A DNA stretch of 64,000 nucleotides, taken from a virus. The notes beneath the pieces are model-generated. The model saw nothing but the letters and a program-made list of their open reading frames with translations, did not search any database and was not told where the DNA came from. The stretch spans positions 21,777 through 85,776 of the IMG/VR virus record IMGVR_UViG_3300046794_000505; one strand, 5' to 3'. Shown in pieces: positions 1-64,000 of this stretch; position 1 is the first letter of the stretch; each line of letters begins with the position of its first letter. The translations under genes were made by a program, and so were the position numbers.

Positions 1-168
1 AAGTGCCAAGACGGATCTTGGGTGGCGACTGCCTACATAGAGACGCCTGACAAGATTCTTGTCATCGCCGTATCACATGGCAAGAAGATGAATTCGACCT
101 TGAATGACGTTATGTCCAAGGCTATTCAGCGGGTCGAGGCTGGCGAAGTCAATGAGGTGAAACCATGA
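1..168 (+). CDS. Partial hypothetical protein (5' end outside window)
   Basis: The first reading frame is open from base 1 to a TGA at 166-168 and encodes the last 55 residues of a protein ending in NEVKP. I do not recognise it. It has a hydrophobic core (DKILVIAVSHGK) followed by a helical, charged tail. The stop overlaps the start of the next gene in an ATGA arrangement, the pattern used throughout this operon, which supports the frame. Confidence 0.65.
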   Translation, partial: KCQDGSWVATAYIETPDKILVIAVSHGKKMNSTLNDVMSKAIQRVEAGEVNEVKP

Positions 169-371
169 CCCGCATCAGCGCTGGCGAGCTCCGCGCGATA
201 GGGCTGCCAATCCCCGATGACGTGCCGGACTGCGCGTGGATTCCACGATCAGCAATGCTCATTGAGGTCACCGAGGTGACTGCTGAAAACGGAATCCTCA
301 CCACTCATCTAGTCACCAGGTTCAGCGAGCCGTTTAAGTGGGTGAGCGTTACGGGTGAGGTGAAGGAATGA
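165..371 (+). CDS. Hypothetical small phage protein
   Basis: A 68-residue protein with no recognised domain. It begins at an ATG overlapping the previous stop (ATGA) and ends overlapping the next start. The N-terminus (SAGELRAIGLPIPDDVPDCA) resembles short phage accessory proteins in which a polar helix precedes a small beta-rich region. Its place in a tightly coupled + strand chain suggests early or accessory expression; the function is unknown. Confidence 0.7.
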   Translation: MTRISAGELRAIGLPIPDDVPDCAWIPRSAMLIEVTEVTAENGILTTHLVTRFSEPFKWVSVTGEVKE

Positions 372-742
372 AAATGGTCGAAGTCAAAACTGCCGACCTG
401 ATCGGCAAGCAACTGGATTATGCCGTGGCAGTAGTCGAGGGACATCCGCTGTGTGAGGAGTGCATGTACGGCTCCGACGTGTTGATTATTGGGACCGGGT
501 ACGGCGACTTGGAGGGATTCTCGCCATCCACTCGCTGGATCCAGTGCGGCCCACTGATCGACAAGTATGACGTATGGTTTAACAGCAGGGACCACCACGA
601 GCGAATTGCCGCATGGGCAAACACCAATACGCCCAGCGTAAAAATTCTGGGATGCGGTAAAAGCCGACTCACAGCAGCATGCAGAGCCATCGTTCAGGCA
701 AAGCTCGGCCCCATGGTCAGCGTTCCCGAGGAGGTCGAATGA
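368..742 (+). CDS. DUF2591 family (NinX-like) phage protein
   Basis: 124 residues. The N-terminus has the family hallmark (VEVKTADLIGKQLDYAVA, with a GKxLDYAVA core), followed by a central DLEGFSPSTRW segment and a C-terminal AACRAIVQAKLG helix. These match the DUF2591 proteins (phage lambda NinX relatives), small accessory proteins of unknown biochemical role. A second, diverged copy lies at 8057-8464 with the same order (LDWAVA, DLRRFSPSSDW, AASRCIVLAKM), so this genome holds two paralogues on opposite strands. Overlapping ATGA junctions on both sides place it in the + operon. Confidence 0.8.
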   Translation: MKMVEVKTADLIGKQLDYAVAVVEGHPLCEECMYGSDVLIIGTGYGDLEGFSPSTRWIQCGPLIDKYDVWFNSRDHHERIAAWANTNTPSVKILGCGKSRLTAACRAIVQAKLGPMVSVPEEVE

Positions 743-1014
743 CGCCCGAAGATATCGCCTACCTTCAGGCCGAACTGTCGATGGCGCAGAAAGAGGGGCT
801 GCCGGCCACCCTGGTCCGGATCCCTGAGCTGCAATCGCTGCTTGATCGCTTGGCGCGGGCGATCGCCGCCGCACCGCCAGGCGTGAACATCTTCGGCTTC
901 GTCCGCCCGGGCGAGGCCAAGGATTTCCGCTCCGGCGCGCTGCCCTCCCTGCGCGTGCGCCGCAGCATCACCGAGTGGCACACCGAACCGCTGTTTATTG
1001 GAGTAAAGGCATGA
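739..1014 (+). CDS. Hypothetical phage protein
   Basis: 91 residues, starting at an ATG that overlaps the preceding TGA (739-742). An upstream in-frame start at 679 would overlap the DUF2591 gene by more than 60 bases and is less likely. The protein has a helical N-terminal half (EDIAYLQAELSMAQKEGLP), a second helix rich in Leu and Ala, and a polar basic C-terminus. No family recognised. Confidence 0.65.
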   Translation: MTPEDIAYLQAELSMAQKEGLPATLVRIPELQSLLDRLARAIAAAPPGVNIFGFVRPGEAKDFRSGALPSLRVRRSITEWHTEPLFIGVKA

Positions 1015-1331
1015 AACACCAATTCAAGCCGGGGGATCCGGCGCTGATCCGACCTAATAAAAAAGTACCGCATCTGGTTGGTAAATCTGTTGAGTTGGTA
1101 TTGGCTGTCGGCCCTGGTGAATCGGCTACGTATGCCGGATCGCTTTGGCATAACACAGTTGGAATCGAACCATCATGGATAGTCACCGGTGAAGGTCTTG
1201 ACTGCGACCATTCACACGAAGGTATTCGCCGTCGACCTGACGGCTTATCATTTTTCAGGGAAAGTCTGCTGATGCCCTTGCGCGGTGACTTTGCGCCAGA
1301 GGACCAGCGTATTGAGGAACTGACAGCATGA
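1011..1331 (+). CDS. Hypothetical protein, tandem paralogue 1
   Basis: 106 residues beginning MKHQFKPGDPALI. It is related to the next gene, which begins MNHQFKSGDMAMI. Both carry a central valine-rich strand ending in a V..GEGL / VGDGL motif and finish with APEDQRIEELTA or APEKNRAKELTS. The opening FKPGDPALIRPN looks like a small SH3-like barrel (KOW-type opening), though this is inference. Start chosen at the ATGA overlap with the previous gene. Confidence 0.7.
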   Translation: MKHQFKPGDPALIRPNKKVPHLVGKSVELVLAVGPGESATYAGSLWHNTVGIEPSWIVTGEGLDCDHSHEGIRRRPDGLSFFRESLLMPLRGDFAPEDQRIEELTA

Positions 1332-1636
1332 ACCATCAATTCAAGTCAGGCGACATGGCGATGATCATCGGCGCCAACTCGCTCACGCAGAACATCGGCA
1401 AGCAGTGCGAGTTGCGCGAGTACGTGACCAAGGGCGATCGCTACATTGCACCGAATGGCGTGGTCTACCAGCATGAGGATGTTCCGTGCTGGACGCTGGT
1501 AGGTGATGGCCTGGTGGCGGTCGTCGAGGATGAGGTCATTGACCTTGGCTTTGGCATTCACGAGCCGCGCCACCTGATGCCGTTGCCACCTGATCGCGCG
1601 CCCGAGAAGAATCGCGCCAAGGAGCTGACATCATGA
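1328..1636 (+). CDS. Hypothetical protein, tandem paralogue 2
   Basis: 102 residues, clearly homologous to the preceding protein at both ends, so the pair probably arose by tandem duplication followed by strong divergence. The start overlaps the previous stop. FKSGDMAMIIGANSLTQNIGKQCELREYV is consistent with a small beta-barrel start; function unknown. Confidence 0.7.
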   Translation: MNHQFKSGDMAMIIGANSLTQNIGKQCELREYVTKGDRYIAPNGVVYQHEDVPCWTLVGDGLVAVVEDEVIDLGFGIHEPRHLMPLPPDRAPEKNRAKELTS

Positions 1637-1944
1637 AATTCGAAGAGGCTGAAAACCATGCTAGCTCAATGATCCGCACGCTCGGCGCTGGCTGGGTGAT
1701 GGACCTGAAGGATGCGCTCGGCTGGCGGTGCCAGGTGAAGAACGGACCGTGCACCGTGACGTTCAACGAGAACTCCCGCGACTACCAGGCCTTCATCCAG
1801 GTAGGCCCGACGTTCAACGCCTACAGCACTGGCCCGGTGACCGCGCTGGATGTTGCCGTGGGGAAACTGGACATCTACCTCAATCGAATCACGGCAGAGC
1901 GCGAGGCGATCGCCAAGATTGTCGCGGGCAAGGAGAAGAGCTGA
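1633..1944 (+). CDS. Hypothetical phage protein
   Basis: 103 residues with no recognised family. An N-terminal helix (EEAENHASSMIRTLG) is followed by a likely beta-rich middle (WRCQVKNGPCTVTFNEN) and a C-terminal helix with alternating charges. ATGA overlap upstream and TGATG overlap downstream fix both ends. Confidence 0.7.
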   Translation: MKFEEAENHASSMIRTLGAGWVMDLKDALGWRCQVKNGPCTVTFNENSRDYQAFIQVGPTFNAYSTGPVTALDVAVGKLDIYLNRITAEREAIAKIVAGKEKS

Positions 1945-2420
1945 TGTCGGCCTGCCAGATCGATGGAAAGCAGTGCACGGCGTGCTGTCGGACGATCACG
2001 CTGCCGCATTCACGTCGCAAGCTGATGGGTATGGTTGGCAAAAAACCACACCTGCGCATTCACGGTGGCGATATCGGTTTTGTCTTGGCCAACTGGAAAC
2101 CGATCAAGCGGCGCATTGCCAAGAAGAAGAACCCGCACCAGGTGCTCAACTACGACCGGAGCAAAACCGGCCAGAAGTGGCGTTCGAACTACTGGCAGTG
2201 CACCAAGGTGACCGACGCTGGCTGTTCGGTCTATGACAGCCGGCCACGCGTATGCAGCGACTTTCCCCTGTACGGTCACAACTATGACGACCTGGCGAAG
2301 ATCTTTGCCGAGCGCAAGGTCGTACCCGAATACCACCCACTGTGCACGGAGTACCCGCGCATCCCTGTCACCGATATCACCCCACCCGCCGGGCCCAGCC
2401 TGGCAAAGGAGATTCAATGA
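1944..2420 (+). CDS. YkgJ-family cysteine cluster protein
   Basis: 158 residues. The N-terminal CQIDGKQCTACC and the later CTKVTDAGCSVYDSRPRVCSDFP match the CxxxCC metal-chelating family (YkgJ-like), in which conserved Cys residues are thought to bind iron or zinc. A further Cys (YHPLCTEYP) lies near the C-terminus. A basic stretch (KPIKRRIAKKKNPHQ) sits between the clusters. In phages these occur among accessory genes with no settled role. The start ATG overlaps the upstream TGA. Confidence 0.75.
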   Translation: MSACQIDGKQCTACCRTITLPHSRRKLMGMVGKKPHLRIHGGDIGFVLANWKPIKRRIAKKKNPHQVLNYDRSKTGQKWRSNYWQCTKVTDAGCSVYDSRPRVCSDFPLYGHNYDDLAKIFAERKVVPEYHPLCTEYPRIPVTDITPPAGPSLAKEIQ

Positions 2421-2788
2421 GCGACGATCCGAAAGACCCTCAGAGCATCGATCCATCCGAAGTCGGCGACCTGTCGAGCGTGATTGGCAACCTGATGGAC
2501 CCGATCTCTGTCCCTGAGATGGGCATTCCCGTCGACGGGACGCAGAAGAAGACCTACCCCGACAGCACCAACGTGTTCTGTGTGGAATACACGTTCCCGA
2601 CGCGCGAGCTGCTGGTCGAGTTCGCCAATGGCGGTGTCTACCGCTACAGCGATGTGCCGGTGGAGATCTGGCGCGGTTTCCAGCGGGCCGACAGTGCTGG
2701 GAAGTTCCTGGCTGCTGAAGTCCGCGGCAAGTTCAAGTCAGCAAAGGTAGAGCTCGCGCCATCCACCACCGACTTCCCCGAGCTCTAA
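2417..2788 (+). CDS. KTSC domain protein
   Basis: 123 residues. The C-terminal two thirds fit the KTSC domain, a short phage and bacterial domain: a beta strand with VEYTFPTRELLVEFANGGVYRYSDVP, then WRGFQRADSAGKFLAAEVRGKFKSAKV. The domain name reflects a conserved (K)TSC-like stretch, which is altered here. The first 50 residues are acidic and probably disordered. Start placed at 2417, where ATG overlaps the previous stop. Last gene of the coupled chain. Confidence 0.75.
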   Translation: MSDDPKDPQSIDPSEVGDLSSVIGNLMDPISVPEMGIPVDGTQKKTYPDSTNVFCVEYTFPTRELLVEFANGGVYRYSDVPVEIWRGFQRADSAGKFLAAEVRGKFKSAKVELAPSTTDFPEL

Positions 2789-2794
2789 CCCCAC

Positions 2795-2802
2795 GTCGTG
2801 AC
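2795..2802 (+). promoter_or_regulatory. GTCGTGAC boundary motif (plus copy)
   Basis: The octamer GTCGTGAC followed three bases later by A lies 38 bases before the start codon of the next gene. The same octamer occurs in the opposite orientation in front of several late genes (38692, 42754, 54074, 60231). It could be a late promoter element, an operator or a module-boundary recombination sequence. Confidence 0.4.
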
Positions 2803-2839
2803 CCCATGGTGACCCTAAATCACCCATAGAGTCGCCACC

Positions 2840-3157
2840 ATGAACGAAACATTCACCACCAGCCCAACCAGCGGGCGACTCAATTACTCGGGGTCGTTCG
2901 CGGTTGGCACTTCGGTTGCAGTCATCATTCCGAAATCAGCCGGTCGGCAGATTGGCATTTCCCTGCTGCCAACGGGCACCGCGCGCGTCGAATACACCCT
3001 CTCTCCTGAGTCCTTCATCGCCGCCGGCACGGCCACCTGGCAACCATGGGCAAAGGGCGATGTAGCTTCTTATGCCGATGACGTCATGCTGATCCCCGCG
3101 ACCGCCGTCCGGTGCGTGGTGACCTCTGCCGCAGCCACGCTGCAGATGGTGCTCTGA
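2840..3157 (+). CDS. Putative virion or tail-associated protein
   Basis: 105 residues rich in Thr, Ser, Ala and Val, with alternating strands (GSFAVGTSVAVIIPKSAGRQ and CVVTSAAATLQMVL), consistent with a small all-beta virion protein. It ends overlapping the next, fibre-like gene. It lies between an accessory operon and the terminase, far from the main tail genes. I infer a structural or adhesion role from composition and neighbour only. Confidence 0.55.
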   Translation: MNETFTTSPTSGRLNYSGSFAVGTSVAVIIPKSAGRQIGISLLPTGTARVEYTLSPESFIAAGTATWQPWAKGDVASYADDVMLIPATAVRCVVTSAAATLQMVL

Positions 3158-3738
3158 TGAGTATCTGGGGCAGCGATCAGGGCGGGGCAGTTCCGGCCAA
3201 CACGGACGCACTCAGCGAGGGGGCGACCAACAAATACTTCACCGCAGCACGAGCGATTGCGGCCGCCTTGACCGGGTTGAACCTGGTGACGTCCGGGGCT
3301 ATCACGGCAGCGGACACGATCCTGTCCGCGCTTGGCAAGGTTCAGGTGCAGATCACCGGGCTGCTGAACACCAAGGCAAATCTGGCGAGCCCGACCTTCA
3401 CTGGCACCGTATCGGGCATCACCGCGTCGATGATCGGCCTGACCGACACCAATTACGGCTACTCGGCGCCGACGACAGGCCAGACCATCCAGCTCGCGAA
3501 CGGGATCAACGACTACACCGTGAATCCGGCCGGCACTATCGCGGCGCTCACGGTGAACCTGCCGACGACGCCGGTGGACGGGCAAACCATCACCTTGTCA
3601 TCCACTCAAGTCGTCACGGTGTTCACGCTCACCGCACCATCCGGCACCCTGTTCAATGCGCCGGCCGCCATGGCAACCGGCCAAACGATCGAGTACAAGT
3701 ACCTCGCCACCCAGGGCTTCTGGATCCGCAAGCGGTAA
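3157..3738 (+). CDS. Tail fibre-like protein
   Basis: 193 residues. Two segments are typical of phage fibres: TNKYFTAARA near residue 25 and NLASPTFTGTVSGI near residue 80. The second half is a Thr/Val-rich beta region ending FWIRKR, likely a trimeric adhesin tip or fibre connector. Start at 3157, where ATG overlaps the upstream TGA. The stop abuts the convergent terminase gene with no intergenic space, so transcripts from the two strands would collide here. A second, larger fibre gene lies at 36651-38177. Confidence 0.65.
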   Translation: MSIWGSDQGGAVPANTDALSEGATNKYFTAARAIAAALTGLNLVTSGAITAADTILSALGKVQVQITGLLNTKANLASPTFTGTVSGITASMIGLTDTNYGYSAPTTGQTIQLANGINDYTVNPAGTIAALTVNLPTTPVDGQTITLSSTQVVTVFTLTAPSGTLFNAPAAMATGQTIEYKYLATQGFWIRKR

Positions 3739-5796
3739 CTACACCTCTCCGTCGTCGTACTCCCGCACCGCGAACATGTCGCACCCTGGATCCTTCTTCT
3801 GAACGATGAAGTTTCTCAGGGTGCAGCGGCCTGTGTCTGGATCGAACGCCGAACACCGTCCACACACACCCTGCGGTAGCGGATCGACCATCGCCACCAC
3901 ATGCGCTGGCAAGCCTGGCATTGCTTCCACGATTGCCTCCTGACCTGGGGTCTGGGTTTTCTCTTGGGGTAGGATGAACGTTGAGGTTCCGTGCGCACGC
4001 GACCAAGCCACATCGCACAGCTGGTTGGCATAGCTGAAGTGGGGGTCAATGCCGACCTTCTGCACCTTGCGCTTGTACTGGTTGGTCTCTTCGTCCTTTT
4101 CGGCGACCAGCGCCGTCTTGGTGAAGTGATGGAACGCGCGACGCGCAGGTGACGCCGTGATGATGCCTTCCTTGTCGCGGATGTCGTCCTGCACGATCTG
4201 GTCAGGATCCGGCCATAGGCAGGTTGGCGGATCCGAGGTGAATCGCGCCAGGGAGATCTGCATGGTGCGGAACTGATCGGCCTTCACCGTCCAGCGGCTG
4301 CGCATTTCGTCATCGGTGCGACGATCAGAGGCGTCCACCTTGCCGCGGTCGTGCCATTCGATCAACTCGCCATTTGTCAGAGCTCCGAAGCCGTCACAGA
4401 TGAACACGCGGCCAGGGTGACGCTTGGCGAAGGCGTGGGCCTCGTTGAAGTTCGGGTTGCCCTCCACCACGCAGCAGGCGACCCCATAATGGTTCATCAG
4501 CTCCGAGCAGCGACCGAACGGATCCTCACTGTAGATTTCCTCGATATGGACCACCGCCTGGCTGCCATCCTCCAGGCGCTTCTTGATGATCATGGCGTTG
4601 AACTGACCCATCTGGTCAATCCCGGCGAATGTGCCCTTCCCTCCCTTCTCCCACTTCAGCCCACGCTCAACCCCGTAGCGAACGCAGCGGTTCATATGCT
4701 CGAGCGTCACCGGGATCTGATCCGGGTTCAGGTACGGCTTCCCCAGCACCCGGTTGTAGAAGTTCTTCTTGTCGGTCGAGATCTGCCACTTGTACATGAT
4801 CTCGCCCGGAGTGATCGTCGGCGAGAGCATCTGCGGGAAGTGGGCCGACAGGATCAGGGCCTTGCTCGGATCGCCGGCGATCCACTCACCGTCTTGCGGA
4901 TCATCGATCCAGTGACCGGATTCGCAGACGTAACGGTACAGGCCGGGGATGCCTGTCAGGGAATCCACTGCATAAGGATCCCACTGGATGCACGCCGGGA
5001 AATAGTCGTCGAGCGGTTTCATGGCATCGCAGGTCGGACATCGCGTATGGAACGCGTGCCGGCTGCCCAGCAGGTACATCGCGTGGATGTCCGATTCTGG
5101 CCAGTTGGCTGTCGAGCCCATCAGCACATAACGGTACTGTGAGGCCGACACCCGCTCCATGGTTTTCTCGATCTGGGCCGAGGTCATCTCCTGGACCTCG
5201 TCGAAGTTCAAAAAGTCCATCGGGACGGATTCTGTTGTGGCGCGGCCGGACGTCCAGGCGAACAGGTACAGCGCATCGCCGATCTGACGGACCGAGACGT
5301 TGCCCTCGCCGCTCTTGCGCCCGTTGCCGTCCATGGCCTCCATGGTCATGCGTTTGTGCGCCTCGGGCACAGTGCGCACGATCGGCATGAAACGGACGCT
5401 GGATTTGATCTGCGCCAAGCGCTGGTCGGGCAGGAACATCCCAATGGTGCACGGCTGGAATTTCAGACCGAGGTAGATCGAGGCGAGGATTTCCATGATG
5501 GTGAACCCCACCTGGGCACACTTCATCAGTACCAGCTGGCGCCGGTAGCACTCTTTCATGGTCGAGGGGATTTGATCATATAGCCAGGCCATCGCTGGGC
5601 GGTCATGGAGCGTGAACGGTTTCCCGTCGACCTTCAGGCCTTTGCGCCCAAGATCCTCGCACCACTCACGGAACGTGACATCGTCCTCGACAGCCTTGTC
5701 CTCAAGCTTGAACCCAGTCTTCTGCTCGAGCCGGGCCAGCATGTCGGTGAGCCCACCGCGATAATCGATTTTCCCCGTTCCGCTGCCGTATGCCAC
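3739..5796 (-). CDS. Terminase large subunit, GpA family
   Basis: 685 residues. This is the packaging motor ATPase and nuclease that translocates DNA into proheads and cuts genome ends. Visible signals: a lambda gpA-style deviant P-loop (KCAQVGFT, residues 92-99, with Lys at the front rather than before the Thr), Walker B FLNFDE (195-200), coupling motif VLMGSTA, and a nuclease domain starting at FAGIDQMGQFN with later VVEGNPN and CDGFG. The C-terminus has four Cys (CGRCSAFDPDTGRCTL...PGCDMF), a likely zinc site. The start is GTG at 5796, after a GGAAGG-like site. It is unusual that it lies more than 50 kb from the capsid genes and converges with a fibre gene. Confidence 0.93.
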   Translation of the reverse strand: MAYGSGTGKIDYRGGLTDMLARLEQKTGFKLEDKAVEDDVTFREWCEDLGRKGLKVDGKPFTLHDRPAMAWLYDQIPSTMKECYRRQLVLMKCAQVGFTIMEILASIYLGLKFQPCTIGMFLPDQRLAQIKSSVRFMPIVRTVPEAHKRMTMEAMDGNGRKSGEGNVSVRQIGDALYLFAWTSGRATTESVPMDFLNFDEVQEMTSAQIEKTMERVSASQYRYVLMGSTANWPESDIHAMYLLGSRHAFHTRCPTCDAMKPLDDYFPACIQWDPYAVDSLTGIPGLYRYVCESGHWIDDPQDGEWIAGDPSKALILSAHFPQMLSPTITPGEIMYKWQISTDKKNFYNRVLGKPYLNPDQIPVTLEHMNRCVRYGVERGLKWEKGGKGTFAGIDQMGQFNAMIIKKRLEDGSQAVVHIEEIYSEDPFGRCSELMNHYGVACCVVEGNPNFNEAHAFAKRHPGRVFICDGFGALTNGELIEWHDRGKVDASDRRTDDEMRSRWTVKADQFRTMQISLARFTSDPPTCLWPDPDQIVQDDIRDKEGIITASPARRAFHHFTKTALVAEKDEETNQYKRKVQKVGIDPHFSYANQLCDVAWSRAHGTSTFILPQEKTQTPGQEAIVEAMPGLPAHVVAMVDPLPQGVCGRCSAFDPDTGRCTLRNFIVQKKDPGCDMFAVREYDDGEV

Positions 5797-5830
5797 TAGA
5801 TCCGCCTTCCGTGAAGTTTCGCCGATTGTA

Positions 5831-6043
5831 TCAGTGAACCACCTCAGCCACGAACCAGTCGATGCGGATGTTTTCAGGTTTCAGAGGGCGGCCGCAGGAT
5901 GAGCAGACATCGCACTGCGAATACTGCCCGTGGATGTCGTAGGCCTTGTCGAAGTAGATGTGCTTTTCGAGGCTGAGGTCATCACCGTAATGAAACGCCA
6001 CCCGGCCGCATCCGGCCATGTCCAGCAGTGAATAGAGGGCCAT
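5831..6043 (-). CDS. Small CxxC protein
   Basis: 70 residues with two Cys pairs, CDVCSSCGRP, in the C-terminal half, suggesting a small zinc knuckle. The first half is mixed alpha/beta (YSLLDMAGCGRVAFHYGDD). It sits just upstream of the terminase in the same direction; function unknown. Confidence 0.6.
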   Translation of the reverse strand: MALYSLLDMAGCGRVAFHYGDDLSLEKHIYFDKAYDIHGQYSQCDVCSSCGRPLKPENIRIDWFVAEVVH

Positions 6044-6059
6044 GGCCGTTCTCCGGTGA

Positions 6060-6077
6060 TGCGCCTGATTTGGCGCA
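6060..6077 (-). other. Hairpin in leader of the CxxC gene
   Basis: Perfect 6-bp inverted repeat TGCGCC / GGCGCA with a 6-base loop, between the Gp49-family gene and the CxxC gene, just before the GGAG ribosome site. No T run, so it is probably not a terminator; it may stabilise or process the message. Confidence 0.35.
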
Positions 6078-6082
6078 GGTGT

Positions 6083-6397
6083 TTATTCGCCGTTGTGCAG
6101 GCGACTTTTCAGCTCGTAGCCCATCAGCGGCCATAACTCTTGGGTAGCATTTTCGATGGCAATCTTCTCGCCAATCTCGGCATTGTCGTTCGCCGAGGAC
6201 GCGCTGGCGGATGGTCGTCCGGTGACAGCAAAGCCGTTCTGCGTAGTCAGCACTGCCCAGCGCAATACCTGCCCAGACGGGGACACGTGCTTGACGATTT
6301 CGATGTGAGCAATGTTCGCCTTCAGAGTTTCCAGGGTGATACGTGGCGCCGTAAGACCCTTGGCTTGGATTTCGTTTTCGATTTCTTTGTCGCTCAT
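6083..6397 (-). CDS. Gp49 family phage protein
   Basis: 104 residues. The opening SDKEIENEIQAKGLTAPRIT, the middle LRWAVLTTQNGFAVTGRP and the end ELWPLMGYELKSRLHNGE match the Gp49-like phage family (Phage_Gp49_66), widespread in tailed phages and of unknown function. Length agrees with the family. Monocistronic-looking spacing, with 40-base gaps on both sides. Confidence 0.8.
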   Translation of the reverse strand: MSDKEIENEIQAKGLTAPRITLETLKANIAHIEIVKHVSPSGQVLRWAVLTTQNGFAVTGRPSASASSANDNAEIGEKIAIENATQELWPLMGYELKSRLHNGE

Positions 6398-6437
6398 GAG
6401 AACATTCTCGAATAGGTCGCCATCCGTGGCGATGGGG

Positions 6438-7187
6438 TCAAGGGTATTGAGGTGTTGGCACTTCTGCGGGGACTTCGGGTGCGACGGCTTCGGTTACCGG
6501 CGGTGCTGGTTGATCAGTTGGCGCAACGGTATCGACAGGCGCCGGTGCTGGCACTTCCGGTTCCGGTGCCGGACTCACATCAGCCGGCAACGACAGGGCT
6601 TCAACAACTGTCCATGGAGCAGCCATTTCTGGAACCAGGACTGGCGCCGGCTCAGTTGGCGATACAGCTTCCGCCAGAACCGGTGCAGGGGCCGGCTCAT
6701 CAGTAGGCGATGTACCGTCGAGAGCCGCTGGTACAGTTTCGGCTACGGTCGGTACACCGATAACCGCCGAAGCAACCGGTTCTGGAACAGCCTCCGGAAC
6801 CTCGACGGCAGCCGCAGGAACTTGAACGCCACCGACCGGGGCATCAGCAGGATTCTGGGCGGCTGTCGGAATAGGCGAATGCGGCACCCAGTTTTCGGCG
6901 AAGGCCGTGCGCACATGGTCGATTACTTCTGCCGCCAACAAATTGCCCATGCCGCTGTACGCCAGGAAGTGCTGAAAATCTTCTTCCATGGTATGGAACA
7001 GCGTGGCCGGCGCAGGGTCTGCAGCCTTGACTGGATCCGCCAGCAATCCGGTAGCTACTTCGGTCAGGCGGCAGATCAAGCCTTCGATCGATTTATGGGC
7101 GGCGGATGCCCACGCGATGCCCTCAAGCGAACTGGCAAGATTTGAAAGTGCATGAACCGTCTGCATTGCTTTGTCATGTTGTGACAT
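6438..7187 (-). CDS. Hypothetical protein with long Pro/Ala/Glu tail
   Basis: 249 residues starting at MSQHDKAMQ, preceded by GAGGAAATACCAG; a start 15 bases earlier is less well spaced. Residues 1-100 form a helical domain (SLEGIAWASAAHKSIEGLICRLTEVATGLL; DHVRTAFAENW). The remaining 150 residues are a low-complexity stretch of PAP, VP and EAV units, probably extended and disordered. The helical head may bind a partner and the tail act as a spacer; that is inference. Confidence 0.65.
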   Translation of the reverse strand: MSQHDKAMQTVHALSNLASSLEGIAWASAAHKSIEGLICRLTEVATGLLADPVKAADPAPATLFHTMEEDFQHFLAYSGMGNLLAAEVIDHVRTAFAENWVPHSPIPTAAQNPADAPVGGVQVPAAAVEVPEAVPEPVASAVIGVPTVAETVPAALDGTSPTDEPAPAPVLAEAVSPTEPAPVLVPEMAAPWTVVEALSLPADVSPAPEPEVPAPAPVDTVAPTDQPAPPVTEAVAPEVPAEVPTPQYP

Positions 7188-7232
7188 CTGGTATTTCCTC
7201 AAATGAGTTACGCCGTCCTTGGCGCGGAATGG

Positions 7233-7526
7233 TCAGATCTGGAGGCGATGCAGGGCATTCGAAAGGCGCCCAATGTTATGGCCGTTTCTATCCAGCAGTT
7301 CGCTGAGGGAGATAGCCAATGGTGACGATGGACCACAAGCTTTCAATCCTGCCGCTTCCCCGGCTGCTGGAGACTCGGGAGCAAGAACAGTTGCCAGTCG
7401 GTCGAGAATAGCTTGCACCCGATCGCTCAAATCATCTGCCTGGCGCTCAAGACGAGCCAAATAGTCTGGGACTTCCGCAGCCTTCTGATCAGCATCATGT
7501 GATGCGGCCTTCAAATTTCCACTCAT
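7233..7526 (-). CDS. Hypothetical coiled-coil protein
   Basis: 97 residues, strongly helical (DYLARLERQADDLSDRVQAILDRLATVL), with heptad-like spacing of Leu and Val, then a Pro/Ala/Gly linker and a second helix ending in LHRLQI. No family recognised. Start ATG at 7526. Confidence 0.6.
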   Translation of the reverse strand: MSGNLKAASHDADQKAAEVPDYLARLERQADDLSDRVQAILDRLATVLAPESPAAGEAAGLKACGPSSPLAISLSELLDRNGHNIGRLSNALHRLQI

Positions 7527-7574
7527 CAGTATTACCCCTGTTATATGCGCGAGAGTGCGCGGTGCTGCGTGTAT

Positions 7575-7949
7575 TTACCAGAGATCTTCGGAGAAGAGCT
7601 CGCGTGGATGCGATGGCTGGATATCACGCTCCACAGCAAGTTCTCGCGCTTCGGCCCGATTCAGGAACCGGCCATTCTTGGTCAGGAAACCATGTACCGC
7701 ACCCGCCTTGAACCCGGATTCATTGGACTCCCATTTCGCAGAAATCACGTTATGGTGTCGACATGGCTTTGCGCACCAATGGATGATTCCACCTTCGAGG
7801 ATGGCGGCCGCCATGATCTCGTCAGCGCCCTCGTTTCGTTTCGCGTTTCGTCTCTCGACCCCGTCCCAGTGCTTCATGGTCTGAAGGACTGGACCTTGGG
7901 TATAAGCAGGTGTCGGAGCGTTGGCAAGTGCAGCATTCAAAGCGGTCAT
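7575..7949 (-). CDS. Hypothetical phage protein
   Basis: 124 residues from MTALNAALANAP, which has a good ribosome site (AAGGAACACGCC). An in-frame ATG at 8060 overlaps the stop of the upstream DUF2591 gene, but it would add an arginine-rich stretch unlike the rest, so I prefer 7949. Contains WCAKPCRHHNVIS (possible metal site) and a C-terminal GFLTKNGRFLNRAEARELA segment, a motif common in small phage proteins. Confidence 0.65.
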   Translation of the reverse strand: MTALNAALANAPTPAYTQGPVLQTMKHWDGVERRNAKRNEGADEIMAAAILEGGIIHWCAKPCRHHNVISAKWESNESGFKAGAVHGFLTKNGRFLNRAEARELAVERDIQPSHPRELFSEDLW

Positions 7950-7960
7950 GGCGTGTTCCT

Positions 7961-8017
7961 TCAGCGACCGAAACGGTGGACGTAGACGTAAGCGAACCAG
8001 GCAGATGCGAGCAGCAT
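7961..8017 (-). CDS. Possible 18-residue membrane peptide
   Basis: An 18-codon frame with a hydrophobic, aromatic core (LLASAWFAYVYVH) and a basic end (RFGR), preceded by GAGGTCGTCAAT. It fills the gap between the DUF2591 gene and the next gene. Such micro-membrane proteins are common in phages, but evidence is limited to composition and the ribosome site. Confidence 0.25.
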   Translation of the reverse strand: MLLASAWFAYVYVHRFGR

Positions 8018-8056
8018 ATTGACGACCTCGAAGGGTGTTGCGCCAGTGAGGTCTGA

Positions 8057-8464
8057 TCATTGAGTCACGAGTGAGGTGGGGATCAACATCTCGCCATCTG
8101 AGTCCATAGACATCTTGGCGAGGACGATGCAGCGGGAGGCGGCGACCATGTGGTCTTGGCCGTCCATTGGGTAGTAGCGGCCGGGGATGCCTGGCTTGGC
8201 CACAACAGGTCCTGACTTACCAGCCGCATCCTTGGTGCCCAGTGTTGCGAAGTTCATTCGCCATTTCAGAATAAGCGGGCCGATATGATTCCAATCGGAA
8301 GAGGGGGAGAATCGGCGAAGATCGCCGATGCCGGTCCCTATCAGGATCATGTCCGTCTGGCAGGCTTCGGCGGTAAGAGGAAGCTCCAGCGCTCTTGCCA
8401 CAGCCCAGTCGAGCGCTATGCCCGTGAGCCGTGATATTTTTACAGCGACCATTTCAGCCGACAT
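8057..8464 (-). CDS. DUF2591 family (NinX-like) protein, second copy
   Basis: 135 residues. The markers seen at 368-742 recur: KISRLTGIALDWAVA at the N-terminus, DLRRFSPSSDWNHIGPLI in the middle and AASRCIVLAKMSMD at the C-terminus. It differs by an insertion (GKSGPVVAKPGIPGRYYPMD). Having two members on opposite strands suggests independent acquisition or old duplication. The start overlaps the previous stop (TGATG). Confidence 0.8.
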   Translation of the reverse strand: MSAEMVAVKISRLTGIALDWAVARALELPLTAEACQTDMILIGTGIGDLRRFSPSSDWNHIGPLILKWRMNFATLGTKDAAGKSGPVVAKPGIPGRYYPMDGQDHMVAASRCIVLAKMSMDSDGEMLIPTSLVTQ

Positions 8465-8682
8465 CAGTTTCCCTCCACATCCTCGGTGAAAAATTCAGGG
8501 GATAGATCATTCAGACCCAACCCATTGCCACAGGTCTCGCAGACAATCGGGTCGTAATCCGAGACCTGCGATCCATCCAAGTGGCGGCATGGTTCTGCAA
8601 TGACGGGATCTGTCAGTTGCGGCTGACTCGTTCGTTTGAAACAAGGTCCACCGCATCCGTTTACGTGCATCAGCGTCCACAT
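8464..8682 (-). CDS. Small zinc-ribbon-like protein
   Basis: 72 residues starting MWTLMHVNGCGGPC at a TAATG overlap with the upstream gene. Cys residues at CGGPC, EPCRH and CETCGNG suggest a metal-binding fold. The acidic C-terminus (DLSPEFFTEDVEGN) is unlike a typical DNA-binding tail. Function unknown. Confidence 0.6.
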   Translation of the reverse strand: MWTLMHVNGCGGPCFKRTSQPQLTDPVIAEPCRHLDGSQVSDYDPIVCETCGNGLGLNDLSPEFFTEDVEGN

Positions 8683-8894
8683 TATGCCTTGCTCCACTCG
8701 TCTGCGGTTGCGCGCGCCCAGCATTCGGCCGTCACGATAATGAAGTTCCTGGTTCCGGTCATGACCTTGTGCATCTCGCCGTCAAACTCGATATAGGTGT
8801 CGTTTTTACGGTGCTCGGGATGCCGATCAATCGTATCCAGCAACTTGCCAGGCTTGCCGTCGGCGCGGCGTTCGTGAATGTCGTATTGGCTCAT
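8682..8894 (-). CDS. Hypothetical phage protein
   Basis: 70 residues from MSQYDIHERRADG, with a strong ribosome site (AAAAAAGGAGCAAAAC). Probably a small beta-sheet protein (DTYIEFDGEMHKVMTGTRNFIIVTA). Unknown family. Confidence 0.65.
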   Translation of the reverse strand: MSQYDIHERRADGKPGKLLDTIDRHPEHRKNDTYIEFDGEMHKVMTGTRNFIIVTAECWARATADEWSKA

Positions 8895-9178
8895 GTTTTG
8901 CTCCTTTTTTCCGCAGGTAACCACGTTGAAGCCATGTCGGTCGGTCCATGGTCAGTTGGACTCGACGACTGAGAATCAGCACAAACCGGCCTCTGCCCCG
9001 GATACGGAACCGGTGCCTTGGCGAACAGTTCGCCGAACGCATTGAAGTCTTCGCAGCGGGCATCGCGCCAGATTGTTTCGCCCTCGTCGCGATACCTAAA
9101 ATCTAACACTTCGGCCTGCAACACGAGCTGCCCGAACCAGCCGACGCGGTAGCGGGTGCGTCCGGTTAGATTGCTCAT
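8891..9178 (-). CDS. Hypothetical phage protein
   Basis: 95 residues starting MSNLTGRTRYRVGW at an ATGA overlap with the upstream gene. The first half is a beta-rich domain (LVLQAEVLDFRYRDEGETIWRDA), followed by a Ser/Thr/Pro-rich tail. Similar small phage proteins exist, but I cannot name a family. Confidence 0.65.
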   Translation of the reverse strand: MSNLTGRTRYRVGWFGQLVLQAEVLDFRYRDEGETIWRDARCEDFNAFGELFAKAPVPYPGQRPVCADSQSSSPTDHGPTDMASTWLPAEKRSKT

Positions 9179-9528
9179 TGCCATTTCTCCAATCGTTCAG
9201 CCCAATCTGGCAGGTCAACAGTCTGACCGGCCAAGGCGTGAGTGCAGTCGCTCAGGAACTGGATGCGGCCGTCAGTGACGAACGAATGACAGATGGTTGG
9301 CGGATCACCCGGCTCATCGATAAACGTCGGATCGACAGCGGAACCGTGTTTGACCAGAACGCTAGGAGTGAAACTCGGCGCGTCGACATTATTGTTCCAA
9401 CCCCAACGCGGGCCAACTCCGGCACCGATCATGACGGTATGAGGCAAGTTGCACCCAGGACAAAAGAAAGTGATGTGCCCGTCATGGGCTGACGCCAGAA
9501 CACGGGATACGGCTACGAAGGCACTCAC
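9175..9528 (-). CDS. DUF6527-like phage protein
   Basis: 117 residues. Motifs FFCPGCNLPHTV, DAPSFTPSVLV, CHSFVTDGRIQFLSDCTHAL and AGQTVDLPDW are the landmarks of a phage family (DUF6527) with paired Cys and His residues that probably bind zinc. The start is GTG at 9528, overlapping the upstream TGA (GTGA); a TTG one codon earlier is also possible. Function not established. Confidence 0.75.
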   Translation of the reverse strand: MSAFVAVSRVLASAHDGHITFFCPGCNLPHTVMIGAGVGPRWGWNNNVDAPSFTPSVLVKHGSAVDPTFIDEPGDPPTICHSFVTDGRIQFLSDCTHALAGQTVDLPDWAERLEKWQ

Positions 9529-9713
9529 CAAACCACCTCCACGCCATCAGGCAGATGATGAGGTTGCGGGATCAATCGCGACCGGTTCAGATAATCCAGA
9601 ATCTGACGCATCGTATCGCGCTTGATACCTGGAAACCTGGCCAAGATGTCATCAAGTGACCAGTCGGCGAAATCCTGAAGTGCCCTGGCCTCGAGGACCT
9701 GCTCATCGGTCAT
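9525..9713 (-). CDS. Small HTH-like protein
   Basis: 62 residues from MTDEQVLEARALQDF, preceded by an excellent ribosome site (AAAGGAGG). A start 51 bases upstream is possible but has a poor site. WSLDDILARFPGIKRDTMRQILDYLNR reads as a helix-turn-helix with a Trp-Ser start as in resolvase-type HTHs, suggesting a small DNA-binding protein. Regulatory role inferred. Confidence 0.6.
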   Translation of the reverse strand: MTDEQVLEARALQDFADWSLDDILARFPGIKRDTMRQILDYLNRSRLIPQPHHLPDGVEVVW

Positions 9714-9760
9714 GATGGGAGCACCTCCTTTCCCGGTCATGGTGTGTCGTGCGCTTTGTT

Positions 9761-9874
9761 TCATTTCGCCACCTGCTCATGCCGTATCGCGCACGAACCA
9801 CCACGCGCCTCATCGTTCAGCTGCATGACGCCGAGGAGCAGCATCCCCGCGATTAAAATCGTCCACCAGTTCAT
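9761..9874 (-). CDS. Small membrane protein (37 aa)
   Basis: Starts MNWWTILIAGMLLLGVMQ with a ribosome site AAGGAG. One N-terminal hydrophobic segment is followed by a polar tail, so it is either a single-pass membrane protein or an exported peptide. Its start overlaps the stop of the upstream two-segment membrane protein. Confidence 0.55.
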   Translation of the reverse strand: MNWWTILIAGMLLLGVMQLNDEARGGSCAIRHEQVAK

Positions 9875-10038
9875 CAGCGTTGCTCCTTGTTGTTTTTGTG
9901 AAAGCAGATGTCGAGGCCGAGCAGGAAGACGCCCAAGCCGACGGTGATCCCGAGGCCGACATGCATGAGGCCGAATGCGAGGCCGGCGCCAACGGCGGGG
10001 ATAACGGCGAACAGTAGGCCGGCGAAAAAGTCGTTCAT
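9874..10038 (-). CDS. Small two-segment membrane protein (54 aa)
   Basis: Frame open from ATG at 10038 to TGA at 9874. Two hydrophobic Gly-rich segments (FFAGLLFAVIPAVGAGLAFG and VGLGITVGLGVFLLGLDI) are followed by a basic tail (FHKNNKEQR). This fits a small integral membrane protein; a holin or superinfection role is conceivable but unproven. Confidence 0.6.
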   Translation of the reverse strand: MNDFFAGLLFAVIPAVGAGLAFGLMHVGLGITVGLGVFLLGLDICFHKNNKEQR

Positions 10039-10040
10039 GG

Positions 10041-10280
10041 CTAATCCTCGGCGTACAAATTATGCAGTAACTGCCCAACTACTCCTGCCAGCTTGTAAAG
10101 CTCGTGGTTATTGCTCCAGCACGAATGAACACCATCACCTTCCTCCGTGTATGCCACCGCTACAGATCTGAGCTCACCACTTTTAGCTTTGGCCAGCAGC
10201 TCTTCAAGCAAATCGATTGAGTTCTGAACTGGTTCGCATTGATGATCTGGTGCGCCTGGAAATTTTTGTATATTCGTCAT
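10041..10280 (-). CDS. Hypothetical phage protein
   Basis: 79 residues. SIDLLEELLAKAKSGELRSVAVAYTEEGDGVHSCW resembles a widespread group of short phage and bacterial proteins in which a helix is followed by a beta strand with a GDGxHSCW-type turn. No function known. ATGA overlap with the upstream gene. Confidence 0.65.
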   Translation of the reverse strand: MTNIQKFPGAPDHQCEPVQNSIDLLEELLAKAKSGELRSVAVAYTEEGDGVHSCWSNNHELYKLAGVVGQLLHNLYAED

Positions 10281-10942
10281 TGTTCACCCTCGCTGCGCAA
10301 CCGTCGAGCATGCGCGATCAGATGTTCTCTGATCTGTTTTTTGGTCAGGCCTTGGGGGAGTAAATAGCGCTCGCCAGCCAGAGCCTTTTCCATGCGCTCC
10401 ATGTCGAAGTTGATGGTTGGCTCGTGGTGCACCTGATCGGCATCACCCACCATCGCATCACGCCCGCGGGCGCTGATGGCCTGGGATTTCTCGCAGCTGA
10501 TGTTCATGATGGCGTCCACCATGGGAGGCGCTGACACGACTCGTTGGTTTTCCTGGCCGAGGGCCATAGCATCCATTTTTGGACACGGAAGTCCTGACAT
10601 TCCTGGATGGTGACCGCCGCATGCCAGGCAGCGGTTGCTGATATTGGCGTGCAACTTGAGAGCAGGCGACCTGCTATCGATCAACGCATCAGCTGCACAC
10701 TCGCAAGCGTCGATATCTGACGATTGATCGCGGATTGAGGCCAAGGCTTGGCGCAGGGCTGCGATTTCTGATTTCTGCTCAGCGATGAGCGCTGAGGCCG
10801 CACCGGCCAACTCTGCCGCAGAATTCCTGGCATCGCGATGACCTAACTTATAGGCCTCCACTTTATTCGCCAACAGGTCATATTCAAGTCCAGCCGGGAC
10901 TGGAATGCGCATGATCAGGCTTGATAGTGATAGAGCGCTCAT
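10277..10942 (-). CDS. Hypothetical protein with coiled coil and CxxC-GGHHP segment
   Basis: 221 residues. An N-terminal coiled coil (SALIAEQKSEIAALRQALASI) is followed by Cys-rich stretches (DACECAAD; RCLACGGHHPGMSGLPCP), a segment seen in many phage and bacterial hypothetical proteins and possibly metal-binding. The C-terminus has an EQ-rich basic helix. Both ends are coupled to neighbours by ATGA overlaps. Confidence 0.6.
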   Translation of the reverse strand: MSALSLSSLIMRIPVPAGLEYDLLANKVEAYKLGHRDARNSAAELAGAASALIAEQKSEIAALRQALASIRDQSSDIDACECAADALIDSRSPALKLHANISNRCLACGGHHPGMSGLPCPKMDAMALGQENQRVVSAPPMVDAIMNISCEKSQAISARGRDAMVGDADQVHHEPTINFDMERMEKALAGERYLLPQGLTKKQIREHLIAHARRLRSEGEQ

Positions 10943-11085
10943 GACTTCACCTCACCCTTGGCGGGCACGCTATTGGCCATTTTCTGCCGTTTCTCTTCAC
11001 GCAGCTGCAGATAGATCCAGAGATAGGCCAAAGCCATCCCCAGCCATGCGCAAGCCCATCTCCATTTGATCAGCAAGGCGATCAT
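10939..11085 (-). CDS. Small single-pass membrane protein (48 aa)
   Basis: From ATG at 11085 (ribosome site GGAGG) to TGA at 10939. Trp-rich hydrophobic N-terminal half (LLIKWRWACAWLGMALAYLW) and a basic cytoplasmic-type tail (LREEKRQKM). Start and stop both overlap neighbouring genes, which supports it as a real gene. Confidence 0.6.
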   Translation of the reverse strand: MIALLIKWRWACAWLGMALAYLWIYLQLREEKRQKMANSVPAKGEVKS

Positions 11086-11561
11086 GACTGCGCCTCCTTG
11101 CTGATGGACATATCAATCAGCCAGTCGATTTCTTCCATGCTTTCGGCTGATGAAAAATCAATCTCATCCTTGGAGTTTCGTAGGAACCGATACCGGCGCG
11201 CCTCTGCGGCCAGGACCTCAAGAGCTCTACTTGCGACTTCGGCCTGTCCGCGGAGTTCTTCGACTTCTGCCTTGAGCTGTTCGGTTTCGCCGAACAACTG
11301 GTCGCGCTCGGCGATCAGGGCCAGGAGTTTGGGAAGTGCATTCACCGCAGCAACGGCCAACCAGGAATCGCGCTTATAGCTGAAGTGTGCCCACGGCTCT
11401 TCTTTGGTCCACGGCTTACCGATCTGGAAGACTTCAATCGGCTCGCAGATGCCACCCATACTTTGCGCAGTCTCGGCCCAATGGCCTGGCTTGTGTTCGG
11501 CCTGCTCGATAGCGCGACTCAGCGCCTCAGCCAGCCTCTTCAGTTCGCTATGGTCGGTCAT
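11082..11561 (-). CDS. Hypothetical coiled-coil phage protein
   Basis: 159 residues from MTDHSELKRLAEALSRAI; the ATG overlaps the stop of the small upstream gene. A central WLAVAAVNALPKLLALIAERDQL, then a long coiled coil (LKAEVEELRGQAEVASRALEVL) and YRFLR match the many phage proteins of the Ead/Ea22-like type, where the YRWLR segment recurs. Function unknown. Confidence 0.65.
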   Translation of the reverse strand: MTDHSELKRLAEALSRAIEQAEHKPGHWAETAQSMGGICEPIEVFQIGKPWTKEEPWAHFSYKRDSWLAVAAVNALPKLLALIAERDQLFGETEQLKAEVEELRGQAEVASRALEVLAAEARRYRFLRNSKDEIDFSSAESMEEIDWLIDMSISKEAQS

Positions 11562-11722
11562 TTGCATTGCTCTAGCGCTACTGAAAGGCCATCCATTTTC
11601 GATATTACCGCTACGCACAAGATCGTCATTTTCCTAGAGCTTTCAGCAACAACCCAGATTGACCCAAAGACGAAGACGATCAAAAAAATCGCAAATAGAA
11701 AATCTTTAACTGATTTCATCAT
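11558..11722 (-). CDS. Small membrane protein (54 aa)
   Basis: Starts MMKSVKDFLFAIFLIVFVFG with ribosome site GAGGATCTGA. One strong N-terminal transmembrane segment is followed by a mixed tail ending LEQCK. The stop overlaps the start of the next gene. Between this gene and the upstream stop there is also a 12-codon coupled frame starting at 11744, possibly a translational bridge. Confidence 0.55.
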   Translation of the reverse strand: MMKSVKDFLFAIFLIVFVFGSIWVVAESSRKMTILCVAVISKMDGLSVALEQCK

Positions 11723-11740
11723 TCAGATCCTCGCTGCTAA

Positions 11741-11989
11741 TCATGACTTCTGCTCCTCTCGCCGCACCAGTTCGATCAGGCCGTCAGGTGTTTCGGTGAT
11801 ACGAATCCCCTGCGGGAGAACTCGCCGCAGCTCGGCCATGGTCGAGACCTTACTCGGCTCCGTCGCCAGATAGTTCTGCAGTTCGGCGCGCAGGGCGGCC
11901 TCGCGGCTCAGCGCCCGCCAGTAACGCCAGATCAGTAACGCCTGAGACACCAAGAGTGGAACCACATACACCATCTGATCATTGCTCAT
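11741..11989 (-). CDS. Membrane-anchored small protein
   Basis: 82 residues from MSNDQMVYVVPLLVSQALLIW, an N-terminal membrane segment, then an amphipathic helix (YWRALSREAALRAELQNYLA) and a soluble domain (MAELRRVLPQGIRITETPDGLIELVRR). Overlaps the upstream stop by 11 bases. Unknown function; the layout is that of an inner-membrane-tethered phage protein. Confidence 0.6.
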   Translation of the reverse strand: MSNDQMVYVVPLLVSQALLIWRYWRALSREAALRAELQNYLATEPSKVSTMAELRRVLPQGIRITETPDGLIELVRREEQKS

Positions 11990-12215
11990 GCTGTTCCCCA
12001 TGCTGGCCGACGATATCGCCGAGCTCAAGTTCGAAAGAGATCTTTTCAAGCGAGGTATCCATCGCTTGGATGATGCTGATCACCGGCATCCCGGCCTCGT
12101 TGATTTCTACGCTGCAGTCGTAGCCATCGCGCTTGAGGGCATCGACCAGGTGGATTGCCATGCGGCGAGTTTCGGCGGAACGGTTTTTCGGCGGCGTGAT
12201 GGCGGTGACGGTCAT
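11979..12215 (-). CDS. Hypothetical phage protein
   Basis: 78 residues. RMAIHLVDALKRDGYDCSVEINEAGMPVISI suggests one alpha/beta unit, then an acidic helix. ATGA coupling at its start. No family recognised. Confidence 0.6.
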   Translation of the reverse strand: MTVTAITPPKNRSAETRRMAIHLVDALKRDGYDCSVEINEAGMPVISIIQAMDTSLEKISFELELGDIVGQHGEQHEQ

Positions 12216-12574
12216 GATTTCAGCGCTCGAAGGAAGGCGAAGACCAGGCGATCAGACTCTTTGGGGTCTAGGCCAAGTCCATGCGAGAACTGCTCGTAGT
12301 AGGCCTCAAGGATTGCCGAATGTTTTTCGTTATAAGCACGGACCGTCAGCAGGAACTGATTTTCCAGATGGTAAGTGAAGCTGCCAAGGATCAGGATCCG
12401 CTCAATGCCCGGCCCTAAAGCTGGAGCACCTCCCTGATATGGCGTGTAGTTCGGGTCTCTCGCCACATCGAATTCATACCCGCCGCGCCGATGGAAACAA
12501 CTCTCGGCATACACACCCACCTCAACGATGGCGATCAGCCTGGACCCGTCCGAAGAACTCAGGAGCGCCTTCAT
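12212..12574 (-). CDS. Hypothetical phage protein
   Basis: 120 residues; alpha/beta composition with an aromatic-rich middle (YEFDVARDPNYTPYQG) and C-terminal helices (YNEKHSAILEAYYEQF). Coupled by ATGA to both neighbours. Unknown. Confidence 0.6.
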   Translation of the reverse strand: MKALLSSSDGSRLIAIVEVGVYAESCFHRRGGYEFDVARDPNYTPYQGGAPALGPGIERILILGSFTYHLENQFLLTVRAYNEKHSAILEAYYEQFSHGLGLDPKESDRLVFAFLRALKS

Positions 12575-12792
12575 TCGGCATGCCCTCCGCTGATCAGCTG
12601 ATTACCAACAGACACCTTCAGCAGATCCAAAACGGCCAGCACGTCAGAAACTCGCATCCCGATGCTGGTGACATAGATCTTCGCGGCCAGCACCCCGCGC
12701 AGCTCATCCATCCGCTCCGTTCGCTCGATCTGCTTCAGCTCCGCATCTTCGCGGGACATCTTCGCTTGGGTGAAACTCAGGACTTGGCTCAT
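12571..12792 (-). CDS. Hypothetical small helical protein
   Basis: 73 residues starting MSQVLSFTQAKMSREDAEL at a TGATG overlap. Charged N-terminal helices, then a hydrophobic C-terminal half (VSDVLAVLDLLKVSVG). Unknown family. Confidence 0.6.
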   Translation of the reverse strand: MSQVLSFTQAKMSREDAELKQIERTERMDELRGVLAAKIYVTSIGMRVSDVLAVLDLLKVSVGNQLISGGHAE

Positions 12793-13391
12793 CACAACCT
12801 CGCTTCAAAGGTCATACCGATTTCGGAGTTGAGTTTTTTCAGGCGTTCCATGATACGCATGGCAACTTCGGGTGATTCTTGAGAAATTTCGGCCAGGACC
12901 GAATCGTAAAAGCTTTGCATTCGCCTCAAATCCCATACTTCCTGCATCGCCTTCAGCGCCGTCTCCAGCAATTTCTGCCGTAGCGAAACCGACTGCGTTA
13001 GATATTTCGGCAGCTTGATGCGACCCGTCTTGGTATCCATTGAGAATTGTCTCAGTGTCTCAGCGTCAGCGTACAAATCCTCAAGCCGCTGCATGAAATC
13101 CATGTTGCCTGAAGCGCGCGGCCGGCCGACATAATCCGGTGACGGTGCAGCCGGCAAATGCTCGCCAATCTCAAGCGCTATCGCGGCTGACTCGGTCAAG
13201 CGCTGGGTTTTTTGGTCGACGTGGCCAACCAATTCCTTGCAGGAGTGGATCCAGCGATACCAGGACGCAATGGGAACTCCGTGATATTTTTCTCGGAGTT
13301 TCTTGAGACCTTTCTCATTTCCTTCGGCTAAAAGCTTGGCAATCTCAGTAAACGCCTGTAGTCGAAGCTGCTCTCTGTTCGTAACGGCCAT
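12792..13391 (-). CDS. HTH-containing phage protein, possible small terminase or DNA-binding protein
   Basis: 199 residues. The N-terminus (FTEIAKLLAEGNEKGLKKLREKYHGVPIASWYRWI) resembles a helix-turn-helix of the sort found in small terminases and phage DNA-binding proteins (SxxTxYRWI-like recognition helix). A basic linker, VGRPRASG, is followed by a long helical C-terminal half. No small terminase is otherwise evident in the window, so this is a candidate, but it lies 7 kb from the large subunit. Moderate confidence in DNA binding, low in the terminase role. Confidence 0.55.
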   Translation of the reverse strand: MAVTNREQLRLQAFTEIAKLLAEGNEKGLKKLREKYHGVPIASWYRWIHSCKELVGHVDQKTQRLTESAAIALEIGEHLPAAPSPDYVGRPRASGNMDFMQRLEDLYADAETLRQFSMDTKTGRIKLPKYLTQSVSLRQKLLETALKAMQEVWDLRRMQSFYDSVLAEISQESPEVAMRIMERLKKLNSEIGMTFEARL

Positions 13392-13436
13392 TTATCGCAT
13401 TCCGGCAGTTGAAATTTACATTACCAGATACAACTA

Positions 13437-13970
13437 TCACTCATCAAGAGTGTTATGTCCAGTAGCTGCATCGACAAAAGCCTGGATATCTGACCGATAA
13501 GCGCCGTACCTATGCACGGTGGCGATAAATTCCTCAACGTCGTGCCCACGGAGTGCCCAGCGCGCTTTGCCCGTTTCCTCGTCCTGCATCGGTTCGCCGT
13601 CGGCGTTGAACTTGAGCTGCATGTGACAGGTTTCGTGATAAATGAGAATTTCTTTCATTAACGGCGTGTAGCTCTCCCACAGCTCGTTGTCGAGCGTCAC
13701 CAGAAAGTCCGGCACCCTCCCGAACATCTCCTCGAGCATCCACACGAAGAAGTTCTTCAGCATCCCTTGGACCTTCGGCAGGTGACATTGCCCCTCGACC
13801 ATCCGTCCACCCATCACCAGCGAATCGGTGCGCATCAGGAACTCGACGTCGACCTCCCAGGTCTTCAGGAATTCAAGCTCCTCACACGAGTTGATCAACC
13901 GCTTGAAAATCGCGGCTGGCTGGTCATCGCCAGGCTCTGGACGCTTGTACATGCCAATGGACTCGCTCAA
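13437..13970 (-). CDS. Putative phage metallopeptidase
   Basis: 177 residues. The sequence YHETCHMQ (H112, E113, H116) is an HExxH zinc site, and a downstream GHDVEEF supplies the third ligand seen in the PhageMetallopep family (putative phage metallopeptidases, PF18894 type). These are predicted zinc proteases of unknown target. The start is probably TTG at 13970, overlapping the upstream TGA; ATG at 13952 is an alternative. Confidence 0.75.
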   Translation of the reverse strand: MSESIGMYKRPEPGDDQPAAIFKRLINSCEELEFLKTWEVDVEFLMRTDSLVMGGRMVEGQCHLPKVQGMLKNFFVWMLEEMFGRVPDFLVTLDNELWESYTPLMKEILIYHETCHMQLKFNADGEPMQDEETGKARWALRGHDVEEFIATVHRYGAYRSDIQAFVDAATGHNTLDE

Positions 13971-14218
13971 TTTTGTTCCACCACGATGGTTCCGGGGAAG
14001 CTGGCGTCACGTTTGGAATTCACCACACAGCGAAGCCTGGCATCCCTTCCTGACTTCATCGTCGCTCCGCAGGCGCACAGATACCGATAACCGTCCTGCG
14101 CGTCTCCTGCGCTCTCTGGCGAGCTTTGACCGCAGTTAGAGCACTCGTACCGTTTCCCGTCGAACAGGATCCGTCCCAAGCAGTTTCGGCAGCAGTGGTC
14201 AGTCAGCTGGTAGGTCAT
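13967..14218 (-). CDS. Zinc-ribbon protein
   Basis: 83 residues with Cys pairs CCRNC, CSNC and LCACG, forming one or two zinc ribbons, then a basic stretch (KSGRDARLRC). The first gene product after the Cys-rich 186-residue protein in the same transcript; probably nucleic-acid-binding. Confidence 0.6.
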   Translation of the reverse strand: MTYQLTDHCCRNCLGRILFDGKRYECSNCGQSSPESAGDAQDGYRYLCACGATMKSGRDARLRCVVNSKRDASFPGTIVVEQN

Positions 14219-14219
14219 G

Positions 14220-14780
14220 TCAGAACAGGCTCAGTTGGATGGCTGAAGGGCGAACACGGCCACGAAACCCGACGATGGCTCGGTCCTTGGATCGTTTGGC
14301 AGCGGCCAGGATGACTTCGAGCATCCCGGTGGCGATGAATTGCTGGAGTTTGGCGCGGCGTTTGCCGTCTCGAACGAGGGCCTGCATGGGGTACACGACG
14401 GCGCAGTGGATGGGCTTGGTGCCTTTGGCGTTTCGGCCCTTGAGGACTTCGTATTCCCGATTTTTGCAGCTGATGCAAACGCTGGCACCGATCAGCCGTC
14501 GCCCCGTATTCCCGCATCGGACGCACTCGGTCGATTCCTGAAACTTGGTCCTTGGCACGAAGTCATCGATCCCGGCGTGCATGGCACCGGTGGGGCAGTT
14601 GCGGCAGTAGTGGCGGGTATCCCGTTCCTCGTCCTGCCGAGCGTACCGGGCGACGGTGAACTGACTGGCACAGGCGGTCGCAGAGAGGGTGGCATTGCCC
14701 GGCATTCGTGGACAGACGAAGTACTTCCCTGGTGCCCCGGGGATTTCGATGTACTCGATCGGCTCGCTGGTCTGGGTCAT
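14220..14780 (-). CDS. Cys-rich protein with two zinc-finger segments
   Basis: 186 residues and first gene of the long leftward operon. Cys clusters: YFVCPRMP, HYCRNCPTG, CVRCGNTG and CISCKNRE. An HTH-like basic C-terminus (LVRDGKRRAKLQQFIATGMLEVILAAAKRSKDRAIVGF) follows. A CVRCG...CISCKNRE arrangement with an RR turn is typical of phage late-gene or transcription-related zinc proteins. As promoter-proximal gene in a divergent region it may be a regulator; inferred. Confidence 0.6.
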   Translation of the reverse strand: MTQTSEPIEYIEIPGAPGKYFVCPRMPGNATLSATACASQFTVARYARQDEERDTRHYCRNCPTGAMHAGIDDFVPRTKFQESTECVRCGNTGRRLIGASVCISCKNREYEVLKGRNAKGTKPIHCAVVYPMQALVRDGKRRAKLQQFIATGMLEVILAAAKRSKDRAIVGFRGRVRPSAIQLSLF

Positions 14781-15338
14781 GAGGTCTTGTCGTGATTGGA
14801 TCCGCTGGCGTCGAGTGTAAAGGTTTTGAGCCTAAAAACTAGGGGTTTGCGGGTTAAGGCGTCAAAAATTGGTCCTTGAACGTCAAAAAAAACCGTTATC
14901 GCCTCGTTATGCCAAAGTGTTAGCTATGAAACCCAATGGAATCAGGGCTTTATATAATAATAATAACATTTTTAACTTTATAATAATAATATAGACCATA
15001 TAGGATTATTCCTCATATGGTGTAGTGTAGTGTAGGTATACCCATACACACACTACACTACAGTGTATTTTTATATAAAGGGGTCTATCTATCCTTACGC
15101 CTGCAATGCGTCTATATCGTTATGTTCCTATGTAAATCAACAACTTACCAGAAAACATGGGAAAATCACCAAATTCCAAAGCGACCTAAACCCCAATAAA
15201 TGCTGAGCCTGGAACCCTTCAAGATACACACAGTGCTTCCATTGGCTGAGATTTATAGATTTTTAATTATCTGGTTTACTGAGTTTATTTTTTGTGATTT
15301 GATGAATGATGCCATCAAAACCGAAAAAAGGACCAACC
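14781..15338. other. 558-base divergent AT-rich region without a confident gene
   Basis: The region separates the leftward 14780 operon from the rightward 15339 pair. It contains T/A-rich runs (14950-15000, with repeated ATAATA units and two TATAAT matches at 14953 and 14979), an inverted repeat at 15021-15062, and several A/T tracts up to 15310. It is much lower in GC than its surroundings. It must hold divergent promoters and could hold a replication origin (duplex unwinding element next to iteron-like repeats). No credible ORF. Confidence 0.6.
15021..15062. repeat. Inverted repeat of TGTAG/CTACA iterons
   Basis: Three head-to-tail TGTAG units (15021-15035) face two CTACA units (15053-15062). 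Together they form a perfect 13-bp inverted repeat (15021-15033 with 15050-15062) around a 16-base centre. This is a likely protein-binding site or DNA cruciform in the AT-rich divergent region. Confidence 0.65.
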
Positions 15339-16157
15339 ATGAGACCTACAGCTTCATCCCTCGCCGAAGCTCCATTTGCAATTCTGAACTGCCCTTTCGA
15401 CCCCGTTGCCGGAAAGCATTTCATGGATCACGTCCCTAAAGGGGACATCCCAGTCCTCGAAATTCAGACAATGCCCCCCATGCGGAGGATGCCAATCAAT
15501 GGTGATTCGCGCATCGCCGACCGAATTCGGAAGACATTTATTGCCGAAGCGGAGAGTTTTGGAGGCGATATTTACCTCCAGACCATGGGGAATATTGAAT
15601 TCAACGCGCAGCTGATGGTCTATAAATTACCCCTCGGATCCTACTTCCCAAGGGTCCGCGAATGGCTCTATAACGCCTTTGATTCGATGGATCCGGACAA
15701 GGTGTATTTCATTCAATTCACCTCCTATGACGCCATCCAGCTGGCGTTCAAGTTCGTCACGGACTGGGAGGAAGAACGCGGCGCGATCATGCGCCTGGGA
15801 GCCACCTATGAAGGCCGGATCTTGACCCTGCGGGCCTTTAAGCCACGAGTAAAAATGAATCAGTACGAAGCTGAGCGCATGATCAAGCTCGAAAGGAAAT
15901 CAGCGAAAATCGGTGCCGAGAAAGCCAAGGCGGCCAAGAAGCTGGAGAAGGCGCTGGCTGGCCCCACCGTAAAATCTGGCAAGCCCTACCACACGCTGCA
16001 GGCTGGCGAATCAATCACTCTCTACCCTGATACCGGGGCCTTCAGTACGATTTTGAACCTGCGGAATGTGGTCTACCGATACGGGACCATGACCTCCAAA
16101 AAATTCTCCATCTCCAGGAATGAAGATGGTTCAGCCACCATAAAGAGGACGCTTTAA
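15339..16157 (+). CDS. Hypothetical phage protein with C-terminal repeat domain
   Basis: 272 residues, starting at MRPTASSLAEAPFAI after AAAAAAGGACCAACC. The middle is alpha/beta (KVYFIQFTSYDAIQLAFKFV), then a Lys/Ala-rich coiled coil (AEKAKAAKKLEKALAG), then a 55-residue C-terminal unit (YHTLQAGESITLYPDTGAFSTI... ATIKRTL). The last unit recurs at the end of the next protein (YHALKVGEHAYSYPADYGSF... AKVTRIS). I do not recognise it. It is the first gene to the right of the AT-rich region, so may be an early regulator or origin-binding protein. Confidence 0.65.
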   Translation: MRPTASSLAEAPFAILNCPFDPVAGKHFMDHVPKGDIPVLEIQTMPPMRRMPINGDSRIADRIRKTFIAEAESFGGDIYLQTMGNIEFNAQLMVYKLPLGSYFPRVREWLYNAFDSMDPDKVYFIQFTSYDAIQLAFKFVTDWEEERGAIMRLGATYEGRILTLRAFKPRVKMNQYEAERMIKLERKSAKIGAEKAKAAKKLEKALAGPTVKSGKPYHTLQAGESITLYPDTGAFSTILNLRNVVYRYGTMTSKKFSISRNEDGSATIKRTL

Positions 16158-16541
16158 ATGCCCATTGGAATTGAGGCCGAAAACATCATAGCCACCATGA
16201 ACATTGGCGAAACGATGACTCTAGCTATTCCTGATTGGATTCGCCCACTCGGATTTCGCGATGAGGCTATAGCCTACGCATTAAGCCTAGGGAAGAATTT
16301 TTCAGCCATAGTGGATAGCTTGGACCGCACAATGACGGTAACCCGGCTTACCGACATCGGGCGCCTGAGGAAGCCAAGCTATCACGCATTGAAAGTTGGG
16401 GAGCATGCCTATTCTTACCCCGCCGATTATGGAAGCTTCGCTTCCTTCTCCGAAATCGTCAGCCGCTACGCCAAGCACATGGGTTGGGTCTTGGAGGTAT
16501 CAACCACCAAAACAGGCGCCAAAGTCACTCGTATCTCGTAA
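16158..16541 (+). CDS. Hypothetical protein, partial paralogue of its neighbour
   Basis: 127 residues beginning directly after the previous stop. It has two copies of a short alpha/beta unit: an N-terminal one (NIIATMNIGETMTLAIPDW) and a C-terminal one (YHALKVGEHAYSYPADYGSF) matching the C-terminus of the preceding protein. The pattern (polar helix, ALKVGE strand, aromatic turn, helix, strand ending in VTRI) suggests a small repeated fold, perhaps DNA- or protein-binding. Confidence 0.65.
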   Translation: MPIGIEAENIIATMNIGETMTLAIPDWIRPLGFRDEAIAYALSLGKNFSAIVDSLDRTMTVTRLTDIGRLRKPSYHALKVGEHAYSYPADYGSFASFSEIVSRYAKHMGWVLEVSTTKTGAKVTRIS

Positions 16542-16560
16542 TGGGAAATGCGTGGCCGAC

Positions 16561-16595
16561 CCAAAATAAAAAAACCGCCTGGGCGAGAGGCGGTT
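16561..16595 (-). terminator. Rho-independent terminator (leftward)
   Basis: Perfect 8-bp stem AACCGCCT / AGGCGGTT (16573-16595) with a 7-base loop. On the minus strand it is followed by an 8-T run and more Ts. It ends leftward transcription after the 16645-16974 gene, between convergent operons. Confidence 0.85.
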
Positions 16596-16644
16596 AAGGT
16601 ACAGCGGGTCCTGGCGTTCCTGCCAGCGTGGTCACACCGTAGCG

Positions 16645-16974
16645 TCACGAGGTGGCCACGTCCGGCCCGGGGGTCTGGGGGAGCATCTGAACCCAGTGCT
16701 TTTTATTCGTTTCGTCCCGCTCCCATCGCCAACCTGCGCCGTGCAGCATTTTCATTTCTGCTTTGATCAGCTCGTGGAACTCTTCGTGGTACCCCTCACG
16801 CATCGCGCGCAGCCGGAACACTTTCTCATTCTTTAGGATGTCCCGCGCGGCCCGCCACACCTTGTCGGCGACCAGACGCCAGGCGGCGCGCTTGCACTCA
16901 GGCGGGAAGTCCTTCACTGGCAGACGCCCCGCCCAGCACTCATCGGCGACCTTTACCGGATCAGCGACGATCAT
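16645..16974 (-). CDS. Hypothetical phage protein
   Basis: 109 residues, helical and charged, with AAWRLVADKVWRAARDIL and HEEFHELIKAEMKML. Ends just before a strong terminator, so it is the last gene of the leftward unit that includes phaZ. No family recognised. Confidence 0.6.
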   Translation of the reverse strand: MIVADPVKVADECWAGRLPVKDFPPECKRAAWRLVADKVWRAARDILKNEKVFRLRAMREGYHEEFHELIKAEMKMLHGAGWRWERDETNKKHWVQMLPQTPGPDVATS

Positions 16975-17344
16975 TGATCACCTCCTTGAGCAGTCGCTGC
17001 AGCGTTCTCAGCCTGGCGCGAGCGACTTCATCACCAACCTCCTTGATCGCGGCACCCATCAGCGCTTCTGCCTTGGCCAATTGCTTAACGGCCTTTTCAT
17101 AGGCAGTTTTCGGCCGATAACCAGTCAGCGGATTGCGCTCAGCCAGGAGGTTCCAGTAATTGTCTTTGCAGTTGTCGCTGCCGCTATTCGAGCAAAACAC
17201 CGTGTTGTAGCGATTCTTGATGAGTTTGCTCTGGCAGACAGGGCAGCACACTTCAGCGCCGATCGAAGCCGCCTTGACGACCTCATAGCATGCCCTGGCA
17301 TCTGCCGCGCTGCGCGGCTCCGTCTGCATGACATTCGAATCCAT
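16961..17344 (-). CDS. Zinc-ribbon protein
   Basis: 127 residues from MDSNVMQTEP, with ribosome site GGAGG. CCPVCQSKLIKNRYNTVFCSNSGSDNC is a four-Cys metal site, followed by a helical C-terminal half (AVKQLAKAEALMGAAIKEV; ARLRTLQRLLKEV). It overlaps the next gene by 14 bases. Likely nucleic-acid-binding; unknown role. Confidence 0.6.
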   Translation of the reverse strand: MDSNVMQTEPRSAADARACYEVVKAASIGAEVCCPVCQSKLIKNRYNTVFCSNSGSDNCKDNYWNLLAERNPLTGYRPKTAYEKAVKQLAKAEALMGAAIKEVGDEVARARLRTLQRLLKEVINDRR

Positions 17345-17355
17345 GATTGCCTCCA

Positions 17356-18267
17356 TCACTGATTGACGACTGTTGGATTGCGCTCTTCGGTCAGGAATCG
17401 CGTGACCAGCGGCCCGACCGTTTTGGCCTGGGTGACCAGAAATAGATGCCCGTCATTGATGACATGCAGGTCAGCGTTAGGCATGCGCTGGGCCATCCTG
17501 CGCATGTTGACCAGCGGAATCAGCGGGTCATCGTTGCCGGCCAGCACCAGGGTGGGCTGCCTGATCTTGTGCACCCAGTGAATGCTGGTCCACATATACA
17601 CCGCCATCATCTGGTAGTAATAGCCGCGGCCGCCGGAGGATTGCATTTTCTCGGCGTAGGCCGCAGCCAAGGCCTTATCGCTCCGGAACACCCCACCATA
17701 GATGTACGGGGCGATCTTTGCGCCGTATGCCGGGCTCGTATAGCGCAGCGGGCTGGACATCAACCACAGGACCTTGAGTGACGGCGGCACCATAAACACA
17801 CCACAGGATGTCGCCGCGAGGATGAGCTTTTTGCAGCGCAGTGGATGATCAAAGGCGAACTGCTGGGCAAGGAAACCGCCCCACGACACGCCGATCACAT
17901 TGACCTGGCCGTAATCCAGATAGTCCAGCATCTGGGCCACCAGCCGTGCCAGTCCCGAAAACCCATATGGCAGCACTGGCGTTGAGGAGCCCCCCACGCC
18001 AGGTACGTCGAAGGCGATCACCTCCTGTTCACGGTCCAGGGCTTCCATGAACGGGATGACCAATTCCAGACTCGCACCGATACCGTTGAACACCAGCAGC
18101 GGGGTCAGGTGCGAACTGCCAGGGCGAACCAGCGTGCGGATCGACTGCCCATCGATTTCGATGGTACGGATGACCAAGGCTTTAGTCGGAGCACCCCGTC
18201 GATTCGTCTTGCGGCGCTCAGGGACACCAAGTTTTCCTTCGTCGAACGACTCGTTTAGATTGCTCAT
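17356..18267 (-). CDS. phaZ: Intracellular poly(3-hydroxyalkanoate) depolymerase (PhaZ-like)
   Basis: 303-residue alpha/beta hydrolase matching the Pseudomonas medium-chain-length PHA depolymerase PhaZ, which hydrolyses stored polyester in cytoplasmic granules to hydroxyacids. Seen: RPGSSHLTPLLVFNGIGA, IAFDVPGVGGSSTP, DYLDYGQVNVIGVSWGG (Ser128), TLVLAGNDDPLIP (Asp247) and INDGHLFLV (His274). From memory the Pseudomonas putida triad is Ser102/Asp221/His248; all three are offset here by exactly 26, matching a charged N-terminal extension (KLGVPERRKTNRRG). The start overlaps the stop of an HTH gene, so the two are co-transcribed, behind a terminator at 18997. It looks like an auxiliary metabolic gene; granule mobilisation during infection is inferred. 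Confidence 0.9.
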   Translation of the reverse strand: MSNLNESFDEGKLGVPERRKTNRRGAPTKALVIRTIEIDGQSIRTLVRPGSSHLTPLLVFNGIGASLELVIPFMEALDREQEVIAFDVPGVGGSSTPVLPYGFSGLARLVAQMLDYLDYGQVNVIGVSWGGFLAQQFAFDHPLRCKKLILAATSCGVFMVPPSLKVLWLMSSPLRYTSPAYGAKIAPYIYGGVFRSDKALAAAYAEKMQSSGGRGYYYQMMAVYMWTSIHWVHKIRQPTLVLAGNDDPLIPLVNMRRMAQRMPNADLHVINDGHLFLVTQAKTVGPLVTRFLTEERNPTVVNQ

Positions 18268-18986
18268 GATAATCCTTTAGATCTAGACACGACCGGAGTG
18301 GTCAAGGCTTGATGCAGTGTCATGCCACGATGGATCCTGGCGCTAATGGTACCGATGGGAATTCCTGCCGCTGCCGCATGATCCGACAGATTGCGCACTG
18401 CGCCACGGTGTTCGGCGTGTTTACCCTGCTTGCGAAACACTGGGTTCAACCCCTGGGCCACCAGATAGGAGCGCATGGTGGTGACCGAGCAATAACCGAG
18501 GAACGAAGCGGCCTGGGTCTGCGAGTACTTCGACGCGTGCAGATCCAACCATGCGGCGATCGTTATCCCACTGCCCTGCTTGAAGCGCGCGGCCACTGGC
18601 AAATAGGTCGTTGCCGACCATGGGTTATCACCGGGTCGCTTCGCCAAGTAGCGATAAAGTGCCCGGGCGTCGTACTCGAGTCGCTTCGCGGTCGCGTTGA
18701 TAGACAACCCTTCTGCCTGCAGGTCGGCCAGCACCTCATCAAACAGCTTGCCGTATTGCATTTCGATGGCCAGTCGCCGCGGCGCGATCAGGATTGACGG
18801 GTTATCGCCGCCGGCGCGTTTCGCATAGCCGAGTGCTTCTGATAGTTTCCAGCCGCGAGCTTTGCGCGATCGCACAGTCGAAGGGGATAAGCCTTGGCGT
18901 GCGGCGTGCTCTGGAATTGTCCCAACAAACCCGCCCAGGTCGTAGGAGAAATAATCCATGTCGCGTTTTTTCTTCACTGATTCCAT
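18264..18986 (-). CDS. Multi-HTH DNA-binding protein upstream of phaZ
   Basis: 240 residues with three helix-turn-helix-like segments: IPEHAARQGLSPSTVRSRKARGW (18-40), GLSINATAKRLEYDARALYRYLAKR (about 93-117) and NLSDHAAAAGIPIGTISARIHRGM near the C-terminus. Tandem HTHs of this kind are common in phage homing-type or regulatory proteins. Start could be ATG 18986 or ATG 18959. It overlaps phaZ by 4 bases and may regulate it or its own promoter. It follows a terminator by only a few bases. Confidence 0.65.
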   Translation of the reverse strand: MESVKKKRDMDYFSYDLGGFVGTIPEHAARQGLSPSTVRSRKARGWKLSEALGYAKRAGGDNPSILIAPRRLAIEMQYGKLFDEVLADLQAEGLSINATAKRLEYDARALYRYLAKRPGDNPWSATTYLPVAARFKQGSGITIAAWLDLHASKYSQTQAASFLGYCSVTTMRSYLVAQGLNPVFRKQGKHAEHRGAVRNLSDHAAAAGIPIGTISARIHRGMTLHQALTTPVVSRSKGLS

Positions 18987-18995
18987 GGTCCATTC

Positions 18996-19022
18996 TCAAA
19001 AATCGCCCGGTGTCACCCGGGC
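18996..19022 (-). terminator. Probable Rho-independent terminator (leftward)
   Basis: 6-bp stem GCCCGG / CCGGGC (19005-19022) with a 6-base loop, followed on the minus strand by GATTTTTG. It lies between the 19029 gene and the HTH-phaZ pair, only 10 bases before the HTH start, leaving no room for a normal promoter between them. Confidence 0.65.
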
Positions 19023-19028
19023 TTGATG

Positions 19029-19358
19029 TCAGAGGTACAGCGGCTGATTGATGTAGCGGGCCAGGCGATTGTCGATTTCACGGATGGCGCTGACCACATG
19101 GTGAACAGGGAAAAAGGCGTTTATCAGTTCCGTTCTCGTCACCACATAGGACTCGAGCCGCCGCTCATCACCATCTTTGTACAAGCCACAAATCCAATAG
19201 TTGTCGTACCGATCGCGCTGCACGAAGTAGGTGGTCAGTTTGGCATGATCTGGGCAACGGTGATCCTGGAGCCCAAGAGGCTCAACGTTCCATTCATGAT
19301 CCCTTCGCGAATCTGACTCTGCGAAAACTTGACCTGCTTTGGATTGGTTGACAGGCAT
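19029..19358 (-). CDS. Hypothetical phage protein, start uncertain
   Basis: The frame ends LARYINQPLYL and has coding character from about residue 40 on (LTTYFVQRDRYDNYWICGLYKDGDERRLES). The only ATG in range (19358) overlaps the next gene upstream by 124 bases, so an internal GTG at about 19222, or another weak start near the upstream stop at 19235, is more likely. Function unknown. Confidence 0.5.
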   Translation of the reverse strand: MPVNQSKAGQVFAESDSRRDHEWNVEPLGLQDHRCPDHAKLTTYFVQRDRYDNYWICGLYKDGDERRLESYVVTRTELINAFFPVHHVVSAIREIDNRLARYINQPLYL

Positions 19359-19480
19359 TGGTAGATCTCCAGCGAGGCAGCGTCGACCTCCGAAAACGGA
19401 ATGGCATAGACGTGCTGTTCGGTGATGCCGCGCATTTTCAGGTCGCGACGGATACGGTTCAGGTCGGTGATGATGCTCAT
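19235..19480 (-). CDS. Hypothetical phage protein
   Basis: 81 residues: SIITDLNRIRRDLKMRGITEQHVYAIPFSEVDAASLEIYQCL and a C-terminal IREGIMNGTLSLLGSRITVA. Mixed alpha/beta; unknown. The start overlaps the stop of the upstream gene. Confidence 0.65.
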   Translation of the reverse strand: MSIITDLNRIRRDLKMRGITEQHVYAIPFSEVDAASLEIYQCLSTNPKQVKFSQSQIREGIMNGTLSLLGSRITVAQIMPN

Positions 19481-19887
19481 GCGTCACCTGGTGGAAGTGG
19501 TTGCGTGCGGACCCAGGTGCCTTCTCCGATTTTCCGCCAGCCGCCCGCCTCACGGCAGTTGTCGCGAACATCACGGAAACGATCATTGCAGAGGCTTGGC
19601 GACTCGGCATACAGCAACGTCAGTTCGCTCCAGATCGGTACCAGCGGCGCCCACTGAGGACAGGCCTCTACAACGGCCGGCAGATACTCGTGCAGCTCCG
19701 GCACCTGGGACAGCAGGCGAAGGCAACGACCGAAGTCATCGGCATCATGCGGACAGTCGAATGACACTCGGCCCCCATCATGTTTAATGCCTAGCGCGAC
19801 ACGGGCGATCGTCGACGCTGATACACCGGTGGTCCCGCTCAAAGCCCAGAGGGCGATACGTTTGTTTGCATCAGTTGAGAGATTCAC
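19477..19887 (-). CDS. Hypothetical phage protein
   Basis: 136 residues, GTG start overlapping the upstream stop. DANKRIALWALSGTTGVSASTIARVALG is HTH-like, followed by YDxDF-like CPHDADDFGRCLRLLSQVPEL and a Trp-rich middle. The second part resembles short phage proteins often found next to ASCH-domain proteins; no function known. Confidence 0.6.
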   Translation of the reverse strand: MNLSTDANKRIALWALSGTTGVSASTIARVALGIKHDGGRVSFDCPHDADDFGRCLRLLSQVPELHEYLPAVVEACPQWAPLVPIWSELTLLYAESPSLCNDRFRDVRDNCREAGGWRKIGEGTWVRTQPLPPGDA

Positions 19888-20387
19888 AACTCACCCCTTG
19901 GCGCCCGCACCCAGCCAGCGGCGCGCATGCGCTCCTCATCCAGCACTTCGAGTTCGAGCGGTGACGAAATGCACAAAACCAGCGTGTTCGGCGCGCGGTT
20001 GCGTCGGATTGCACGATGGAACTCGTTCAGCTCAGTATGGTGCTCAGGTTTGAAGTCACCGACCAAGGCCACCGCGACCGAGTCTTCGTGCACCTCGACG
20101 ATTCGCGCTGACGCGATCGCTTGAGCCGCGCGCAGACGATTGATCAACTCCAGCACCACCGGCGCGTGCCGCCGCTCCTGTTCCTGCCAGGCCCACAAGC
20201 AATGAAGGCGGTAGTTTTCAGTAGCTGCATCGTCCGAGTAAAACGAACGCATCCACGCGTCCAGCTCATCGTTGGTTTTCACCAGGAACGCAGTACTGCG
20301 CGGTCCGTTCACACCTGTATTATCTTCAGCTGCCGCTTTCGCCGCTGCCTCGAGCGCATCTAAATCCAACACGATAGCGGTGGTCAT
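19884..20387 (-). CDS. Hypothetical phage protein
   Basis: 167 residues from MTTAIVLDLDALEAAAKAA, with a strong ribosome site AGGAGG. Helical N-terminus and a beta-rich C-terminal half (SARIVEVHEDSVAVALVGDF; TLVLCISSPLELEV). No family recognised. Confidence 0.65.
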   Translation of the reverse strand: MTTAIVLDLDALEAAAKAAAEDNTGVNGPRSTAFLVKTNDELDAWMRSFYSDDAATENYRLHCLWAWQEQERRHAPVVLELINRLRAAQAIASARIVEVHEDSVAVALVGDFKPEHHTELNEFHRAIRRNRAPNTLVLCISSPLELEVLDEERMRAAGWVRAPRGEL

Positions 20388-20752
20388 TGCACACCTCCTT
20401 TGCGGGCAGCGAGCATGGCATCGGCCCAAGCGGCTGGCCACTGGAGTAGACGCTGCTGGTCACGAGCTCTATTCCAAGCTAGGACCGCCGAAGTCATTCC
20501 CCACCATAAGCGATCATCAGCGCTTTCATCATCCATATTCCGCCAGAATTGCCACCAACGTTTTGGTGAAGTCCAAGTCTCAGGAGGCTCAGGATATGGT
20601 TCCGAAAACTCAGGCTGAAACCAATCCTGCGGCTTAGCCGGGGCATGAGCGATGAAATAATCACGTATGGTTATTCCTTGATTTTCCGGAAGGGTATATT
20701 CATTCGGAAACGCCGGACCACTATTGTCCAGCACTACTGTTTTTTCGGTCAT
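20384..20752 (-). CDS. Hypothetical phage protein (GPAFP family)
   Basis: 122 residues starting MTEKTVVLDNSGPAFPNEY after AAGGAATGATC. GPAFP...GITIRDYFIAHAP is a signature shared by many short phage proteins, here followed by a Pro/Trp-rich insertion and a helical DRLWWGMTSAVLAWNRARDQQ segment. No biochemical role is known to me. Confidence 0.65.
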   Translation of the reverse strand: MTEKTVVLDNSGPAFPNEYTLPENQGITIRDYFIAHAPAKPQDWFQPEFSEPYPEPPETWTSPKRWWQFWRNMDDESADDRLWWGMTSAVLAWNRARDQQRLLQWPAAWADAMLAARKGGVQ

Positions 20753-20842
20753 GATCATTCCTTTCTCAGTTGATTATTGGTTTACGCCAGATCACTCATC
20801 GCTAAAAGACGCCCAAGCTGATTTTTCCGCTGCGCTCAATTC

Positions 20843-21529
20843 TCATGCGACCACCTTGAAATTTACGCACCAGACCCACGGGTTGGCATCCCAGTCGCCG
20901 CCGGTGGATTCCCACAACCGCTTGAACGCGATTTTTGCATCGGTGTAATCACCCGATGGGGTGAGGTAGATTCCGGGGAAACGGTCAGACTCTACGATCC
21001 CTTCGGCCACCGCCTGCTCCTCACTGATATCCTGCAACCGCTCGACGCGAACATCCGTGATTTCCAGCAGGATCCGGCAAGCCGCCCGAGGCATGTGAAT
21101 TGATGGCCGCATCTTGCCGACCCAGTCCGGGACGCAGATGTTGTCTTCGTTGACGTAGGTGCCGGTGTTGTCTTTGGACCGCGAACCACCAGCGGCGTAG
21201 TAGGTGGTTAGACCACGGTCATAGTCGAGGTCACGGGGCTTGATCCCGTCATGAATTTTGCTGACTTGGTAGGACTCACGGATCCACAAGTGATCGCCGA
21301 CCTTGCCAAACGGACAACGAGCATCGAAGCGATGCTCAAACTCTTCGCCATGAGAAAACTCAGCGGTACCAGATTTTTTGCCGACCCCTTCCAGCCTGTA
21401 GATGTCAGGCATATTCAGGTTCAGCTCATCGAGCCCATGAGGGCGCCGCGTCACCGTCTTCCGGCCTTCCAGGATGGCGCGCACCATAGGAGCTGAGAAC
21501 AGGATCGGGCGTTCGTTGATCTTGGTCAT
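20843..21529 (-). CDS. ASCH-like phage protein
   Basis: 228 residues. RPILFSAPMVRAILEGRKTVTRR at the N-terminus and RILLEITDVRVERLQDISEEQAVAEGI in the second half are the landmarks of a phage family often annotated as morphogenetic or ASCH-domain protein. The ASCH fold (PUA-like) is associated with RNA or modified-base binding. A WESTGG motif near the end is typical. Function not established. Confidence 0.75.
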   Translation of the reverse strand: MTKINERPILFSAPMVRAILEGRKTVTRRPHGLDELNLNMPDIYRLEGVGKKSGTAEFSHGEEFEHRFDARCPFGKVGDHLWIRESYQVSKIHDGIKPRDLDYDRGLTTYYAAGGSRSKDNTGTYVNEDNICVPDWVGKMRPSIHMPRAACRILLEITDVRVERLQDISEEQAVAEGIVESDRFPGIYLTPSGDYTDAKIAFKRLWESTGGDWDANPWVWCVNFKVVA

Positions 21530-21990
21530 GACTTCACCTTCCCTGCCTCGACCCCAGCCTCATAGGCTCCTTCCATCAGTTCTTCAATGCCCAATTCATG
21601 CTGCATCCCAGCTTTCCCATGATCTTCAAACCATTGGCTAAAGTTGGGACTCGGATCATATTGGGCCGGGATAACTTGCGCCCGAAACATCGCCTGCAAT
21701 TTCTTGGCGATATCGACACCGGCCAGGTCGTAGTCGCAGTCATCTTCCTCGGCTGACGCCCAAACGACTGCGTGGTACTCGGCCAGCAGGCTATCGAAGT
21801 CGAGTGATCCGCTGCCCTTCGGCTGTTCGAGCAAGTGCTCATCGATAGGCTTGGCAAGAAGGGCACGAATCTCTTCCATCGCTTTCCAGGCATCCACCAG
21901 CTGCAACGCATTGGAACCCATGCTGGCATCGCCTTTTACAACTCGTTGCAGCAACTTCCTTGGAACCCCATCAATCGTTTGGCTGTTCAT
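21526..21990 (-). CDS. Hypothetical phage protein
   Basis: 154 residues, acidic; LQLVDAWKAMEEIRALLAKPIDE resembles helical segments of restriction-alleviation-type phage proteins, and SPNFSQWFEDHGKAG...ELMEGAYEAGVEAG at the C-terminus is common in phage hypotheticals with an AYxAG tail motif. ATGA-coupled to both neighbours. Confidence 0.6.
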   Translation of the reverse strand: MNSQTIDGVPRKLLQRVVKGDASMGSNALQLVDAWKAMEEIRALLAKPIDEHLLEQPKGSGSLDFDSLLAEYHAVVWASAEEDDCDYDLAGVDIAKKLQAMFRAQVIPAQYDPSPNFSQWFEDHGKAGMQHELGIEELMEGAYEAGVEAGKVKS

Positions 21991-22135
21991 CCTTCACCTT
22001 TTCCTTACACGTTGGGCAGCTTGCGTGGTGCAGCTGCGAATAGTTGGTCTGGCAGACTGCGCAGTACGTCACCCGCATGCGCTGCAATGCTGACACGGCC
22101 CTACGGCCTTTTCTGTCGATGATGATGCGGCCCAT
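21971..22135 (-). CDS. Small zinc-ribbon protein (54 aa)
   Basis: ATG at 22135 preceded by AAAAGGCG; stop overlaps the downstream start. Four Cys in two pairs (YCAVCQTNYS and SCPTCKEK) form a likely zinc ribbon, with a basic N-terminus (DRKGRRAV). It lies directly after a terminator and is the first gene of its unit. Confidence 0.6.
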   Translation of the reverse strand: MGRIIIDRKGRRAVSALQRMRVTYCAVCQTNYSQLHHASCPTCKEKVKDEQPND

Positions 22136-22202
22136 GCTGACGCCTTTTCGTTGTATTGTTGCTGAAGCTTACAGCCATAACACCAAAAAGCAAATACACA
22201 GA

Positions 22203-22234
22203 CATGAAAAAACCCGGCGCGGAACCGGGTTTTT
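22203..22234. terminator. Bidirectional Rho-independent terminator
   Basis: Perfect 10-bp stem AAAAACCCGG / CCGGGTTTTT (22208-22234) with a 7-base loop. T runs are present on both strands. It ends leftward transcription after the 22251-22703 gene. Confidence 0.85.
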
Positions 22235-22250
22235 GTCCTGCTGTCGGCGC

Positions 22251-22703
22251 TTACAGTTCGCCGACTGGCTCTTCTGCTGCGACTGCCGTCTGCGACTGTT
22301 TGCTGAATCCGATCAGAGCCGTGTCGGCCCAGACTTCAGCCGTTTTCGGCCCAGCAAATTCTGACCTCGATGCCGCCAAGCCGCCCATGTACCCGTCAAC
22401 GATCAGCTTTCGCACATCGCCGGCGAGCGCTTCCAGGGCCAGGGCCTGCTCAGCACCACGCAACAGGAAAAACCCCGTTGGCGTTGCCTCGATTACCCCA
22501 TCCTGCTCTTCGATCATTGCGGCGATCTGCACGAGCATCATGCCTTCGGTGATAGCCCCATCCAGGGCGATATTGATCGCGCTGAATACCCGATGAGCCG
22601 GGACGGCGGGAGAGTTCACCATTTGGCCGTCAATTTCACCTTCGACCGCTTCAGCAGCCGGCCGGATCGCGGTATACGGGATGTAGTAGAGATGTTCGCT
22701 CAA
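22251..22703 (-). CDS. Hypothetical phage protein
   Basis: 150 residues with an apparent TTG start (22703) overlapping the upstream TGA. Contains helices (FSAINIALDGAITEGMMLVQI; ALALEALAGDVRKLIVDGY) and an acidic C-terminus. Last gene of the replication operon before a strong terminator. Unknown. Confidence 0.6.
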   Translation of the reverse strand: MSEHLYYIPYTAIRPAAEAVEGEIDGQMVNSPAVPAHRVFSAINIALDGAITEGMMLVQIAAMIEEQDGVIEATPTGFFLLRGAEQALALEALAGDVRKLIVDGYMGGLAASRSEFAGPKTAEVWADTALIGFSKQSQTAVAAEEPVGEL

Positions 22704-23017
22704 TTTAAAATTTCCTTGTCTTCAATCACGCCCGCCGGGAGGTGGGCGCGGTGGGTTCGGCTCTCGATAACATCGTGAACCAGTTCGGATGCGGTGGCCA
22801 TTGTGGCAGCCGCAGAGGATAAATCGGCAAGAGTTTTCTGCATGCGGTTGTGGTCGCACAGCAGCTCGATGATGGCGATGGCGATCGGGCCGATACCGTC
22901 ACGGATGAGCGCCGCGTGCAGCTCACGCTCAAAATTTGAATAAACGTCGGCCGGTTTCATCAGTCGATTCGTCGCCACAAGCAAGCCAGCAAATTTGTTC
23001 TTATGATCGATCCTCAT
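22700..23017 (-). CDS. Hypothetical helical protein
   Basis: 105 residues, mostly helix (VYSNFERELHAALIRDGIGPIAIAIIELLCDHN). It overlaps rdgC upstream by four bases and is coupled to the next gene. Unknown family. Confidence 0.6.
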   Translation of the reverse strand: MRIDHKNKFAGLLVATNRLMKPADVYSNFERELHAALIRDGIGPIAIAIIELLCDHNRMQKTLADLSSAAATMATASELVHDVIESRTHRAHLPAGVIEDKEILN

Positions 23018-23946
23018 GCCGCCTCATCCTCTTCATCCACCGGCGGAACATACCCCAGCAGGTCGCAGATATGCTTGACGGTGGCCACGAATTCCAGCAA
23101 CTGGATCGCCGCCTCATGACGCCAGATGTGGGCGATATCCTCCAGTTCGCTAGTGTCATAATCCGGATCACTGGCGAAGCTGATGCTGCTGAACTTGAAT
23201 TCGTCATTCAGCTTGAAATCCATCTCGCCATGCTCGAACCGAATGGCATGAACTTCCAGTTTCGATTCCAGCGCCTCGAGCAATCCGGCGCGACCCTCGG
23301 CCAGGTCGTCGAGTTGGTAACTGACCTTCTGGCTTTTTTGGCCTTTTTTCTTAAGTTCGACCAAGCCGCCCAGGTGCAGATCACCAAACGCGCGCTCCTG
23401 ATCCTGCAGATGGTTCTTCAGGCGTGTGGTGAGACCGTTTTTGATGTCGCTGATGTGGATGGTGGTGGTTTTCACTGACCCAACGACGTGCACCAGCACA
23501 CCAACCAACATGCGGGCCTGCATCTTGCTGGCAGTCAGTACGATCAGCAGTTTCTCGTCGATATGGTAGAAACAGGTGATGTAGGACGATTCCACCAGCG
23601 CCTTCTTGCACATCAGCGCCAGAGTCTGTTCGGCGATCGCCTGGCGCTCGACCTTTTTCAGCCTGACACCGGACGACTTCTCAGCCGCCTTGATCAGCTT
23701 GTTGGCCTCGGCCATCACCAGATTCATCGGCAACACCTTGCTGTCTTCACGCAGAGTGAACGAGTAGCCACCTTGGAATTCCGTAACCAGCTCGCCGGTG
23801 ATGGCATTCGGCACGAAGCCAGACCGCGACAGCATATTCTCGGGGAGTTCTTCGAACGGATGCTCCAGCAGATGCTTTGCGATATCGGTCGCACCGGGTA
23901 ACTCGGCGCTGTAGACGATCGCATTTTTCAGATGGTTGAATTCCAT
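23014..23946 (-). CDS. rdgC: Recombination-associated protein RdgC
   Basis: 310 residues. Matches the RdgC family, ring-shaped DNA-binding proteins that limit RecA loading. Signals: GFVPNAITGELVTEFQGGYSF, a VLPMNLVMAEANKLIKAAEKSSG segment, then KKVERQAIAEQTLALMCKKALV, which corresponds to the family's KxExKxIKExVxxxLLPxAF stretch, and a C-terminal acidic tail. Length agrees with bacterial RdgC (about 300). Phage copies occur beside recombination genes, as here next to primase, nuclease and helicase genes. Confidence 0.85.
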   Translation of the reverse strand: MEFNHLKNAIVYSAELPGATDIAKHLLEHPFEELPENMLSRSGFVPNAITGELVTEFQGGYSFTLREDSKVLPMNLVMAEANKLIKAAEKSSGVRLKKVERQAIAEQTLALMCKKALVESSYITCFYHIDEKLLIVLTASKMQARMLVGVLVHVVGSVKTTTIHISDIKNGLTTRLKNHLQDQERAFGDLHLGGLVELKKKGQKSQKVSYQLDDLAEGRAGLLEALESKLEVHAIRFEHGEMDFKLNDEFKFSSISFASDPDYDTSELEDIAHIWRHEAAIQLLEFVATVKHICDLLGYVPPVDEEDEAA

Positions 23947-23948
23947 AA

Positions 23949-24383
23949 TCAGGCCCCCATCGATGATTTGGAGCGGATGAGCTCGGAGGTATCACGAGCT
24001 ATGGCCTCTGCCGCCATGGATATCCAGTAGAACAGCAGCAGGAAGCCAGCGAACCATTCATAACCGGCCGCGGCGATGACAAAGAAACCCACCGTCCAAG
24101 CGGTGCGGGCTAGGGCTGAAAGCGTTTCCCCGTCGCCTGTTCTCGCCGGGAACGCCTTCATGAAGATTGCTAACTTGTCGGCCTTCAACTCACCATTGAG
24201 CGCCTTCTTGCTTTCCAAAGTTGCAAAACAGGTCATCAGTCCCAGCAGGAGTAAAAATAGCCCCAAGACAAAAGATGCCAAGCTCCCCGACCACTCAGAC
24301 CCAGTGAAATAATGAATCACCGGCAATGATGCGATCGCCAACACCAACAGGATTTTACGGGTGAATTTCCAAATACTCGCCAT
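23949..24383 (-). CDS. Membrane protein with four predicted segments
   Basis: 144 residues with hydrophobic stretches at ILLVLAIASLPVIHYF, LASFVLGLFLLLLGLMTCF, ARTAWTVGFFVIAAAG and WFAGFLLLFYWISMAA, separated by a polar loop with a basic helix. Probably an integral inner-membrane protein. Position just before rdgC; function unknown. Confidence 0.65.
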   Translation of the reverse strand: MASIWKFTRKILLVLAIASLPVIHYFTGSEWSGSLASFVLGLFLLLLGLMTCFATLESKKALNGELKADKLAIFMKAFPARTGDGETLSALARTAWTVGFFVIAAAGYEWFAGFLLLFYWISMAAEAIARDTSELIRSKSSMGA

Positions 24384-24416
24384 CGATAGTGCTCCGTTTT
24401 ATATGGGCTACGCCCG

Positions 24417-25040
24417 TTAAATGGCCGGTTTCTGGCCTTCTGCCAATTCCCACTTCATCACATGCCCGCAGGAAGAACAGTGTTTTTCATTTTGCGAGCT
24501 GAGTAGCACCAGCTGCAATCCGCCGCACGCATCACAGAATTTTGTGGTGCCCGGTTTATCCGAATTGTTGCCGAGTAGCGCTAGAGCGCCCCGTGCCTCT
24601 GTCGACATTTTTTCGAGAAATACGACCGCATCGATCAACTCCTCGAAATGGCGCCCCATCACATCCGCGCAGACTTTTCCGGTGGTCTGATCCCGGTAGA
24701 CCTCCAGCCAGCTTTTGCAGCGCTCCGACTGGCCGCCGACGTCCGGGAAAAATTCACCATGCGCGGCAATGAATTCGGCTGATCCGATATCTGGCTCACT
24801 GGGGCGCATCAACAGCCAGCACTGATCAGCCGATAGCCAAGGATCCAAACTGGAGCTGCGAGAGGTGACACACATATCCGCATCAAAACTCACTCGCGAA
24901 CACTTCACCATATGCGAACCACATCGGACGACATTCACCTGTAGCACCGGACCATGCGTATGCTGAATGATGTCGCCTTTCTGAAAAGGTCGATCAGTGT
25001 TATCGCCTGAATAGATCCGCATCGCTGGAACGATTGCCAT
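24417..25040 (-). CDS. Hypothetical protein with C-terminal zinc ribbon
   Basis: 207 residues from MAIVPAMRIYSGDN (ribosome site GGAG). The N-terminal half has KGDIIQHTHGPVLQV, a small beta-barrel-like start, and repeated strands; the C-terminus has CDACGGLQLV...HCSSCGHVMKW, a zinc ribbon. It follows a TTGCAT promoter with the 14-base operator-like element shared with the tRNA island. Confidence 0.65.
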   Translation of the reverse strand: MAIVPAMRIYSGDNTDRPFQKGDIIQHTHGPVLQVNVVRCGSHMVKCSRVSFDADMCVTSRSSSLDPWLSADQCWLLMRPSEPDIGSAEFIAAHGEFFPDVGGQSERCKSWLEVYRDQTTGKVCADVMGRHFEELIDAVVFLEKMSTEARGALALLGNNSDKPGTTKFCDACGGLQLVLLSSQNEKHCSSCGHVMKWELAEGQKPAI

Positions 25041-25058
25041 AACGTGCACTCCGTTTTC

Positions 25059-25089
25059 ATTATGCTATCGCAAGTGCAAAGATATGCAA
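25059..25089 (-). promoter_or_regulatory. Candidate promoter with TGCAAAGATATGCA element
   Basis: Minus-strand TTGCAT (25084-25089) with TAGCAT (25062-25067, 16-base spacer) or CATAAT (25059-25064, 19-base spacer). The -35 region is embedded in TGCAAAGATATGCA (25075-25088), identical to 42791-42804. Flanked by GCTAT/ATAGC arms. Confidence 0.5.
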
Positions 25090-25097
25090 TAGCTAAA

Positions 25098-27890
25098 TCA
25101 CCCCATCAGGGCAGTAATTGGAACGATCACTGCTCTTGAGACAGCACCAACTCCGAAATATTCGGTCTTGGCTGTTGGGGAAGCGCCCGGAATGCGTTTG
25201 ATGATCTTGCCCCAGTTGTTAGGCCATGGGCTGTCACGAAGAATCTTGGCGATCGCGTCATGCTGGTTCGAAATGATCACGCCTTTGCGATCATCCGACA
25301 GCTTGACGCCATAACGCAGCAACGATTCTTTGGCCGTCTGCGCGTAGACCTCGGGATCCGCCTCCATGCCAGATGCCAGCCCGACGAGCTCGCCCAAGGT
25401 CCGATCCAAGTTGCTGCCCTGTGTGCCTAGCACTTTCACCTGCTGACTCATCAACCTGGCCATCAACGAGAATTCATCGCGTTGTTCATTCAGGCTGTTT
25501 TCTTCTTCCCACTCCTGGCCTTCAATCCATTTCTGGGCTTCTTCGATGGTGACCACATTGTTTGAATGCAGCGCATAGGCACCGGCGAGCAACGCCCCAA
25601 TCTGGTCGCCCAAGCGTTGCTGACCCAGAACCCGAGCACCAGCCTTAGCGAAAGTCTTCGCGTTCTCACGGATGATGCCGATCATGCGAATGGAGCGGGC
25701 GTGCAGGCTCTGCACGAATTTGTCAGTCAGCGTCCCGAAGGTCAGCGCCTCCAGTTTGGCGAATTGCTCGGCCCTGGATTCTTGGCTCTGCGATTGATCG
25801 ACACGCAACTGCAGCACTGATACCCGGGTTTTGTCAGAGTATTGATGCACTGCGACACCAATAGATGAGAACGCGAACATGGAACGAATACGGAACGATT
25901 GGTGTTTACCACCAGCGCTGCCTTTCAGGATTTCACCACCAGACTCACTGGACGCCTGGCGCATCAACTGCATGATGTTCTGGATTCGCTGCTGGGCACC
26001 GGCATCCTCACCTTCCGCTTCATCGAAGATCACTGGACGCGCATCGTGGCCGAGGGCTTGCCGGATACCTGCCTCCGTAGTCGAGGACAATGCATTCAGC
26101 GCGAAGCCATCCAAACACCGTGACAGAATGTTGGTGATCGCCCACGACTTACCGGTACCACCGCCACCCGTGAGCCAGATATGCGGACGCCAATCGAGAG
26201 AGCCGCAGATCGCCGCCAGTACAATGAAGCCGGCGAACAGGTAAGCATCGATCGGCTTCTCCCACTGCATCATCTTGCAGATTTCGATCACTTTGTAGGC
26301 TTCGCGGGCGCTCAAGGGGTGGTCGATATCCACCAGCATGCCGCGCGAATGTTCGTAAATATGCCATCCATCCACGTCCCGCAGCTGACAGACAGTGCCA
26401 TCGACGATCAGGTGCGAACCCAGGTGCAGCACCGAGCGCCCACTGTCCCACCAAGCGCCGCGCCCGCGGATGCGATCCGGGTCATAGATACCCTCGGCCT
26501 CGCACATCCGCATCAGGGCATTGACGGCCATGTCCCAAGAAACTCGACTCGTTGCACCAGGATAACGGGCCTCCCAGTGCGAGAGGGGCGCCATGGCCAA
26601 CAGCGCCTGTTTCGAGTGACCGGATGCGGTCAGCTCGTGCACCTGTCGTGAACCCTTGGCCAGATAGAAGAACGACCCGTGGTCATAGCCGAGCGGACGA
26701 TAGGGGTCATCGTCATCGTCGAAAACTTCAAGGTATTCGGCGCTGACCGGCTCTTTGAATTCTTCTTCCTCTTCGAGGCTGACACCATCACCAGCCTCAG
26801 ATTCATACTGATCCGGCACCTCCTCATCGTCGGCGTCTGCATGCGGCAGCGGCTCAAGTGCTTTGCCGGCATGCGCCTTGATATAAGCCAGGGTGTGCAT
26901 GGCATCCCAGCCGTCGATATTGATCGCGTCGGCGATGTCCCAGCCCTCGGGCGAGCCATCGGGCGGCTCAACGCACATGATCCCGGCAACACCGACTTCT
27001 TGCAGTATCTGGACCAGGCCGTTATTCAGCTCGCCGTCACTGTTGAACCAACCGTAAGTCGTCTGATAGCCGGGGATGTCAGCATCGCGCCAGAGAATGA
27101 TCCGGCGCCCGGCCAACGAACTGAAATCAACATGACGAATCGCCTTCCCGCCTCCCGGCCATGAGACGATGGGAATCTGATTGATGACTTCGGTGGCGAC
27201 ATCGACGCACTTCTCGCCCTCGACCAGGAGCACGGGAACCTTGCTGTCGAACTGCACCAGATTGTCGAGGCCATAGAGCGGACGTGGTTTCGGGAACGAG
27301 AGCCAGCGCCAAGCTTCACGGTTGTCCTCAGTATTGCGCGCCCACACCAACGGCATTGGCTCTTTCTTCCCGGTAACTGGGTGCAAAAACCGCACGACAT
27401 AGCCGATCAATTGGCTGCCCATGTCGCGATAGGGGTAAATCTTCTGGATCGGAAACTCTATCCATTCATTTTCGATCATGCGTCGATAAATGAATGTCGG
27501 CTCGGGGACGCCGGCCGGTGCCGGAATGATCGGCTCCCACTCAGGCTGTGCATTCATCTTCACCGAGTCGCGTTGCATCGGCGTCAGATTATTCACTTGG
27601 CGCAGATCACCACCAGATAGCACCTTACAGGCATCGACAAAACTCATCTGCTCGAAGTCGATAACAAACCGAATTGCATCGCCACTCGCACCACAACCGA
27701 AGCAGTAATACATCTGCTTGTCCGGAACCACCTTGAAACTTGGCGACTTTTCTTTGTGGAATGGGCAACAGGCTTCCCACTCCTTGCCGGACTTTTTCAG
27801 GTCGACGCCATAACCGGCGATCACCTCTTTGATGTCGACCGCGGCCAGGATTTTTTCCCGGTCAATGCGGGGTAGCTCTTTTCTTGCCAT
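25098..27890 (-). CDS. Primase-helicase with CHC2 zinc finger, TOPRIM-like region and DUF927-type ATPase
   Basis: 930 residues, starting MARKELPRIDREKIL. The N-terminus is a DnaG-type zinc finger (C42, H45, C63, C66 in CPFHKEK...YYCFGCG). A TOPRIM-like stretch follows (VLLVEGEKCVDVATEVINQIPIVSWPGG; IILWRDADIPGY). The second half is a DUF927-type helicase-like ATPase: GGGGTGKSWA (Walker A), RPVIFDEAE (Walker B) and a later sensor FAFSSIGVA. An acidic linker (EEEEEFKEP) joins the halves. It would prime and unwind at the phage fork. Longer than typical DnaG because of the fused ATPase. Confidence 0.88.
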   Translation of the reverse strand: MARKELPRIDREKILAAVDIKEVIAGYGVDLKKSGKEWEACCPFHKEKSPSFKVVPDKQMYYCFGCGASGDAIRFVIDFEQMSFVDACKVLSGGDLRQVNNLTPMQRDSVKMNAQPEWEPIIPAPAGVPEPTFIYRRMIENEWIEFPIQKIYPYRDMGSQLIGYVVRFLHPVTGKKEPMPLVWARNTEDNREAWRWLSFPKPRPLYGLDNLVQFDSKVPVLLVEGEKCVDVATEVINQIPIVSWPGGGKAIRHVDFSSLAGRRIILWRDADIPGYQTTYGWFNSDGELNNGLVQILQEVGVAGIMCVEPPDGSPEGWDIADAINIDGWDAMHTLAYIKAHAGKALEPLPHADADDEEVPDQYESEAGDGVSLEEEEEFKEPVSAEYLEVFDDDDDPYRPLGYDHGSFFYLAKGSRQVHELTASGHSKQALLAMAPLSHWEARYPGATSRVSWDMAVNALMRMCEAEGIYDPDRIRGRGAWWDSGRSVLHLGSHLIVDGTVCQLRDVDGWHIYEHSRGMLVDIDHPLSAREAYKVIEICKMMQWEKPIDAYLFAGFIVLAAICGSLDWRPHIWLTGGGGTGKSWAITNILSRCLDGFALNALSSTTEAGIRQALGHDARPVIFDEAEGEDAGAQQRIQNIMQLMRQASSESGGEILKGSAGGKHQSFRIRSMFAFSSIGVAVHQYSDKTRVSVLQLRVDQSQSQESRAEQFAKLEALTFGTLTDKFVQSLHARSIRMIGIIRENAKTFAKAGARVLGQQRLGDQIGALLAGAYALHSNNVVTIEEAQKWIEGQEWEEENSLNEQRDEFSLMARLMSQQVKVLGTQGSNLDRTLGELVGLASGMEADPEVYAQTAKESLLRYGVKLSDDRKGVIISNQHDAIAKILRDSPWPNNWGKIIKRIPGASPTAKTEYFGVGAVSRAVIVPITALMG

Positions 27891-27894
27891 GACG

Positions 27895-28335
27895 CTACTT
27901 CCCTTGTTGTTGGTCGTCGTAAGGCCAGGAGTCAATAACAGCCTGAGCCTGCTCGGGACTTTTGGCGAAGCCTGCGATCCCGCCGTAGAAACGGATTCGC
28001 TCCACGAAGGTTTTCTGATGCTTCTTCGCCACGCCCTTGAGGTCTTTGACCTCGATCACGGTGTAAACAGCGATCTTCCTGCCCATCAACCGCTCGGCCC
28101 ACTCCGGGGTCATGGTGATGGTGGTCCATCCGTTGAGGTCGCTGGCGCCGGTCAGCAGCTCACCATCCGACTTGGTCAACCCAGCCCTGAGCGGCCTGAA
28201 GGTGGTGCCCACCAGCATGTTTTTGACACGCTTGAAATTTCCAACCCAGCCCATGCCCGTGGTCAGTTTGAACAGCCGGGTTGCGCCGTTGGAGCAGGCA
28301 AGCATGATTTCCTTGACGACATTCGTTTCACTCAT
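27895..28335 (-). CDS. VRR-NUC domain nuclease
   Basis: 146 residues. FKLTTGMGWVGN, FRPLRAGLTKSDGELLTGASDLNGW (D66), YTVIEVKDLKG (E95, K97), HQKTFVERIRFYGGIAGFAKSPEQAQAVIDSW: the standard layout of stand-alone VRR-NUC phage nucleases, PD-(D/E)XK-type enzymes thought to act on branched DNA such as Holliday junctions. It overlaps the helicase gene upstream by four bases and is followed by the primase-helicase. Confidence 0.85.
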   Translation of the reverse strand: MSETNVVKEIMLACSNGATRLFKLTTGMGWVGNFKRVKNMLVGTTFRPLRAGLTKSDGELLTGASDLNGWTTITMTPEWAERLMGRKIAVYTVIEVKDLKGVAKKHQKTFVERIRFYGGIAGFAKSPEQAQAVIDSWPYDDQQQGK

Positions 28336-29798
28336 GCCTTGGCAGCCTGTTTTGCTTGACGTCCATGGAGGATGTGCCGCGCCCATGCATGCGGATTTTT
28401 GTAACGCTTCTGTTTGGCCAGTTCGACCAGCTCCTCAAGCGTTTTCGCCTGACTCTGTTCGTAGGCACGGTTACGTTTCATCTGCGCCGCCTGCTCGGCC
28501 TCCACGCGCTGCAACTCACCATCGACCTCGTCAACTACTCGGCCTTTGAATTCGACCGCAGTACCACAGTTCGGACAACTCGGCGCTGGCGCGAAGGTCA
28601 CCCAGCAGGTATCACACTGGAGCACCCGGATATTGATTTCGTTTTTCTTCCCGGTGCGCGTCACTTCACCACTGAGGGACCATTCGCGATCCTCTTCGGG
28701 GAGGCCATGCTTGGCACAGTTGCCAACATGGTCCAGCACGATGGCCCGGTCCTGGCCTTCGAACGGACGCAGGATGCGCCCAACTTGCTGCATGTGCAGG
28801 CCAGTACTCTGCGTTGGCCGCAGCAGGATCCCGCAACCCACTACCGGGATGTCGGTACCTTCGGAAACGATATCACAGCTGCTCAACCCGTCCAGACGCC
28901 CAGTGGTCAGGCCATGAATCAGCGAGCGGCGCTGTGCGCTGTGCATGGTGCCGTCGATTGACTGGAACTTCCAGCCGGCAGAGCGGAAGTCGGCCGCCAC
29001 GTGTTCGGCATGCGAGACGGACACGCAGAAGGCCAATGCCTGAAGGCCTGGGCAGAGCTTGCCATAATGCTTCACGGCGGAACCGGTAATAACGGGTTTG
29101 TCGACCGCTTCCACCAGTTCTTTCTGGATGAAGTCCTTGCCGCCACCGCCATGCCGAACCCCGGTCAGGTCAAGAGCAGTGGGCGGCGCATAGACAGTCG
29201 ATGGCAGCAAGAACCCCAGTCGAATCAGTTCGCTCATTGACGGCCCGACCACCATGTCGTTGAACAGGCCTCCATGGTCTACACCCAGACCTTTACCATC
29301 GGAGCGGATCGGCGTCGCCGTCACCCCGAGAATTCGCGCTTGATCATAGAACCCGAGGATCTTGCCCCACGTATTGTCCTTCTGACAGTGGTGCGCCTCA
29401 TCCGGGATGATCAGATCGGGCGACCAGGTCGTTGACAGCCGATTGACCAAAGTCCCAACGCTGGCGATCGCGATTTTCGCCGTTTCACTCAGGTACAGGC
29501 GACCCAGCTCGCTCAGCTGCTGATGCTGGATCTCGCGGATATGGTCGGTCTGAGCGATCAGGTAATGCTTCAGACCCATCTTCGCCAGCGACATCGAGGC
29601 CTGCATCAGCAGCTCTTTACGGTGCACCAGAATCAGGACTTTATTCTGTTTTTTCGTCGCGCCATCGGCTACATAGCTGAACGTAAAAGTCTTACCCCCG
29701 CCGGTTGGCAGCACATACAGAACAGCCCTGTTCTTAGCCTGGAATGAACGCCGTATCGCATCCACCCCGGCCGCTTGATACGGCCTGAGTTGAATCAT
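28332..29798 (-). CDS. DEAH-box superfamily 2 helicase
   Basis: 488 residues. Motif I PTGGGKTF (31-38), motif II DEAH (133-136), motif III-like GVTATPIR, motif VI QQVGRILRP. After the helicase core comes a C-terminal zinc ribbon (CDTCWVTFAPAPSCPNCG) and a basic helical tail. Related to ResIII-type phage helicases. Coupled to the nuclease (downstream) and to the HTH regulator (upstream). Confidence 0.9.
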   Translation of the reverse strand: MIQLRPYQAAGVDAIRRSFQAKNRAVLYVLPTGGGKTFTFSYVADGATKKQNKVLILVHRKELLMQASMSLAKMGLKHYLIAQTDHIREIQHQQLSELGRLYLSETAKIAIASVGTLVNRLSTTWSPDLIIPDEAHHCQKDNTWGKILGFYDQARILGVTATPIRSDGKGLGVDHGGLFNDMVVGPSMSELIRLGFLLPSTVYAPPTALDLTGVRHGGGGKDFIQKELVEAVDKPVITGSAVKHYGKLCPGLQALAFCVSVSHAEHVAADFRSAGWKFQSIDGTMHSAQRRSLIHGLTTGRLDGLSSCDIVSEGTDIPVVGCGILLRPTQSTGLHMQQVGRILRPFEGQDRAIVLDHVGNCAKHGLPEEDREWSLSGEVTRTGKKNEINIRVLQCDTCWVTFAPAPSCPNCGTAVEFKGRVVDEVDGELQRVEAEQAAQMKRNRAYEQSQAKTLEELVELAKQKRYKNPHAWARHILHGRQAKQAAKA

Positions 29799-30103
29799 TC
29801 ATCGCGCCCCTGTTCCTCCTCAGTGGCCTCGCGGGCTCTGTTTCGTGCGAGCGCTTCCTCCGTATCTGCGGAATTGATCAGATCGAGATGCACCAGGTGC
29901 GCTTCGATCATGTTCTGATTACGTTGCTGCACCATCTTGATCAGTGCGCAGATCATCAGGTCATAGGTGCGTTGGCTGCACCCGGTTTTTTGCCGGCGTA
30001 ACACGGCGATTGTAGACGGAGAGACACCCGCCAACACACAAACCTCCTTTACGGCAAATCCTGCGCTATCCACTTTCTGCAGGAGGTCAGAAGCTAAGTT
30101 CAT
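29795..30103 (-). CDS. Putative HTH transcriptional regulator
   Basis: 102 residues from MNLASDLLQKVDSAG (ribosome site AAGGTG). FAVKEVCVLAGVSPSTIAVLRRQKTGCSQRTYDLM is an XRE/Cro-like helix-turn-helix. The acidic tail (EEALARNRAREATEEEQGRDE) may mediate oligomerisation. As first gene of the leftward replication operon, placed beside a symmetrical divergent promoter, it is a plausible repressor of both directions (inference). Confidence 0.7.
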   Translation of the reverse strand: MNLASDLLQKVDSAGFAVKEVCVLAGVSPSTIAVLRRQKTGCSQRTYDLMICALIKMVQQRNQNMIEAHLVHLDLINSADTEEALARNRAREATEEEQGRDE

Positions 30104-30135
30104 GATTTTCACCTTGTATTTTCCAGTTTTGCTCC

Positions 30136-30151
30136 TGACGGAACACCGTCA
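30136..30151 (-). other. Leader hairpin in the HTH gene transcript
   Basis: 6-bp inverted repeat TGACGG / CCGTCA with a 4-base loop in the 5' leader of the regulator, about 30 bases before its start. No T run; may affect stability or translation. Confidence 0.3.
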
Positions 30152-30161
30152 AGATTTAATG

Positions 30162-30191
30162 ATTATGGGCCACTGGATTTACAATTTGCAA
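30162..30191 (-). promoter_or_regulatory. Leftward early promoter
   Basis: Minus strand TTGCAA (30186-30191) and CATAAT (30162-30167), 18-base spacer. The -35 lies in palindrome TTTGCAAA (30185-30192), a likely operator. Drives the HTH regulator and the replication operon. Confidence 0.6.
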
Positions 30192-30213
30192 ACGCTAACG
30201 TCAAAAAACTAGC

Positions 30214-30242
30214 TTGCAAGGTGCAAAATTGTTGCCCATAAT
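30214..30242 (+). promoter_or_regulatory. Rightward early promoter
   Basis: TTGCAA (30214-30219) and CATAAT (30237-30242), 17-base spacer. The -35 lies in palindrome CTTGCAAG (30213-30220), centred 28 bases from the leftward operator. Drives the nuclease/recombination genes beginning at 30281. Confidence 0.6.
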
Positions 30243-30280
30243 CGCGCCAGTCGGGACTAATTTGAATTTCGAGCGCGGAT

Positions 30281-31132
30281 ATGGCCACAGACGAGACGAT
30301 CATCAGGTGCAGCGGATTGCCTGCTTATATGGACTGCAATCGCCGGGCGGCGGCCAAGCTGTTTCAGGGTGAGGTAGAGGCCGCTGGCTACGAACTGCGC
30401 CAGCTGGCCGCTTCTGTCGGTTCCGCACTGGGCACCTCTGCGCACTATGGCATTGAGGTGGTGCTGACCAACAAGATCTATAACGGTCAGCTGGGCAGCG
30501 TTGATGATGCCTGCAATGCGGCCGTGGACAAGTTCAGCGAAGAGATCACCGACGGCGTCATCTGGGATGACACCACTCCGAGCTTGAACGCCGCAATTGT
30601 TCAGCTACGGCGCCAAGTGCAAGCCTATATGCCCCTGGCTGCCCTGCTGGACCCGAAGGCCGTGGAAATTTCACTCTCAGCCGATATCGGTGATGGGTTT
30701 ACACTTGCCGGCCACATCGACATTTTGGAAAACAACGGCGCGATTCGCGACGAGAAATACGGCGCCCGGGAAGGCCAGTTCTGGCTGCAACTGGGAGGCT
30801 ATGCCTTGCTGGCGATATCGGCCGGACATGAGGTCAACAGCCTCAACGTCGACTGGATCCCCCGCGTTGGCAAAACGAAACACCAACCACCGGTTACCAC
30901 TACCACTTATCCCCTGCAACAGGCCCAGACCGATGCCTATCAGGTGATTCAGCGGATCAAAATGGACGTTGGGTTATTCCGCCAAGACCCCGACAGGCTG
31001 TATCAGTCCTTCCCGGCAAACCCCATGAGCATGCTGTGCTCGGACAAGTATTGTCCGGCTCACGGTACTGAGTTCTGTAATGCCTGGAAATATCAGGTCG
31101 CCAAACCCAAAGACGAGGAATTCCCCGTATGA
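30281..31132 (+). CDS. PD-(D/E)XK nuclease, Cas4-like
   Basis: 283 residues. IRCSGLPAYMDCNRRAAAKLF at the N-terminus and GHIDILENNGAIRDEKYG (D...ExK metal site) in the middle identify a PDDEXK_1/Cas4-type nuclease. Cys residues in IIRCSGLPAYMDC and MLCSDKYCPAHGTEFCNAW could coordinate a Fe-S cluster as in Cas4 and AddB. First gene of the + recombination operon; it probably acts as the exonuclease partner of the annealing protein that follows. Confidence 0.8.
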   Translation: MATDETIIRCSGLPAYMDCNRRAAAKLFQGEVEAAGYELRQLAASVGSALGTSAHYGIEVVLTNKIYNGQLGSVDDACNAAVDKFSEEITDGVIWDDTTPSLNAAIVQLRRQVQAYMPLAALLDPKAVEISLSADIGDGFTLAGHIDILENNGAIRDEKYGAREGQFWLQLGGYALLAISAGHEVNSLNVDWIPRVGKTKHQPPVTTTTYPLQQAQTDAYQVIQRIKMDVGLFRQDPDRLYQSFPANPMSMLCSDKYCPAHGTEFCNAWKYQVAKPKDEEFPV

Positions 31133-32283
31133 GCAATGAAGTGGCAAAAACCGGCCAGATGGTCAACCCCTACGCGCTTCAGCAAGGCGGGAAACTGCCG
31201 GATAGCGTGAATGCCGGCACCGTAACGATCGAAGTGCAACGGGCGATCGCCGAGGTTCAGGCCAAGCTGATGATCGCCAAAGCGATGCCGCGCGATCCGG
31301 TCGCCGCCTGGGAGAAGGTCATGAAAGCATGCGCGTTGCCGGGCATGGCTGAAGCGGCGTTCTACTCTTACAAGCGTGGCGGACAAGAGGTGACCGGCCC
31401 ATCGATCCGCCTGGCCGAGGCGCTGGCCAGCGCTTGGGGAAACATCGACTACGGCATGCGCGAGCTGTCGAACAAGGACGGCGTGACCGAACTCGAGGCG
31501 TATGCCTGGGATCTGGAAACCAACACTCTGACCACCCAGCGTTTCACCGTCCAGCACAAACGCGACACCAAAGGCGGTGGCTACGCCCTGACCGATCAGC
31601 GTGACATCTATGAGCTGGGGGCCAACATGGGTGCACGACGCATGCGCGCACGGATCTTGGCCGTATTGCCGGCCGATATCGTCAAGGCAGCTGAAGAGAA
31701 ATGCCGCCAGACCTTGGCCGGTGGCGGCGGTGTGCCAATCGAAGAACGCGTGAAAAAGATGCTGACCGCATTCGGAACTCACGGAATTTCGCAGAAGCAC
31801 ATCGAAGCACGCCTGGGTAAAAAACTCGCCGACGTGCTGCCGGATGACTTGGTATTGCTGATCGGGATTCACAACTCGATCAAAGACGGAAACGTCACCG
31901 CTTCCGAAGCGTTCGAAGCAAAAACCGAACAACCCCTGGTTAAAGATCCGACACCGGAAAAACCAACGACAACCACCACATCTCCTGCTGCTACTGGCGA
32001 AAACACCGGAGGCGCGATCAAAGATCCAGCGCCCGCTCGCGCACGGCAGACCCGCGCAAGACCAGCGGATAAGCCGGCAGATACCACACCGCTGAATGTC
32101 GAAAACGCCAATCAGGACCAGCTACAGGATCAGGGTCAATTACAGAACCAAGATCAATCCGGCGCCGGTGATCCACCACTTGAAAATCCGGCTGAAGATC
32201 TGGGTTCACTGTTCGGCGGCGATGACAGTCAATCATCAGACCCTGATCAAGATGCTGAAAACGACGACGATTCACCGTTCTAA
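31129..32283 (+). CDS. Probable single-strand annealing / recombination protein with SSB-like tail
   Basis: 384 residues. The N-terminal 250 residues (IRLAEALASAWGNIDYGMRELSNKDGVTELEAYAWDLETN; QRDIYELGANMGARRMRARILAVLP) form a phage family usually next to recombination exonucleases; I infer single-strand annealing or ssDNA-binding. The long disordered acidic Gln/Asp tail ends DDDSPF, resembling the SSB C-terminal tip (DDDIPF in Escherichia coli) that recruits repair proteins. It overlaps the nuclease gene and precedes an SbcC-like ATPase. The exact family is not certain. Confidence 0.6.
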   Translation: MSNEVAKTGQMVNPYALQQGGKLPDSVNAGTVTIEVQRAIAEVQAKLMIAKAMPRDPVAAWEKVMKACALPGMAEAAFYSYKRGGQEVTGPSIRLAEALASAWGNIDYGMRELSNKDGVTELEAYAWDLETNTLTTQRFTVQHKRDTKGGGYALTDQRDIYELGANMGARRMRARILAVLPADIVKAAEEKCRQTLAGGGGVPIEERVKKMLTAFGTHGISQKHIEARLGKKLADVLPDDLVLLIGIHNSIKDGNVTASEAFEAKTEQPLVKDPTPEKPTTTTTSPAATGENTGGAIKDPAPARARQTRARPADKPADTTPLNVENANQDQLQDQGQLQNQDQSGAGDPPLENPAEDLGSLFGGDDSQSSDPDQDAENDDDSPF

Positions 32284-32345
32284 CACCACCATCTATCACA
32301 AGCACCGCCGGGCACGCTGCCCGGCTGGCGTAGGGGAGCACCTGA

Positions 32346-34049
32346 ATGTTAGCCAGAATTGAAAACTTCCGAGGGATTCGCCGCGGCGATTTCCAGATCA
32401 AAGGCCTGACGCTGATCGGCGCCGATAACTATGCGGGCAAATCATCGCTGGCCCAGGCAGTGGGGGCAGCTCTAACTGGTCGCCCGTTACCACTCAAAGG
32501 CATGACCAAGGCCATGGCCGGCCTGCTGGTCCGCAGCGGTGCCACCAAGGCATTTGTCGAAGTGGCTACCGATGACAACGAAAGCATGGTCCGGATCAAC
32601 TGGCCAAAAGCCGAAGTGTCCACAGAAGGCCCGCGACCACCGACCGCCACCGAATGGGCGACCGGCCTGATCAGCTTGGCCAACATGGACCCAACCGAGC
32701 GCAGCATCGCGCTGACCGACTTCCTGCAAGCAGTACCTAGCAAAGCCGACCTGGCCGCCGAGCTGAAGAAGGCGGAAATCTCCGAGAAGGCCACCGAACA
32801 GTTGTGGGCCATGATCACGGAATTTGGCTGGGAGGAATCCGAGCGCAAGGCCCGCGACAAAGGCAAGGATTACAAATTCCAATGGAAGAACATCACCGGC
32901 GAAAACTGGGGCAGCAAAAAAGGCGAGAGTTATGTCCCGGCCGACTGGGATTACGAGCTCGACAAGGACGGCACCAGCCTCGAGCAGCTGCAGATCGACG
33001 TCGACAATTACAAAGCCGAACTGGAGTCGGCGATCGCCGCCAGTGCTGTCGACTTCGCGGAGTACTCGCGTCTACAAGAGCTGGCCGACGCCGAAACAGT
33101 TCTACATGACGCGCTGGATGAAATCGCCAGTCGCTTAAAGGCTGCTCGCGAAGCCGAAGATGTCGCCAACCAGGCGGTAACCGACAACCCGATGCCGTCG
33201 GCCCGACCGACCACCGTTGATTGCCCGCACTGTGCGAAACCGCTCATCGTTCGGGGCGGACAGCTGCACAAGGTGGAGGACACGCTATCGCCGGAGAAAT
33301 TCGCCGAGATGCAAACCGCCCACATGGACGCCCGCAATGCTGCTGCCACCGCCCGCGAGCTATCGCAGACTATCGGTGGTGAGCATAGCGTCGCTCAGTC
33401 GAAACTCAACGAAGCCAAAGACGCGCAGGCCAAGGTTTTTGCCATTGACGAAGCGGCTGAGGCCGGTGCTGACGAGACCAACCAGGTGGACGTCGAAGGT
33501 GCCCGCGCTAACTTGTCCAACGCCGAAAGCCGTTTCAATTCATTCAAGAAGAAACACGATGCCGACCGGATTAACGCGGCGATCGAGAAAAACCAACTGG
33601 TGGTCGATATCCTGGCGCCCAGTGGCCTTCGCCTGAATGTCCTGTACACCGCCGTGCGCAAGTTCTGCGATGAGTGGGTGAAACCATTGATCAAGGCGTC
33701 GGGCTTCCCGTCGGTGGCGATCGATCGCGAACTGTCGTTGACCTTGGGCGACCGCGTGTACCTGATGCTGTCTGAAGCCGAGAAATACATTGTCCGTGTG
33801 GTGCTCCAGACGGCCATGGCGATGAAGCTCGGCGATACGGTGATGGTGATTGATGCGGCCGACATCCTGATGCGCAGCGGCCGCAACAGCCTGGTGAAAA
33901 TGCTGGTTCATTCCGCCATTGATACCCTGCTGTTCATGTCGCTGGGATCAATCTCTGACCTCCCGGACTTGGCCAAATCCGGCAAAGGCAACTCCTACTG
34001 GATCAATGAGGGGGAAGTTGTTGAACGGGTTGCCGTCATAGCTGCCTAG
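32346..34049 (+). CDS. SbcC/Rad50-like AAA ATPase
   Basis: 567 residues. LIGADNYAGKSS (Walker A) at residues 23-34, long coiled-coil arms, a central DCPHCAKPLIV (CxxC, zinc-hook-like), and a distal VMVIDAADIL where Walker B normally ends DE but here ends DA. Such half-size SbcC proteins act in phage recombination and repair, often with a nuclease subunit; the nuclease partner may be the Cas4-like protein upstream. Ribosome site GGGGAG. Confidence 0.75.
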   Translation: MLARIENFRGIRRGDFQIKGLTLIGADNYAGKSSLAQAVGAALTGRPLPLKGMTKAMAGLLVRSGATKAFVEVATDDNESMVRINWPKAEVSTEGPRPPTATEWATGLISLANMDPTERSIALTDFLQAVPSKADLAAELKKAEISEKATEQLWAMITEFGWEESERKARDKGKDYKFQWKNITGENWGSKKGESYVPADWDYELDKDGTSLEQLQIDVDNYKAELESAIAASAVDFAEYSRLQELADAETVLHDALDEIASRLKAAREAEDVANQAVTDNPMPSARPTTVDCPHCAKPLIVRGGQLHKVEDTLSPEKFAEMQTAHMDARNAAATARELSQTIGGEHSVAQSKLNEAKDAQAKVFAIDEAAEAGADETNQVDVEGARANLSNAESRFNSFKKKHDADRINAAIEKNQLVVDILAPSGLRLNVLYTAVRKFCDEWVKPLIKASGFPSVAIDRELSLTLGDRVYLMLSEAEKYIVRVVLQTAMAMKLGDTVMVIDAADILMRSGRNSLVKMLVHSAIDTLLFMSLGSISDLPDLAKSGKGNSYWINEGEVVERVAVIAA

Positions 34050-34060
34050 CAGTCGTTGTT

Positions 34061-34082
34061 GGGCGCCTAAGTATAGGCGCCC
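34061..34082 (+). other. Intergenic hairpin
   Basis: Perfect 7-bp stem GGGCGCC / GGCGCCC with an 8-base loop after the SbcC-like gene. No T run, so more likely an attenuator or message-stabilising element than an intrinsic terminator. Confidence 0.45.
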
Positions 34083-34159
34083 GGCATGCCAATGGAGAAG
34101 AGCGCCCGGGCAGTCGTGCCAACAGAATTGGGTGTCTCTAACAGAGCGAGGGGAACTAC

Positions 34160-34498
34160 GTGGCTCACAGAAAGATAAAAGACTTGGCCGTTAAGGTTGG
34201 GGAGTATGAATCACAAGGTGAAAAAAAGAGCAGATGGCACAATGTCGGGGCACTGATGGATGATGGAAATGGCGGTCAATACCTGATGCTGGATCGCTTC
34301 TTTAACCCGGCTGGCGTCCCGAATCCTGAGGGTCGTGCCTCATTGCTGATCTCGATGTTTGACCCTAAAGACCAGCGGACAGAAACGCGACCACAAGCAA
34401 CCCCGCAACGGACACCGGCCCAGCGCCCGACACCACAGCAACCACGACCACAAGCGCCACCACCCCAGAATAGAAAAGATGATGATGTGCCGTTCTAG
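34160..34498 (+). CDS. SSB-like protein
   Basis: 112 residues with a GTG start after GAGGGGAACTAC. VKVGEYESQGEKKSRWHNVGALM...YLMLDRFFNPAGVPNPEG...ISMFDPK is a phage single-strand-binding-like core; a Pro/Gln-rich linker ends KDDDVPF, almost identical to the SSB tip DDDIPF. It probably coats ssDNA or recruits host repair enzymes in phage replication. A tail of the same type ends the 31129 gene product. Confidence 0.65.
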   Translation: MAHRKIKDLAVKVGEYESQGEKKSRWHNVGALMDDGNGGQYLMLDRFFNPAGVPNPEGRASLLISMFDPKDQRTETRPQATPQRTPAQRPTPQQPRPQAPPPQNRKDDDVPF

Positions 34499-34526
34499 CC
34501 ATTCACCAGCACAAAGGATGCAGCAG

Positions 34527-34805
34527 ATGTCGAATGATTTGAGAGACCGGTGCGTCGCCAGCATGACCGCCGCCGGACATACACAGAAAGCCGCGAATCA
34601 TATCTTCACCGAGATTATGAATGATGTGGCCACCACTCTACTCTCCGAAGGAAAAGCGGTGCTGCCAGGCGTGGGCACCCTGAAGAAATATCGCCGCAAC
34701 GCCCGAAAGGGCTATGACATTCAGGCTGGCACCATGGGCGAGATCCCTGAAACCAACGCCATCAAGTTCATCCCCGCGAAACAGATTCGCGAAGCTTTGA
34801 ACTGA
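34527..34805 (+). CDS. HU/IHF family DNA-binding protein
   Basis: 92 residues from MSNDLRDRCVASM. TAAGHTQKAANHIFTEIMNDVATTLLSEGKAVLPGVGTLKKYRRNARKGYDIQAG...KFIPAKQIREALN follows the histone-like protein plan (two helices, beta arm with GTL.. RxARxG, C-terminal helix). Bends DNA for replication, packaging or gene control. Last gene of the + recombination operon, followed by a convergent terminator. Confidence 0.85.
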   Translation: MSNDLRDRCVASMTAAGHTQKAANHIFTEIMNDVATTLLSEGKAVLPGVGTLKKYRRNARKGYDIQAGTMGEIPETNAIKFIPAKQIREALN

Positions 34806-34819
34806 TCAGTATCATCCAT

Positions 34820-34849
34820 AAAAAATGGGCACCTGTTATGGCGCCCATT
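34820..34849 (-). terminator. Rho-independent terminator (leftward)
   Basis: 7-bp stem AATGGGC / GCCCATT (34824-34849) with 12-base loop, followed on the minus strand by a run of six Ts (34820-34825). It ends the late lysis operon. Confidence 0.75.
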
Positions 34850-34875
34850 CGGAATGAAACACTCCCCGCACAACA

Positions 34876-35409
34876 TTATTTTGTCGGCGGCGTGCTCTGT
34901 GCAAGCAGGACGTCTTTGGCTTGGCTTCCATGGCTTGAGCCAAAGTAGAAAGAAAGGATGAGCATCAGGCCGTCACGAAGCGTGGCGATAAGGTCGTTGG
35001 CGGTCCCATCCGTTGGTATCCCGACGCCGGTCAGCTTCAGTCCAGTGATGATGCAAAACCCCAGTACAAACAGCCATGCGAGCACTGGCAATGTGTAGGA
35101 CTTGGTGCTGACCTGCATCGACCGAGCATTGGCGCGGTCCGACACTTCGGCTGAATATTGATCCGTTTCGAATTTCAGCTGTAACCCGAGCATCGTCTCT
35201 TGATGCGTCTCTTCGAACTGCTTGGCCTTGAGCGCAGCGTCTGCGTTAGCCGTCAGTGCATTCAGGATGTCGTTCGGGTCAGCACTCTTGGCGCCCAGTG
35301 CCGAAGCCAGGGCCGTTCCGATCGCTGCACCTCCGGGGATCGGCAGCACCGCGCCGAGCAACGGCAACCCAACGCGGGCGAGTTCACCACCGAGATCTTT
35401 CCAGTCCAT
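34876..35409 (-). CDS. Holin-like protein (3TM family)
   Basis: 177 residues starting MDWKDLGGELARVG; an upstream in-frame start is less likely. An N-terminal Gly/Ala hydrophobic region (GLPLLGAVLPIPGGAAIGTA), a helical middle (KAKQFEETHQETMLGLQLKFETDQYSAEVSDRANAR), then two membrane segments (YTLPVLAWLFVLGFCIITG and GLMLILSFYFGSS). This is the layout of the holin family with three membrane segments. It follows the endolysin directly. Confidence 0.8.
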   Translation of the reverse strand: MDWKDLGGELARVGLPLLGAVLPIPGGAAIGTALASALGAKSADPNDILNALTANADAALKAKQFEETHQETMLGLQLKFETDQYSAEVSDRANARSMQVSTKSYTLPVLAWLFVLGFCIITGLKLTGVGIPTDGTANDLIATLRDGLMLILSFYFGSSHGSQAKDVLLAQSTPPTK

Positions 35410-35954
35410 TATGAAACCCCCAGGGCTGCTTTCGCCGAGCCCCATAAAACCAGCCGATCTGCGAGACCATTGAGACCTCCATTGATACGACGGGTGATCG
35501 TTTCGAACGCCCCAGCATCGGCCAAGTCGTTCAGATTATGCGCATTCCAGAACCAAGCCGCCGAAAGCGCCGCGTTATCCGGGTCCTCTAACAGCTCCGG
35601 ATGATCGACCAGAGACAGGTTCAGCGCCACTGCCGCTGTCGTGTAGTTGGCACGCCCGGTGACCTGGATCAGACCGCGACCGCGATACTTGAAGCCGTCA
35701 CCGACCGCGATATTGCCGAGGTCGGCACGGCCCTCATAACCTTTCTGCTGCGCGGTCGGCCCCCACAACTCATGAACGTAGACCAGACGGCCAGACTCAT
35801 GACCGACCTGCGCAAGGAACGCTGCTTGGCGTACTGGGGTGTCGATGCTGTATAGCGCCATGGCGGCGCTAAGCGGATCGGCCCAAGTGGTGGCGCGAGC
35901 GGGTGGAATACCGAGTGCAACAGCGAGATCTTCGGGGCTCATTTTCTTACTCAC
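35409..35954 (-). CDS. Endolysin, glycoside hydrolase family 19 (chitinase-like)
   Basis: 181 residues. AFLAQVGHESG (E53), QQKGYEGRADLGN (E74), GDGFKYRGRGLIQVTGRANY, SAAWFWNAHNLNDLADAGAFETITRRINGG are the GH19 lysozyme/chitinase landmarks. It cleaves peptidoglycan for lysis. It lacks a signal peptide, so release needs the holin genes on either side. Confidence 0.92.
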   Translation of the reverse strand: MSKKMSPEDLAVALGIPPARATTWADPLSAAMALYSIDTPVRQAAFLAQVGHESGRLVYVHELWGPTAQQKGYEGRADLGNIAVGDGFKYRGRGLIQVTGRANYTTAAVALNLSLVDHPELLEDPDNAALSAAWFWNAHNLNDLADAGAFETITRRINGGLNGLADRLVLWGSAKAALGVS

Positions 35955-36011
35955 TTAAAAATTATGATCGTTTTGCTGGCAGTTTTAAAATTAGGCGCCG
36001 GCCCCAACAAA

Positions 36012-36413
36012 TCAGCTGCCACCACCCTTTCTGTTCTGCCATTCGTTGAAAAGCCAAATAGTGAAAGCCATGATGGCCGCCAGCGTTGGTGCTTTTTCAA
36101 TCAGCCAACCCAGCGCACTGCGCACGGCTTTTTGGTTGTTATGCGAGGCCATCAGGACATCGAGCATCGACTTCTGTTGACCGAGATGATTCTGCAATTC
36201 GACAATTGATTCCAGAGCGTCAGAAACCTTGGTATCGATTGTCACCATGGACTGGAAGTTATCCGTCAGACGCCTATGGAGATGAACAATTTCCTTGATC
36301 AAATTTGCATTGTTGGCCAGCTCCCGACGCAGCGATTCCATGTCGGTTTTTGCATGCCCTGCCTGATCCTGATCTTCTGGCACTGTCGTGTCCTCACTAC
36401 GATGTACAACCAT
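36012..36413 (-). CDS. Putative lysis-cassette membrane protein (holin or spanin-like)
   Basis: 133 residues. An acidic polar start, a long coiled coil (SLRRELANNANLIKEIVHLHRRL; VSDALESIVELQNHL), then a single C-terminal membrane segment (APTLAAIMAFTIWLFNEWQ) with basic tail. This is the topology of small holin-like proteins. Preceded by GTCGTGCC at 36416, a variant of the late motif; a start at ATG 36413 would leave almost no leader. Confidence 0.6.
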   Translation of the reverse strand: MVVHRSEDTTVPEDQDQAGHAKTDMESLRRELANNANLIKEIVHLHRRLTDNFQSMVTIDTKVSDALESIVELQNHLGQQKSMLDVLMASHNNQKAVRSALGWLIEKAPTLAAIMAFTIWLFNEWQNRKGGGS

Positions 36414-36415
36414 GC

Positions 36416-36427
36416 TAATGGCACGAC
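36416..36427 (-). promoter_or_regulatory. GTCGTG-type motif (variant)
   Basis: On the minus strand GTCGTGCCATTA, differing by one base from GTCGTGACATTA at 38688-38699. It lies directly in front of the coiled-coil lysis-cassette gene. Confidence 0.35.
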
Positions 36428-36453
36428 TTTAATCGCATGGTGATGGCTCGGAA

Positions 36454-36651
36454 CTAAGTGGCTGGCATCGCCGACTTATCAGAACTGGAGAATTTTTCAG
36501 TCGCGGGATCATAGGTGAATCCTGGAGAAACATTATCCCCGTCCTTGACTGGAATAAGCGAAATACCATCAGGCTGCGGCCAACCACTCTCACCATCCCA
36601 AATGGCAACGTTCTTAACTACTCCCTTATAAACCATTGCATAAATTCCCAT
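36454..36651 (-). CDS. Small protein after the fibre gene, possible fibre chaperone
   Basis: 65 residues: YAMVYKGVVKNVAIWDGESGWPQPDG... SPGFTYDPATEKFS. The FTYDPATEKF pattern resembles small proteins that follow tail-fibre genes. It overlaps the fibre stop by one base. Function inferred from position. Confidence 0.5.
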   Translation of the reverse strand: MGIYAMVYKGVVKNVAIWDGESGWPQPDGISLIPVKDGDNVSPGFTYDPATEKFSSSDKSAMPAT

Positions 36652-38177
36652 TATGCATACTCCTCAATAATTACTGCGCCAGCATTACCAGTAACACCTA
36701 CCTGAGCTGCTACACTTGAGCCAACCGCTACACCGCCTGGCCCTGCGCCTGGTCCTGTCCCTGTCAAGTATCCACCGCCTGATACGCTGCCACCTGCACC
36801 ACCACCGGTTCCAGTTATGGGTGATCCACCGCCAGTTCCAGAAACACCAGCGCCGGTCGTGATAAAAATGGCTGGAGTACTTGGTGCTCCCTTGATGTTG
36901 ATTGTGGAGCCGCCACTGGAATCTCCACCAACACTAGGCTGCAGAATATAAGCTGCGGCGGATGCTACCCCCGCAAGACCGCCTACGCCACCATTGGCAG
37001 TCATTCCTATAAAAGATGAATTTCCCCCTGTTCCTCCATTCCCCGCTGAGACGCCAGTGCCGCCCGCACCTACAGTCACTGTTGCGGGGAGCGTGCCGAT
37101 CGCTGCAACGGTCATAGTTCCTTCGCTATATCCGCCACCCCCACCGCCACCAGCGACAGAATTCTGGGTTGATGATGTAGCAGGGGTACCACCACTTGCA
37201 CCACTACCACCTATAACTCGGACACGTACCGTATTAGTGCTTGCCAATGGAGTAAAACTACCGCTGCTTGTGAAAACCGTGATTTTTAAAAATCTTCCAG
37301 TGGCCTGCCCTAATTGCATGGCATGGTTACTTTTTGTTGCGGCAGCGACCTGCTCTGCCGAACCGGTACAGAACAGCAGAATGTATGAACCTCCGCCGAC
37401 AGAAGTATTCCATTGCACCCACGCGTCACCGTTGGCAACAAGCTCTCCACCTTGAAGAGCAGAATGCGCACCGCCAACCAGAGCCACGACACCCAAGCCA
37501 TCGTTGAAGGTCGATGCGCCGGTATTGGATGTCTTGACCTTGAAGCGCAGCGGCTGCTGTTCACTGCGAGCGGTAATAGCTGGAGTGAAAGCGCAGACGT
37601 AAGTATTAGCCGTGCCGGTATCCACCGCAGCCGTATTATTGACCACGGCATCCGCCACGAAAGCTGTACTGGCCACCTGCGTCGTCTTTGTGCCCGCTGC
37701 GGCTGTTGGTGCAGTTGGAGTTCCGGTCAGTCCAGGACTTGCCAGTGGCGCTCGAGAAGTATCAATGGGATGAACATGATCTTCGCGGCTAAGGGCTGTT
37801 GCTGAACCAGCAGCGGCCGTACCATTCATCAATGGGGTGGCTGTAGATATCGCGCCAGCCGCTGCCGTACCTAACTGAACCGTCCAGTTTGCAGGGTTGA
37901 ATGCACCTGGAGAAATCGCAGTATTTGCCTGCCAAATATTCAGCTGATAAATGACCTGCTGACCACCTGTGTATGAGTTCCCGGTACTGAACGCCGGGAT
38001 GCCAGTCCCTTTAAGCAGGTTGAGTGCATCTACCTGAGATTTTAACCAGTTGGTCCGATTTGCCAGGCCTTTGGCTTGCAGGTTGGAAATACCATTGACG
38101 CCACCAATGACGGCATCGTCCAGTTCAATCTGGTAAATACCGGCATCATAACTGGTGGATTCTGGAAGGTTAGACAT
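36651..38177 (-). CDS. Tail fibre / adhesin with glycine-rich C-terminal domain
   Basis: 508 residues. An N-terminal particle-binding region (SYDAGIYQIELDDAVIGG...NRTNWLKSQVDALN) is followed by repeated fibre motifs (REDHVHPIDTSRAPLASPGLTGTPTAPTAAAGT). The last 200 residues contain a glycine-rich domain (VFTSSGSFTPLASTNTVRVRVIGGSGASGG) with long Gly runs, as in the polyglycine receptor-binding adhesins of T-even-like gp38. It is the probable host-range determinant. Confidence 0.8.
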   Translation of the reverse strand: MSNLPESTSYDAGIYQIELDDAVIGGVNGISNLQAKGLANRTNWLKSQVDALNLLKGTGIPAFSTGNSYTGGQQVIYQLNIWQANTAISPGAFNPANWTVQLGTAAAGAISTATPLMNGTAAAGSATALSREDHVHPIDTSRAPLASPGLTGTPTAPTAAAGTKTTQVASTAFVADAVVNNTAAVDTGTANTYVCAFTPAITARSEQQPLRFKVKTSNTGASTFNDGLGVVALVGGAHSALQGGELVANGDAWVQWNTSVGGGSYILLFCTGSAEQVAAATKSNHAMQLGQATGRFLKITVFTSSGSFTPLASTNTVRVRVIGGSGASGGTPATSSTQNSVAGGGGGGGYSEGTMTVAAIGTLPATVTVGAGGTGVSAGNGGTGGNSSFIGMTANGGVGGLAGVASAAAYILQPSVGGDSSGGSTINIKGAPSTPAIFITTGAGVSGTGGGSPITGTGGGAGGSVSGGGYLTGTGPGAGPGGVAVGSSVAAQVGVTGNAGAVIIEEYA

Positions 38178-38191
38178 TCACCAGCCCCTTT

Positions 38192-38656
38192 CTAAAAGTT
38201 GATCTGCCAAGTGCCGGCAAGAGAAAGATCAGAGTCTTTTACGATGGCCCCCGAGCGAGTTTTTCTGGCGAATAGAACACTACCGGTGGTGAACAGTCCG
38301 AACTCCATGATCGATAGACCATTGGCTTCGGTAGTCCCCAGGGAAAAAGCGTATTGAACTGAATTCGTAGTCGGATAGGTGACAGCGCCGAGGGCATTCG
38401 TATAGGCGCCGGTAAGCGATGTATTGCCAGCTGCTGGCGCGGTGCCGGAGGTGCCGAAGCCCATAATCGTCAGGGATCGGTTGGTAACATCCCCGCCGAT
38501 CAACCTGGCCAATTGTTGCTTTGAAAGATCGACTACCAGGTTTTTATCCTGATAGACCTCAATTAAAAGGCCCTTGTGATAAATATTGAGCGTGAAGATG
38601 CCCTGAGGCCGATAGGCAATATCGCCATTACCGATGGAATCAATGAGTTGAATCAT
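38192..38656 (-). CDS. Tail fibre-associated protein
   Basis: 154 residues: an N-terminal beta region (GIFTLNIYHKGLLIEVYQDKNLVVDLSKQQLARLIGG) and a C-terminal domain with TTNSVQYAFSLGTTEANGLSIMEFGLFTTG, typical of small baseplate-fibre connector proteins. Its ribosome site AAAGGAGGG is buried in a perfect 9-bp hairpin (38666-38687), suggesting translational control. Confidence 0.65.
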   Translation of the reverse strand: MIQLIDSIGNGDIAYRPQGIFTLNIYHKGLLIEVYQDKNLVVDLSKQQLARLIGGDVTNRSLTIMGFGTSGTAPAAGNTSLTGAYTNALGAVTYPTTNSVQYAFSLGTTEANGLSIMEFGLFTTGSVLFARKTRSGAIVKDSDLSLAGTWQINF

Positions 38657-38665
38657 GGATCGATG

Positions 38666-38687
38666 CCCTCCTTTAGTGAAAGGAGGG
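38666..38687 (-). promoter_or_regulatory. Hairpin sequestering a Shine-Dalgarno site
   Basis: Minus-strand CCCTCCTTT pairs perfectly with AAAGGAGGG across a 4-base loop; the second arm is the ribosome-binding site of the 38192-38656 gene, 10 bases before its start. A GTCGTGAC motif precedes it by four bases. Confidence 0.7.
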
Positions 38688-38691
38688 TAAT

Positions 38692-38699
38692 GTCACGAC
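38692..38699 (-). promoter_or_regulatory. GTCGTGAC boundary motif
   Basis: Minus-strand GTCGTGACATTA, 36 bases before the start of the 38656 gene and directly before the ribosome-site hairpin; lies in the short gap after the 38703 gene stop. Confidence 0.45.
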
Positions 38700-38702
38700 C
38701 AT

Positions 38703-39818
38703 CTACAGCGTTTCAGTGACTACCGTACCGCTATTGTAATTCACCACGCGCCCGGAACCACCGTAGACATGAACGCCATTGTAGGTGTGGTTGCTTGTCG
38801 AATTTATGACGAGATCACCATCATTCGGGGCTACGGCTGCATCAGAGAGCGTCAGCGTCGAAGAGATACCCAAGGTATCAGTCTGGCCGCTCACCGCATC
38901 CACCAAGGCAAATGACCCCACAAAAGTCATGGGGTCAGTGAAGCTGTAGACGGCATTATCTGTCATCTGCCCTGAGCGCAGAAGGATCTGACGTAGATGG
39001 GTGCCGGCCGCACGAAATTGATCAATCAGCCCAATTACTCTGGCCTCAAATGGGGCGATATCCTCGGAGCCCTCAAGGTTGTACATGTATTCAACATCAA
39101 ACAGATTTCGGACGTACTTGCCGGTGGGATTGTAGTGGCGAATACCATCAAAATGTATAGATCCGTCATGCAGAGGGCTCATGCTTCCCGGCAGTACAAC
39201 GTCCACAACCTTCGCTGGTAAACCACCCGTAGCTTGGCTGATAGCTATCTCAATGGCCTTGTTGTTGTTCCTGGGGCGGACAACCTCGTAGATGATTCGT
39301 GGGCCATAAATATCATCAATCTCGCCATCTTTTCGTTTTACGTTGTAATAGTCGCCAATCTCATCCAGCCATTGATCTTGGGCGGTAGGCGCACTCATCT
39401 GCCGAAGCATTTGATAAATCTGATCGCGCGCGAGCTTTAGCTCGGAGGCGGCGGCTTCCAGATAGGCCCATGTCAGCGACGTATAGGCGTACAGGTGATC
39501 ACCATTTGAAATGGATTGATCACTACTCCCATCCATCAAAACTCGAGCGCTTAGGGTGGATGCATCACCTGTGATTTGAAACGGGACTGAATACCCCGGG
39601 AGCGCAGCGAAAAAGTTACCGAGCTGCGCGATATTGTAGTCATCAAGGTCTACAGTCTGACTCGATCCAGGGCCACCAGTAACCGTGGTAGTCAGCACCC
39701 CATCTTCAACAGCCCAAACCAAGGTACCTGCATAATTGATGCGCAGCGCAAGGAACTGAACGGGATCGCGAGAAAAAGCCCGATTCAAATAACCCAGAAG
39801 TTTTTGTGTGAGCTTCAT
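38703..39818 (-). CDS. Baseplate / tail-tip protein
   Basis: 371 residues. An N-terminal segment (RINYAGTLVWAVEDGVLTTTV) precedes a helical middle (LAYTSLTWAYLEAAASELKLAR-like, QDQWLDEIGDYYNVKRKDGEIDDIYGPRI), reminiscent of phage tail protein gpI / DUF2313-type baseplate wedge components, and a beta-rich C-terminal region. Position directly after the baseplate J-like gene supports a wedge-to-fibre role. Confidence 0.6.
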   Translation of the reverse strand: MKLTQKLLGYLNRAFSRDPVQFLALRINYAGTLVWAVEDGVLTTTVTGGPGSSQTVDLDDYNIAQLGNFFAALPGYSVPFQITGDASTLSARVLMDGSSDQSISNGDHLYAYTSLTWAYLEAAASELKLARDQIYQMLRQMSAPTAQDQWLDEIGDYYNVKRKDGEIDDIYGPRIIYEVVRPRNNNKAIEIAISQATGGLPAKVVDVVLPGSMSPLHDGSIHFDGIRHYNPTGKYVRNLFDVEYMYNLEGSEDIAPFEARVIGLIDQFRAAGTHLRQILLRSGQMTDNAVYSFTDPMTFVGSFALVDAVSGQTDTLGISSTLTLSDAAVAPNDGDLVINSTSNHTYNGVHVYGGSGRVVNYNSGTVVTETL

Positions 39819-39828
39819 AAATTCAGCC

Positions 39829-40956
39829 TCAGGCAGCCGTTAGGGTCACAGTGCCCGGCATGATCTTCTGAGATGCCAGTGATGTGAGATCTGCCGTCGG
39901 CGCCGACATGGCGAGATTGTAGACTCCAGGCGTCGACATGATGATTTCAATGATCTCGTTTTTGACAGAGGTATTGCCGGGCTTCAATTGCAACTGGTAG
40001 GCCCGCACGTTGGTAGTGGCAGCCGCCAGAACGTCAACACTCTGATAGCCCGGCAGGCAGGTGACTGTACCCGTAACGTTTTGTAGAACCTCAGTCGCCG
40101 CAAAACAGTCAACCTCAACCCCAGCTGCTTTCCAGCCAGGAACAGGGTTTCCAGCCACGTCATACGATCCATCAATAATCGTCTGAGCGTTGGCTACCAA
40201 CGTCGAGCTCGTGCCCCCTACGCCATTGTGAAGATAAACTTGGACATACCCTGGCGCATTGGCAATAGGGTCGACCTCGTAGGGTTCAATGATCCCGATG
40301 AATACCACGCGCTCGGTGATGATCCCGTTCACGTTCACGACAGTCGCCAAACTGGCGCCATAACGAATGGCAGCCAGTGTCCCGCGCTGAAGGGTGCTGA
40401 TGTAACCCTGGAATCTGAGCTTGCGCTCATCATCCGTTTCGATGTCGCGGCCGTTTTTAAATGCGGTCAGATTGGCCACGCCCGTGATGTTACTGATATT
40501 CCCGACCATTTGCAGGATGGTGTTGGCATCACAATTGGTATCAGCCCCCACCGCACTCGCGACACCGGCAACGGTTACCTGCGTCACCCCAATACCTACC
40601 GTGACGTCGAGAATCGTTTGATAGATTTTATTCGTTGTTGGGTTCTTGGCGAGCTGGCCGGCGGCAATCAAAATCGGCGCCGTCTGGGCACCCGTCGCAT
40701 AAAATGTCAGCGCACCGGTGGCTGCTGATGCTGGGAGCAGTGGGAATTCAAAGGTGTTGTAAGTCGCGACGGGAATTGCTTCCTTCAAGCCATGGAACAT
40801 TTCCTGATACAGCTGATCCTGTTCGGAAGCGACTGCCTCGACCAGGGTGCGCGCCACCGAACCGATATTGAAGTCAGTGATTTTTTTGGTGCTGGCCCGC
40901 ATGAGGTTGATCATGGAGGCGCAAATTGAAGTGAAGTCCTTGATTTGAAACGCCAT
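39829..40956 (-). CDS. Baseplate J-like protein (wedge)
   Basis: 375 residues. FNIGSVARTLVEAVASEQDQLYQEMFHGLKEAI, VGADTNCDANTILQMVG and NLTAFKNGRDIETDDERKLRFQGYISTLQRGTLAAIRYGA are hallmarks of the baseplate J/gp47 family, which form wedge arms. Gene order W(gp25)-J-tail protein is as in myophages. Confidence 0.88.
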   Translation of the reverse strand: MAFQIKDFTSICASMINLMRASTKKITDFNIGSVARTLVEAVASEQDQLYQEMFHGLKEAIPVATYNTFEFPLLPASAATGALTFYATGAQTAPILIAAGQLAKNPTTNKIYQTILDVTVGIGVTQVTVAGVASAVGADTNCDANTILQMVGNISNITGVANLTAFKNGRDIETDDERKLRFQGYISTLQRGTLAAIRYGASLATVVNVNGIITERVVFIGIIEPYEVDPIANAPGYVQVYLHNGVGGTSSTLVANAQTIIDGSYDVAGNPVPGWKAAGVEVDCFAATEVLQNVTGTVTCLPGYQSVDVLAAATTNVRAYQLQLKPGNTSVKNEIIEIIMSTPGVYNLAMSAPTADLTSLASQKIMPGTVTLTAA

Positions 40957-41579
40957 CAGATACCTACCTCGATTTTCAATGAGCGCCCAATGATGGGAAT
41001 GACATCCGCCACGACGCCGATCTGATCGCCAACAACAGTCGAAATTACGCTGGAAATTTCCCGCACACGCGGATCAGCTTTTAGCGTGGCCTCCACATAC
41101 TTGGATGCCAGGGTGCTCGCAGTCGGACCATTCGTAGTGCCGATCAAGGCTCGGTGCAGCGACCCATATTCCGGATGCCACAGGAGTTCCCCGCGCTCAA
41201 CATCCACTCGATGCTCCAAAGCCTGCTTGAGGTTGTCGCGCCCGTTGAACACCAGAAAATCGCCATTTTCATCGGACGTCAGTTCGCCGTTGGATAGCCC
41301 CATATCCAGCTGATAGACCTCATCCGGATCCGTAGAATCAGAGGCCTCAGATAATTTGCTTTGTGCCGGGACGGTGATCGTTTTCCCTGAGAGAAGCACC
41401 CGATCCGAAGAAAGCGAAGCATCATCCGTGATGTACGGGGGTAACAGGTTGTTGATGTTGGCCAGGTCAGGCCAGCGATCGGCGTTTCCAAGTTCGCGCG
41501 CGGCAACCTTCTGCAGGGTGTCGCCATACAGCGTATCGACCAGTCGATAGCCGATCAGGGGACGATCAAATTCACTCAT
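40956..41579 (-). CDS. Baseplate wedge protein, gp25-like with N-terminal LysM-like part
   Basis: 207 residues. The N-terminus (YRLVDTLYGDTLQKVAARELGNADRWPDLANINNLLPPYI) looks like a LysM-type tail protein module, and the C-terminus (LKQALEHRVDVERGELLWHPEYGSLHRALIG, EATLKADPRVREISSV) is the gp25/W-like baseplate domain. A fusion of two functions normally separate; common in Gram-negative myophages. Confidence 0.78.
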   Translation of the reverse strand: MSEFDRPLIGYRLVDTLYGDTLQKVAARELGNADRWPDLANINNLLPPYITDDASLSSDRVLLSGKTITVPAQSKLSEASDSTDPDEVYQLDMGLSNGELTSDENGDFLVFNGRDNLKQALEHRVDVERGELLWHPEYGSLHRALIGTTNGPTASTLASKYVEATLKADPRVREISSVISTVVGDQIGVVADVIPIIGRSLKIEVGI

Positions 41580-42739
41580 GCTGTAGCCCCGACGACGGCA
41601 GTCCCGCTGTTAACCGAACGGATATTCGATTCCATATCCACACCCGGCACCGTCGACAAGATATCCATGCCGACCAGCTGCTTCATGGAATTGCGAGCTT
41701 CGGGCGTTTGAGTGATTGGCGTGCTGGCGCTGGGCGTCAATTTGTAGAAGGGGTTTTCAAAGCGCAATGGCGAAAGCGGGCGCCCACCGGAAATGGATGA
41801 GCAGTTGCTCGCGCCATACCAATCGGAGTAATCTGCATACTTCTTGCCGCCGCCGAAAGCATTCTTCAGTAGGCAGAAGGCATAGGTGAAAGCTCCCCCC
41901 ATCTCCATGATCCTGGACTTGACGAAAGTCCCCAGCGACTGGACAGAGGCCACTGATGCCATGATGTTTCGGCCGGCCTGGGCCAGGTCAGAAGCGACCG
42001 ATAGTAGTGGTCCAGCGATCTCGTCGAACGAACCCTTGAGTGAGCTGATCGTTTCGACGGTGACGCTCAGCACATTGGCTGTCAGGTTCATGAATGAGCG
42101 CACTGCCGCGCCGATGGTGCCATTGATGAAGTTGCCAACCGATGTGGCGAAGGTGCGGATTCGACCCAGGATTTCCCGCAGGGTTTTCAGTGCCTCGGGC
42201 ACCGCGACGCTTCCCGGGAGAATTGCCGGGGGCTTGAGCTTGGCCTTCAGTTCTATCAGGTCTTCCGACAGGACCAGCATGCTGATCTGGTACTGCATCA
42301 GCAGCGGACTCTGTTTGCTCCGGCGTAGGGTAAAGGCCATTGGGGCCACCACGTACACAAAGTCATCGAGTAGATCTGCAAAAATCAGCTGGATCAGTTC
42401 GGGATCTCGGCCAGCAGCAATCGCCAGGCGCCGTTTCTCATGCCAGTTCTTGAACACGGCATTGTTTAACGTTTTGAACGCCTCAACCCCGTCCTCTGCA
42501 AAGCTGCCACGCCAGCCGGTATGCCCGTTGATGTTTACTTGGCGGACACCCGGCCCCCAGTTATCCAACCACGCACCGCCGAGGGTCTGCTGCACCGACG
42601 CACGCGATGGCTCCGCCCGCGTCAGGTCGGCCGGACGGATGTTCAGCGGAACGCTGGTCAGATCATTGCCATTGCTCAGGTCCTGAAGCAGGAAGCTGAT
42701 CGGGCGAACGTCTGATTTCTGGGACGAGGGAGTGGTCAT
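41576..42739 (-). CDS. Tail/baseplate protein (hub-associated)
   Basis: 387 residues. DLTRAEPSRASVQQTLGGAWLDNWGPGVRQVNINGHTGWRG is typical of myophage baseplate hub proteins; long helices in the middle may be tail-tip or tape-associated. First gene of this baseplate block; preceded by GTCGTGAC, then the inserted + strand island. Confidence 0.6.
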   Translation of the reverse strand: MTTPSSQKSDVRPISFLLQDLSNGNDLTSVPLNIRPADLTRAEPSRASVQQTLGGAWLDNWGPGVRQVNINGHTGWRGSFAEDGVEAFKTLNNAVFKNWHEKRRLAIAAGRDPELIQLIFADLLDDFVYVVAPMAFTLRRSKQSPLLMQYQISMLVLSEDLIELKAKLKPPAILPGSVAVPEALKTLREILGRIRTFATSVGNFINGTIGAAVRSFMNLTANVLSVTVETISSLKGSFDEIAGPLLSVASDLAQAGRNIMASVASVQSLGTFVKSRIMEMGGAFTYAFCLLKNAFGGGKKYADYSDWYGASNCSSISGGRPLSPLRFENPFYKLTPSASTPITQTPEARNSMKQLVGMDILSTVPGVDMESNIRSVNSGTAVVGATA

Positions 42740-42753
42740 GCTGGGATGGTGCT

Positions 42754-42761
42754 GTCACGAC
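42754..42761 (-). promoter_or_regulatory. GTCGTGAC boundary motif
   Basis: Minus-strand GTCGTGAC, part of the dyad TGTC-GT-GACA (42753-42762), 14 bases before the baseplate gene start at 42739. Lies at the junction with the inserted + strand island. Confidence 0.45.
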
Positions 42762-42789
42762 AGACGGCAGAATTATTTTGCATCTGTAG

Positions 42790-42818
42790 TTGCAAAGATA
42801 TGCAGCCAAGGCTAGTAT
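42790..42818 (+). promoter_or_regulatory. Promoter of the inserted + strand island
   Basis: TTGCAA (42790-42795), 17-base spacer, TAGTAT (42813-42818). The element TGCAAAGATATGCA (42791-42804) is identical to one at 25075-25088 and the TTGCAA box matches the divergent promoter at 30214. Suggests common control by the early regulator. Confidence 0.55.
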
Positions 42819-42860
42819 TTGAGTTGTAGGAAAGACAAACGAACAACGGAGCAAGACGAG

Positions 42861-43133
42861 ATGACCATCGACAAATGCCGAGAAGCACTTCAAGCCGCAT
42901 ATGAAGCTGGTGTTCCGTCAGCAGTTTGGCAAGCGTCGATGTGCGCAGAGGATAACGCGGGCGGCACTCTGATTGACCAAGGTCGCAAGCAAGACCGCTT
43001 CATTGAAGGCACAAGCATTTTCAGCGATGAGATGGTGACATTCTGGTATTACAGCATCCAAGGCATTATGAGCGAGTCAGATTGCGATTCTGTCGTTCGA
43101 GAGTTCTTCGCAAAATTTGGGATCATTGCCTAA
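42861..43133 (+). CDS. Hypothetical accessory (moron) protein
   Basis: 90 residues from MTIDKCREALQAAYEAGVPS, ribosome site weak. Contains AVWQASMCAEDNAGG and an acidic C-terminus (SDCDSVVREFFAKFG). Unknown. First gene on the inserted + strand island, opposite to the late tail genes on both sides. Confidence 0.6.
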   Translation: MTIDKCREALQAAYEAGVPSAVWQASMCAEDNAGGTLIDQGRKQDRFIEGTSIFSDEMVTFWYYSIQGIMSESDCDSVVREFFAKFGIIA

Positions 43134-43261
43134 CCAACCCCGCCCACCTCAAACCCCTTAACTGGGGCTGAGTAGGTGCAAGAGGTAGGATATTTTTCCT
43201 ATGAACCGCCAGAGGATACGACCATGCGCTCGCCGACCAAAACCGGCACCTGACGAATGCT

Positions 43262-43283
43262 CAGCCCGCCATGTGCGGGCTTT
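43262..43283 (+). terminator. Possible weak terminator or attenuator
   Basis: 7-bp stem AGCCCGC / GCGGGCT (43263-43281) with 5-base loop, followed by TTG. It lies between the first and second genes of the island. A 9-codon frame ends just before it, so an attenuator is also possible. Confidence 0.35.
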
Positions 43284-43324
43284 GCCAGTACCACAGGAAG
43301 CAACTCGCCCAAGGAGTCACCGTC

Positions 43325-43546
43325 ATGAAATTCAGTACTTTGCGCCACATTCTGAACCCACACATCACCAAGATTCTGCTGCTGCATACCGCTGGCGGGA
43401 TCTACGCAGGAATGACCGGGCGTAGCTATGTACAGCGCCTAATTCGCCGGAAAGTGGTGGCGGCCTACAAAACTTGGGCCGCACCAAAGCAGCCAAGTCA
43501 GGCTGAATCCGACACTCTGATCGAACAAGTCATCCGTTCAATTTGA
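43325..43546 (+). CDS. Hypothetical accessory protein
   Basis: 73 residues from MKFSTLRHILNPHITKILLLHTAGGIYAG with a strong AAGGAG site. The core is helical and hydrophobic with a basic region (SYVQRLIRRKVVAAYK). Unknown. Confidence 0.6.
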   Translation: MKFSTLRHILNPHITKILLLHTAGGIYAGMTGRSYVQRLIRRKVVAAYKTWAAPKQPSQAESDTLIEQVIRSI

Positions 43547-43567
43547 ATTGAATGATAGGAGATCGTC

Positions 43568-43696
43568 ATGCGCGCCATTCTACGGAAAATTCAAAGCAAG
43601 CCTCGGCCTGATCTGCGCGATTGTGCGAAGGGCCGGATGCATGATGCCGTTGCTCAAAAAATCGTGATCACAATGCCGGGGGGATTTATCGCCTGA
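43568..43696 (+). CDS. Small basic protein (42 aa)
   Basis: ATG preceded by AGGAG; sequence starts MRAILRKIQSKPRPDLRDC and ends MPGGFIA. Very basic first half. It ends four bases before the tRNA gene. Unknown. Confidence 0.45.
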   Translation: MRAILRKIQSKPRPDLRDCAKGRMHDAVAQKIVITMPGGFIA

Positions 43697-43700
43697 CATC

Positions 43701-43778
43701 GGGCCTCCAGCCTATATGGTACAGGCATCCGCCTCATAAGCGGGAGATAGACCGGTTCGAATCCGGCGAGGCCCACCA
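43701..43778 (+). tRNA. tRNA-Met (anticodon CAU), with encoded CCA
   Basis: Full cloverleaf: acceptor GGGCCTC (43701-43707) pairs with GAGGCCC (43768-43774), then discriminator A and an encoded CCA; D-arm GCCT/AGGC with GG in the loop; anticodon loop CTCATAA read as CAT; TTCGAAT T-loop. Could be elongator Met or Ile2 (lysidine-modified CAU). Phage tRNAs usually compensate codon bias or host tRNA damage. Confidence 0.88.
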
Positions 43779-43810
43779 AATAAAGCAAGACCATTAGGCA
43801 GCACCGGGGT

Positions 43811-43838
43811 GGGCGCGCTGTAACAGGCGCCCTGTTTC
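43811..43838 (+). terminator. Possible weak terminator after the tRNA
   Basis: 6-bp stem GGGCGC / GCGCCC (43811-43832) with a 10-base loop, followed by TGTTTC. It may end or process the tRNA transcript. Confidence 0.4.
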
Positions 43839-43863
43839 AATCCACAATACTGAGAACCATCAA

Positions 43864-44022
43864 ATGCTTGACGAGTTGATCCCACTGTCTGTGTTGGCGC
43901 TAATTATCATCATCATGATCCTTGGCACTGCGTGGTTGGTCTGGATGTTCAGCGCAGAGGGCCAAGACGCCAGGCGATTTAAACGAGAAAACAAGGGTCG
44001 CCGGAAAAGCGATCAATACTGA
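43864..44022 (+). CDS. Small single-pass membrane protein (52 aa)
   Basis: MLDELIPLSVLALIIIIMIL followed by GTAWLVWMF and a basic Lys/Arg-rich tail (RRFKRENKGRRKSDQY). Hydrophobic N-terminus, cationic C-terminus. A holin or inhibitor is possible; unknown. Confidence 0.55.
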   Translation: MLDELIPLSVLALIIIIMILGTAWLVWMFSAEGQDARRFKRENKGRRKSDQY

Positions 44023-44080
44023 GTAATCTGATTTTCAAAAAATCAGGCTGGTCAGAACCAGAGAATCACCGAGCGCCGCC

Positions 44081-44260
44081 ATGAACACTACCAAGATAGT
44101 CCGCATATTAACCACCCCGATGTACCGTGACGGCCTGATCTTGCAAACCTCCATTGAGTTCGCAGCGTTCTACAAGCTGTTCTTACGCTTAGGTGATCAC
44201 GGTCTCTATTGTGAAATCCGTTACGAGATGACCCCAACCTATCGAGGTATAAAGCCATGA
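44081..44260 (+). CDS. Small hypothetical protein (59 aa)
   Basis: MNTTKIVRILTTPMYRDGLI, then FAAFYKLFLRLGDHGLYCEIRYE; stop overlaps the start of the next gene (ATGA). Unknown. Confidence 0.5.
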   Translation: MNTTKIVRILTTPMYRDGLILQTSIEFAAFYKLFLRLGDHGLYCEIRYEMTPTYRGIKP

Positions 44261-44937
44261 AATCGCAAGCCACCCGCAACACCGTCATTGAAGCGCGCCG
44301 CCAGCGGGCCTGGACGATCCTCACTGCACCCTTTGCGGTCGGCTGCGTGCTGCTCGCCTGCTTCGCCTTGGTCAGCATGATTACGCCAGCCCAGGCAGCT
44401 GATGATGTTGAGGTGTATCGCGTAGCTAATGACACTTTTTACTGCCATGCTTCGAAAACCATCAAAACGGCCATGGCACGGATAATGTCTGACGACTTCC
44501 CAGGCTACTTGGCGGCCATCCGGGAAGGACATTGCGCGAAGGCACCTCGAGGGTACGTCGTGGTAGTGACCGACATTCAAGGCGATATAACCCGCGGACT
44601 GATGCGCAACGAGCAGAGCCATATCATTGATGGTTATTTTATGAGTGGCCTTCTAATCCCTGCACCAGACTTGATGCCATCCCAATCAGCCACCGTGCTG
44701 ACGCACACGGTATTTATGTGCCGCGAGGCTATCGCCGCAGAGCTTTACCAGTCACGGCTTGATATCGGTGACATGGAAGGGGCCAAGCTGCTGATCCAGG
44801 AAAATGGCTGCGCCCCAGTGTTCGCCGGCGACATGATCACCGTGACCGGGGAGCCGAACGACAAGGTCTATGCTGTCGAGGCTCCCGTTGGCGGCCAAGT
44901 GGTGCCTGGGTTTATACCGAAGGCGCTGATGCATTAA
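44257..44937 (+). CDS. Exported or periplasmic hypothetical protein
   Basis: 226 residues with a membrane segment and signal-like region (WTILTAPFAVGCVLLACFALVSMITPAQA|ADD): an AxA cleavage site after residue 47. The mature part holds four Cys (YCHASK, GHCAK, MCRE, NGCAP), suggesting disulfides and periplasmic location. Possibly a host-envelope modifying (superinfection-exclusion) factor; inferred from topology only. It converges onto the spike gene. Confidence 0.6.
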   Translation: MKSQATRNTVIEARRQRAWTILTAPFAVGCVLLACFALVSMITPAQAADDVEVYRVANDTFYCHASKTIKTAMARIMSDDFPGYLAAIREGHCAKAPRGYVVVVTDIQGDITRGLMRNEQSHIIDGYFMSGLLIPAPDLMPSQSATVLTHTVFMCREAIAAELYQSRLDIGDMEGAKLLIQENGCAPVFAGDMITVTGEPNDKVYAVEAPVGGQVVPGFIPKALMH

Positions 44938-45710
44938 TTCGGCACGGCAGTGCTTCCAAGGCCGATTGTAACGCCACCATGCTCATGCGTATCGCCCACG
45001 TTTTTAGCATTGTGCTTGAGCGTGGTGCTGTTGATCTGCACTGTGTTGGCGGTCAAGGTATCTGAACCCGTGACGTTCTTGGTCGCGCTTCCACCCACAA
45101 TCAGCGAATAGTTCCCGCTCACGTTATGGGAGTAGTTCCCCGCATGCGTCAGAGCCACATTTCCTACCGGATCGATCTCCAAGCTGGCCACTTCAGCGCC
45201 AGCGTTCTGCACCGATAAATGCACATGCACAGACTTGTCGGTATTTTTGGTGATCGCCCATTTCTTGTCGAAATCCTGCCCCGTCAAATCCTCATGACTT
45301 GGGGTTGTACCGATTCGGAGATAGGTGCCTGAGGGATGAAATAATTCATGATTCCCATTGTTGTCGGTGGTCGTATAGAAATCCGATGCGTGCCGGTCCA
45401 CCCTGAAATTCTGCCGATCGAACAGCATCTGACAGACTTGGGGAAACAGAAATCCTACCACTACCGGCAGGTTGCGGTAATAGCTGACACAGGCGATCAC
45501 CTCGCGCTCGCCAATCCGGCTGGGATCCCACTGATCCGCACCTTGGTCTGGCTGCACCAGATCCACACGTCCAGTGTCACCGCTGGCAGATCCGGACATG
45601 ACCTGCACCGCCGGAACGCGATCGCCGGTATCCATGAACAGCAAGTCGACGGCATGACCGCCCGGGAGTACTCGAGTGACTTTTGCCAGACTGATTCCGC
45701 CGCCGTTCAT
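44934..45710 (-). CDS. Baseplate spike (gpV-like) protein
   Basis: 258 residues with an OB-like N-terminus (KVTRVLPGGHAVDLLFMDTGDRVPAVQVMSGSASGDTG) and a repetitive C-terminal region (ALTHAGNYSHNVSGNYSLIVGGSATKNVTG), the beta-helix of a membrane-piercing tail spike. The final THEHGGV (HxH) often binds a metal at the spike tip. Confidence 0.82.
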   Translation of the reverse strand: MNGGGISLAKVTRVLPGGHAVDLLFMDTGDRVPAVQVMSGSASGDTGRVDLVQPDQGADQWDPSRIGEREVIACVSYYRNLPVVVGFLFPQVCQMLFDRQNFRVDRHASDFYTTTDNNGNHELFHPSGTYLRIGTTPSHEDLTGQDFDKKWAITKNTDKSVHVHLSVQNAGAEVASLEIDPVGNVALTHAGNYSHNVSGNYSLIVGGSATKNVTGSDTLTANTVQINSTTLKHNAKNVGDTHEHGGVTIGLGSTAVPN

Positions 45711-47311
45711 TTGCTGCTCCAGTAGACGCCTGCACCGTTCAATTCGGAAAGGTATGGCGATTGTAATCCGTTGCCGCGCTTGGCTCGCTCAATGAAACCG
45801 GTGCCGCGCTCGAAGGTCACTGTTGTGATGAAGGATCGGAACGGCATATATGAGTGCTCAACCCGAGCCAAGTAGTAGTAGGCGCTCAAGCTACCACGCG
45901 TCAGTCGAAGGTACATGCCGGCCTTGATCCGCTCATTCCCCTTGAGGACCATGACGCCATCTTCAAACACCACATTGTCGCGGTTATTGGCCACCAGGAT
46001 TGCTCGGCGCTCATCCAGCCACGACTGGAGTTCACCCTTGCCGGCCAGCAGTTCCTGTTCCTGTTGCGAATCGAAACGACCACCCTGATTGGTCTGCACC
46101 TGCATCATCCGCAGCCCATACAACCATGGTGCGCTGTTGCGGTAATTCTCGATGAAGTAGGTTTCTGGATTCAGGCCCGCGGCCTGCAGTCTCAACGTTT
46201 CGCCTTGGATCAGCGAGAAACTTGGATTGTCGACCCAATAATAGTTCGCCAGATTCTGATCCGATCGCCCGACATTCAGGCTGATCACATCGGAATCGGT
46301 GATCTCAATGGTAACGATGCCCAGGCCCTGCACAAGCCCTTCGCCAGCTGGCGGTGAGTAGGGATCAGCTGGTGGATTCACCAGGTCATTGCCTGGCGTG
46401 AAAAACGGATTCGGCCGGTATACGATTGCTACTCCATCCTCCCGATCTTCCATAAACAGTTCGTTCCACGGACCTACGTCACCATAATGAGCGAGCATCT
46501 GGTACAGCGTACCGCCGGAGAAGCTATTGGCCCCGAACGTCGATACTCGCGCATCCGGCACGGTCAGGTCGAACACTTCGATATCACGCACTGGGCTGTT
46601 ACTGTCACCCATCGCATCAAGGCCCATGCCTGAATTGCTGCGCATATTGGCCGTGAATGAGTTCAGCACCTTCTGCACCACTTCATAGATGAACTGGTTC
46701 GGCGTGAAGTCGACGTTCGAATTCACACCGTAGTTCTGGGCAAATTTCAGCGTGGTCAGCAGCTCTTGACCCAGCACGTAGTTGGCCAGGTAGCGAATCT
46801 GGATGATCTGCCACAGCTTTCCGTAATCCATACCGGTGATGCTGATCGAGCGCTGAGGCTTACCACTGGGGTCCATGCTTTCAATGCGCCGTGGGGCCGT
46901 GACGAACCCTCGCATTATGATCGGAAGCTGTTCGGGAAGCCCCTGATACTCACTGACGACACCCGGACTCGTTGGCGCATGCGCCATGCGGATTTCAATA
47001 ACGTCCATAGGCTCGACCAGGCCATAAATCGACTCCATCTGCTGGTTGCTGCCGTTGAATATCTTGTCGGCCAGCGTGACAGTGAACGTGCCTGCCGGAT
47101 CGCGCGTGCTTTTGGCAGTTCGAACGCCACCGCCTTCGCCGAGATAGGGGGTCAGATCAATACGATTGTCGACTCCCTGGAATCGGCCCGAGGCCGGCGC
47201 ATCACTGCCAAGACCATCCCCGCCGGCCACATATTCCCTAGCCACGTTTTTCAGCAGCAGTACGCTGATTTTTGGCTCATGTACCGGTATCGGCGTTTTG
47301 TTTGTTGCCAT
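45707..47311 (-). CDS. Baseplate hub protein
   Basis: 534 residues. VHEPKISVLLLKNV, a beta domain with VRTAKSTRDPAGTFTVTLADKIFNG, GLVEPMDVIEIRMAH, and VIMRGFVT-type strands match large phage hub proteins (gpD/gp27-like). Position between tape measure and spike supports the assignment. Confidence 0.75.
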   Translation of the reverse strand: MATNKTPIPVHEPKISVLLLKNVAREYVAGGDGLGSDAPASGRFQGVDNRIDLTPYLGEGGGVRTAKSTRDPAGTFTVTLADKIFNGSNQQMESIYGLVEPMDVIEIRMAHAPTSPGVVSEYQGLPEQLPIIMRGFVTAPRRIESMDPSGKPQRSISITGMDYGKLWQIIQIRYLANYVLGQELLTTLKFAQNYGVNSNVDFTPNQFIYEVVQKVLNSFTANMRSNSGMGLDAMGDSNSPVRDIEVFDLTVPDARVSTFGANSFSGGTLYQMLAHYGDVGPWNELFMEDREDGVAIVYRPNPFFTPGNDLVNPPADPYSPPAGEGLVQGLGIVTIEITDSDVISLNVGRSDQNLANYYWVDNPSFSLIQGETLRLQAAGLNPETYFIENYRNSAPWLYGLRMMQVQTNQGGRFDSQQEQELLAGKGELQSWLDERRAILVANNRDNVVFEDGVMVLKGNERIKAGMYLRLTRGSLSAYYYLARVEHSYMPFRSFITTVTFERGTGFIERAKRGNGLQSPYLSELNGAGVYWSSK

Positions 47312-50079
47312 TATTTTCTAGCCCCAGCAGCCATTGGTAGCAAGAAAGTGGCCTGATGAGGCTCGAATTCTCCGACCTTGTCATGACCACCACTGGCGGT
47401 GATCGTACCATTTAAGTTCACCTCAAGGCGCAGCGGTTCGGAGCTGCCGCCACTGCCACCGCCCGGAACATTTCCGGTCAAACCGTCGGCCATAGTCAGG
47501 TAGTCACGGGTTTCTGCTGCTGGTGCTTTTCCACCGTCTGCCACCGCTTCACCGGCCTTGGTGCCACCATTGTAATGGGCGAACATGGCCTGTTCATTCC
47601 AATTGTACTTCTTGCCGAGAAAGCCGATAAACCTCGACATTCCATCAGCTGCATCGTCTAGGTTGTTGGGATCTTTTACACCATATTCAGAGGCCGTATC
47701 TGGCATGATCTGGAACGGACCTGCCGCGCCCTTTGGACTGTTCACTGAATAATTCAGCTTGCCGAACCCTCGGTTCTCGACTGCCAGAATCCGTTTCATC
47801 ATGCTCAACTTGCGCGGATCACCACCGGCGCCCTTTTCCAACGTTTTCAGTTCTTCGGCGGTGAAATTCACCTTGCCGATTTGAGCACCACCGTCAGATG
47901 CTGCGCTTTCGTCCAGCGGACCAAGATCCAGCGCGCCATTGGCATCCGAAGCAGCACCACCCTCAGTGGTTGGTACGGCAGCTTTCTGCTGTAGAAGTTT
48001 TTCTTCGGGCTCATGCTCTCGGGTGAACTTATAGACCTCTTCGGCCTGAAGATCCTTTAAGTTCTTGATGGCTTGCTCTCGCCGCGGTCCTGTGATTCCG
48101 CGTGCATCCAGGCTCTGATCAAGATTGTCTATCTGCCGGATGTGACCCGCAATTAAATCCACCTTCTGCGCCTGGTACGCACCAAGACCCTCTTGCAGCT
48201 TCATTTTTTTGGCGTAATCGGAGCTCGGCGAGAGCGCTGCGGCCATCGCAGAAACACCCTCTTGGATACCGCTGATTATCGGCAGGATCTGGCCGCCAAT
48301 CTTGGTCAGCGTATTGTTCAGTTCGGCCACAGCATCGCGCGTCTCAGTGCCAACGTTCTTTTCCTGCTCGCGCACTGCCACGGCCTTGGCCATGGTCGAA
48401 CGCAGGTCCTCCATATTGCCGCCTGCGAGATCCTTCGAGATCTTCCCCTTCTCGGTATCGGTCAGGCGATCATCTTTCATCAACCTGGCGGCGATTTGCT
48501 TCAGTTCGCCATCATCCGCCGACCCAATGCGTGCCACATTCTGGATGCCGGATGCGCTGAGAGTGCTGATATCGCTACCGACGAGGTTCTGGAGGCCGCC
48601 CAATTTCTTGCGGTCCATGTTCGACAGAGCGGCGGCCTGGGACAAGCTGCTCAACCCGAAAACATTCTTCGTGGCATCCAGCTTGGCCATGCTGTTGCCG
48701 TACTGCCGATCCAACTGACCGAGCATCAGCGACAGATTATCCTGTCCGGTGAATTTCGGTGTTTTGATCCCGTTGCGTTTTGCGTATTCAGCCACCTGCG
48801 GCGAAACCCCAGACCCGAACGCACCCTGCTCCATGACGGCCTTGGCCATGATTGGATCAATCCCGGGCATCGCCCGCGAGAGGGCGCCATAGGTGAAATT
48901 CAACCCCGCTTCACCCATACCGCCGCCTTGGCGGATCGAGCTGTCTACCTGCATCAGCATCGATGATGCGTTAGCCGGATCCAGGCCGGGCGTATGCATT
49001 GATGTCAGGCCGGCCAAAGCACCCGCAAACCCACCGGCATTCGGCGCGGTCAGTGCCAATCGGGCTACCTGAGAACTGAAGCTGGAGATCGCCGTCAGCA
49101 CTTCACCGGCCTTGCTGGTGTTGCCACCTTTCTCGATGCTTTCGGCGATCAATAGCGCGAACTTACGGCCGTCCTTGTCGTCAACGCCGATCTGGCCGAA
49201 GTGCCGGGCCTGCGCCATGAACCCGACGCCTTCACCCAGTTCCAGACCATAACCCCGCGCCAGCCCGAAACCGGTGCGCACATTGCCGCCGATATCGCCG
49301 CCATCGCCGCCATTGATTTTCGCGTACTGCTTGGCCAAGGCTGCCGACTCGGTATAGAGCACGCCCAGGCCGTCACCTGAGGCCCGCACACGGGAGCGAA
49401 GATCATCGAAGGTCTTGTCCAGATCGCCGACACTGCGCAGCAATTGGTCGGTACTGGTAGATTCTTGGCGAGCCAGATCAACTGCACGGCCGGCCATCGC
49501 CATGACGCTGGTGATCCCGGCCAGCGCCAGACCAGCGCCAGCGGCCATTTTCAGTCCGCCCATACCAGAAGAAGCGGCCGCGCCGTAGCTTGGCTGTAAA
49601 TACCCATAGCCCGGAGTATTTGCCGCGCCACTACCATGTACGCGTGGTGGTGGCGGTGGTGCGCCTGGCGCCTGATTAAAACCAGGAAGATTCCGACCTG
49701 CAATACCGTACACTCGCCGCTTGTAAGCGTCGGCGTCACCCTGATTAACGAACAGCGAATGGTTCTTTGCGTGCCAGTCTTCGAAGCTGCCGAACTGCCG
49801 AACTGCCGAACCACGAGGGATGTTGCGGTTCGTACGGATATTTTCGAAATTACGCAGGAACTCTTCCGCCTGCTTGGGATTGATCGCCTTGCCCATTTCC
49901 TTAGACAGGATCGCGGCGATAGCCTCCAGACGCTGGAGGCTTGCCCCGGCTTTCTTGGCGGCCTCATCAATTTGCTTGACACTGTCAACGACCTTTTTCG
50001 CGCCCTTTTCGACATTCGAGAGGCCTGACGTCGTGTTATTGGTGTCGGCGCTTACGCCAATTCGAATGTCATTGCTCAA
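47311..50079 (-). CDS. Tail tape measure protein with C-terminal lytic transglycosylase
   Basis: 922 residues with a TTG start (50079) overlapping the previous stop. The N-terminal 150 residues are helical (SNVEKGAKKVVDSVKQIDEAAKKAG), a hydrophobic core (MGGLKMAAGAGLALAGITSVMAMAG) follows, and near residues 750-860 there is an SLT-type domain (MMKRILAVENRGFGKLNYSV, GAAGPFQIMPDTASEYGV, AMFAHYNGG). This determines tail length and locally degrades peptidoglycan during DNA injection. Confidence 0.85.
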   Translation of the reverse strand: MSNDIRIGVSADTNNTTSGLSNVEKGAKKVVDSVKQIDEAAKKAGASLQRLEAIAAILSKEMGKAINPKQAEEFLRNFENIRTNRNIPRGSAVRQFGSFEDWHAKNHSLFVNQGDADAYKRRVYGIAGRNLPGFNQAPGAPPPPPRVHGSGAANTPGYGYLQPSYGAAASSGMGGLKMAAGAGLALAGITSVMAMAGRAVDLARQESTSTDQLLRSVGDLDKTFDDLRSRVRASGDGLGVLYTESAALAKQYAKINGGDGGDIGGNVRTGFGLARGYGLELGEGVGFMAQARHFGQIGVDDKDGRKFALLIAESIEKGGNTSKAGEVLTAISSFSSQVARLALTAPNAGGFAGALAGLTSMHTPGLDPANASSMLMQVDSSIRQGGGMGEAGLNFTYGALSRAMPGIDPIMAKAVMEQGAFGSGVSPQVAEYAKRNGIKTPKFTGQDNLSLMLGQLDRQYGNSMAKLDATKNVFGLSSLSQAAALSNMDRKKLGGLQNLVGSDISTLSASGIQNVARIGSADDGELKQIAARLMKDDRLTDTEKGKISKDLAGGNMEDLRSTMAKAVAVREQEKNVGTETRDAVAELNNTLTKIGGQILPIISGIQEGVSAMAAALSPSSDYAKKMKLQEGLGAYQAQKVDLIAGHIRQIDNLDQSLDARGITGPRREQAIKNLKDLQAEEVYKFTREHEPEEKLLQQKAAVPTTEGGAASDANGALDLGPLDESAASDGGAQIGKVNFTAEELKTLEKGAGGDPRKLSMMKRILAVENRGFGKLNYSVNSPKGAAGPFQIMPDTASEYGVKDPNNLDDAADGMSRFIGFLGKKYNWNEQAMFAHYNGGTKAGEAVADGGKAPAAETRDYLTMADGLTGNVPGGGSGGSSEPLRLEVNLNGTITASGGHDKVGEFEPHQATFLLPMAAGARK

Positions 50080-50467
50080 GGTCTACAAGCTCCCATTCTT
50101 CCGGCGGAATATTTGCGGCTTCAGCTTCGGCCTCGGCATTGATACGCTCCAGTTCGGCCGCCATGTCGAAATCGTCATCCTCGACTTCGTCCTGTATTCC
50201 CTTCTCAGCGTACTGGTGCGCCCAATATTCAGCGGCTATCTGATCGGCAGTCAGATCGAGGTAGCGCGGATCATTCGGCGGGAGGTTGTACTTCCGCCGG
50301 AACCAGAAGCCCATCGTCTGGTACATTTCCTTTGCTCGGCGCTTCGCCTGCTTTTGCGCGTTTCGGACGAAAAGAGTCCTCCTTAGCGCGGAGCCCGGCG
50401 AATACCCGCTCGATTTGAATGAAGGTTTCTTCATCCAATGGGTCGAGTTCTTCAAGATCCCAGCCAT
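50069..50467 (-). CDS. Tail assembly chaperone, frameshift extension (T part)
   Basis: Frame overlapping the upstream 50271-50690 gene and shifted +1 (equivalently -2) from it. It ends ELERINAEAEAEAANIPPEEWELVDLEQ with a strong acidic helix and has RRKYNLPPNDPRYLDLTADQIAAEYWAHQYAEK in the middle, typical of the T extension of phage G-T tail chaperones. No good independent start exists after the overlap, so it is likely made by ribosomal frameshifting from the upstream gene. Confidence 0.65.
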   Translation of the reverse strand: MAGILKNSTHWMKKPSFKSSGYSPGSALRRTLFVRNAQKQAKRRAKEMYQTMGFWFRRKYNLPPNDPRYLDLTADQIAAEYWAHQYAEKGIQDEVEDDDFDMAAELERINAEAEAEAANIPPEEWELVDLEQ

Positions 50468-50690
50468 TAGGTGCCTTGACCATCAGCACCCGCAGGGCCG
50501 ACAGGTAGGTTGCCAAGTTGAACAGCCACACGGTGGCCTGAACACCTTCGGTGATGCGTGCATACTCGACCTGGATCCGCAGTTCATCGGCCAATTTCCG
50601 ATAACCGAACATGAACGTGCCGACGCCTTCGACGACTACAGGGAAATCATTGCTGCTTTCGATGCGCATGCGAGTAATCCTTTTTATCAC
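50271..50690 (-). CDS. Tail assembly chaperone (G part)
   Basis: 139 residues between tail tube and tape measure. The beta-rich start (FPVVVEGVGTFMFGYRKLADELRIQVEYARI) followed by helices is typical of the tail chaperone family. Its 3' end overlaps the second frame by 197 bases, where a programmed frameshift could join the two. Confidence 0.7.
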   Translation of the reverse strand: MIKRITRMRIESSNDFPVVVEGVGTFMFGYRKLADELRIQVEYARITEGVQATVWLFNLATYLSALRVLMVKAPNGWDLEELDPLDEETFIQIERVFAGLRAKEDSFRPKRAKAGEAPSKGNVPDDGLLVPAEVQPPAE

Positions 50691-50739
50691 TCATGGAAAA
50701 ACGGCCCCGAAGGGCCGCATCTATCGGTGAGCCTTCTGA

Positions 50740-51165
50740 TTAACCGGCGTCACCTGTTACATCAAGCGCGTTGAACGTCGCGTTCGCCATAACGATCGCA
50801 TGCTTCGACACTTCCATCGAGCCGGAAGCGTAGGAGCAACTGACGTACTTACGCAACTGAGTGCCGTCATCCTTGGATAGGGCCACAAAGTCGAACACCA
50901 GACCCTGCAGCATGGCATCACCATTCACAGCACCGATACCCGCCGCACGCATCGAGCCACGGTTCAGCACCATGGCCGATACGTTCAGCGAGTGCCGCGC
51001 CATGGTTGGCACGTACTCGGCAACATGGATATCACCAATCCCGCTGGCCGGCTCAGGCGCGTAGTCATCGCTCATGCCGACGCTCTGTACCAAGCCGATT
51101 TGCTTGCCATCGAACAACACGACAATCCGGTTACCGGTGCGCGTTTGGAGGTTTTCTCTAGACAT
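50740..51165 (-). CDS. Tail tube protein
   Basis: 141 residues: GNRIVVLFDGKQIGLVQSVGMSDDYAPEPASGIGDIHVAEYVPTMARHSLNVSAMVL with a C-terminal SMEVSKHAIVMANATFNALDVTG; a small beta-rich protein right after the sheath gene, typical of myophage tube subunits. Confidence 0.75.
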   Translation of the reverse strand: MSRENLQTRTGNRIVVLFDGKQIGLVQSVGMSDDYAPEPASGIGDIHVAEYVPTMARHSLNVSAMVLNRGSMRAAGIGAVNGDAMLQGLVFDFVALSKDDGTQLRKYVSCSYASGSMEVSKHAIVMANATFNALDVTGDAG

Positions 51166-51177
51166 TTTCTATGCCCC

Positions 51178-52896
51178 TTACGCGGATGCACTGCCGCTGA
51201 ACGGCACCGCAAAAATGGTGATCGGAATGTAGTTGATCGGGATGACCGGACTGCACTGGAATTGGATTCGCAGGACATCACCCTCAAGCGCTACAGTGAT
51301 GTTTTTGTACGGCGGATTCGTCGCGTCACCTACCAGAACACCTGGGCCATTAGGCGCAGGCAAGGAGAGCTGACGCAGCGTGCTTTCAACGATGGTCAAG
51401 GCACGACCCATGTTGACGGGGTTGGCACCTTCACCACGCAACACATCCATCGCCTGACGCACATTGCGTGCGGTGAAGTCCAGCGCGACACCGACTGACT
51501 GCTCAACGCGGTTGTAGTTGTCGTTGGTGAGCCAAGTGCTGATCGATTGCACAACCTTAAAACCGCTGGTCACATCCTCGACACAGAGCACACCACCGGT
51601 GATGAGAGGGTCGGTATCGGTCGGATTGCGCAACTTGCGTTCAAGGCCGCGAATTTTCAAAGCCTTGTTGGTCATGGTGGTGCCAGGATTACTGCCGCAG
51701 AACGCGCCGGCAATCTGGGCCGCCAGAATGTAGGGGGCGAACAACGTCAGCGCGCCGCTGTCGTCATAGTCATAAAACCCTAGGTGAACCAATGATGTGC
51801 GATCACTATTAAGCGCCTTCGCCGCTGCAATGGCCTGACTGTCCGTGGTGGCCAACGCCGTACCACAAATCCCGCGTCGCTCCATACGGGCAATGTTCGA
51901 CATATACGCGCAATGCGCATCGTTCATGGCGTGAATCGCCGGATCACTGCTCAGCGGAGTTACCCACTGCACGTCTTCAGACTGAAGAACCTGGTCATAG
52001 GCATTCGACCAGTTCGTATTGGTGACGGTGCCATCAGAACCACCGGACAGATAAGTCCAGTTGATGTTCGCCGGCGGCTTACCAACACCAGGCACGCGGA
52101 CAGCGTCGACGAATCCTTCGGCAGGCCCATTGATATAATCAACAAAAGCCTGGAGGTCTGCGCGAGCGGTATACGCCGCAGTTTTCACGTCCTGGACACT
52201 CACATAATCCAGACCGTTGAGCGCGGGCTTGTCGGCATTCCCATCGAGTACGGCAGCGCTGAAACCGGAAACAGCATTGATCCGATCAACCAGTTCCTGA
52301 ATCGAATCGTAGGCATTCAGGTCAATGGTCGCCACAGTGGTGCCGCTCGGAGCCTGCAGAACAACAGAGGTTCCGGTGATCGACATTACCCCAGTAACTT
52401 GTGCACCTATGTACTGCACCTGGAAGGCATCACGGTGGACGTCGTCCTGTGTGTAATACGCATTGCCGCGCTGAGTCGAAACCTTCATGCCACGGTTGGT
52501 GGCTGTCTCGATCTTGAACTTCACCTGATTTGCCACCAGACCGTAGTCAGTCGATTTCAGATTGACTACGGTCACCGGTGTCAGATCGCTAAGGTCCAGG
52601 GTTGCCTGAGTTGCAGGATTGACCCGAACGAAAACGATCTCAGATGCAGCTCCAGTTTGCGACGATGGATCAAAAGCCTTTTCAATGGCCGTCAGACCAT
52701 CACCGCCTTGAAGTGCAGCACGAGCTTCGGAGGGGCTGCCAAACCGCAGAGCGGTATTCGGCTGGCCGGCTACGGATCGACCGACGATGGCCTGCACGTT
52801 AGCGACCGATAAGCCGCGGTTGAACATGGCAGAATCATCCACCAAGCTCATGGTTGCCGGGGAGATCCACAACCGGCCATTAAAGAAAACAGGCAT
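51178..52896 (-). CDS. Tail sheath protein
   Basis: 572 residues. The C-terminal third (GVLCVEDVTSGFKVVQSISTWLTNDNYNRVEQSVGVALDFTARNVRQ), central KALNSDRTSLVHLGFYDYDDSGALTLFAPYILAAQIAGAFCGSNPG and N-terminal GLSVANVQAIVGRSV identify the phage sheath family. It proves a contractile (myophage) tail. Confidence 0.9.
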   Translation of the reverse strand: MPVFFNGRLWISPATMSLVDDSAMFNRGLSVANVQAIVGRSVAGQPNTALRFGSPSEARAALQGGDGLTAIEKAFDPSSQTGAASEIVFVRVNPATQATLDLSDLTPVTVVNLKSTDYGLVANQVKFKIETATNRGMKVSTQRGNAYYTQDDVHRDAFQVQYIGAQVTGVMSITGTSVVLQAPSGTTVATIDLNAYDSIQELVDRINAVSGFSAAVLDGNADKPALNGLDYVSVQDVKTAAYTARADLQAFVDYINGPAEGFVDAVRVPGVGKPPANINWTYLSGGSDGTVTNTNWSNAYDQVLQSEDVQWVTPLSSDPAIHAMNDAHCAYMSNIARMERRGICGTALATTDSQAIAAAKALNSDRTSLVHLGFYDYDDSGALTLFAPYILAAQIAGAFCGSNPGTTMTNKALKIRGLERKLRNPTDTDPLITGGVLCVEDVTSGFKVVQSISTWLTNDNYNRVEQSVGVALDFTARNVRQAMDVLRGEGANPVNMGRALTIVESTLRQLSLPAPNGPGVLVGDATNPPYKNITVALEGDVLRIQFQCSPVIPINYIPITIFAVPFSGSASA

Positions 52897-52907
52897 TTGT
52901 CAGGCCC

Positions 52908-53201
52908 TCATGCAGGTTGGTTGATGAAGGTCTCATAGCGCGCAGTGAATGCGGCTATGGTGTCCTTAATGGTGCCGGCCACAGTTTCGGTGTGGTGAAA
53001 ACCACCGATCAGGGATACGCGTTTATCGGTGCCCGATAGCTGCGTGCAAAACTCGTTGAGAGTCAGTGGGAAATGATCCTCGTCGGGCTGAACTGGCGTG
53101 GCGCTGACGGCCGGGACAGCCGGGGCCACAGCAACAGTCTGGGTTTTGCCGCTTGGGGCTTCTACCACGACCGGAGCGACATCATCTTCTGGGGAACTCA
53201 T
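52908..53201 (-). CDS. Hypothetical structural-region protein
   Basis: 97 residues: an acidic/Pro-Val-rich start (VVVEAPSGKTQTVAVAPAVPAV) and a C-terminal helical region (FCTQLSGTDKRVSLIGGFHHTE, TIAAFTARYETFINQPA). Upstream of the sheath; unknown role. Confidence 0.6.
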   Translation of the reverse strand: MSSPEDDVAPVVVEAPSGKTQTVAVAPAVPAVSATPVQPDEDHFPLTLNEFCTQLSGTDKRVSLIGGFHHTETVAGTIKDTIAAFTARYETFINQPA

Positions 53202-53230
53202 GCAATCACCTTTTGGTATGTTTTGCCGCT

Positions 53231-54067
53231 CTACGGCACGTTTACGGTCAATTCAACATCAATAATTTCATCTTGCTTGCTGACGATCTGAATCGGTGCA
53301 ACACAGGAAAAACTGCCAACGCTTTTGTAAATAACGGTGTTCTTTTCGCCGCCAGGATCCTCACCATCCATCTGGGAAAGATCGATATGAACAATCCCGG
53401 CACTATCGAATACTGGAAGGTTGGCAATGATCACGCGGCGAATGGCTTGCCGCAGCGATGCGCGCTCTATCGGGTTCTGCGACCAGCCGATGATGTCGAG
53501 GCGCACGCGAGACAACCAGCCTTCACCCACTTCCCAGTCGTTGCCATCAAACTCATCGGGTGACAGCATTTCGCCGAGGCCTCGACCATCCGATCCATCT
53601 GACGACAAATGTACTGTCACGACAGGCCATGTAATTTCAGCGCTGAAGGGGAAGGCACCCAATACTGGGATGCGCCCTTTCGGATGCTTGAGCTTTCCGC
53701 GCTGGATCTCGACAAACAGCCCGAGGTTCAGACGATCGAGCATCATGGTCATCACGTCTTCAGTGACTTCCTGATAATCAGCAGTCACCACTACAGGCAC
53801 AGTCGCCGACCCGGTCCAGGTCGTGCCGGCCAAGTAATAGACGCGGTAAAAATAGGTGCTTGTGTTCGTCAGTGATTGGCGGTCAACCGCGCTGATGGTC
53901 TGTTTGCTGTCGAGCACTACCAGCGCGGCCGGATCATCCTGGCCGGTGAACGTATCGGCGGTCTTGCGCAGCAGGCGCCAGCGGGTAGCCCCGGCTGGAG
54001 GCAAGAGGACAATGCGGACGGCATTGCCGATTGCGAGTGATTGCGCAAAGGAGATCATGGGCAGCAT
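53231..54067 (-). CDS. Hypothetical tail/neck protein
   Basis: 278 residues from MLPMISFAQSLAIG (an ATG nine bases later is an alternative). The N-terminal strand includes a fibronectin-like pattern (GATRWRLLRKTADTF...STYFYRVYYLAGTTWT), then TEDVMTMMLDRLNLGLFVEIQRGKL and VTVHLSSDGSDGRGLGEM. Probably a neck or tail terminator protein; assignment by position. Confidence 0.55.
   Translation of the reverse strand: MLPMISFAQSLAIGNAVRIVLLPPAGATRWRLLRKTADTFTGQDDPAALVVLDSKQTISAVDRQSLTNTSTYFYRVYYLAGTTWTGSATVPVVVTADYQEVTEDVMTMMLDRLNLGLFVEIQRGKLKHPKGRIPVLGAFPFSAEITWPVVTVHLSSDGSDGRGLGEMLSPDEFDGNDWEVGEGWLSRVRLDIIGWSQNPIERASLRQAIRRVIIANLPVFDSAGIVHIDLSQMDGEDPGGEKNTVIYKSVGSFSCVAPIQIVSKQDEIIDVELTVNVP
53615..53624 (-). 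other. GTCGTGAC motif inside a gene
   Basis: A dyad form of the motif (TGTC-GT-GACA) within the 53231-54067 coding region, encoding part of WPVVTVHL. The only copy that is not near a start codon. Confidence 0.3.
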
Positions 54068-54073
54068 CGTGCG

Positions 54074-54081
54074 GTCACGAC
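54074..54081 (-). promoter_or_regulatory. GTCGTGAC boundary motif
   Basis: Minus-strand GTCGTGAC in a dyad GGTC-GT-GACC (54073-54082), 6 to 15 bases before the start candidates of the 53231 gene, in the gap separating it from the inverted 54107 gene. Confidence 0.45.
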
Positions 54082-54106
54082 CTGATCGTGATGCGAATAT
54101 CGCGTC

Positions 54107-54961
54107 ATGGCCTACTTCAATATCAACGTCGATGTCTCCCCCCTGCTGAACCTTGCTCCGACCTTGAGCAAGGAGATTTTTCCACGACTGCATGAAGCCG
54201 TCGGTGCAGTCGCGGCTGCCGCACACCGGGACTGGAGTGCCGCAGTGATGAATGCTCCGCTCTGGTCAAAGGAGCGTGAGGAGTACGCTAAGTCGATCAC
54301 CTGGGATTACACGGGGGCATTCAAGGCTGAAGTCATTGCCACCTATAAATACGCCAATGACATCGAGACAGGACGCCCGGAGCGCGATCTGAAAAAGATG
54401 CTCGATACGAGCCTGAAGGTTCGCCGGACCGCCAGCGGGAAACGATTCCTGATCATCCCGTTTCGCCATAACACGCCAGGCAACAATGCCAGCGGCAGTG
54501 CGATGCCATTCGCGGTCTATGAACAGGCGCGGGAACTGGCGAAGTCACTAATCACCGGGAAGGGCGAACGACTGGCAGGCCAGACTGTGCACCTAATTCC
54601 AGGCGCCGGCATGGTGATCGCCCGCAAACAACCGCAGTTCGCCTCCGACCCAAAAACCATGGGGCGATCCGTCGTTCCGCAGCGCGATTACCAGTGGGGC
54701 GGCGCACTCAAGCGCGGTGATCTGTCTAGTCTCGGCAAGGATGTGAAGAACAAATATGCGGGGATGGTGCGGATGGAGACTTCATCCGGCAAGCAGACTA
54801 GCAGCTCCTACATGACGTTCCGCGTGATGATGGAAGGCTCGAGCGGTTGGATCGTTCCGGCAAAGCCTGGCCTGTTCCTGGCCAAACAAGTCGCCGAACG
54901 CATGACACCGCTGGCAGAGGAAGTATTCCGCGAAGCCGTGAAGCTGGATCTCGGAGGCTAA
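54107..54961 (+). CDS. Tail-completion / HK97 gp10-like protein, inverted
   Basis: 284 residues. FPRLHEAVGAVAAAAHRDWSAAVMNA, the middle YTGAFKAEVIATYKYANDIETGRPERDLKKMLDTSLKVRRTASGKRFLIIPFRHN and GSSGWIVPAKPGLFLAKQVAE are the pattern of virion morphogenesis/gp10-like proteins that join head and tail. It is on the plus strand, opposite to the genes on both sides, and ends within the stop codon of the 54958 gene. No strong ribosome site is visible. Strand assignment is robust because no comparable frame exists on the minus strand. Confidence 0.75.
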   Translation: MAYFNINVDVSPLLNLAPTLSKEIFPRLHEAVGAVAAAAHRDWSAAVMNAPLWSKEREEYAKSITWDYTGAFKAEVIATYKYANDIETGRPERDLKKMLDTSLKVRRTASGKRFLIIPFRHNTPGNNASGSAMPFAVYEQARELAKSLITGKGERLAGQTVHLIPGAGMVIARKQPQFASDPKTMGRSVVPQRDYQWGGALKRGDLSSLGKDVKNKYAGMVRMETSSGKQTSSSYMTFRVMMEGSSGWIVPAKPGLFLAKQVAERMTPLAEEVFREAVKLDLGG

Positions 54962-55602
54962 GCCCCGCTCTCTACTCGACCCAACAGATCGAATTTGCGC
55001 AGCACCACTTTGCGCGGGAGTCGCGCGCCAGCATGATGGGCTCGGTCTTGGGGGAAGTCCTGGAAGCAGAAGTACTCCGGAATACGGCGCCCGGTGATGC
55101 TATATATGATCCCCATTGGCGGCTCACCAAAAGCCCAGGTCAGCGAGCCGTCGTCAGCCACATTAGGAATTTCTCCCTCAACAATCTGCTTGTTCTCATC
55201 CAGCCAAAAAATACGGCTGATCGATACAGCGGCAAACCACAACCTGTCATTGCCCCCACGGGTCAACCCGAAAGAGAACGGCTCCGAACTGTTTAGCATG
55301 GACGCCCGGTCAAACTCGCCAATATCGTAGATTGGCGAATCACTGGGGATAGTCAGCACCACATCCCCAGCCTGGAACAATCCAAAGTCTGCCCACTGGC
55401 GCTGGATCTTCATCCCGGCGATGCCCGACATGCCTTGCTGCTCTGCACTCCAGATGTGGCCGCGCCCCAGGCACTGAGGGCAATCGGGATCGGCTGCCCC
55501 ATAGCCGACCAGGGTACACGGACAAACGAAAGACGGACGCCATCCGAACAGCTGCCCCAAATCATTCAGATGGGCATTGAACTCATCAGGATTGAGATGC
55601 AT
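54958..55602 (-). CDS. Connector-region protein with Cys pairs
   Basis: 214 residues starting MHLNPDEFNAHLND at a TGATG overlap. FVCPCTLVGYGAADPDCPQCLGRGHIW has two Cys pairs (likely zinc). DFGLFQAGDVVLTIPSDSPIYDIGEFDRASML suggests a beta-rich connector. Its role in head-tail joining is inferred from location. Confidence 0.6.
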   Translation of the reverse strand: MHLNPDEFNAHLNDLGQLFGWRPSFVCPCTLVGYGAADPDCPQCLGRGHIWSAEQQGMSGIAGMKIQRQWADFGLFQAGDVVLTIPSDSPIYDIGEFDRASMLNSSEPFSFGLTRGGNDRLWFAAVSISRIFWLDENKQIVEGEIPNVADDGSLTWAFGEPPMGIIYSITGRRIPEYFCFQDFPQDRAHHAGARLPRKVVLRKFDLLGRVESGA

Positions 55603-55772
55603 CACAGTGCGCGACCATCCGGCAGCGGCCGGTGCAATGGCTGAACCTCAGCGAAATCGAAGCGTTTTTCCATTGGCTCATGAATGGGCTCAAAGCGGCC
55701 GTCACCGATGTAACGCAGGCGCTGGCCATTCATTGTGATCTCATCACCGATTGCCAACTGTCGAGCATCCAT
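55602..55772 (-). CDS. Small virion-region protein (56 aa)
   Basis: Open from ATG at 55772 (overlapping the upstream TGA) to TGA at 55602. MDARQLAIGDEITMNGQRLRY and a Pro-rich C-terminus. Coupled to both neighbours; probably a small structural or chaperone-like protein. Confidence 0.55.
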   Translation of the reverse strand: MDARQLAIGDEITMNGQRLRYIGDGRFEPIHEPMEKRFDFAEVQPLHRPLPDGRAL

Positions 55773-56545
55773 CACATGATCACCGCGCTACGGATGCCAT
55801 GGATTTCAGCCATCAGGCCGCCGTTGCTGCCCTTCGGCCCATTGAGTTCGTAGTCGATCTGATCCTGGAACTTGCTGGTCTCGACACTCATCGATCGCGA
55901 CAGACCATCAGCACTAATGCTGCCGCTGGCCGGGATGAAGGCCCCCAAAATAATCTTGAGCCCGGCCATCATCTTGATCAGGTCGATTAAGTTCGGATAA
56001 TCGTTAAAAACGTCTTTCAGGCCGGCAGTGTAGGTCACCCTAATCATGTGCGGGATGGTTCGGCCGCCGCCCAAGGCCTGCATAATATAAGCACCCAGCG
56101 GGGCCATGAATGCCTGGCTTGAAGGAACCATCCGGATATGCCCGTACTTCTTGTCGAGACGCAGCCAGTCATCCGGGACACGCAGAATTGATTGCGTGGG
56201 CGCGGGATAAGCGAATTCAATCTTGTCGACCGCAATGATTGGGCTCTGACGGGTGATGATGTAACCCCAGCGCTCATTTGTGAAGAAGTCAGGGTCATAA
56301 TCATATGCCGGCTCTTCAGCCCAAGGCATATTGGTTGGCTCCTCGCTCGGATTGTGTCCGAACGGCAGAACCTTAGTCGGCTGAAGAAAGACCCGCAACT
56401 TTTGTGCGGCATCCGCTTCAGCAGCCAGGACCTTGTGCCAGATAAAATCATCCGACAGCGTCACCCCGGCAAGATAAGTGCGAATGGCTGCTGCCAGCCA
56501 ATCGCGCATCTCCGCAACGATTGCATCCTTCACGAAGATGGACAT
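55772..56545 (-). CDS. Head-tail connector-like protein
   Basis: 257 residues from MSIFVKDAIVAEMRDWL. DWLRLDKKYGHIRMVPSSQAFMAPLGAYIMQALGGGRTIPHMIRVTYTAGL and LIKMMAGLKIILGAFIPASG suggest an adaptor protein located downstream of the capsid gene. Family not certain. Confidence 0.6.
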   Translation of the reverse strand: MSIFVKDAIVAEMRDWLAAAIRTYLAGVTLSDDFIWHKVLAAEADAAQKLRVFLQPTKVLPFGHNPSEEPTNMPWAEEPAYDYDPDFFTNERWGYIITRQSPIIAVDKIEFAYPAPTQSILRVPDDWLRLDKKYGHIRMVPSSQAFMAPLGAYIMQALGGGRTIPHMIRVTYTAGLKDVFNDYPNLIDLIKMMAGLKIILGAFIPASGSISADGLSRSMSVETSKFQDQIDYELNGPKGSNGGLMAEIHGIRSAVIM

Positions 56546-56549
56546 AGGG

Positions 56550-56762
56550 TTACGCCAAACGACTTTGCAGAGTGGCGATGCCCAGCAGCGCGGTATAGTT
56601 GGTGTCAGTGACACCGGCATCCGCGTCGAGTTTCGCGCAGAGCGCGTTGTGGTTGGTGATCAGATCATTGAGCACATTGCCCAACTTGATGTAGTCAGCT
56701 ACGGGCACCATGTTGTTGACCATGCTGACGGCATCACGGGTGCTACGGCCTGCAGAGCTCAT
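56550..56762 (-). CDS. Small hypothetical head protein
   Basis: 70 residues; DAVSMVNNMVPVADYIKLGNVLNDLITNHNALCAKLDADAGVTDTNYTALLG is a helical repeat-like sequence found in phages after the capsid gene. Unknown. Confidence 0.6.
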   Translation of the reverse strand: MSSAGRSTRDAVSMVNNMVPVADYIKLGNVLNDLITNHNALCAKLDADAGVTDTNYTALLGIATLQSRLA

Positions 56763-56765
56763 GTT

Positions 56766-57098
56766 TTACGCCTCGGTTTCTGGGGTTTTAGTGGTATCGA
56801 CAGGCGCGTCCGGTGTCGCCGAGTCCATCACTACTGGAATGGTAGGAGTGGTAGGAGGGGCGGCAGGTCCATTACCGGCGGCATCTTTGAGAGCCTGCTT
56901 CTCGGCCTTGAGGCGAGCCTTTTTATCAGCGGCCGATTCACCAGTAGCGTCCTCAAAACCCTGAATGGACAGGAAAAGTGCTGCCATGTCTTCTGGCACG
57001 TCGTCGATGGAAACAACACCACCATCAACGTCTACAGCGAATTTGATGCCGTTCATCTCTTCGGAGGCGTTCGGCAAAATGCAACGAATTTTGGTCAT
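56766..57098 (-). CDS. Hypothetical head protein
   Basis: 110 residues: an N-terminal beta region (KIRCILPNASEEMNGIKFAVD), a lysine/alanine-rich helix (SAADKKARLKAEKQALKDAAG) and a Thr/Pro-rich tail. Perhaps a capsid decoration or connector protein. Unknown. Confidence 0.6.
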   Translation of the reverse strand: MTKIRCILPNASEEMNGIKFAVDVDGGVVSIDDVPEDMAALFLSIQGFEDATGESAADKKARLKAEKQALKDAAGNGPAAPPTTPTIPVVMDSATPDAPVDTTKTPETEA

Positions 57099-57158
57099 CT
57101 GATATCTCCCAGTAAGAACGCCCCGATCGGGGCGCTCCTATTCAGCCAATCACCGCGG

Positions 57159-58604
57159 TTAAACGGTGAATGGACGCCAGACTGCACCGTTCGGCACGAT
57201 GTTTTTGATCACAACGTGGTGCTTACGCTTGGCAATTCGCAGGTAGCCGAACATCAGCTGAGCCCATGGGATGGTGGCGCTTACGGTTGGGTACAGCGGG
57301 AACTTCAGCATCGGCAACAGCTGACGCCAGTTGATCGCGGAATCACCTGGGTTGCAGTTGAGGATGTAGGCGCTGGTGGCGCCCGGGATGTCGCGGTTGA
57401 AGTCGGTGTACACGGTAGTTGCACCAGCCTTCGCCACACGAGCCATCTGCCGGAAGTCAGTCACAGCGTTGGTGCCGTTCTGGCGGCCGCGATAGATCAC
57501 GTAGCCAGTTTCAGCGCCGCCGACCGATGCCGTAATGGTCAGTGCAACCTTCTTGCCTGCCGCTACCGTCACTTGGGTGGAGATAACCCCGGTGGATTGG
57601 CCGCTGGCATTGATGCCAGTGACCAGGTAGTAGTAGTTGCCAGCGCGCGCGGCGGTGAACTGCGACGACGCATCGGTCACAGTAGCGTCAGGAGTCACGC
57701 TCACTGGCTTGAAGACATCGTTGGTCACAGCCAGAGAGGCGAAACCCACCTGAAACGGCATCTGCTGCGCTTCGTCACGGATGAATACGTCCGGCACGGC
57801 GGCGACATTGCCCCAGCTTGTACGGATGCCAGAAACCGGCGAGCCGAGCATGATGCTGTTCGGCTGGTTGTCCAGCGCTACACGCCAGGCCGGATCGAGA
57901 CCGGTGTCGAAGTCGGCCTGGGTCGATTGCGACATGAACAGGTGGGTCGGCGTACCGAAGTTTCCGTAGCCGCTGATGGTCGCGGCGCCCTTGTTGATCA
58001 GGTCGATGCTCGCCAGGCTTGCGCCTTGGGCATCCAGTACGTGATCGGGGCTGCCGAGGCTGTTGATCTGAACCTCGATACCGTCGAACTCGGTCGGAAC
58101 CACCGAGGAATCGCCTTCGAAGCACAGGAACTCGGCATCGGTCAGCAGCTGCTTGGCACCGTTCTGCTGCTCGACAGCTTCCGAGTCAGCGATGGTGTTT
58201 TGCAGCGATTGAACCAGAGTCACTTCGCGACGGGTCATCAGGTACTTCACAGTACCCACGCGGCGAGCGTAGTCGCCGGTTGCCGCGGCAATAGTGCCGG
58301 ATTCGGTGTTGGTCGAACCACCGAGGAAACCACCGACGCCGGACTGTTCGGTCCATTCGTCCACGGTCGCCGTCGCGTTACCTTTGGCGATCAGATTGAA
58401 CAGACGGAAGTGCTTGTTCTCCTGAATGGTCGACATCATGGTTTTGTCGAGGGACTGGATGCGGAGCGCGCCGCCACCGGTCAGCGTAGCAACGTCAGTG
58501 CCGTAACCGGCAGAGAGTGCTTTACGCAGTTCGGCGATGCTTTCCATCCCCATGTCGCCGGTGGTCGAAGAACCGGCAGCCAAATTTGGCAGATTGATGT
58601 TCAT
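57159..58604 (-). CDS. Major capsid protein
   Basis: 481 residues. N-terminal MGMESIAELRKALSAGYGTDVATLTGGGA, KHFRLFNLIAKGNATATVDEWTEQSG, EVTLVQSLQNTIADSEAVEQQNGAKQLLTDAEFLCFEGD and C-terminal YPTVSATIPWAQLMFGYLRIAKRKHHVVIKNI are typical of an HK97-fold capsid subfamily of myophages. An inserted Ig-like/fibronectin-like domain (about 285-375, RAGNYYYLVTGINASGQSTG) may face outward for display. It shares a 44-bp exact segment with the protease gene. Confidence 0.9.
   Translation of the reverse strand: MNINLPNLAAGSSTTGDMGMESIAELRKALSAGYGTDVATLTGGGALRIQSLDKTMMSTIQENKHFRLFNLIAKGNATATVDEWTEQSGVGGFLGGSTNTESGTIAAATGDYARRVGTVKYLMTRREVTLVQSLQNTIADSEAVEQQNGAKQLLTDAEFLCFEGDSSVVPTEFDGIEVQINSLGSPDHVLDAQGASLASIDLINKGAATISGYGNFGTPTHLFMSQSTQADFDTGLDPAWRVALDNQPNSIMLGSPVSGIRTSWGNVAAVPDVFIRDEAQQMPFQVGFASLAVTNDVFKPVSVTPDATVTDASSQFTAARAGNYYYLVTGINASGQSTGVISTQVTVAAGKKVALTITASVGGAETGYVIYRGRQNGTNAVTDFRQMARVAKAGATTVYTDFNRDIPGATSAYILNCNPGDSAINWRQLLPMLKFPLYPTVSATIPWAQLMFGYLRIAKRKHHVVIKNIVPNGAVWRPFTV
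58468..58511 (-). repeat. 44-bp direct repeat, capsid copy
   Basis: Exactly identical to 59527-59570 in the protease gene, same strand, separated by about 1 kb. It encodes AGYGTDVATLTGGGA near the capsid N-terminus. Confidence 0.9.
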
Positions 58605-58644
58605 TTATTACCCCTGTTGCAGGATTTAAGATTTGGCAGCCGGT

Positions 58645-59304
58645 TTAGGCCATTACTTTGGTGCGGATATCCGCTGGGATTTCCAGACCGCGGTTCAGAT
58701 ACGACTCGGCACGCGATACGTCCAGGCCGGAGAGCTTCCCCTGTTCCTGAAGCGAGAGTGCTTTCGCCATGAATTCTTCTGGAGCCATGCCGGTCGGTTC
58801 GGACTTCGCCAGCGAAGCCGGATCAACTTTGTCGACAAGGGTCACAGCGGTTTTGCGACCGCGGCCAGCATTAGCCAGGCGGGTTACGTCGGCCTGCAAG
58901 GACTTGATCATGTCGCCCTGGGTTTTGATGGTGCCGACGGTGATTTCCAACGCCTTGGTCAAGGCAGTTTCAACGCCGTCCTGACGCGCACCGAGGGCCT
59001 TCAGCATTTCGGTAGCATCGAAGGCTTGAACCTGAGTGCCGTCTTCGAGGGTCAGGTCGAACGACTTGCCCATCGGCTCGTCGTCTTTGTCATCTTTCTT
59101 GTCAGCCGGGTTACCGGTCGCGTCGACCTTGCCGTCGTCATCCAAGTCGCCATTGCCCTTGTCATCGGCAGCGGCAGCAATATTTTTGTCATCAGCCTTG
59201 TCATCGGCAGGGACGTAGGATTTTTGCAGTGCTTCGCCTTCGCCCTTCAGGGCGGTGAGATCGGCGAGCAGCGCGTCAAACGGATTTGCAGTAGTGCCAG
59301 TCAT
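58645..59304 (-). CDS. Putative scaffold-like protein
   Basis: 219 residues, acidic. The N-terminal third is Asp/Lys-rich with repeated DDK units and DKGNGDLDDDGKVD, an EF-hand/dockerin-like calcium loop; the centre is helical (VETALTKALEITVGTIKTQGDMIKSLQADVTRLA), a coiled-coil typical of scaffolds. It sits between protease and capsid genes. The calcium loop is unusual for a scaffold. Confidence 0.65.
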   Translation of the reverse strand: MTGTTANPFDALLADLTALKGEGEALQKSYVPADDKADDKNIAAAADDKGNGDLDDDGKVDATGNPADKKDDKDDEPMGKSFDLTLEDGTQVQAFDATEMLKALGARQDGVETALTKALEITVGTIKTQGDMIKSLQADVTRLANAGRGRKTAVTLVDKVDPASLAKSEPTGMAPEEFMAKALSLQEQGKLSGLDVSRAESYLNRGLEIPADIRTKVMA

Positions 59305-60215
59305 GATTTACTCCGGTTTTTCAGCTCGGTATTAAGGTCGCGCATGAAGCGCTCTACGGTTTTCGCCGCTTCATCCAGCGACACTCCGAACGTCTTGGCG
59401 GCATACTCAACGAGTTGTCGCGCGCCAGGGTTCTTACCGGCACTCCCGTCTTTGAGGGCGCTGGCGAGTTTGTTGCGGAAGTCCCAGTAGTTGGCCGGGG
59501 CTCCGTGGAGGCTTTGGGTGCGCATGGCGCCGCCACCGGTCAGCGTAGCAACGTCAGTGCCGTAACCGGCCTCCAGGGTTTTGGCCATGACAAAACCGTT
59601 CAACGATTTGGCGAACACGCCAATCGGAGCGGTATTGATTTCGGAAACTGATTTATTGACGGGGCAGCGATCGAGCGCGATGTTGTTCCAGCGAACTTCC
59701 TCGATCACCGCAACACGCTGCTGGGTTGCTGGATCGAACTGGACTGATTTCGACAGGACCGCACCACCAACAGACGGATACCAGCGCATCGGTGGTTGCT
59801 GGGATGTCAGGCTCTCCCACACCATGTTGGCATTGCGCGCCTGGGGCGAGTCGCCGCGATAGAGCTGGGCCTTCACGAAGGTCTTCTTGCCATTCATCCT
59901 GACCTCAACCGGCTTGCCGATCTCGTATTCAAGATGGTTCGGGATGCCGGCTTTCGGCCCCATGATCGAGTAGTGCGACAGGTCGATGTTGCCATGGCGC
60001 AGGTAATAGTCAGACGAAGCCTTGAGCGCCTTTTGCAGAACGATTTCGTTCTGGTGATCGACGTCTTCGTTACTCGCTTCCAAATAGATGAAGCGCTCGC
60101 CGTCCTCGCTGGAGGGCGTAGCTTTGAGCAGTCCACCCACGCTGATAAAGCCGGGGATACCTGCTAGAAGTTCTTCATCGTTCGCGGTCAACGTGGTTGC
60201 GCCTGTGTCGTTCAT
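59301..60215 (-). CDS. Prohead protease
   Basis: 304 residues. FIYLEASNEDVDHQNEIV, GHGNIDLSHYS-like RHGNIDLSHYSIMGP, GIPNHLEYEIGKPVEV, and WYPSVGGAV (Ser candidate) follow the prohead serine protease pattern; a His is at SHYS or NHLEY. The C-terminal part (EAGYGTDVATLTGGGAM...) repeats the capsid N-terminus, perhaps a processing or targeting site. GTCGTGAC lies 16 bases upstream. Confidence 0.78.
   Translation of the reverse strand: MNDTGATTLTANDEELLAGIPGFISVGGLLKATPSSEDGERFIYLEASNEDVDHQNEIVLQKALKASSDYYLRHGNIDLSHYSIMGPKAGIPNHLEYEIGKPVEVRMNGKKTFVKAQLYRGDSPQARNANMVWESLTSQQPPMRWYPSVGGAVLSKSVQFDPATQQRVAVIEEVRWNNIALDRCPVNKSVSEINTAPIGVFAKSLNGFVMAKTLEAGYGTDVATLTGGGAMRTQSLHGAPANYWDFRNKLASALKDGSAGKNPGARQLVEYAAKTFGVSLDEAAKTVERFMRDLNTELKNRSKS
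59527..59570 (-). repeat. 44-bp direct repeat, protease copy
   Basis: Identical to 58468-58511 in the capsid gene. It encodes AGYGTDVATLTGGGA in the C-terminal third of the protease. Flanking DNA diverges. Confidence 0.9.
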
Positions 60216-60337
60216 GGCTTGGATTCTGCTGTCACGACTGCGGAGCTGGTCATCTGCCGGTCAGCGGACCGGGCGCACGTGTACAGGCCGGCTACTTTGG
60301 CCAGCTGCTGGTGCACGTTCTCGATGGTGTCACGCAT
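60212..60337 (-). CDS. Small protein (41 aa) before the protease
   Basis: ATG at 60337 with the ribosome-like GGGGA lying inside the terminator stem just upstream; stop overlaps the protease start (ATGA). MRDTIENVHQQLAKVAGLYT and polar tail. It may serve mainly to couple translation to the protease. Unknown. Confidence 0.45.
   Translation of the reverse strand: MRDTIENVHQQLAKVAGLYTCARSADRQMTSSAVVTAESKP
60231..60238 (-). promoter_or_regulatory. GTCGTGAC boundary motif
   Basis: Minus-strand GTCGTGAC, 16 bases before the protease start, within the 41-residue gene. Marks the beginning of the head gene block. Confidence 0.45.
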
Positions 60338-60365
60338 AAAAAAATCCCCGCTCAATGGCGGGGAT
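60338..60365 (-). terminator. Rho-independent terminator (leftward)
   Basis: Perfect 8-bp stem ATCCCCGC / GCGGGGAT (60344-60365) with 6-base loop, followed on the minus strand by seven Ts and immediately by ATG of a 41-codon gene. It ends the cargo cassette just upstream of the head genes. Confidence 0.85.
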
Positions 60366-60477
60366 CATGGGATCACGACTTGTACGTCAGATCAGCGAGA
60401 GTTGACTCGCCTCATCCTTAGCGAACTGCTGGGCGTGCTGGATGCGCGCTTCGGCGATTGCCAGGGATCAGCACCCA

Positions 60478-61686
60478 TCAGATCACCTTCCATTCTTCGC
60501 GGCGACGTTTCATCAGGTCACAATATTTCTGATAGGCCGCGCTCTTGGTCGGACTGAAACCCAGGCCCTTGCACCAGTAGTCATTCTTCAAGAAAGTTTT
60601 CACGATCTTGCGCCAAGTCGGTACTTTACCTCTCGACTCCAAAGACTTGTCGGCCTGATCAGGGATGCCATCCGGGTAACCGCGCTTGCTCCACCACTTC
60701 AGGTACACGGCCAGTTTGTTCCGGTAATGCTCGGCCGTGGTCTTGGGCATCGTCTTCAGCAGGTGATGCGCAAAGCTTTCGTAGGTATGCCCCTCTGGCA
60801 GCGCCACGCTGTGATTGCCTAGAACCGCCCCTTTCTCGTTGCTGTACATCTTGCCGCTGTTGGCCCCCGCACAGCGCAGGACCACCTTCGCCCACATCCC
60901 AGGATCTACAACTTGGTACAGCCACAAGCCTTTGCGCGCCTCATCGCCGAACGGCTCGCAGATACGCATTTGACTGATCTTCATCCCGGCCTGGTGCATC
61001 CGGTCGTATAGGCGGTTGTACGGCAGTCCGGTCTTACCGTGGTAGCGCCAGATATCTTGGGTGCGCCAGTCGTAAATCGGATAAGCGTTCCACGCATCAC
61101 CGGCCACATTGGTGGTCCACATCTTGCCGTTAAAGGTCGGCTTGTCGGCGCGGGCCACGGTGCGGAAGCGGTTCAGGCTTTCGTCGGCACGAATACCCAC
61201 GAAACAAGCGCAGGTCTTGCCGTCGGCGTACCACTGCGCGAAGGCCGGCACGAATTCTTCAAACGGCATGCCCTCATAGTAAAACGGATAGGCGCCTTTA
61301 TCTGTCACGCTCATGGCGTCTGGCAAGCGTACCCAAAGGTCACGCTTGCTCTCGCCCCAGGCCGTCCATTCAGGCTCAATCTGGCTACAGGCGTTCCACG
61401 TCTTGATCGGCAGGGCGACCCAGTGCAGCTCGATCCACTCGGCGTACAGTTCGAACATCTGCTTGGCGAAATCCACCGTAAGGCCAATCTGGCATTCCCA
61501 GTCGATGAACAGGATGCCAATCTTCTGGTTGCGTTTTTTGGCCTCATCCATCACCAAGTGCAGCATAACCGTCGAGTCTTTTCCGGCGCTGAACGACAGG
61601 TAAATCTTTTCGAAGTGATCGAAGGTGTAGACGATCCGCTCCCTAGCCGCGACCAGTACATTTATTCCCAGTCCGCGCTTAGGCAT
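60478..61686 (-). CDS. IbrA-like PAPS reductase-family protein (DUF3440)
   Basis: 402 residues. SFSAGKDSTVML (31-42) is the PP-loop of adenylyl/PAPS reductase-type ATP pyrophosphatases; FIDWECQIGLTVDF, NAYPIYDWRTQDIWRYHGKTGLPYNRLYDRMHQAGMKISQMRICEPFGDEARKGLWLYQVVDPG and the C-terminal GKVPTWRKIVKTFLKNDYWCKGLGFSP are hallmarks of the DUF3440/IbrA family. IbrA and IbrB are known from Escherichia coli as activators of phage-borne eib genes; enzymatic action is not settled. Sulfur transfer to nucleic acid is plausible by homology with DndC but unproven. Start overlaps the GNAT gene by 8 bases. Confidence 0.85.
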   Translation of the reverse strand: MPKRGLGINVLVAARERIVYTFDHFEKIYLSFSAGKDSTVMLHLVMDEAKKRNQKIGILFIDWECQIGLTVDFAKQMFELYAEWIELHWVALPIKTWNACSQIEPEWTAWGESKRDLWVRLPDAMSVTDKGAYPFYYEGMPFEEFVPAFAQWYADGKTCACFVGIRADESLNRFRTVARADKPTFNGKMWTTNVAGDAWNAYPIYDWRTQDIWRYHGKTGLPYNRLYDRMHQAGMKISQMRICEPFGDEARKGLWLYQVVDPGMWAKVVLRCAGANSGKMYSNEKGAVLGNHSVALPEGHTYESFAHHLLKTMPKTTAEHYRNKLAVYLKWWSKRGYPDGIPDQADKSLESRGKVPTWRKIVKTFLKNDYWCKGLGFSPTKSAAYQKYCDLMKRRREEWKVI

Positions 61687-62056
61687 TTTTTATCACTCGG
61701 GTGAAATTTTTGGTTCGGCTAACCACTTCAAAGCCAGCCGAAAGGAACGCTGGCAGGCTGGACGCTGTGCAGGTCGCTCGGAAAACTGGCGCCGGCTCCA
61801 GCAGCACGCGGTTCAGGATCGACCTGAAGCGCCCCATCCCGCGATAGGCCGGTTTGACATAGCAATCCCCAATCAGGCCTCCACGCAGCGAGGCGCAGCC
61901 AATTAATAGTGAGCCATCGCGACAAACAAACCACTCCTTGTCGGCATCATCATAGACATGAATGCCGATCTCTTTAGCAGCCTCTCGACTGCCAAAGATT
62001 GGCCCCATCAAGCGGTAAAAGTCTTTTGAGTCACGCGACAACGGCACGACGTGCAT
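61679..62056 (-). CDS. GNAT-like N-acetyltransferase
   Basis: 125 residues from MHVVPLSRDSKDFYRLMG, ribosome site GGGGAG. KEWFVCRDGSLLIGCASLRGGLIGDCYVKPAYRGMGRFRSILNRVLLE contains the (Y)RGxG acetyl-CoA loop; SLPAFLSAGFEVVSRTKNFTRV ends the fold. Small GNATs modify proteins, tRNA or small molecules. Overlaps both neighbours, indicating a single functional unit with ibrA. Confidence 0.78.
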   Translation of the reverse strand: MHVVPLSRDSKDFYRLMGPIFGSREAAKEIGIHVYDDADKEWFVCRDGSLLIGCASLRGGLIGDCYVKPAYRGMGRFRSILNRVLLEPAPVFRATCTASSLPAFLSAGFEVVSRTKNFTRVIKNA

Positions 62057-62444
62057 AGCTCTCTCCCCACTCATGAATCGCTTGATCAGCAACTGTATTG
62101 GCTGCGTCTTGTTGCTCCTGGCTCAGTGTGCGCCAACCCAGTCGCGTCATATCCTCCGATGCGCCGTGATTCAGTGCGCAGGCAGCCGCACCGATCCAGG
62201 CCTGGTGATTTATCACTGAGGCGGTCAAGTTGGATTCGCAGCTGTTCGGCCATTCTGCAATCACCCGCAGGCATGCCGCCTTGAAGCGCTTGCTGTCGAT
62301 CATCAGATCTGCCGACGCTTGAACTGCCTCGGCGCGCGCCTCAACATCCAGCGTTTTCCACATCGGCCCGTCATACTCTTCGCACTTCAGGTAGTGGTGA
62401 TAGACCCGCTTAAACTTGCGCTTCGTCAATTTCTTCTGCCTCAT
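62031..62444 (-). CDS. Hypothetical protein of the Ibr cassette
   Basis: 137 residues from MRQKKLTKRKFKRVYHHYLKCEEYDGPMW; overlaps IbrB by 35 bases. The basic start is followed by helices (VQASADLMIDSKRFKAACLRVIAEW) and a C-terminal NHQAWIGAAACALNHGASEDMTRLGWRTLSQEQQDAANTVADQAIHEW. The helical C-terminal segment is recurrent in phage proteins near ParB-like genes; function unknown. Confidence 0.6.
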   Translation of the reverse strand: MRQKKLTKRKFKRVYHHYLKCEEYDGPMWKTLDVEARAEAVQASADLMIDSKRFKAACLRVIAEWPNSCESNLTASVINHQAWIGAAACALNHGASEDMTRLGWRTLSQEQQDAANTVADQAIHEWGESYARRAVVA

Positions 62445-63063
62445 CCGTGAATGACTCCGCTTCCCACGCCTCTGAGAAATCCTCGTCGGCGAACAGTCCG
62501 GCCAAGCCGGTGATCTGCTGTAGGCGCAGCACCTCATCGGGCTCCATGCCAAGCTCTTTTGAAATACGCTCATCACTCCAGAATCGGCGCTTCAGCTCGA
62601 CAACGATGTCCGACATGCTTTCGACCTTGTGCGCACCTCGGGCCCGGTTATGGCGGATCGTCGAGGCCATGCGGTCGTTCTTGTCTTGCTGTCCAGGATT
62701 GATCGATACCACCGGCAGATAGCCGTGAATGCGCTCGCGGACTAGATCAGATTCCTTGCCGACGCGGTGCCGGTGGAAGCCGTCCACGACCTCGATACCA
62801 TTATTTGGCCAAGTGACGATGGGTTGTGTATAGCCGTCGCTAAGGATCGAGTGTTCCAGCAAGCGCATTTCAGGTGGCGCTACGCTGTTCGGGTTGTAGT
62901 CGTTAGCGTGAATCTGATCGTTCTTAACCCACTCGACGAAATCGACCGGCTCAGACTTGAAGGGGCTGTAGGCGTGAATCTGACGACGCAGCTCATTGAT
63001 TGCCTCAATGCGAGCATCAATGGGGAGCGCCTCCAAGTATGAAAAGTCCAGAAGATCACGCAT
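62410..63063 (-). CDS. IbrB-like ParB/sulfiredoxin-fold protein
   Basis: 217 residues, starting MRDLLDFSYLEALPID; ATG overlaps the upstream DUF4406 stop by 8 bases. The ParB-like domain shows ANDYNPNSVAPPEMRLLEHSILSDGYTQPIVTW and EVVDGFHRHRVGKES (ParB/Srx active-site-like GxxRxx). The C-terminal HTH is DERISKELGMEPDEVLRLQQI. IbrB partners with IbrA in other phages. A longer reading frame starting at 63276 is rejected because it runs through the DUF4406 gene. Confidence 0.85.
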   Translation of the reverse strand: MRDLLDFSYLEALPIDARIEAINELRRQIHAYSPFKSEPVDFVEWVKNDQIHANDYNPNSVAPPEMRLLEHSILSDGYTQPIVTWPNNGIEVVDGFHRHRVGKESDLVRERIHGYLPVVSINPGQQDKNDRMASTIRHNRARGAHKVESMSDIVVELKRRFWSDERISKELGMEPDEVLRLQQITGLAGLFADEDFSEAWEAESFTDEAEEIDEAQV

Positions 63064-63463
63064 CAGCCATCTCCTGCTTGATCGCCCGATCGATGAACTT
63101 CGGCAGACGTGGACCGGGAACAAATACCGCAGGGCATGGCAGGACTTCGGCAGATTCGTAGATCGGGATTCCGAGGCGAACCGCCTCGATGATCTCGCCG
63201 ATGGTCCCGCGAGACATCTGCCAGCCGGCGCAGAGGACGACGGCATCACAGCGCCGCATAAGTTCGAGGGTTGCATCCAGCCAGAATTTTTCGTCGCCCG
63301 GACGGATGATGGAATCCATGTGGGCTGTGTTCATGTGTGGCACTATCGGGCTCCATCCAAGTTGGGCTACCAGGCAGCCCACCTTCTTGGCCGACTGGAT
63401 GTTGAGTTCGATGCCTTCACGCGTGGCGTGTCTATACGGACCTGCGACGTAAATGACCTTCAT
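63056..63463 (-). CDS. DUF4406 / nucleoside 2-deoxyribosyltransferase-like protein
   Basis: 135 residues. MKVIYVAGPYRHATREGIELNIQSAKKVG, SPIVPHMNTAHMD, FWLDATLELMRRCDAVVLCAGWQMSRGTIGEIIEAVRLGIPIYE: the DUF4406 family, Rossmann-like relatives of nucleoside 2-deoxyribosyltransferase that may bind or cleave nucleotides or their glycosidic bonds. It is the first gene after the 178-base noncoding region and leads the Ibr operon. Confidence 0.82.
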   Translation of the reverse strand: MKVIYVAGPYRHATREGIELNIQSAKKVGCLVAQLGWSPIVPHMNTAHMDSIIRPGDEKFWLDATLELMRRCDAVVLCAGWQMSRGTIGEIIEAVRLGIPIYESAEVLPCPAVFVPGPRLPKFIDRAIKQEMADA

Positions 63464-63480
63464 GTTCAGCTATCCCTAAT

Positions 63481-63500
63481 AATTAGTGGCGCCGCTAATT
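63481..63500 (-). promoter_or_regulatory. 20-bp palindrome before DUF4406
   Basis: AATTAG tGGCGCCg CTAATT is symmetrical except for one G-T pair. It lies 18 bases before the DUF4406 start and downstream of a promoter, so it could be an operator or leader hairpin. Confidence 0.6.
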
Positions 63501-63515
63501 TGCGCTCGCAACTGC

Positions 63516-63544
63516 ATTATTCAGGAACACTGACATTAAAACAA
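63516..63544 (-). promoter_or_regulatory. Candidate promoter of the Ibr cassette
   Basis: Minus-strand TTGTTT (63539-63544), 17-base spacer, AATAAT (63516-63521). It would transcribe DUF4406 to ibrA independently of the RT gene. Confidence 0.5.
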
Positions 63545-63572
63545 GCTATCTGACTGTTCTTGTTGACGACAG

Positions 63573-63617
63573 CAGCGCTGTTTCTAAGCCGGCGAGGATA
63601 AACCTGTTTCAGCGCTG
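63573..63617 (-). repeat. Paired CAGCGCTG palindromes after the RT gene
   Basis: Two copies of the self-complementary octamer CAGCGCTG (63573-63580 and 63610-63617) can pair across 29 bases. This sits just after the RT stop, where an RT-linked noncoding RNA or terminator could form. Confidence 0.5.
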
Positions 63618-63641
63618 ATAGAGCACAGCTTGAATGGCATC

Positions 63642-64000
63642 TCATGATATTTTACCTGGGTAGGTTTTTGTCAGCGCTCCATTGACGGCATGTCCGCGCC
63701 TCTGGACGATCCGAGCCAGCTTCTCCCGGTCCTTCTCGCTGTGGCTGGCCTGACTGAGCAAACCGAAATAGCTGTTTGCGGTTTCGCGCAGATCCTCGGC
63801 TGGTGCTGCGGCTGTGCGCTTCAGTGCCTGAGCTAGTGAACGTTTACGGGTGGTGCGCCTCCACGGCTTGATGACGTGACCAACGAAGTCGACGCCGCGA
63901 TCCACGGGTTGCAGGATGGTCTTCGTCGGGTTCAACTTGGCGCCAAGGCTCGGCAGGAATGCTTCGACCTCAGCCTTCCAAGCGTTGAGCTGTTGCGGAG
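63642..64000 (-). CDS. Reverse transcriptase, C-terminal part (cut by window edge)
   Basis: The open frame enters at base 64000 and ends at 63642, giving 118 residues of the thumb region: LNAWKAEVEAFLPSLGAKLNPTKTILQP, RGVDFVGHVIKPWRRTTRKR and NSYFGLLSQASHSEKDREKL. GVDFVGHVIKP is the (G)xxFLGYxxxP end of the polymerase domain in bacterial RTs, and the NSYFGLL block followed by RGHAVNGALTKTY is typical of retroelement-type RTs in Pseudomonas phages (diversity-generating retroelement or unclassified). The catalytic YADD lies beyond the window. Confidence 0.75.
   Translation of the reverse strand, partial: PQQLNAWKAEVEAFLPSLGAKLNPTKTILQPVDRGVDFVGHVIKPWRRTTRKRSLAQALKRTAAAPAEDLRETANSYFGLLSQASHSEKDREKLARIVQRRGHAVNGALTKTYPGKIS

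Follow-up and report, generated by a model that had tools for sequence, protein, structure and literature searches.

Intracellular PHA depolymerases of the PhaZ type mobilise carbon stored by the bacterial host, and their products serve as a supply of carbon and energy. PHA granules, in which this carbon is kept, can hold a large share of a cell's carbon in bacteria of the soil and in those associated with plants. In Pseudomonas, the mcl-PHA depolymerase PhaZ is a cytoplasmic enzyme encoded in the phaC1-phaZ-phaC2-phaD-phaFI cluster. The published catalytic triad of PhaZ consists of Ser102, Asp221 and His248 (PMC10003648). Bacteriophages have also been connected with PHA metabolism, as phage-carried PHA-synthesis genes (phaC, phbB, fadD and others) were described as auxiliary metabolic genes (AMGs) in PHA-producing mixed cultures (PMC12013262). 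A search of the open-access literature found no phage gene or AMG reported as phaZ or as a PHA/PHB depolymerase, and the GenBank phage collection contained no match above 33% identity to the protein described below. This agrees with a preliminary description of the DNA analysed here, whose author knew of no well-described phage example.

In this work, we describe a phaZ-like gene located in a stretch of viral DNA of 64,000 nucleotides, called the window throughout. The gene is encoded on the minus strand, where the frame from 18267 to 17356 is open for a 303-aa product, and the plus-strand reading of 17356-18267 contains stops. The features discussed in the text are collected in Table 1.

Table 1. 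Features of the window phage, given as window positions; G010 is a related phage genome introduced in the text.
Feature	Coordinates	Strand	Description
Terminase large subunit	3739..5796	-	phrog_675, 278 bits; PF05876
Next gene of the HTH-phaZ unit, after the 127-aa gene	16645..16974	-	109 aa; 83% conserved in G010
Gene downstream of phaZ	16961..17344	-	127 aa; PHROG family of unknown function
phaZ-like gene	17356..18267	-	303 aa; intracellular PHA depolymerase family; TIGR02240, 438 bits
Catalytic His274 codon	17446..17448	-	invariant in the alignment
Catalytic Asp247 codon	17527..17529	-	virus-type Asn245 two residues earlier
Nucleophile elbow GVSWGG, residues 126-131	17875..17892	-	Ser128 codon at 17886-17884; virus-type Phe132 next
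Charged N-terminal extension, residues 1 to about 30	18178..18267	-	alignment and pLDDT
HTH gene, upstream of phaZ	18264..18986	-	240 aa; weak helix-turn-helix matches
Terminator-like hairpin	19005..19022	-	6 GC pairs, then GATTTTT; upstream of the HTH-phaZ unit
Endolysin	35409..35942	-	phrog_181, 226 bits
Site matching the phaZ position of G010	44022..44257	+	window phage without phaZ there
Contractile tail sheath	51178..52896	-	phrog_279, 241 bits
Major capsid protein	57159..58604	-	phrog_752, 304 bits

The 303-aa protein almost certainly belongs to the PhaZ family. It matches TIGR02240 (PHA_depoly_arom, NCBIfam), an equivalog model for the intracellular PHA depolymerase PhaZ, with an E-value of 1.2e-131 and 438.2 bits against a curated cut-off of 250.6 bits, and the second-best family, PcaD (3-oxoadipate enol-lactonase), reaches 110 bits. 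Ser128, Asp247 and His274 are invariant in an alignment of 26 sequences comprising the window protein and its relatives, and each of them lies exactly 26 residues after its counterpart in the published triad. An AlphaFold (AF2) model built from the alignment (pLDDT 86) displays the standard alpha/beta-hydrolase order. Its fold neighbours in the PDB are alpha/beta hydrolases and esterases, including B. thuringiensis PhaZ, an intracellular PHB depolymerase (8ynv, TM 0.71), and the AHL-degrading enzyme Est816 (5egn), and the best fold matches in a viral structure library are remote, with 17-18% identity. The N-terminus is charged and, by inspection, has no hydrophobic stretch, as expected for an intracellular enzyme; its extension is predicted to be disordered (pLDDT<50 for residues 1-27), and most relatives do not possess it. 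These results bear out several points of the preliminary description, namely a full-length PhaZ-like hydrolase in a phage, the offset of 26 residues from the P. putida catalytic positions, the long conserved blocks around them, which are seen in the alignment, and the charged N-terminal extension.

The source record comprises 85,776 bases with an exact 127-base repeat common to both ends, and the open reading frame of a reverse transcriptase belonging to a diversity-generating retroelement (DGR) runs unbroken across the joined record ends. The genome is therefore closed, at about 85.65 kb, and phaZ is not part of a host flank. The carrier is a complete myophage genome of this size: portal and baseplate genes are present besides those for the terminase, capsid, sheath and endolysin, and no match to a tyrosine integrase was found in the window phage. 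Its host is likely Pseudomonas. When isolates are ranked by capsid protein, Pseudomonas phage Touem01 comes first (52% identity), followed by phages of Morganella and Bordetella (51%) and by Dolphis and Jeremy, which infect P. putida (47%). A search of 350 Pseudomonas genomes with the capsid protein, run without a positive control, revealed no matching prophage.

The DGR of this phage is located at the contig ends. Its 387-aa reverse transcriptase, with a YVDD motif, extends on the minus strand from 63.77-64.0 kb of the window into L002:1-932. A repeat of 145 nt occurs in three copies (L002:844-988, 1546-1690 and 2240-2384), two of which lie at the 3' end of a receptor-like gene each, and the three are probably one template and a pair of variable repeats. 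Next to the capsid genes lie two more genes, for a PAPS-reductase/DUF3440 protein and for a ParB-like protein (window 60478-61686 and 62410-63063); G010 is devoid of orthologues of both, which marks a second variable cargo spot.

Two statements of the preliminary description concerned the surroundings of phaZ, and each of them stood in part. Translational coupling to a multi-HTH protein was proposed, and a 4-base overlap, ATGA, between the upstream gene (18986..18264) and phaZ is indeed real, but the helix-turn-helix assignment is weak, with an HTH_28 match of 27.9 bits vs a cut-off of 25 for the 240-aa protein. A terminator was placed directly before phaZ. The hairpin (19022..19005) exists; however, it precedes the HTH gene and is not directly upstream of phaZ, and a scan of the region returned 6 such terminator-like sites vs 3.3 expected by chance.

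A complete related phage, G010, is 90,791 bases long and likewise bears an end repeat of 127 bases; it has 81 of 124 genes in common with the window phage, at a median identity of 80%. In its genome, the orthologues of the window HTH gene (86% identical) and of the 127-aa downstream gene overlap directly, without phaZ between them, and represent the empty site. G010 carries its own phaZ (74% identity) elsewhere, among tail genes. The divergence between the two phaZ genes (pS 0.60) falls within the ordinary range of orthologues of this pair (median 0.57), so relocation and independent gain are equally possible.

Relatives of the gene recur among viral contigs. At least 54 other IMG/VR contigs carry phaZ relatives, with 38-74% identity to the window protein; they were collected in two profile-guided scans, which gave 42 loci and then 54 (12 new). 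The 42 proteins from the initial scan all score above the TIGR02240 cut-off, and the phaZ frame is full-length in nearly all viral loci. The carrier contigs range from 5 kb fragments up to 228-307 kb, with phage hallmark or typical phage genes close to phaZ, and grouping the loci by neighbours in common within 6 kb yielded 15 gene contexts besides that of the window. The terminase profile PF03237 was matched in 3 of 21 phaZ carriers, a result that is uninformative because these phages carry other terminase families, as indicated by PHROG matches. A PhaC query in the same kind of IMG/VR scan returned 1 locus vs 54 for phaZ, and in every host cluster examined phaC adjoins phaZ; the disparity speaks against stray host DNA as the source and in favour of selection acting on phaZ alone. 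PhaC, PhaD, PhaF and PhaI are encoded neither in the window phage nor in the first 42 viral loci, as expected if only PHA breakdown is wanted.

Some individual contigs deserve separate mention. The single PhaC locus of the scan lies on the 48.4-kb contig UViG_3300047443_000189 (L152) and encodes a PhaC-like PHA synthase (54% identity), which is possibly a phage gene acting in the direction opposite to phaZ. A more distant PhaZ (L200:6013-6789, 45% identity) is encoded by the giant viral contig UViG_2974641675_000001 (279.8 kb), and perhaps comes from phages of another PHA-making host. On a 116-kb viral contig carrying phaZ, a protein resembling nicotinamide phosphoribosyltransferase, an enzyme of NAD metabolism, was recognised by eye (L010:229-1971). 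On another phage contig, phaZ immediately follows a gene that by eye resembles the DGR reverse transcriptase of the window phage (L011:8834-10882); nearby genes there reach 91% identity to genes on the DGR side of that phage, and these modules therefore seem to move between phages.

A phaZ gene was found in 320 of 350 Pseudomonas genomes, nearly always in single copy; among the other gammaproteobacteria sampled, the TIGR02240 cut-off was passed in 1 of 273 genomes outside Pseudomonas. The window protein is 66-71% identical to PhaZ of the phaC1-phaZ-phaC2 cluster. In a first, looser tree, 80 Pseudomonas chromosomal copies formed a single tight clade with no viral copy inside, and the viral rows needed 3 changes. 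In a more careful tree, the Pseudomonas chromosomal clade was recovered with support of 97/98, and the viral copies formed its sister branch with support of 90/88, which is below the tree tool's own threshold (unstarred); both lay inside the more distant PhaZ homologues of Caballeronia and Cupriavidus. A separate viral branch beside Pseudomonas PhaZ is, on these trees, suggestive but not conclusive. Recent capture from a host was considered and rejected, since none of the matches listed from the 350 Pseudomonas genomes is nearer than 70% to the window protein, with viral copies reaching 74%, and since no viral copy arises from within the host clade. Concerning the checks named in the preliminary description, the protein groups with PhaZ and not among non-PHA alpha/beta hydrolases, and the choice between a phage-only clade and recent host capture falls to an old, phage-dominated branch.

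Five virus-type residues (S66, F132, P162, V223 and N245) separate the two branches, and at these positions the outgroups are host-like, or at least not virus-like. Phe132 is present in 17 of 18 viral representatives, with Ala at this position in 80 of 80 Pseudomonas copies. In the sequence, the virus-type residues flank the oxyanion loop, nucleophile elbow, cap and acid loop, and consequently specificity may have shifted, either in chain-length preference or towards another ester substrate. The dN/dS values among phage phaZ copies are 0.04-0.22, similar to those among host copies, and GC content correlates between viral phaZ and its carrier (r=0.93, n=18), which together point to an old phage resident under purifying selection.

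A PhaZ falling inside the viral branch was also identified on the megaplasmid pPL1 of Pseudomonas silesiensis (NZ_CP143488.1, 1.17 Mb; L004:2983-3864), in a strain from a plastics landfill. This copy is of the virus type (F132, P162, N245), and a phage-plasmid transfer is possible.

Judged from sequence comparison, the gene is best explained as a Pseudomonas-type PhaZ, with an intact catalytic site, that has long resided in phages. We assign a probability of roughly 0.7 to the reading that it encodes a phage-adapted PHA depolymerase, acting as an AMG that mobilises host mcl-PHA during infection. Weighing against it are the virus-type substitutions beside the active site, the absence of further PHA-pathway genes accompanying phaZ and, for the separate viral branch, the support below the threshold, the Pseudomonas plasmid copy falling inside and the 3 changes needed in the looser tree. 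With respect to the attributes by which AMGs are recognised, a host-type metabolic gene lies inside a bona fide closed phage genome, and its upkeep by selection in phages is seen in the low dN/dS and the 15 contexts. We infer PHA as the substrate, the targeting of granules, expression during infection and a benefit to the phage. In the proposed mechanism, a cytoplasmic PhaZ-type serine hydrolase would be made in the infected cell and would attack the surface of mcl-PHA granules through Ser128-His274-Asp247, releasing (R)-3-hydroxyalkanoic acids. These acids could then be converted by host acyl-CoA synthetase and beta-oxidation to acetyl-CoA, NADH and ATP, which would support phage replication in carbon-starved, PHA-rich cells. 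The gene itself would behave as single-gene cargo, moving between unrelated phages and genome sites. With somewhat less assurance, we also favour a broader proposal, in which an old phage-specific lineage of PHA depolymerases with a re-tuned active site would travel as cargo among unrelated tailed and jumbo phages of Pseudomonas and its allies, and granules would be a routine viral source of carbon and energy. The findings suggest that phages widely tap the bacterial PHA carbon reserve.

Other explanations have to be weighed against this one. Granule breakdown could serve mainly to clear bulky granules, or to free 3-hydroxy fatty acids that help lysis or alter signalling in the host, with the feeding of replication secondary. 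The sequence holds nothing that separates such a purpose from carbon mobilisation, and the position of the gene varies among phages; nevertheless, we consider it unlikely, as phaZ showed no link to a lysis cassette or regulator and the established role of PhaZ products is to supply carbon and energy. Somewhat less credible still is a PhaZ-derived esterase that has turned from granules to another ester, such as short hydroxyalkanoate oligomers, acyl-homoserine lactones or lipid esters. The virus-specific residues around active-site elements would fit such a change, as would the esterases and Est816 among the fold neighbours, but the passage of all 42 viral proteins above the equivalog cut-off, the conservation of the triad and long blocks, and the 66-71% identity to bona fide cluster PhaZ speak against it. 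The single-gene insertion between genes that are adjacent in G010 may recall a neutral passenger (moron), recently acquired and unused; this is very improbable in view of the host-like dN/dS in phages, the full-length frames in nearly all loci, the GC content matched to carriers and the recurrence in 15 contexts. IMG/VR contigs are metagenomic, and a handful of projects supplied several of them. Even so, contamination with host DNA, a chimeric sequence or the edge of a prophage can practically be dismissed, since phaZ is flanked on either side by phage genes in a closed genome, a second closed relative (G010) carries phaZ at a different site, 54 phaZ loci stand against 1 for PhaC, and the viral copies separate in the trees from all chromosomal copies of Pseudomonas.

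The question of whether viruses draw on stored polymers now becomes testable. A deletable single gene, a relative with the empty site and a catalytic-serine control together constitute a clean system for asking if storage governs the yield of the phage. Plastics work could also turn to the viral clade for dozens of diverse PHA depolymerases, and the existence of viral phaZ is a warning for PHA fermentations.

Among known systems, the phage protein is closest to the Pseudomonas mcl-PHA depolymerase PhaZ, with which it has in common the fold, the Ser-Asp-His triad, the GVSWGG box, the length and the predicted cytoplasmic location. In contrast to that enzyme, it is encoded in a phage genome outside any pha cluster, falls on its own branch with the five virus-type residues, and bears the 26-residue charged N-terminal extension. 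Phage tail-spike depolymerases, directed at capsule or exopolysaccharide, are virion-bound polysaccharidases with an unrelated fold and place of action, and their likeness to phage PhaZ is limited to the word 'depolymerase'. A function of the protein as a tail or lysis depolymerase was itself ruled out by its fold, the absence of an export signal and its variable genome position. The mycobacteriophage 'esterase/lipase' (phrog_789) also has an alpha/beta-hydrolase fold, but it belongs to a non-PhaZ family and is 28-32% identical over parts only. The phage AMGs reported from PHA-producing mixed cultures likewise touch PHA metabolism, but they would build PHA, and neither phaZ nor 'depolymerase' is mentioned in that report (PMC12013262). 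Cyanophage AMGs that redirect carbon and energy through photosynthesis and the pentose phosphate pathway are similarly host-derived and thought to supply resources for replication; they are not homologous to phage phaZ, which would instead mobilise a stored polymer in a heterotroph.
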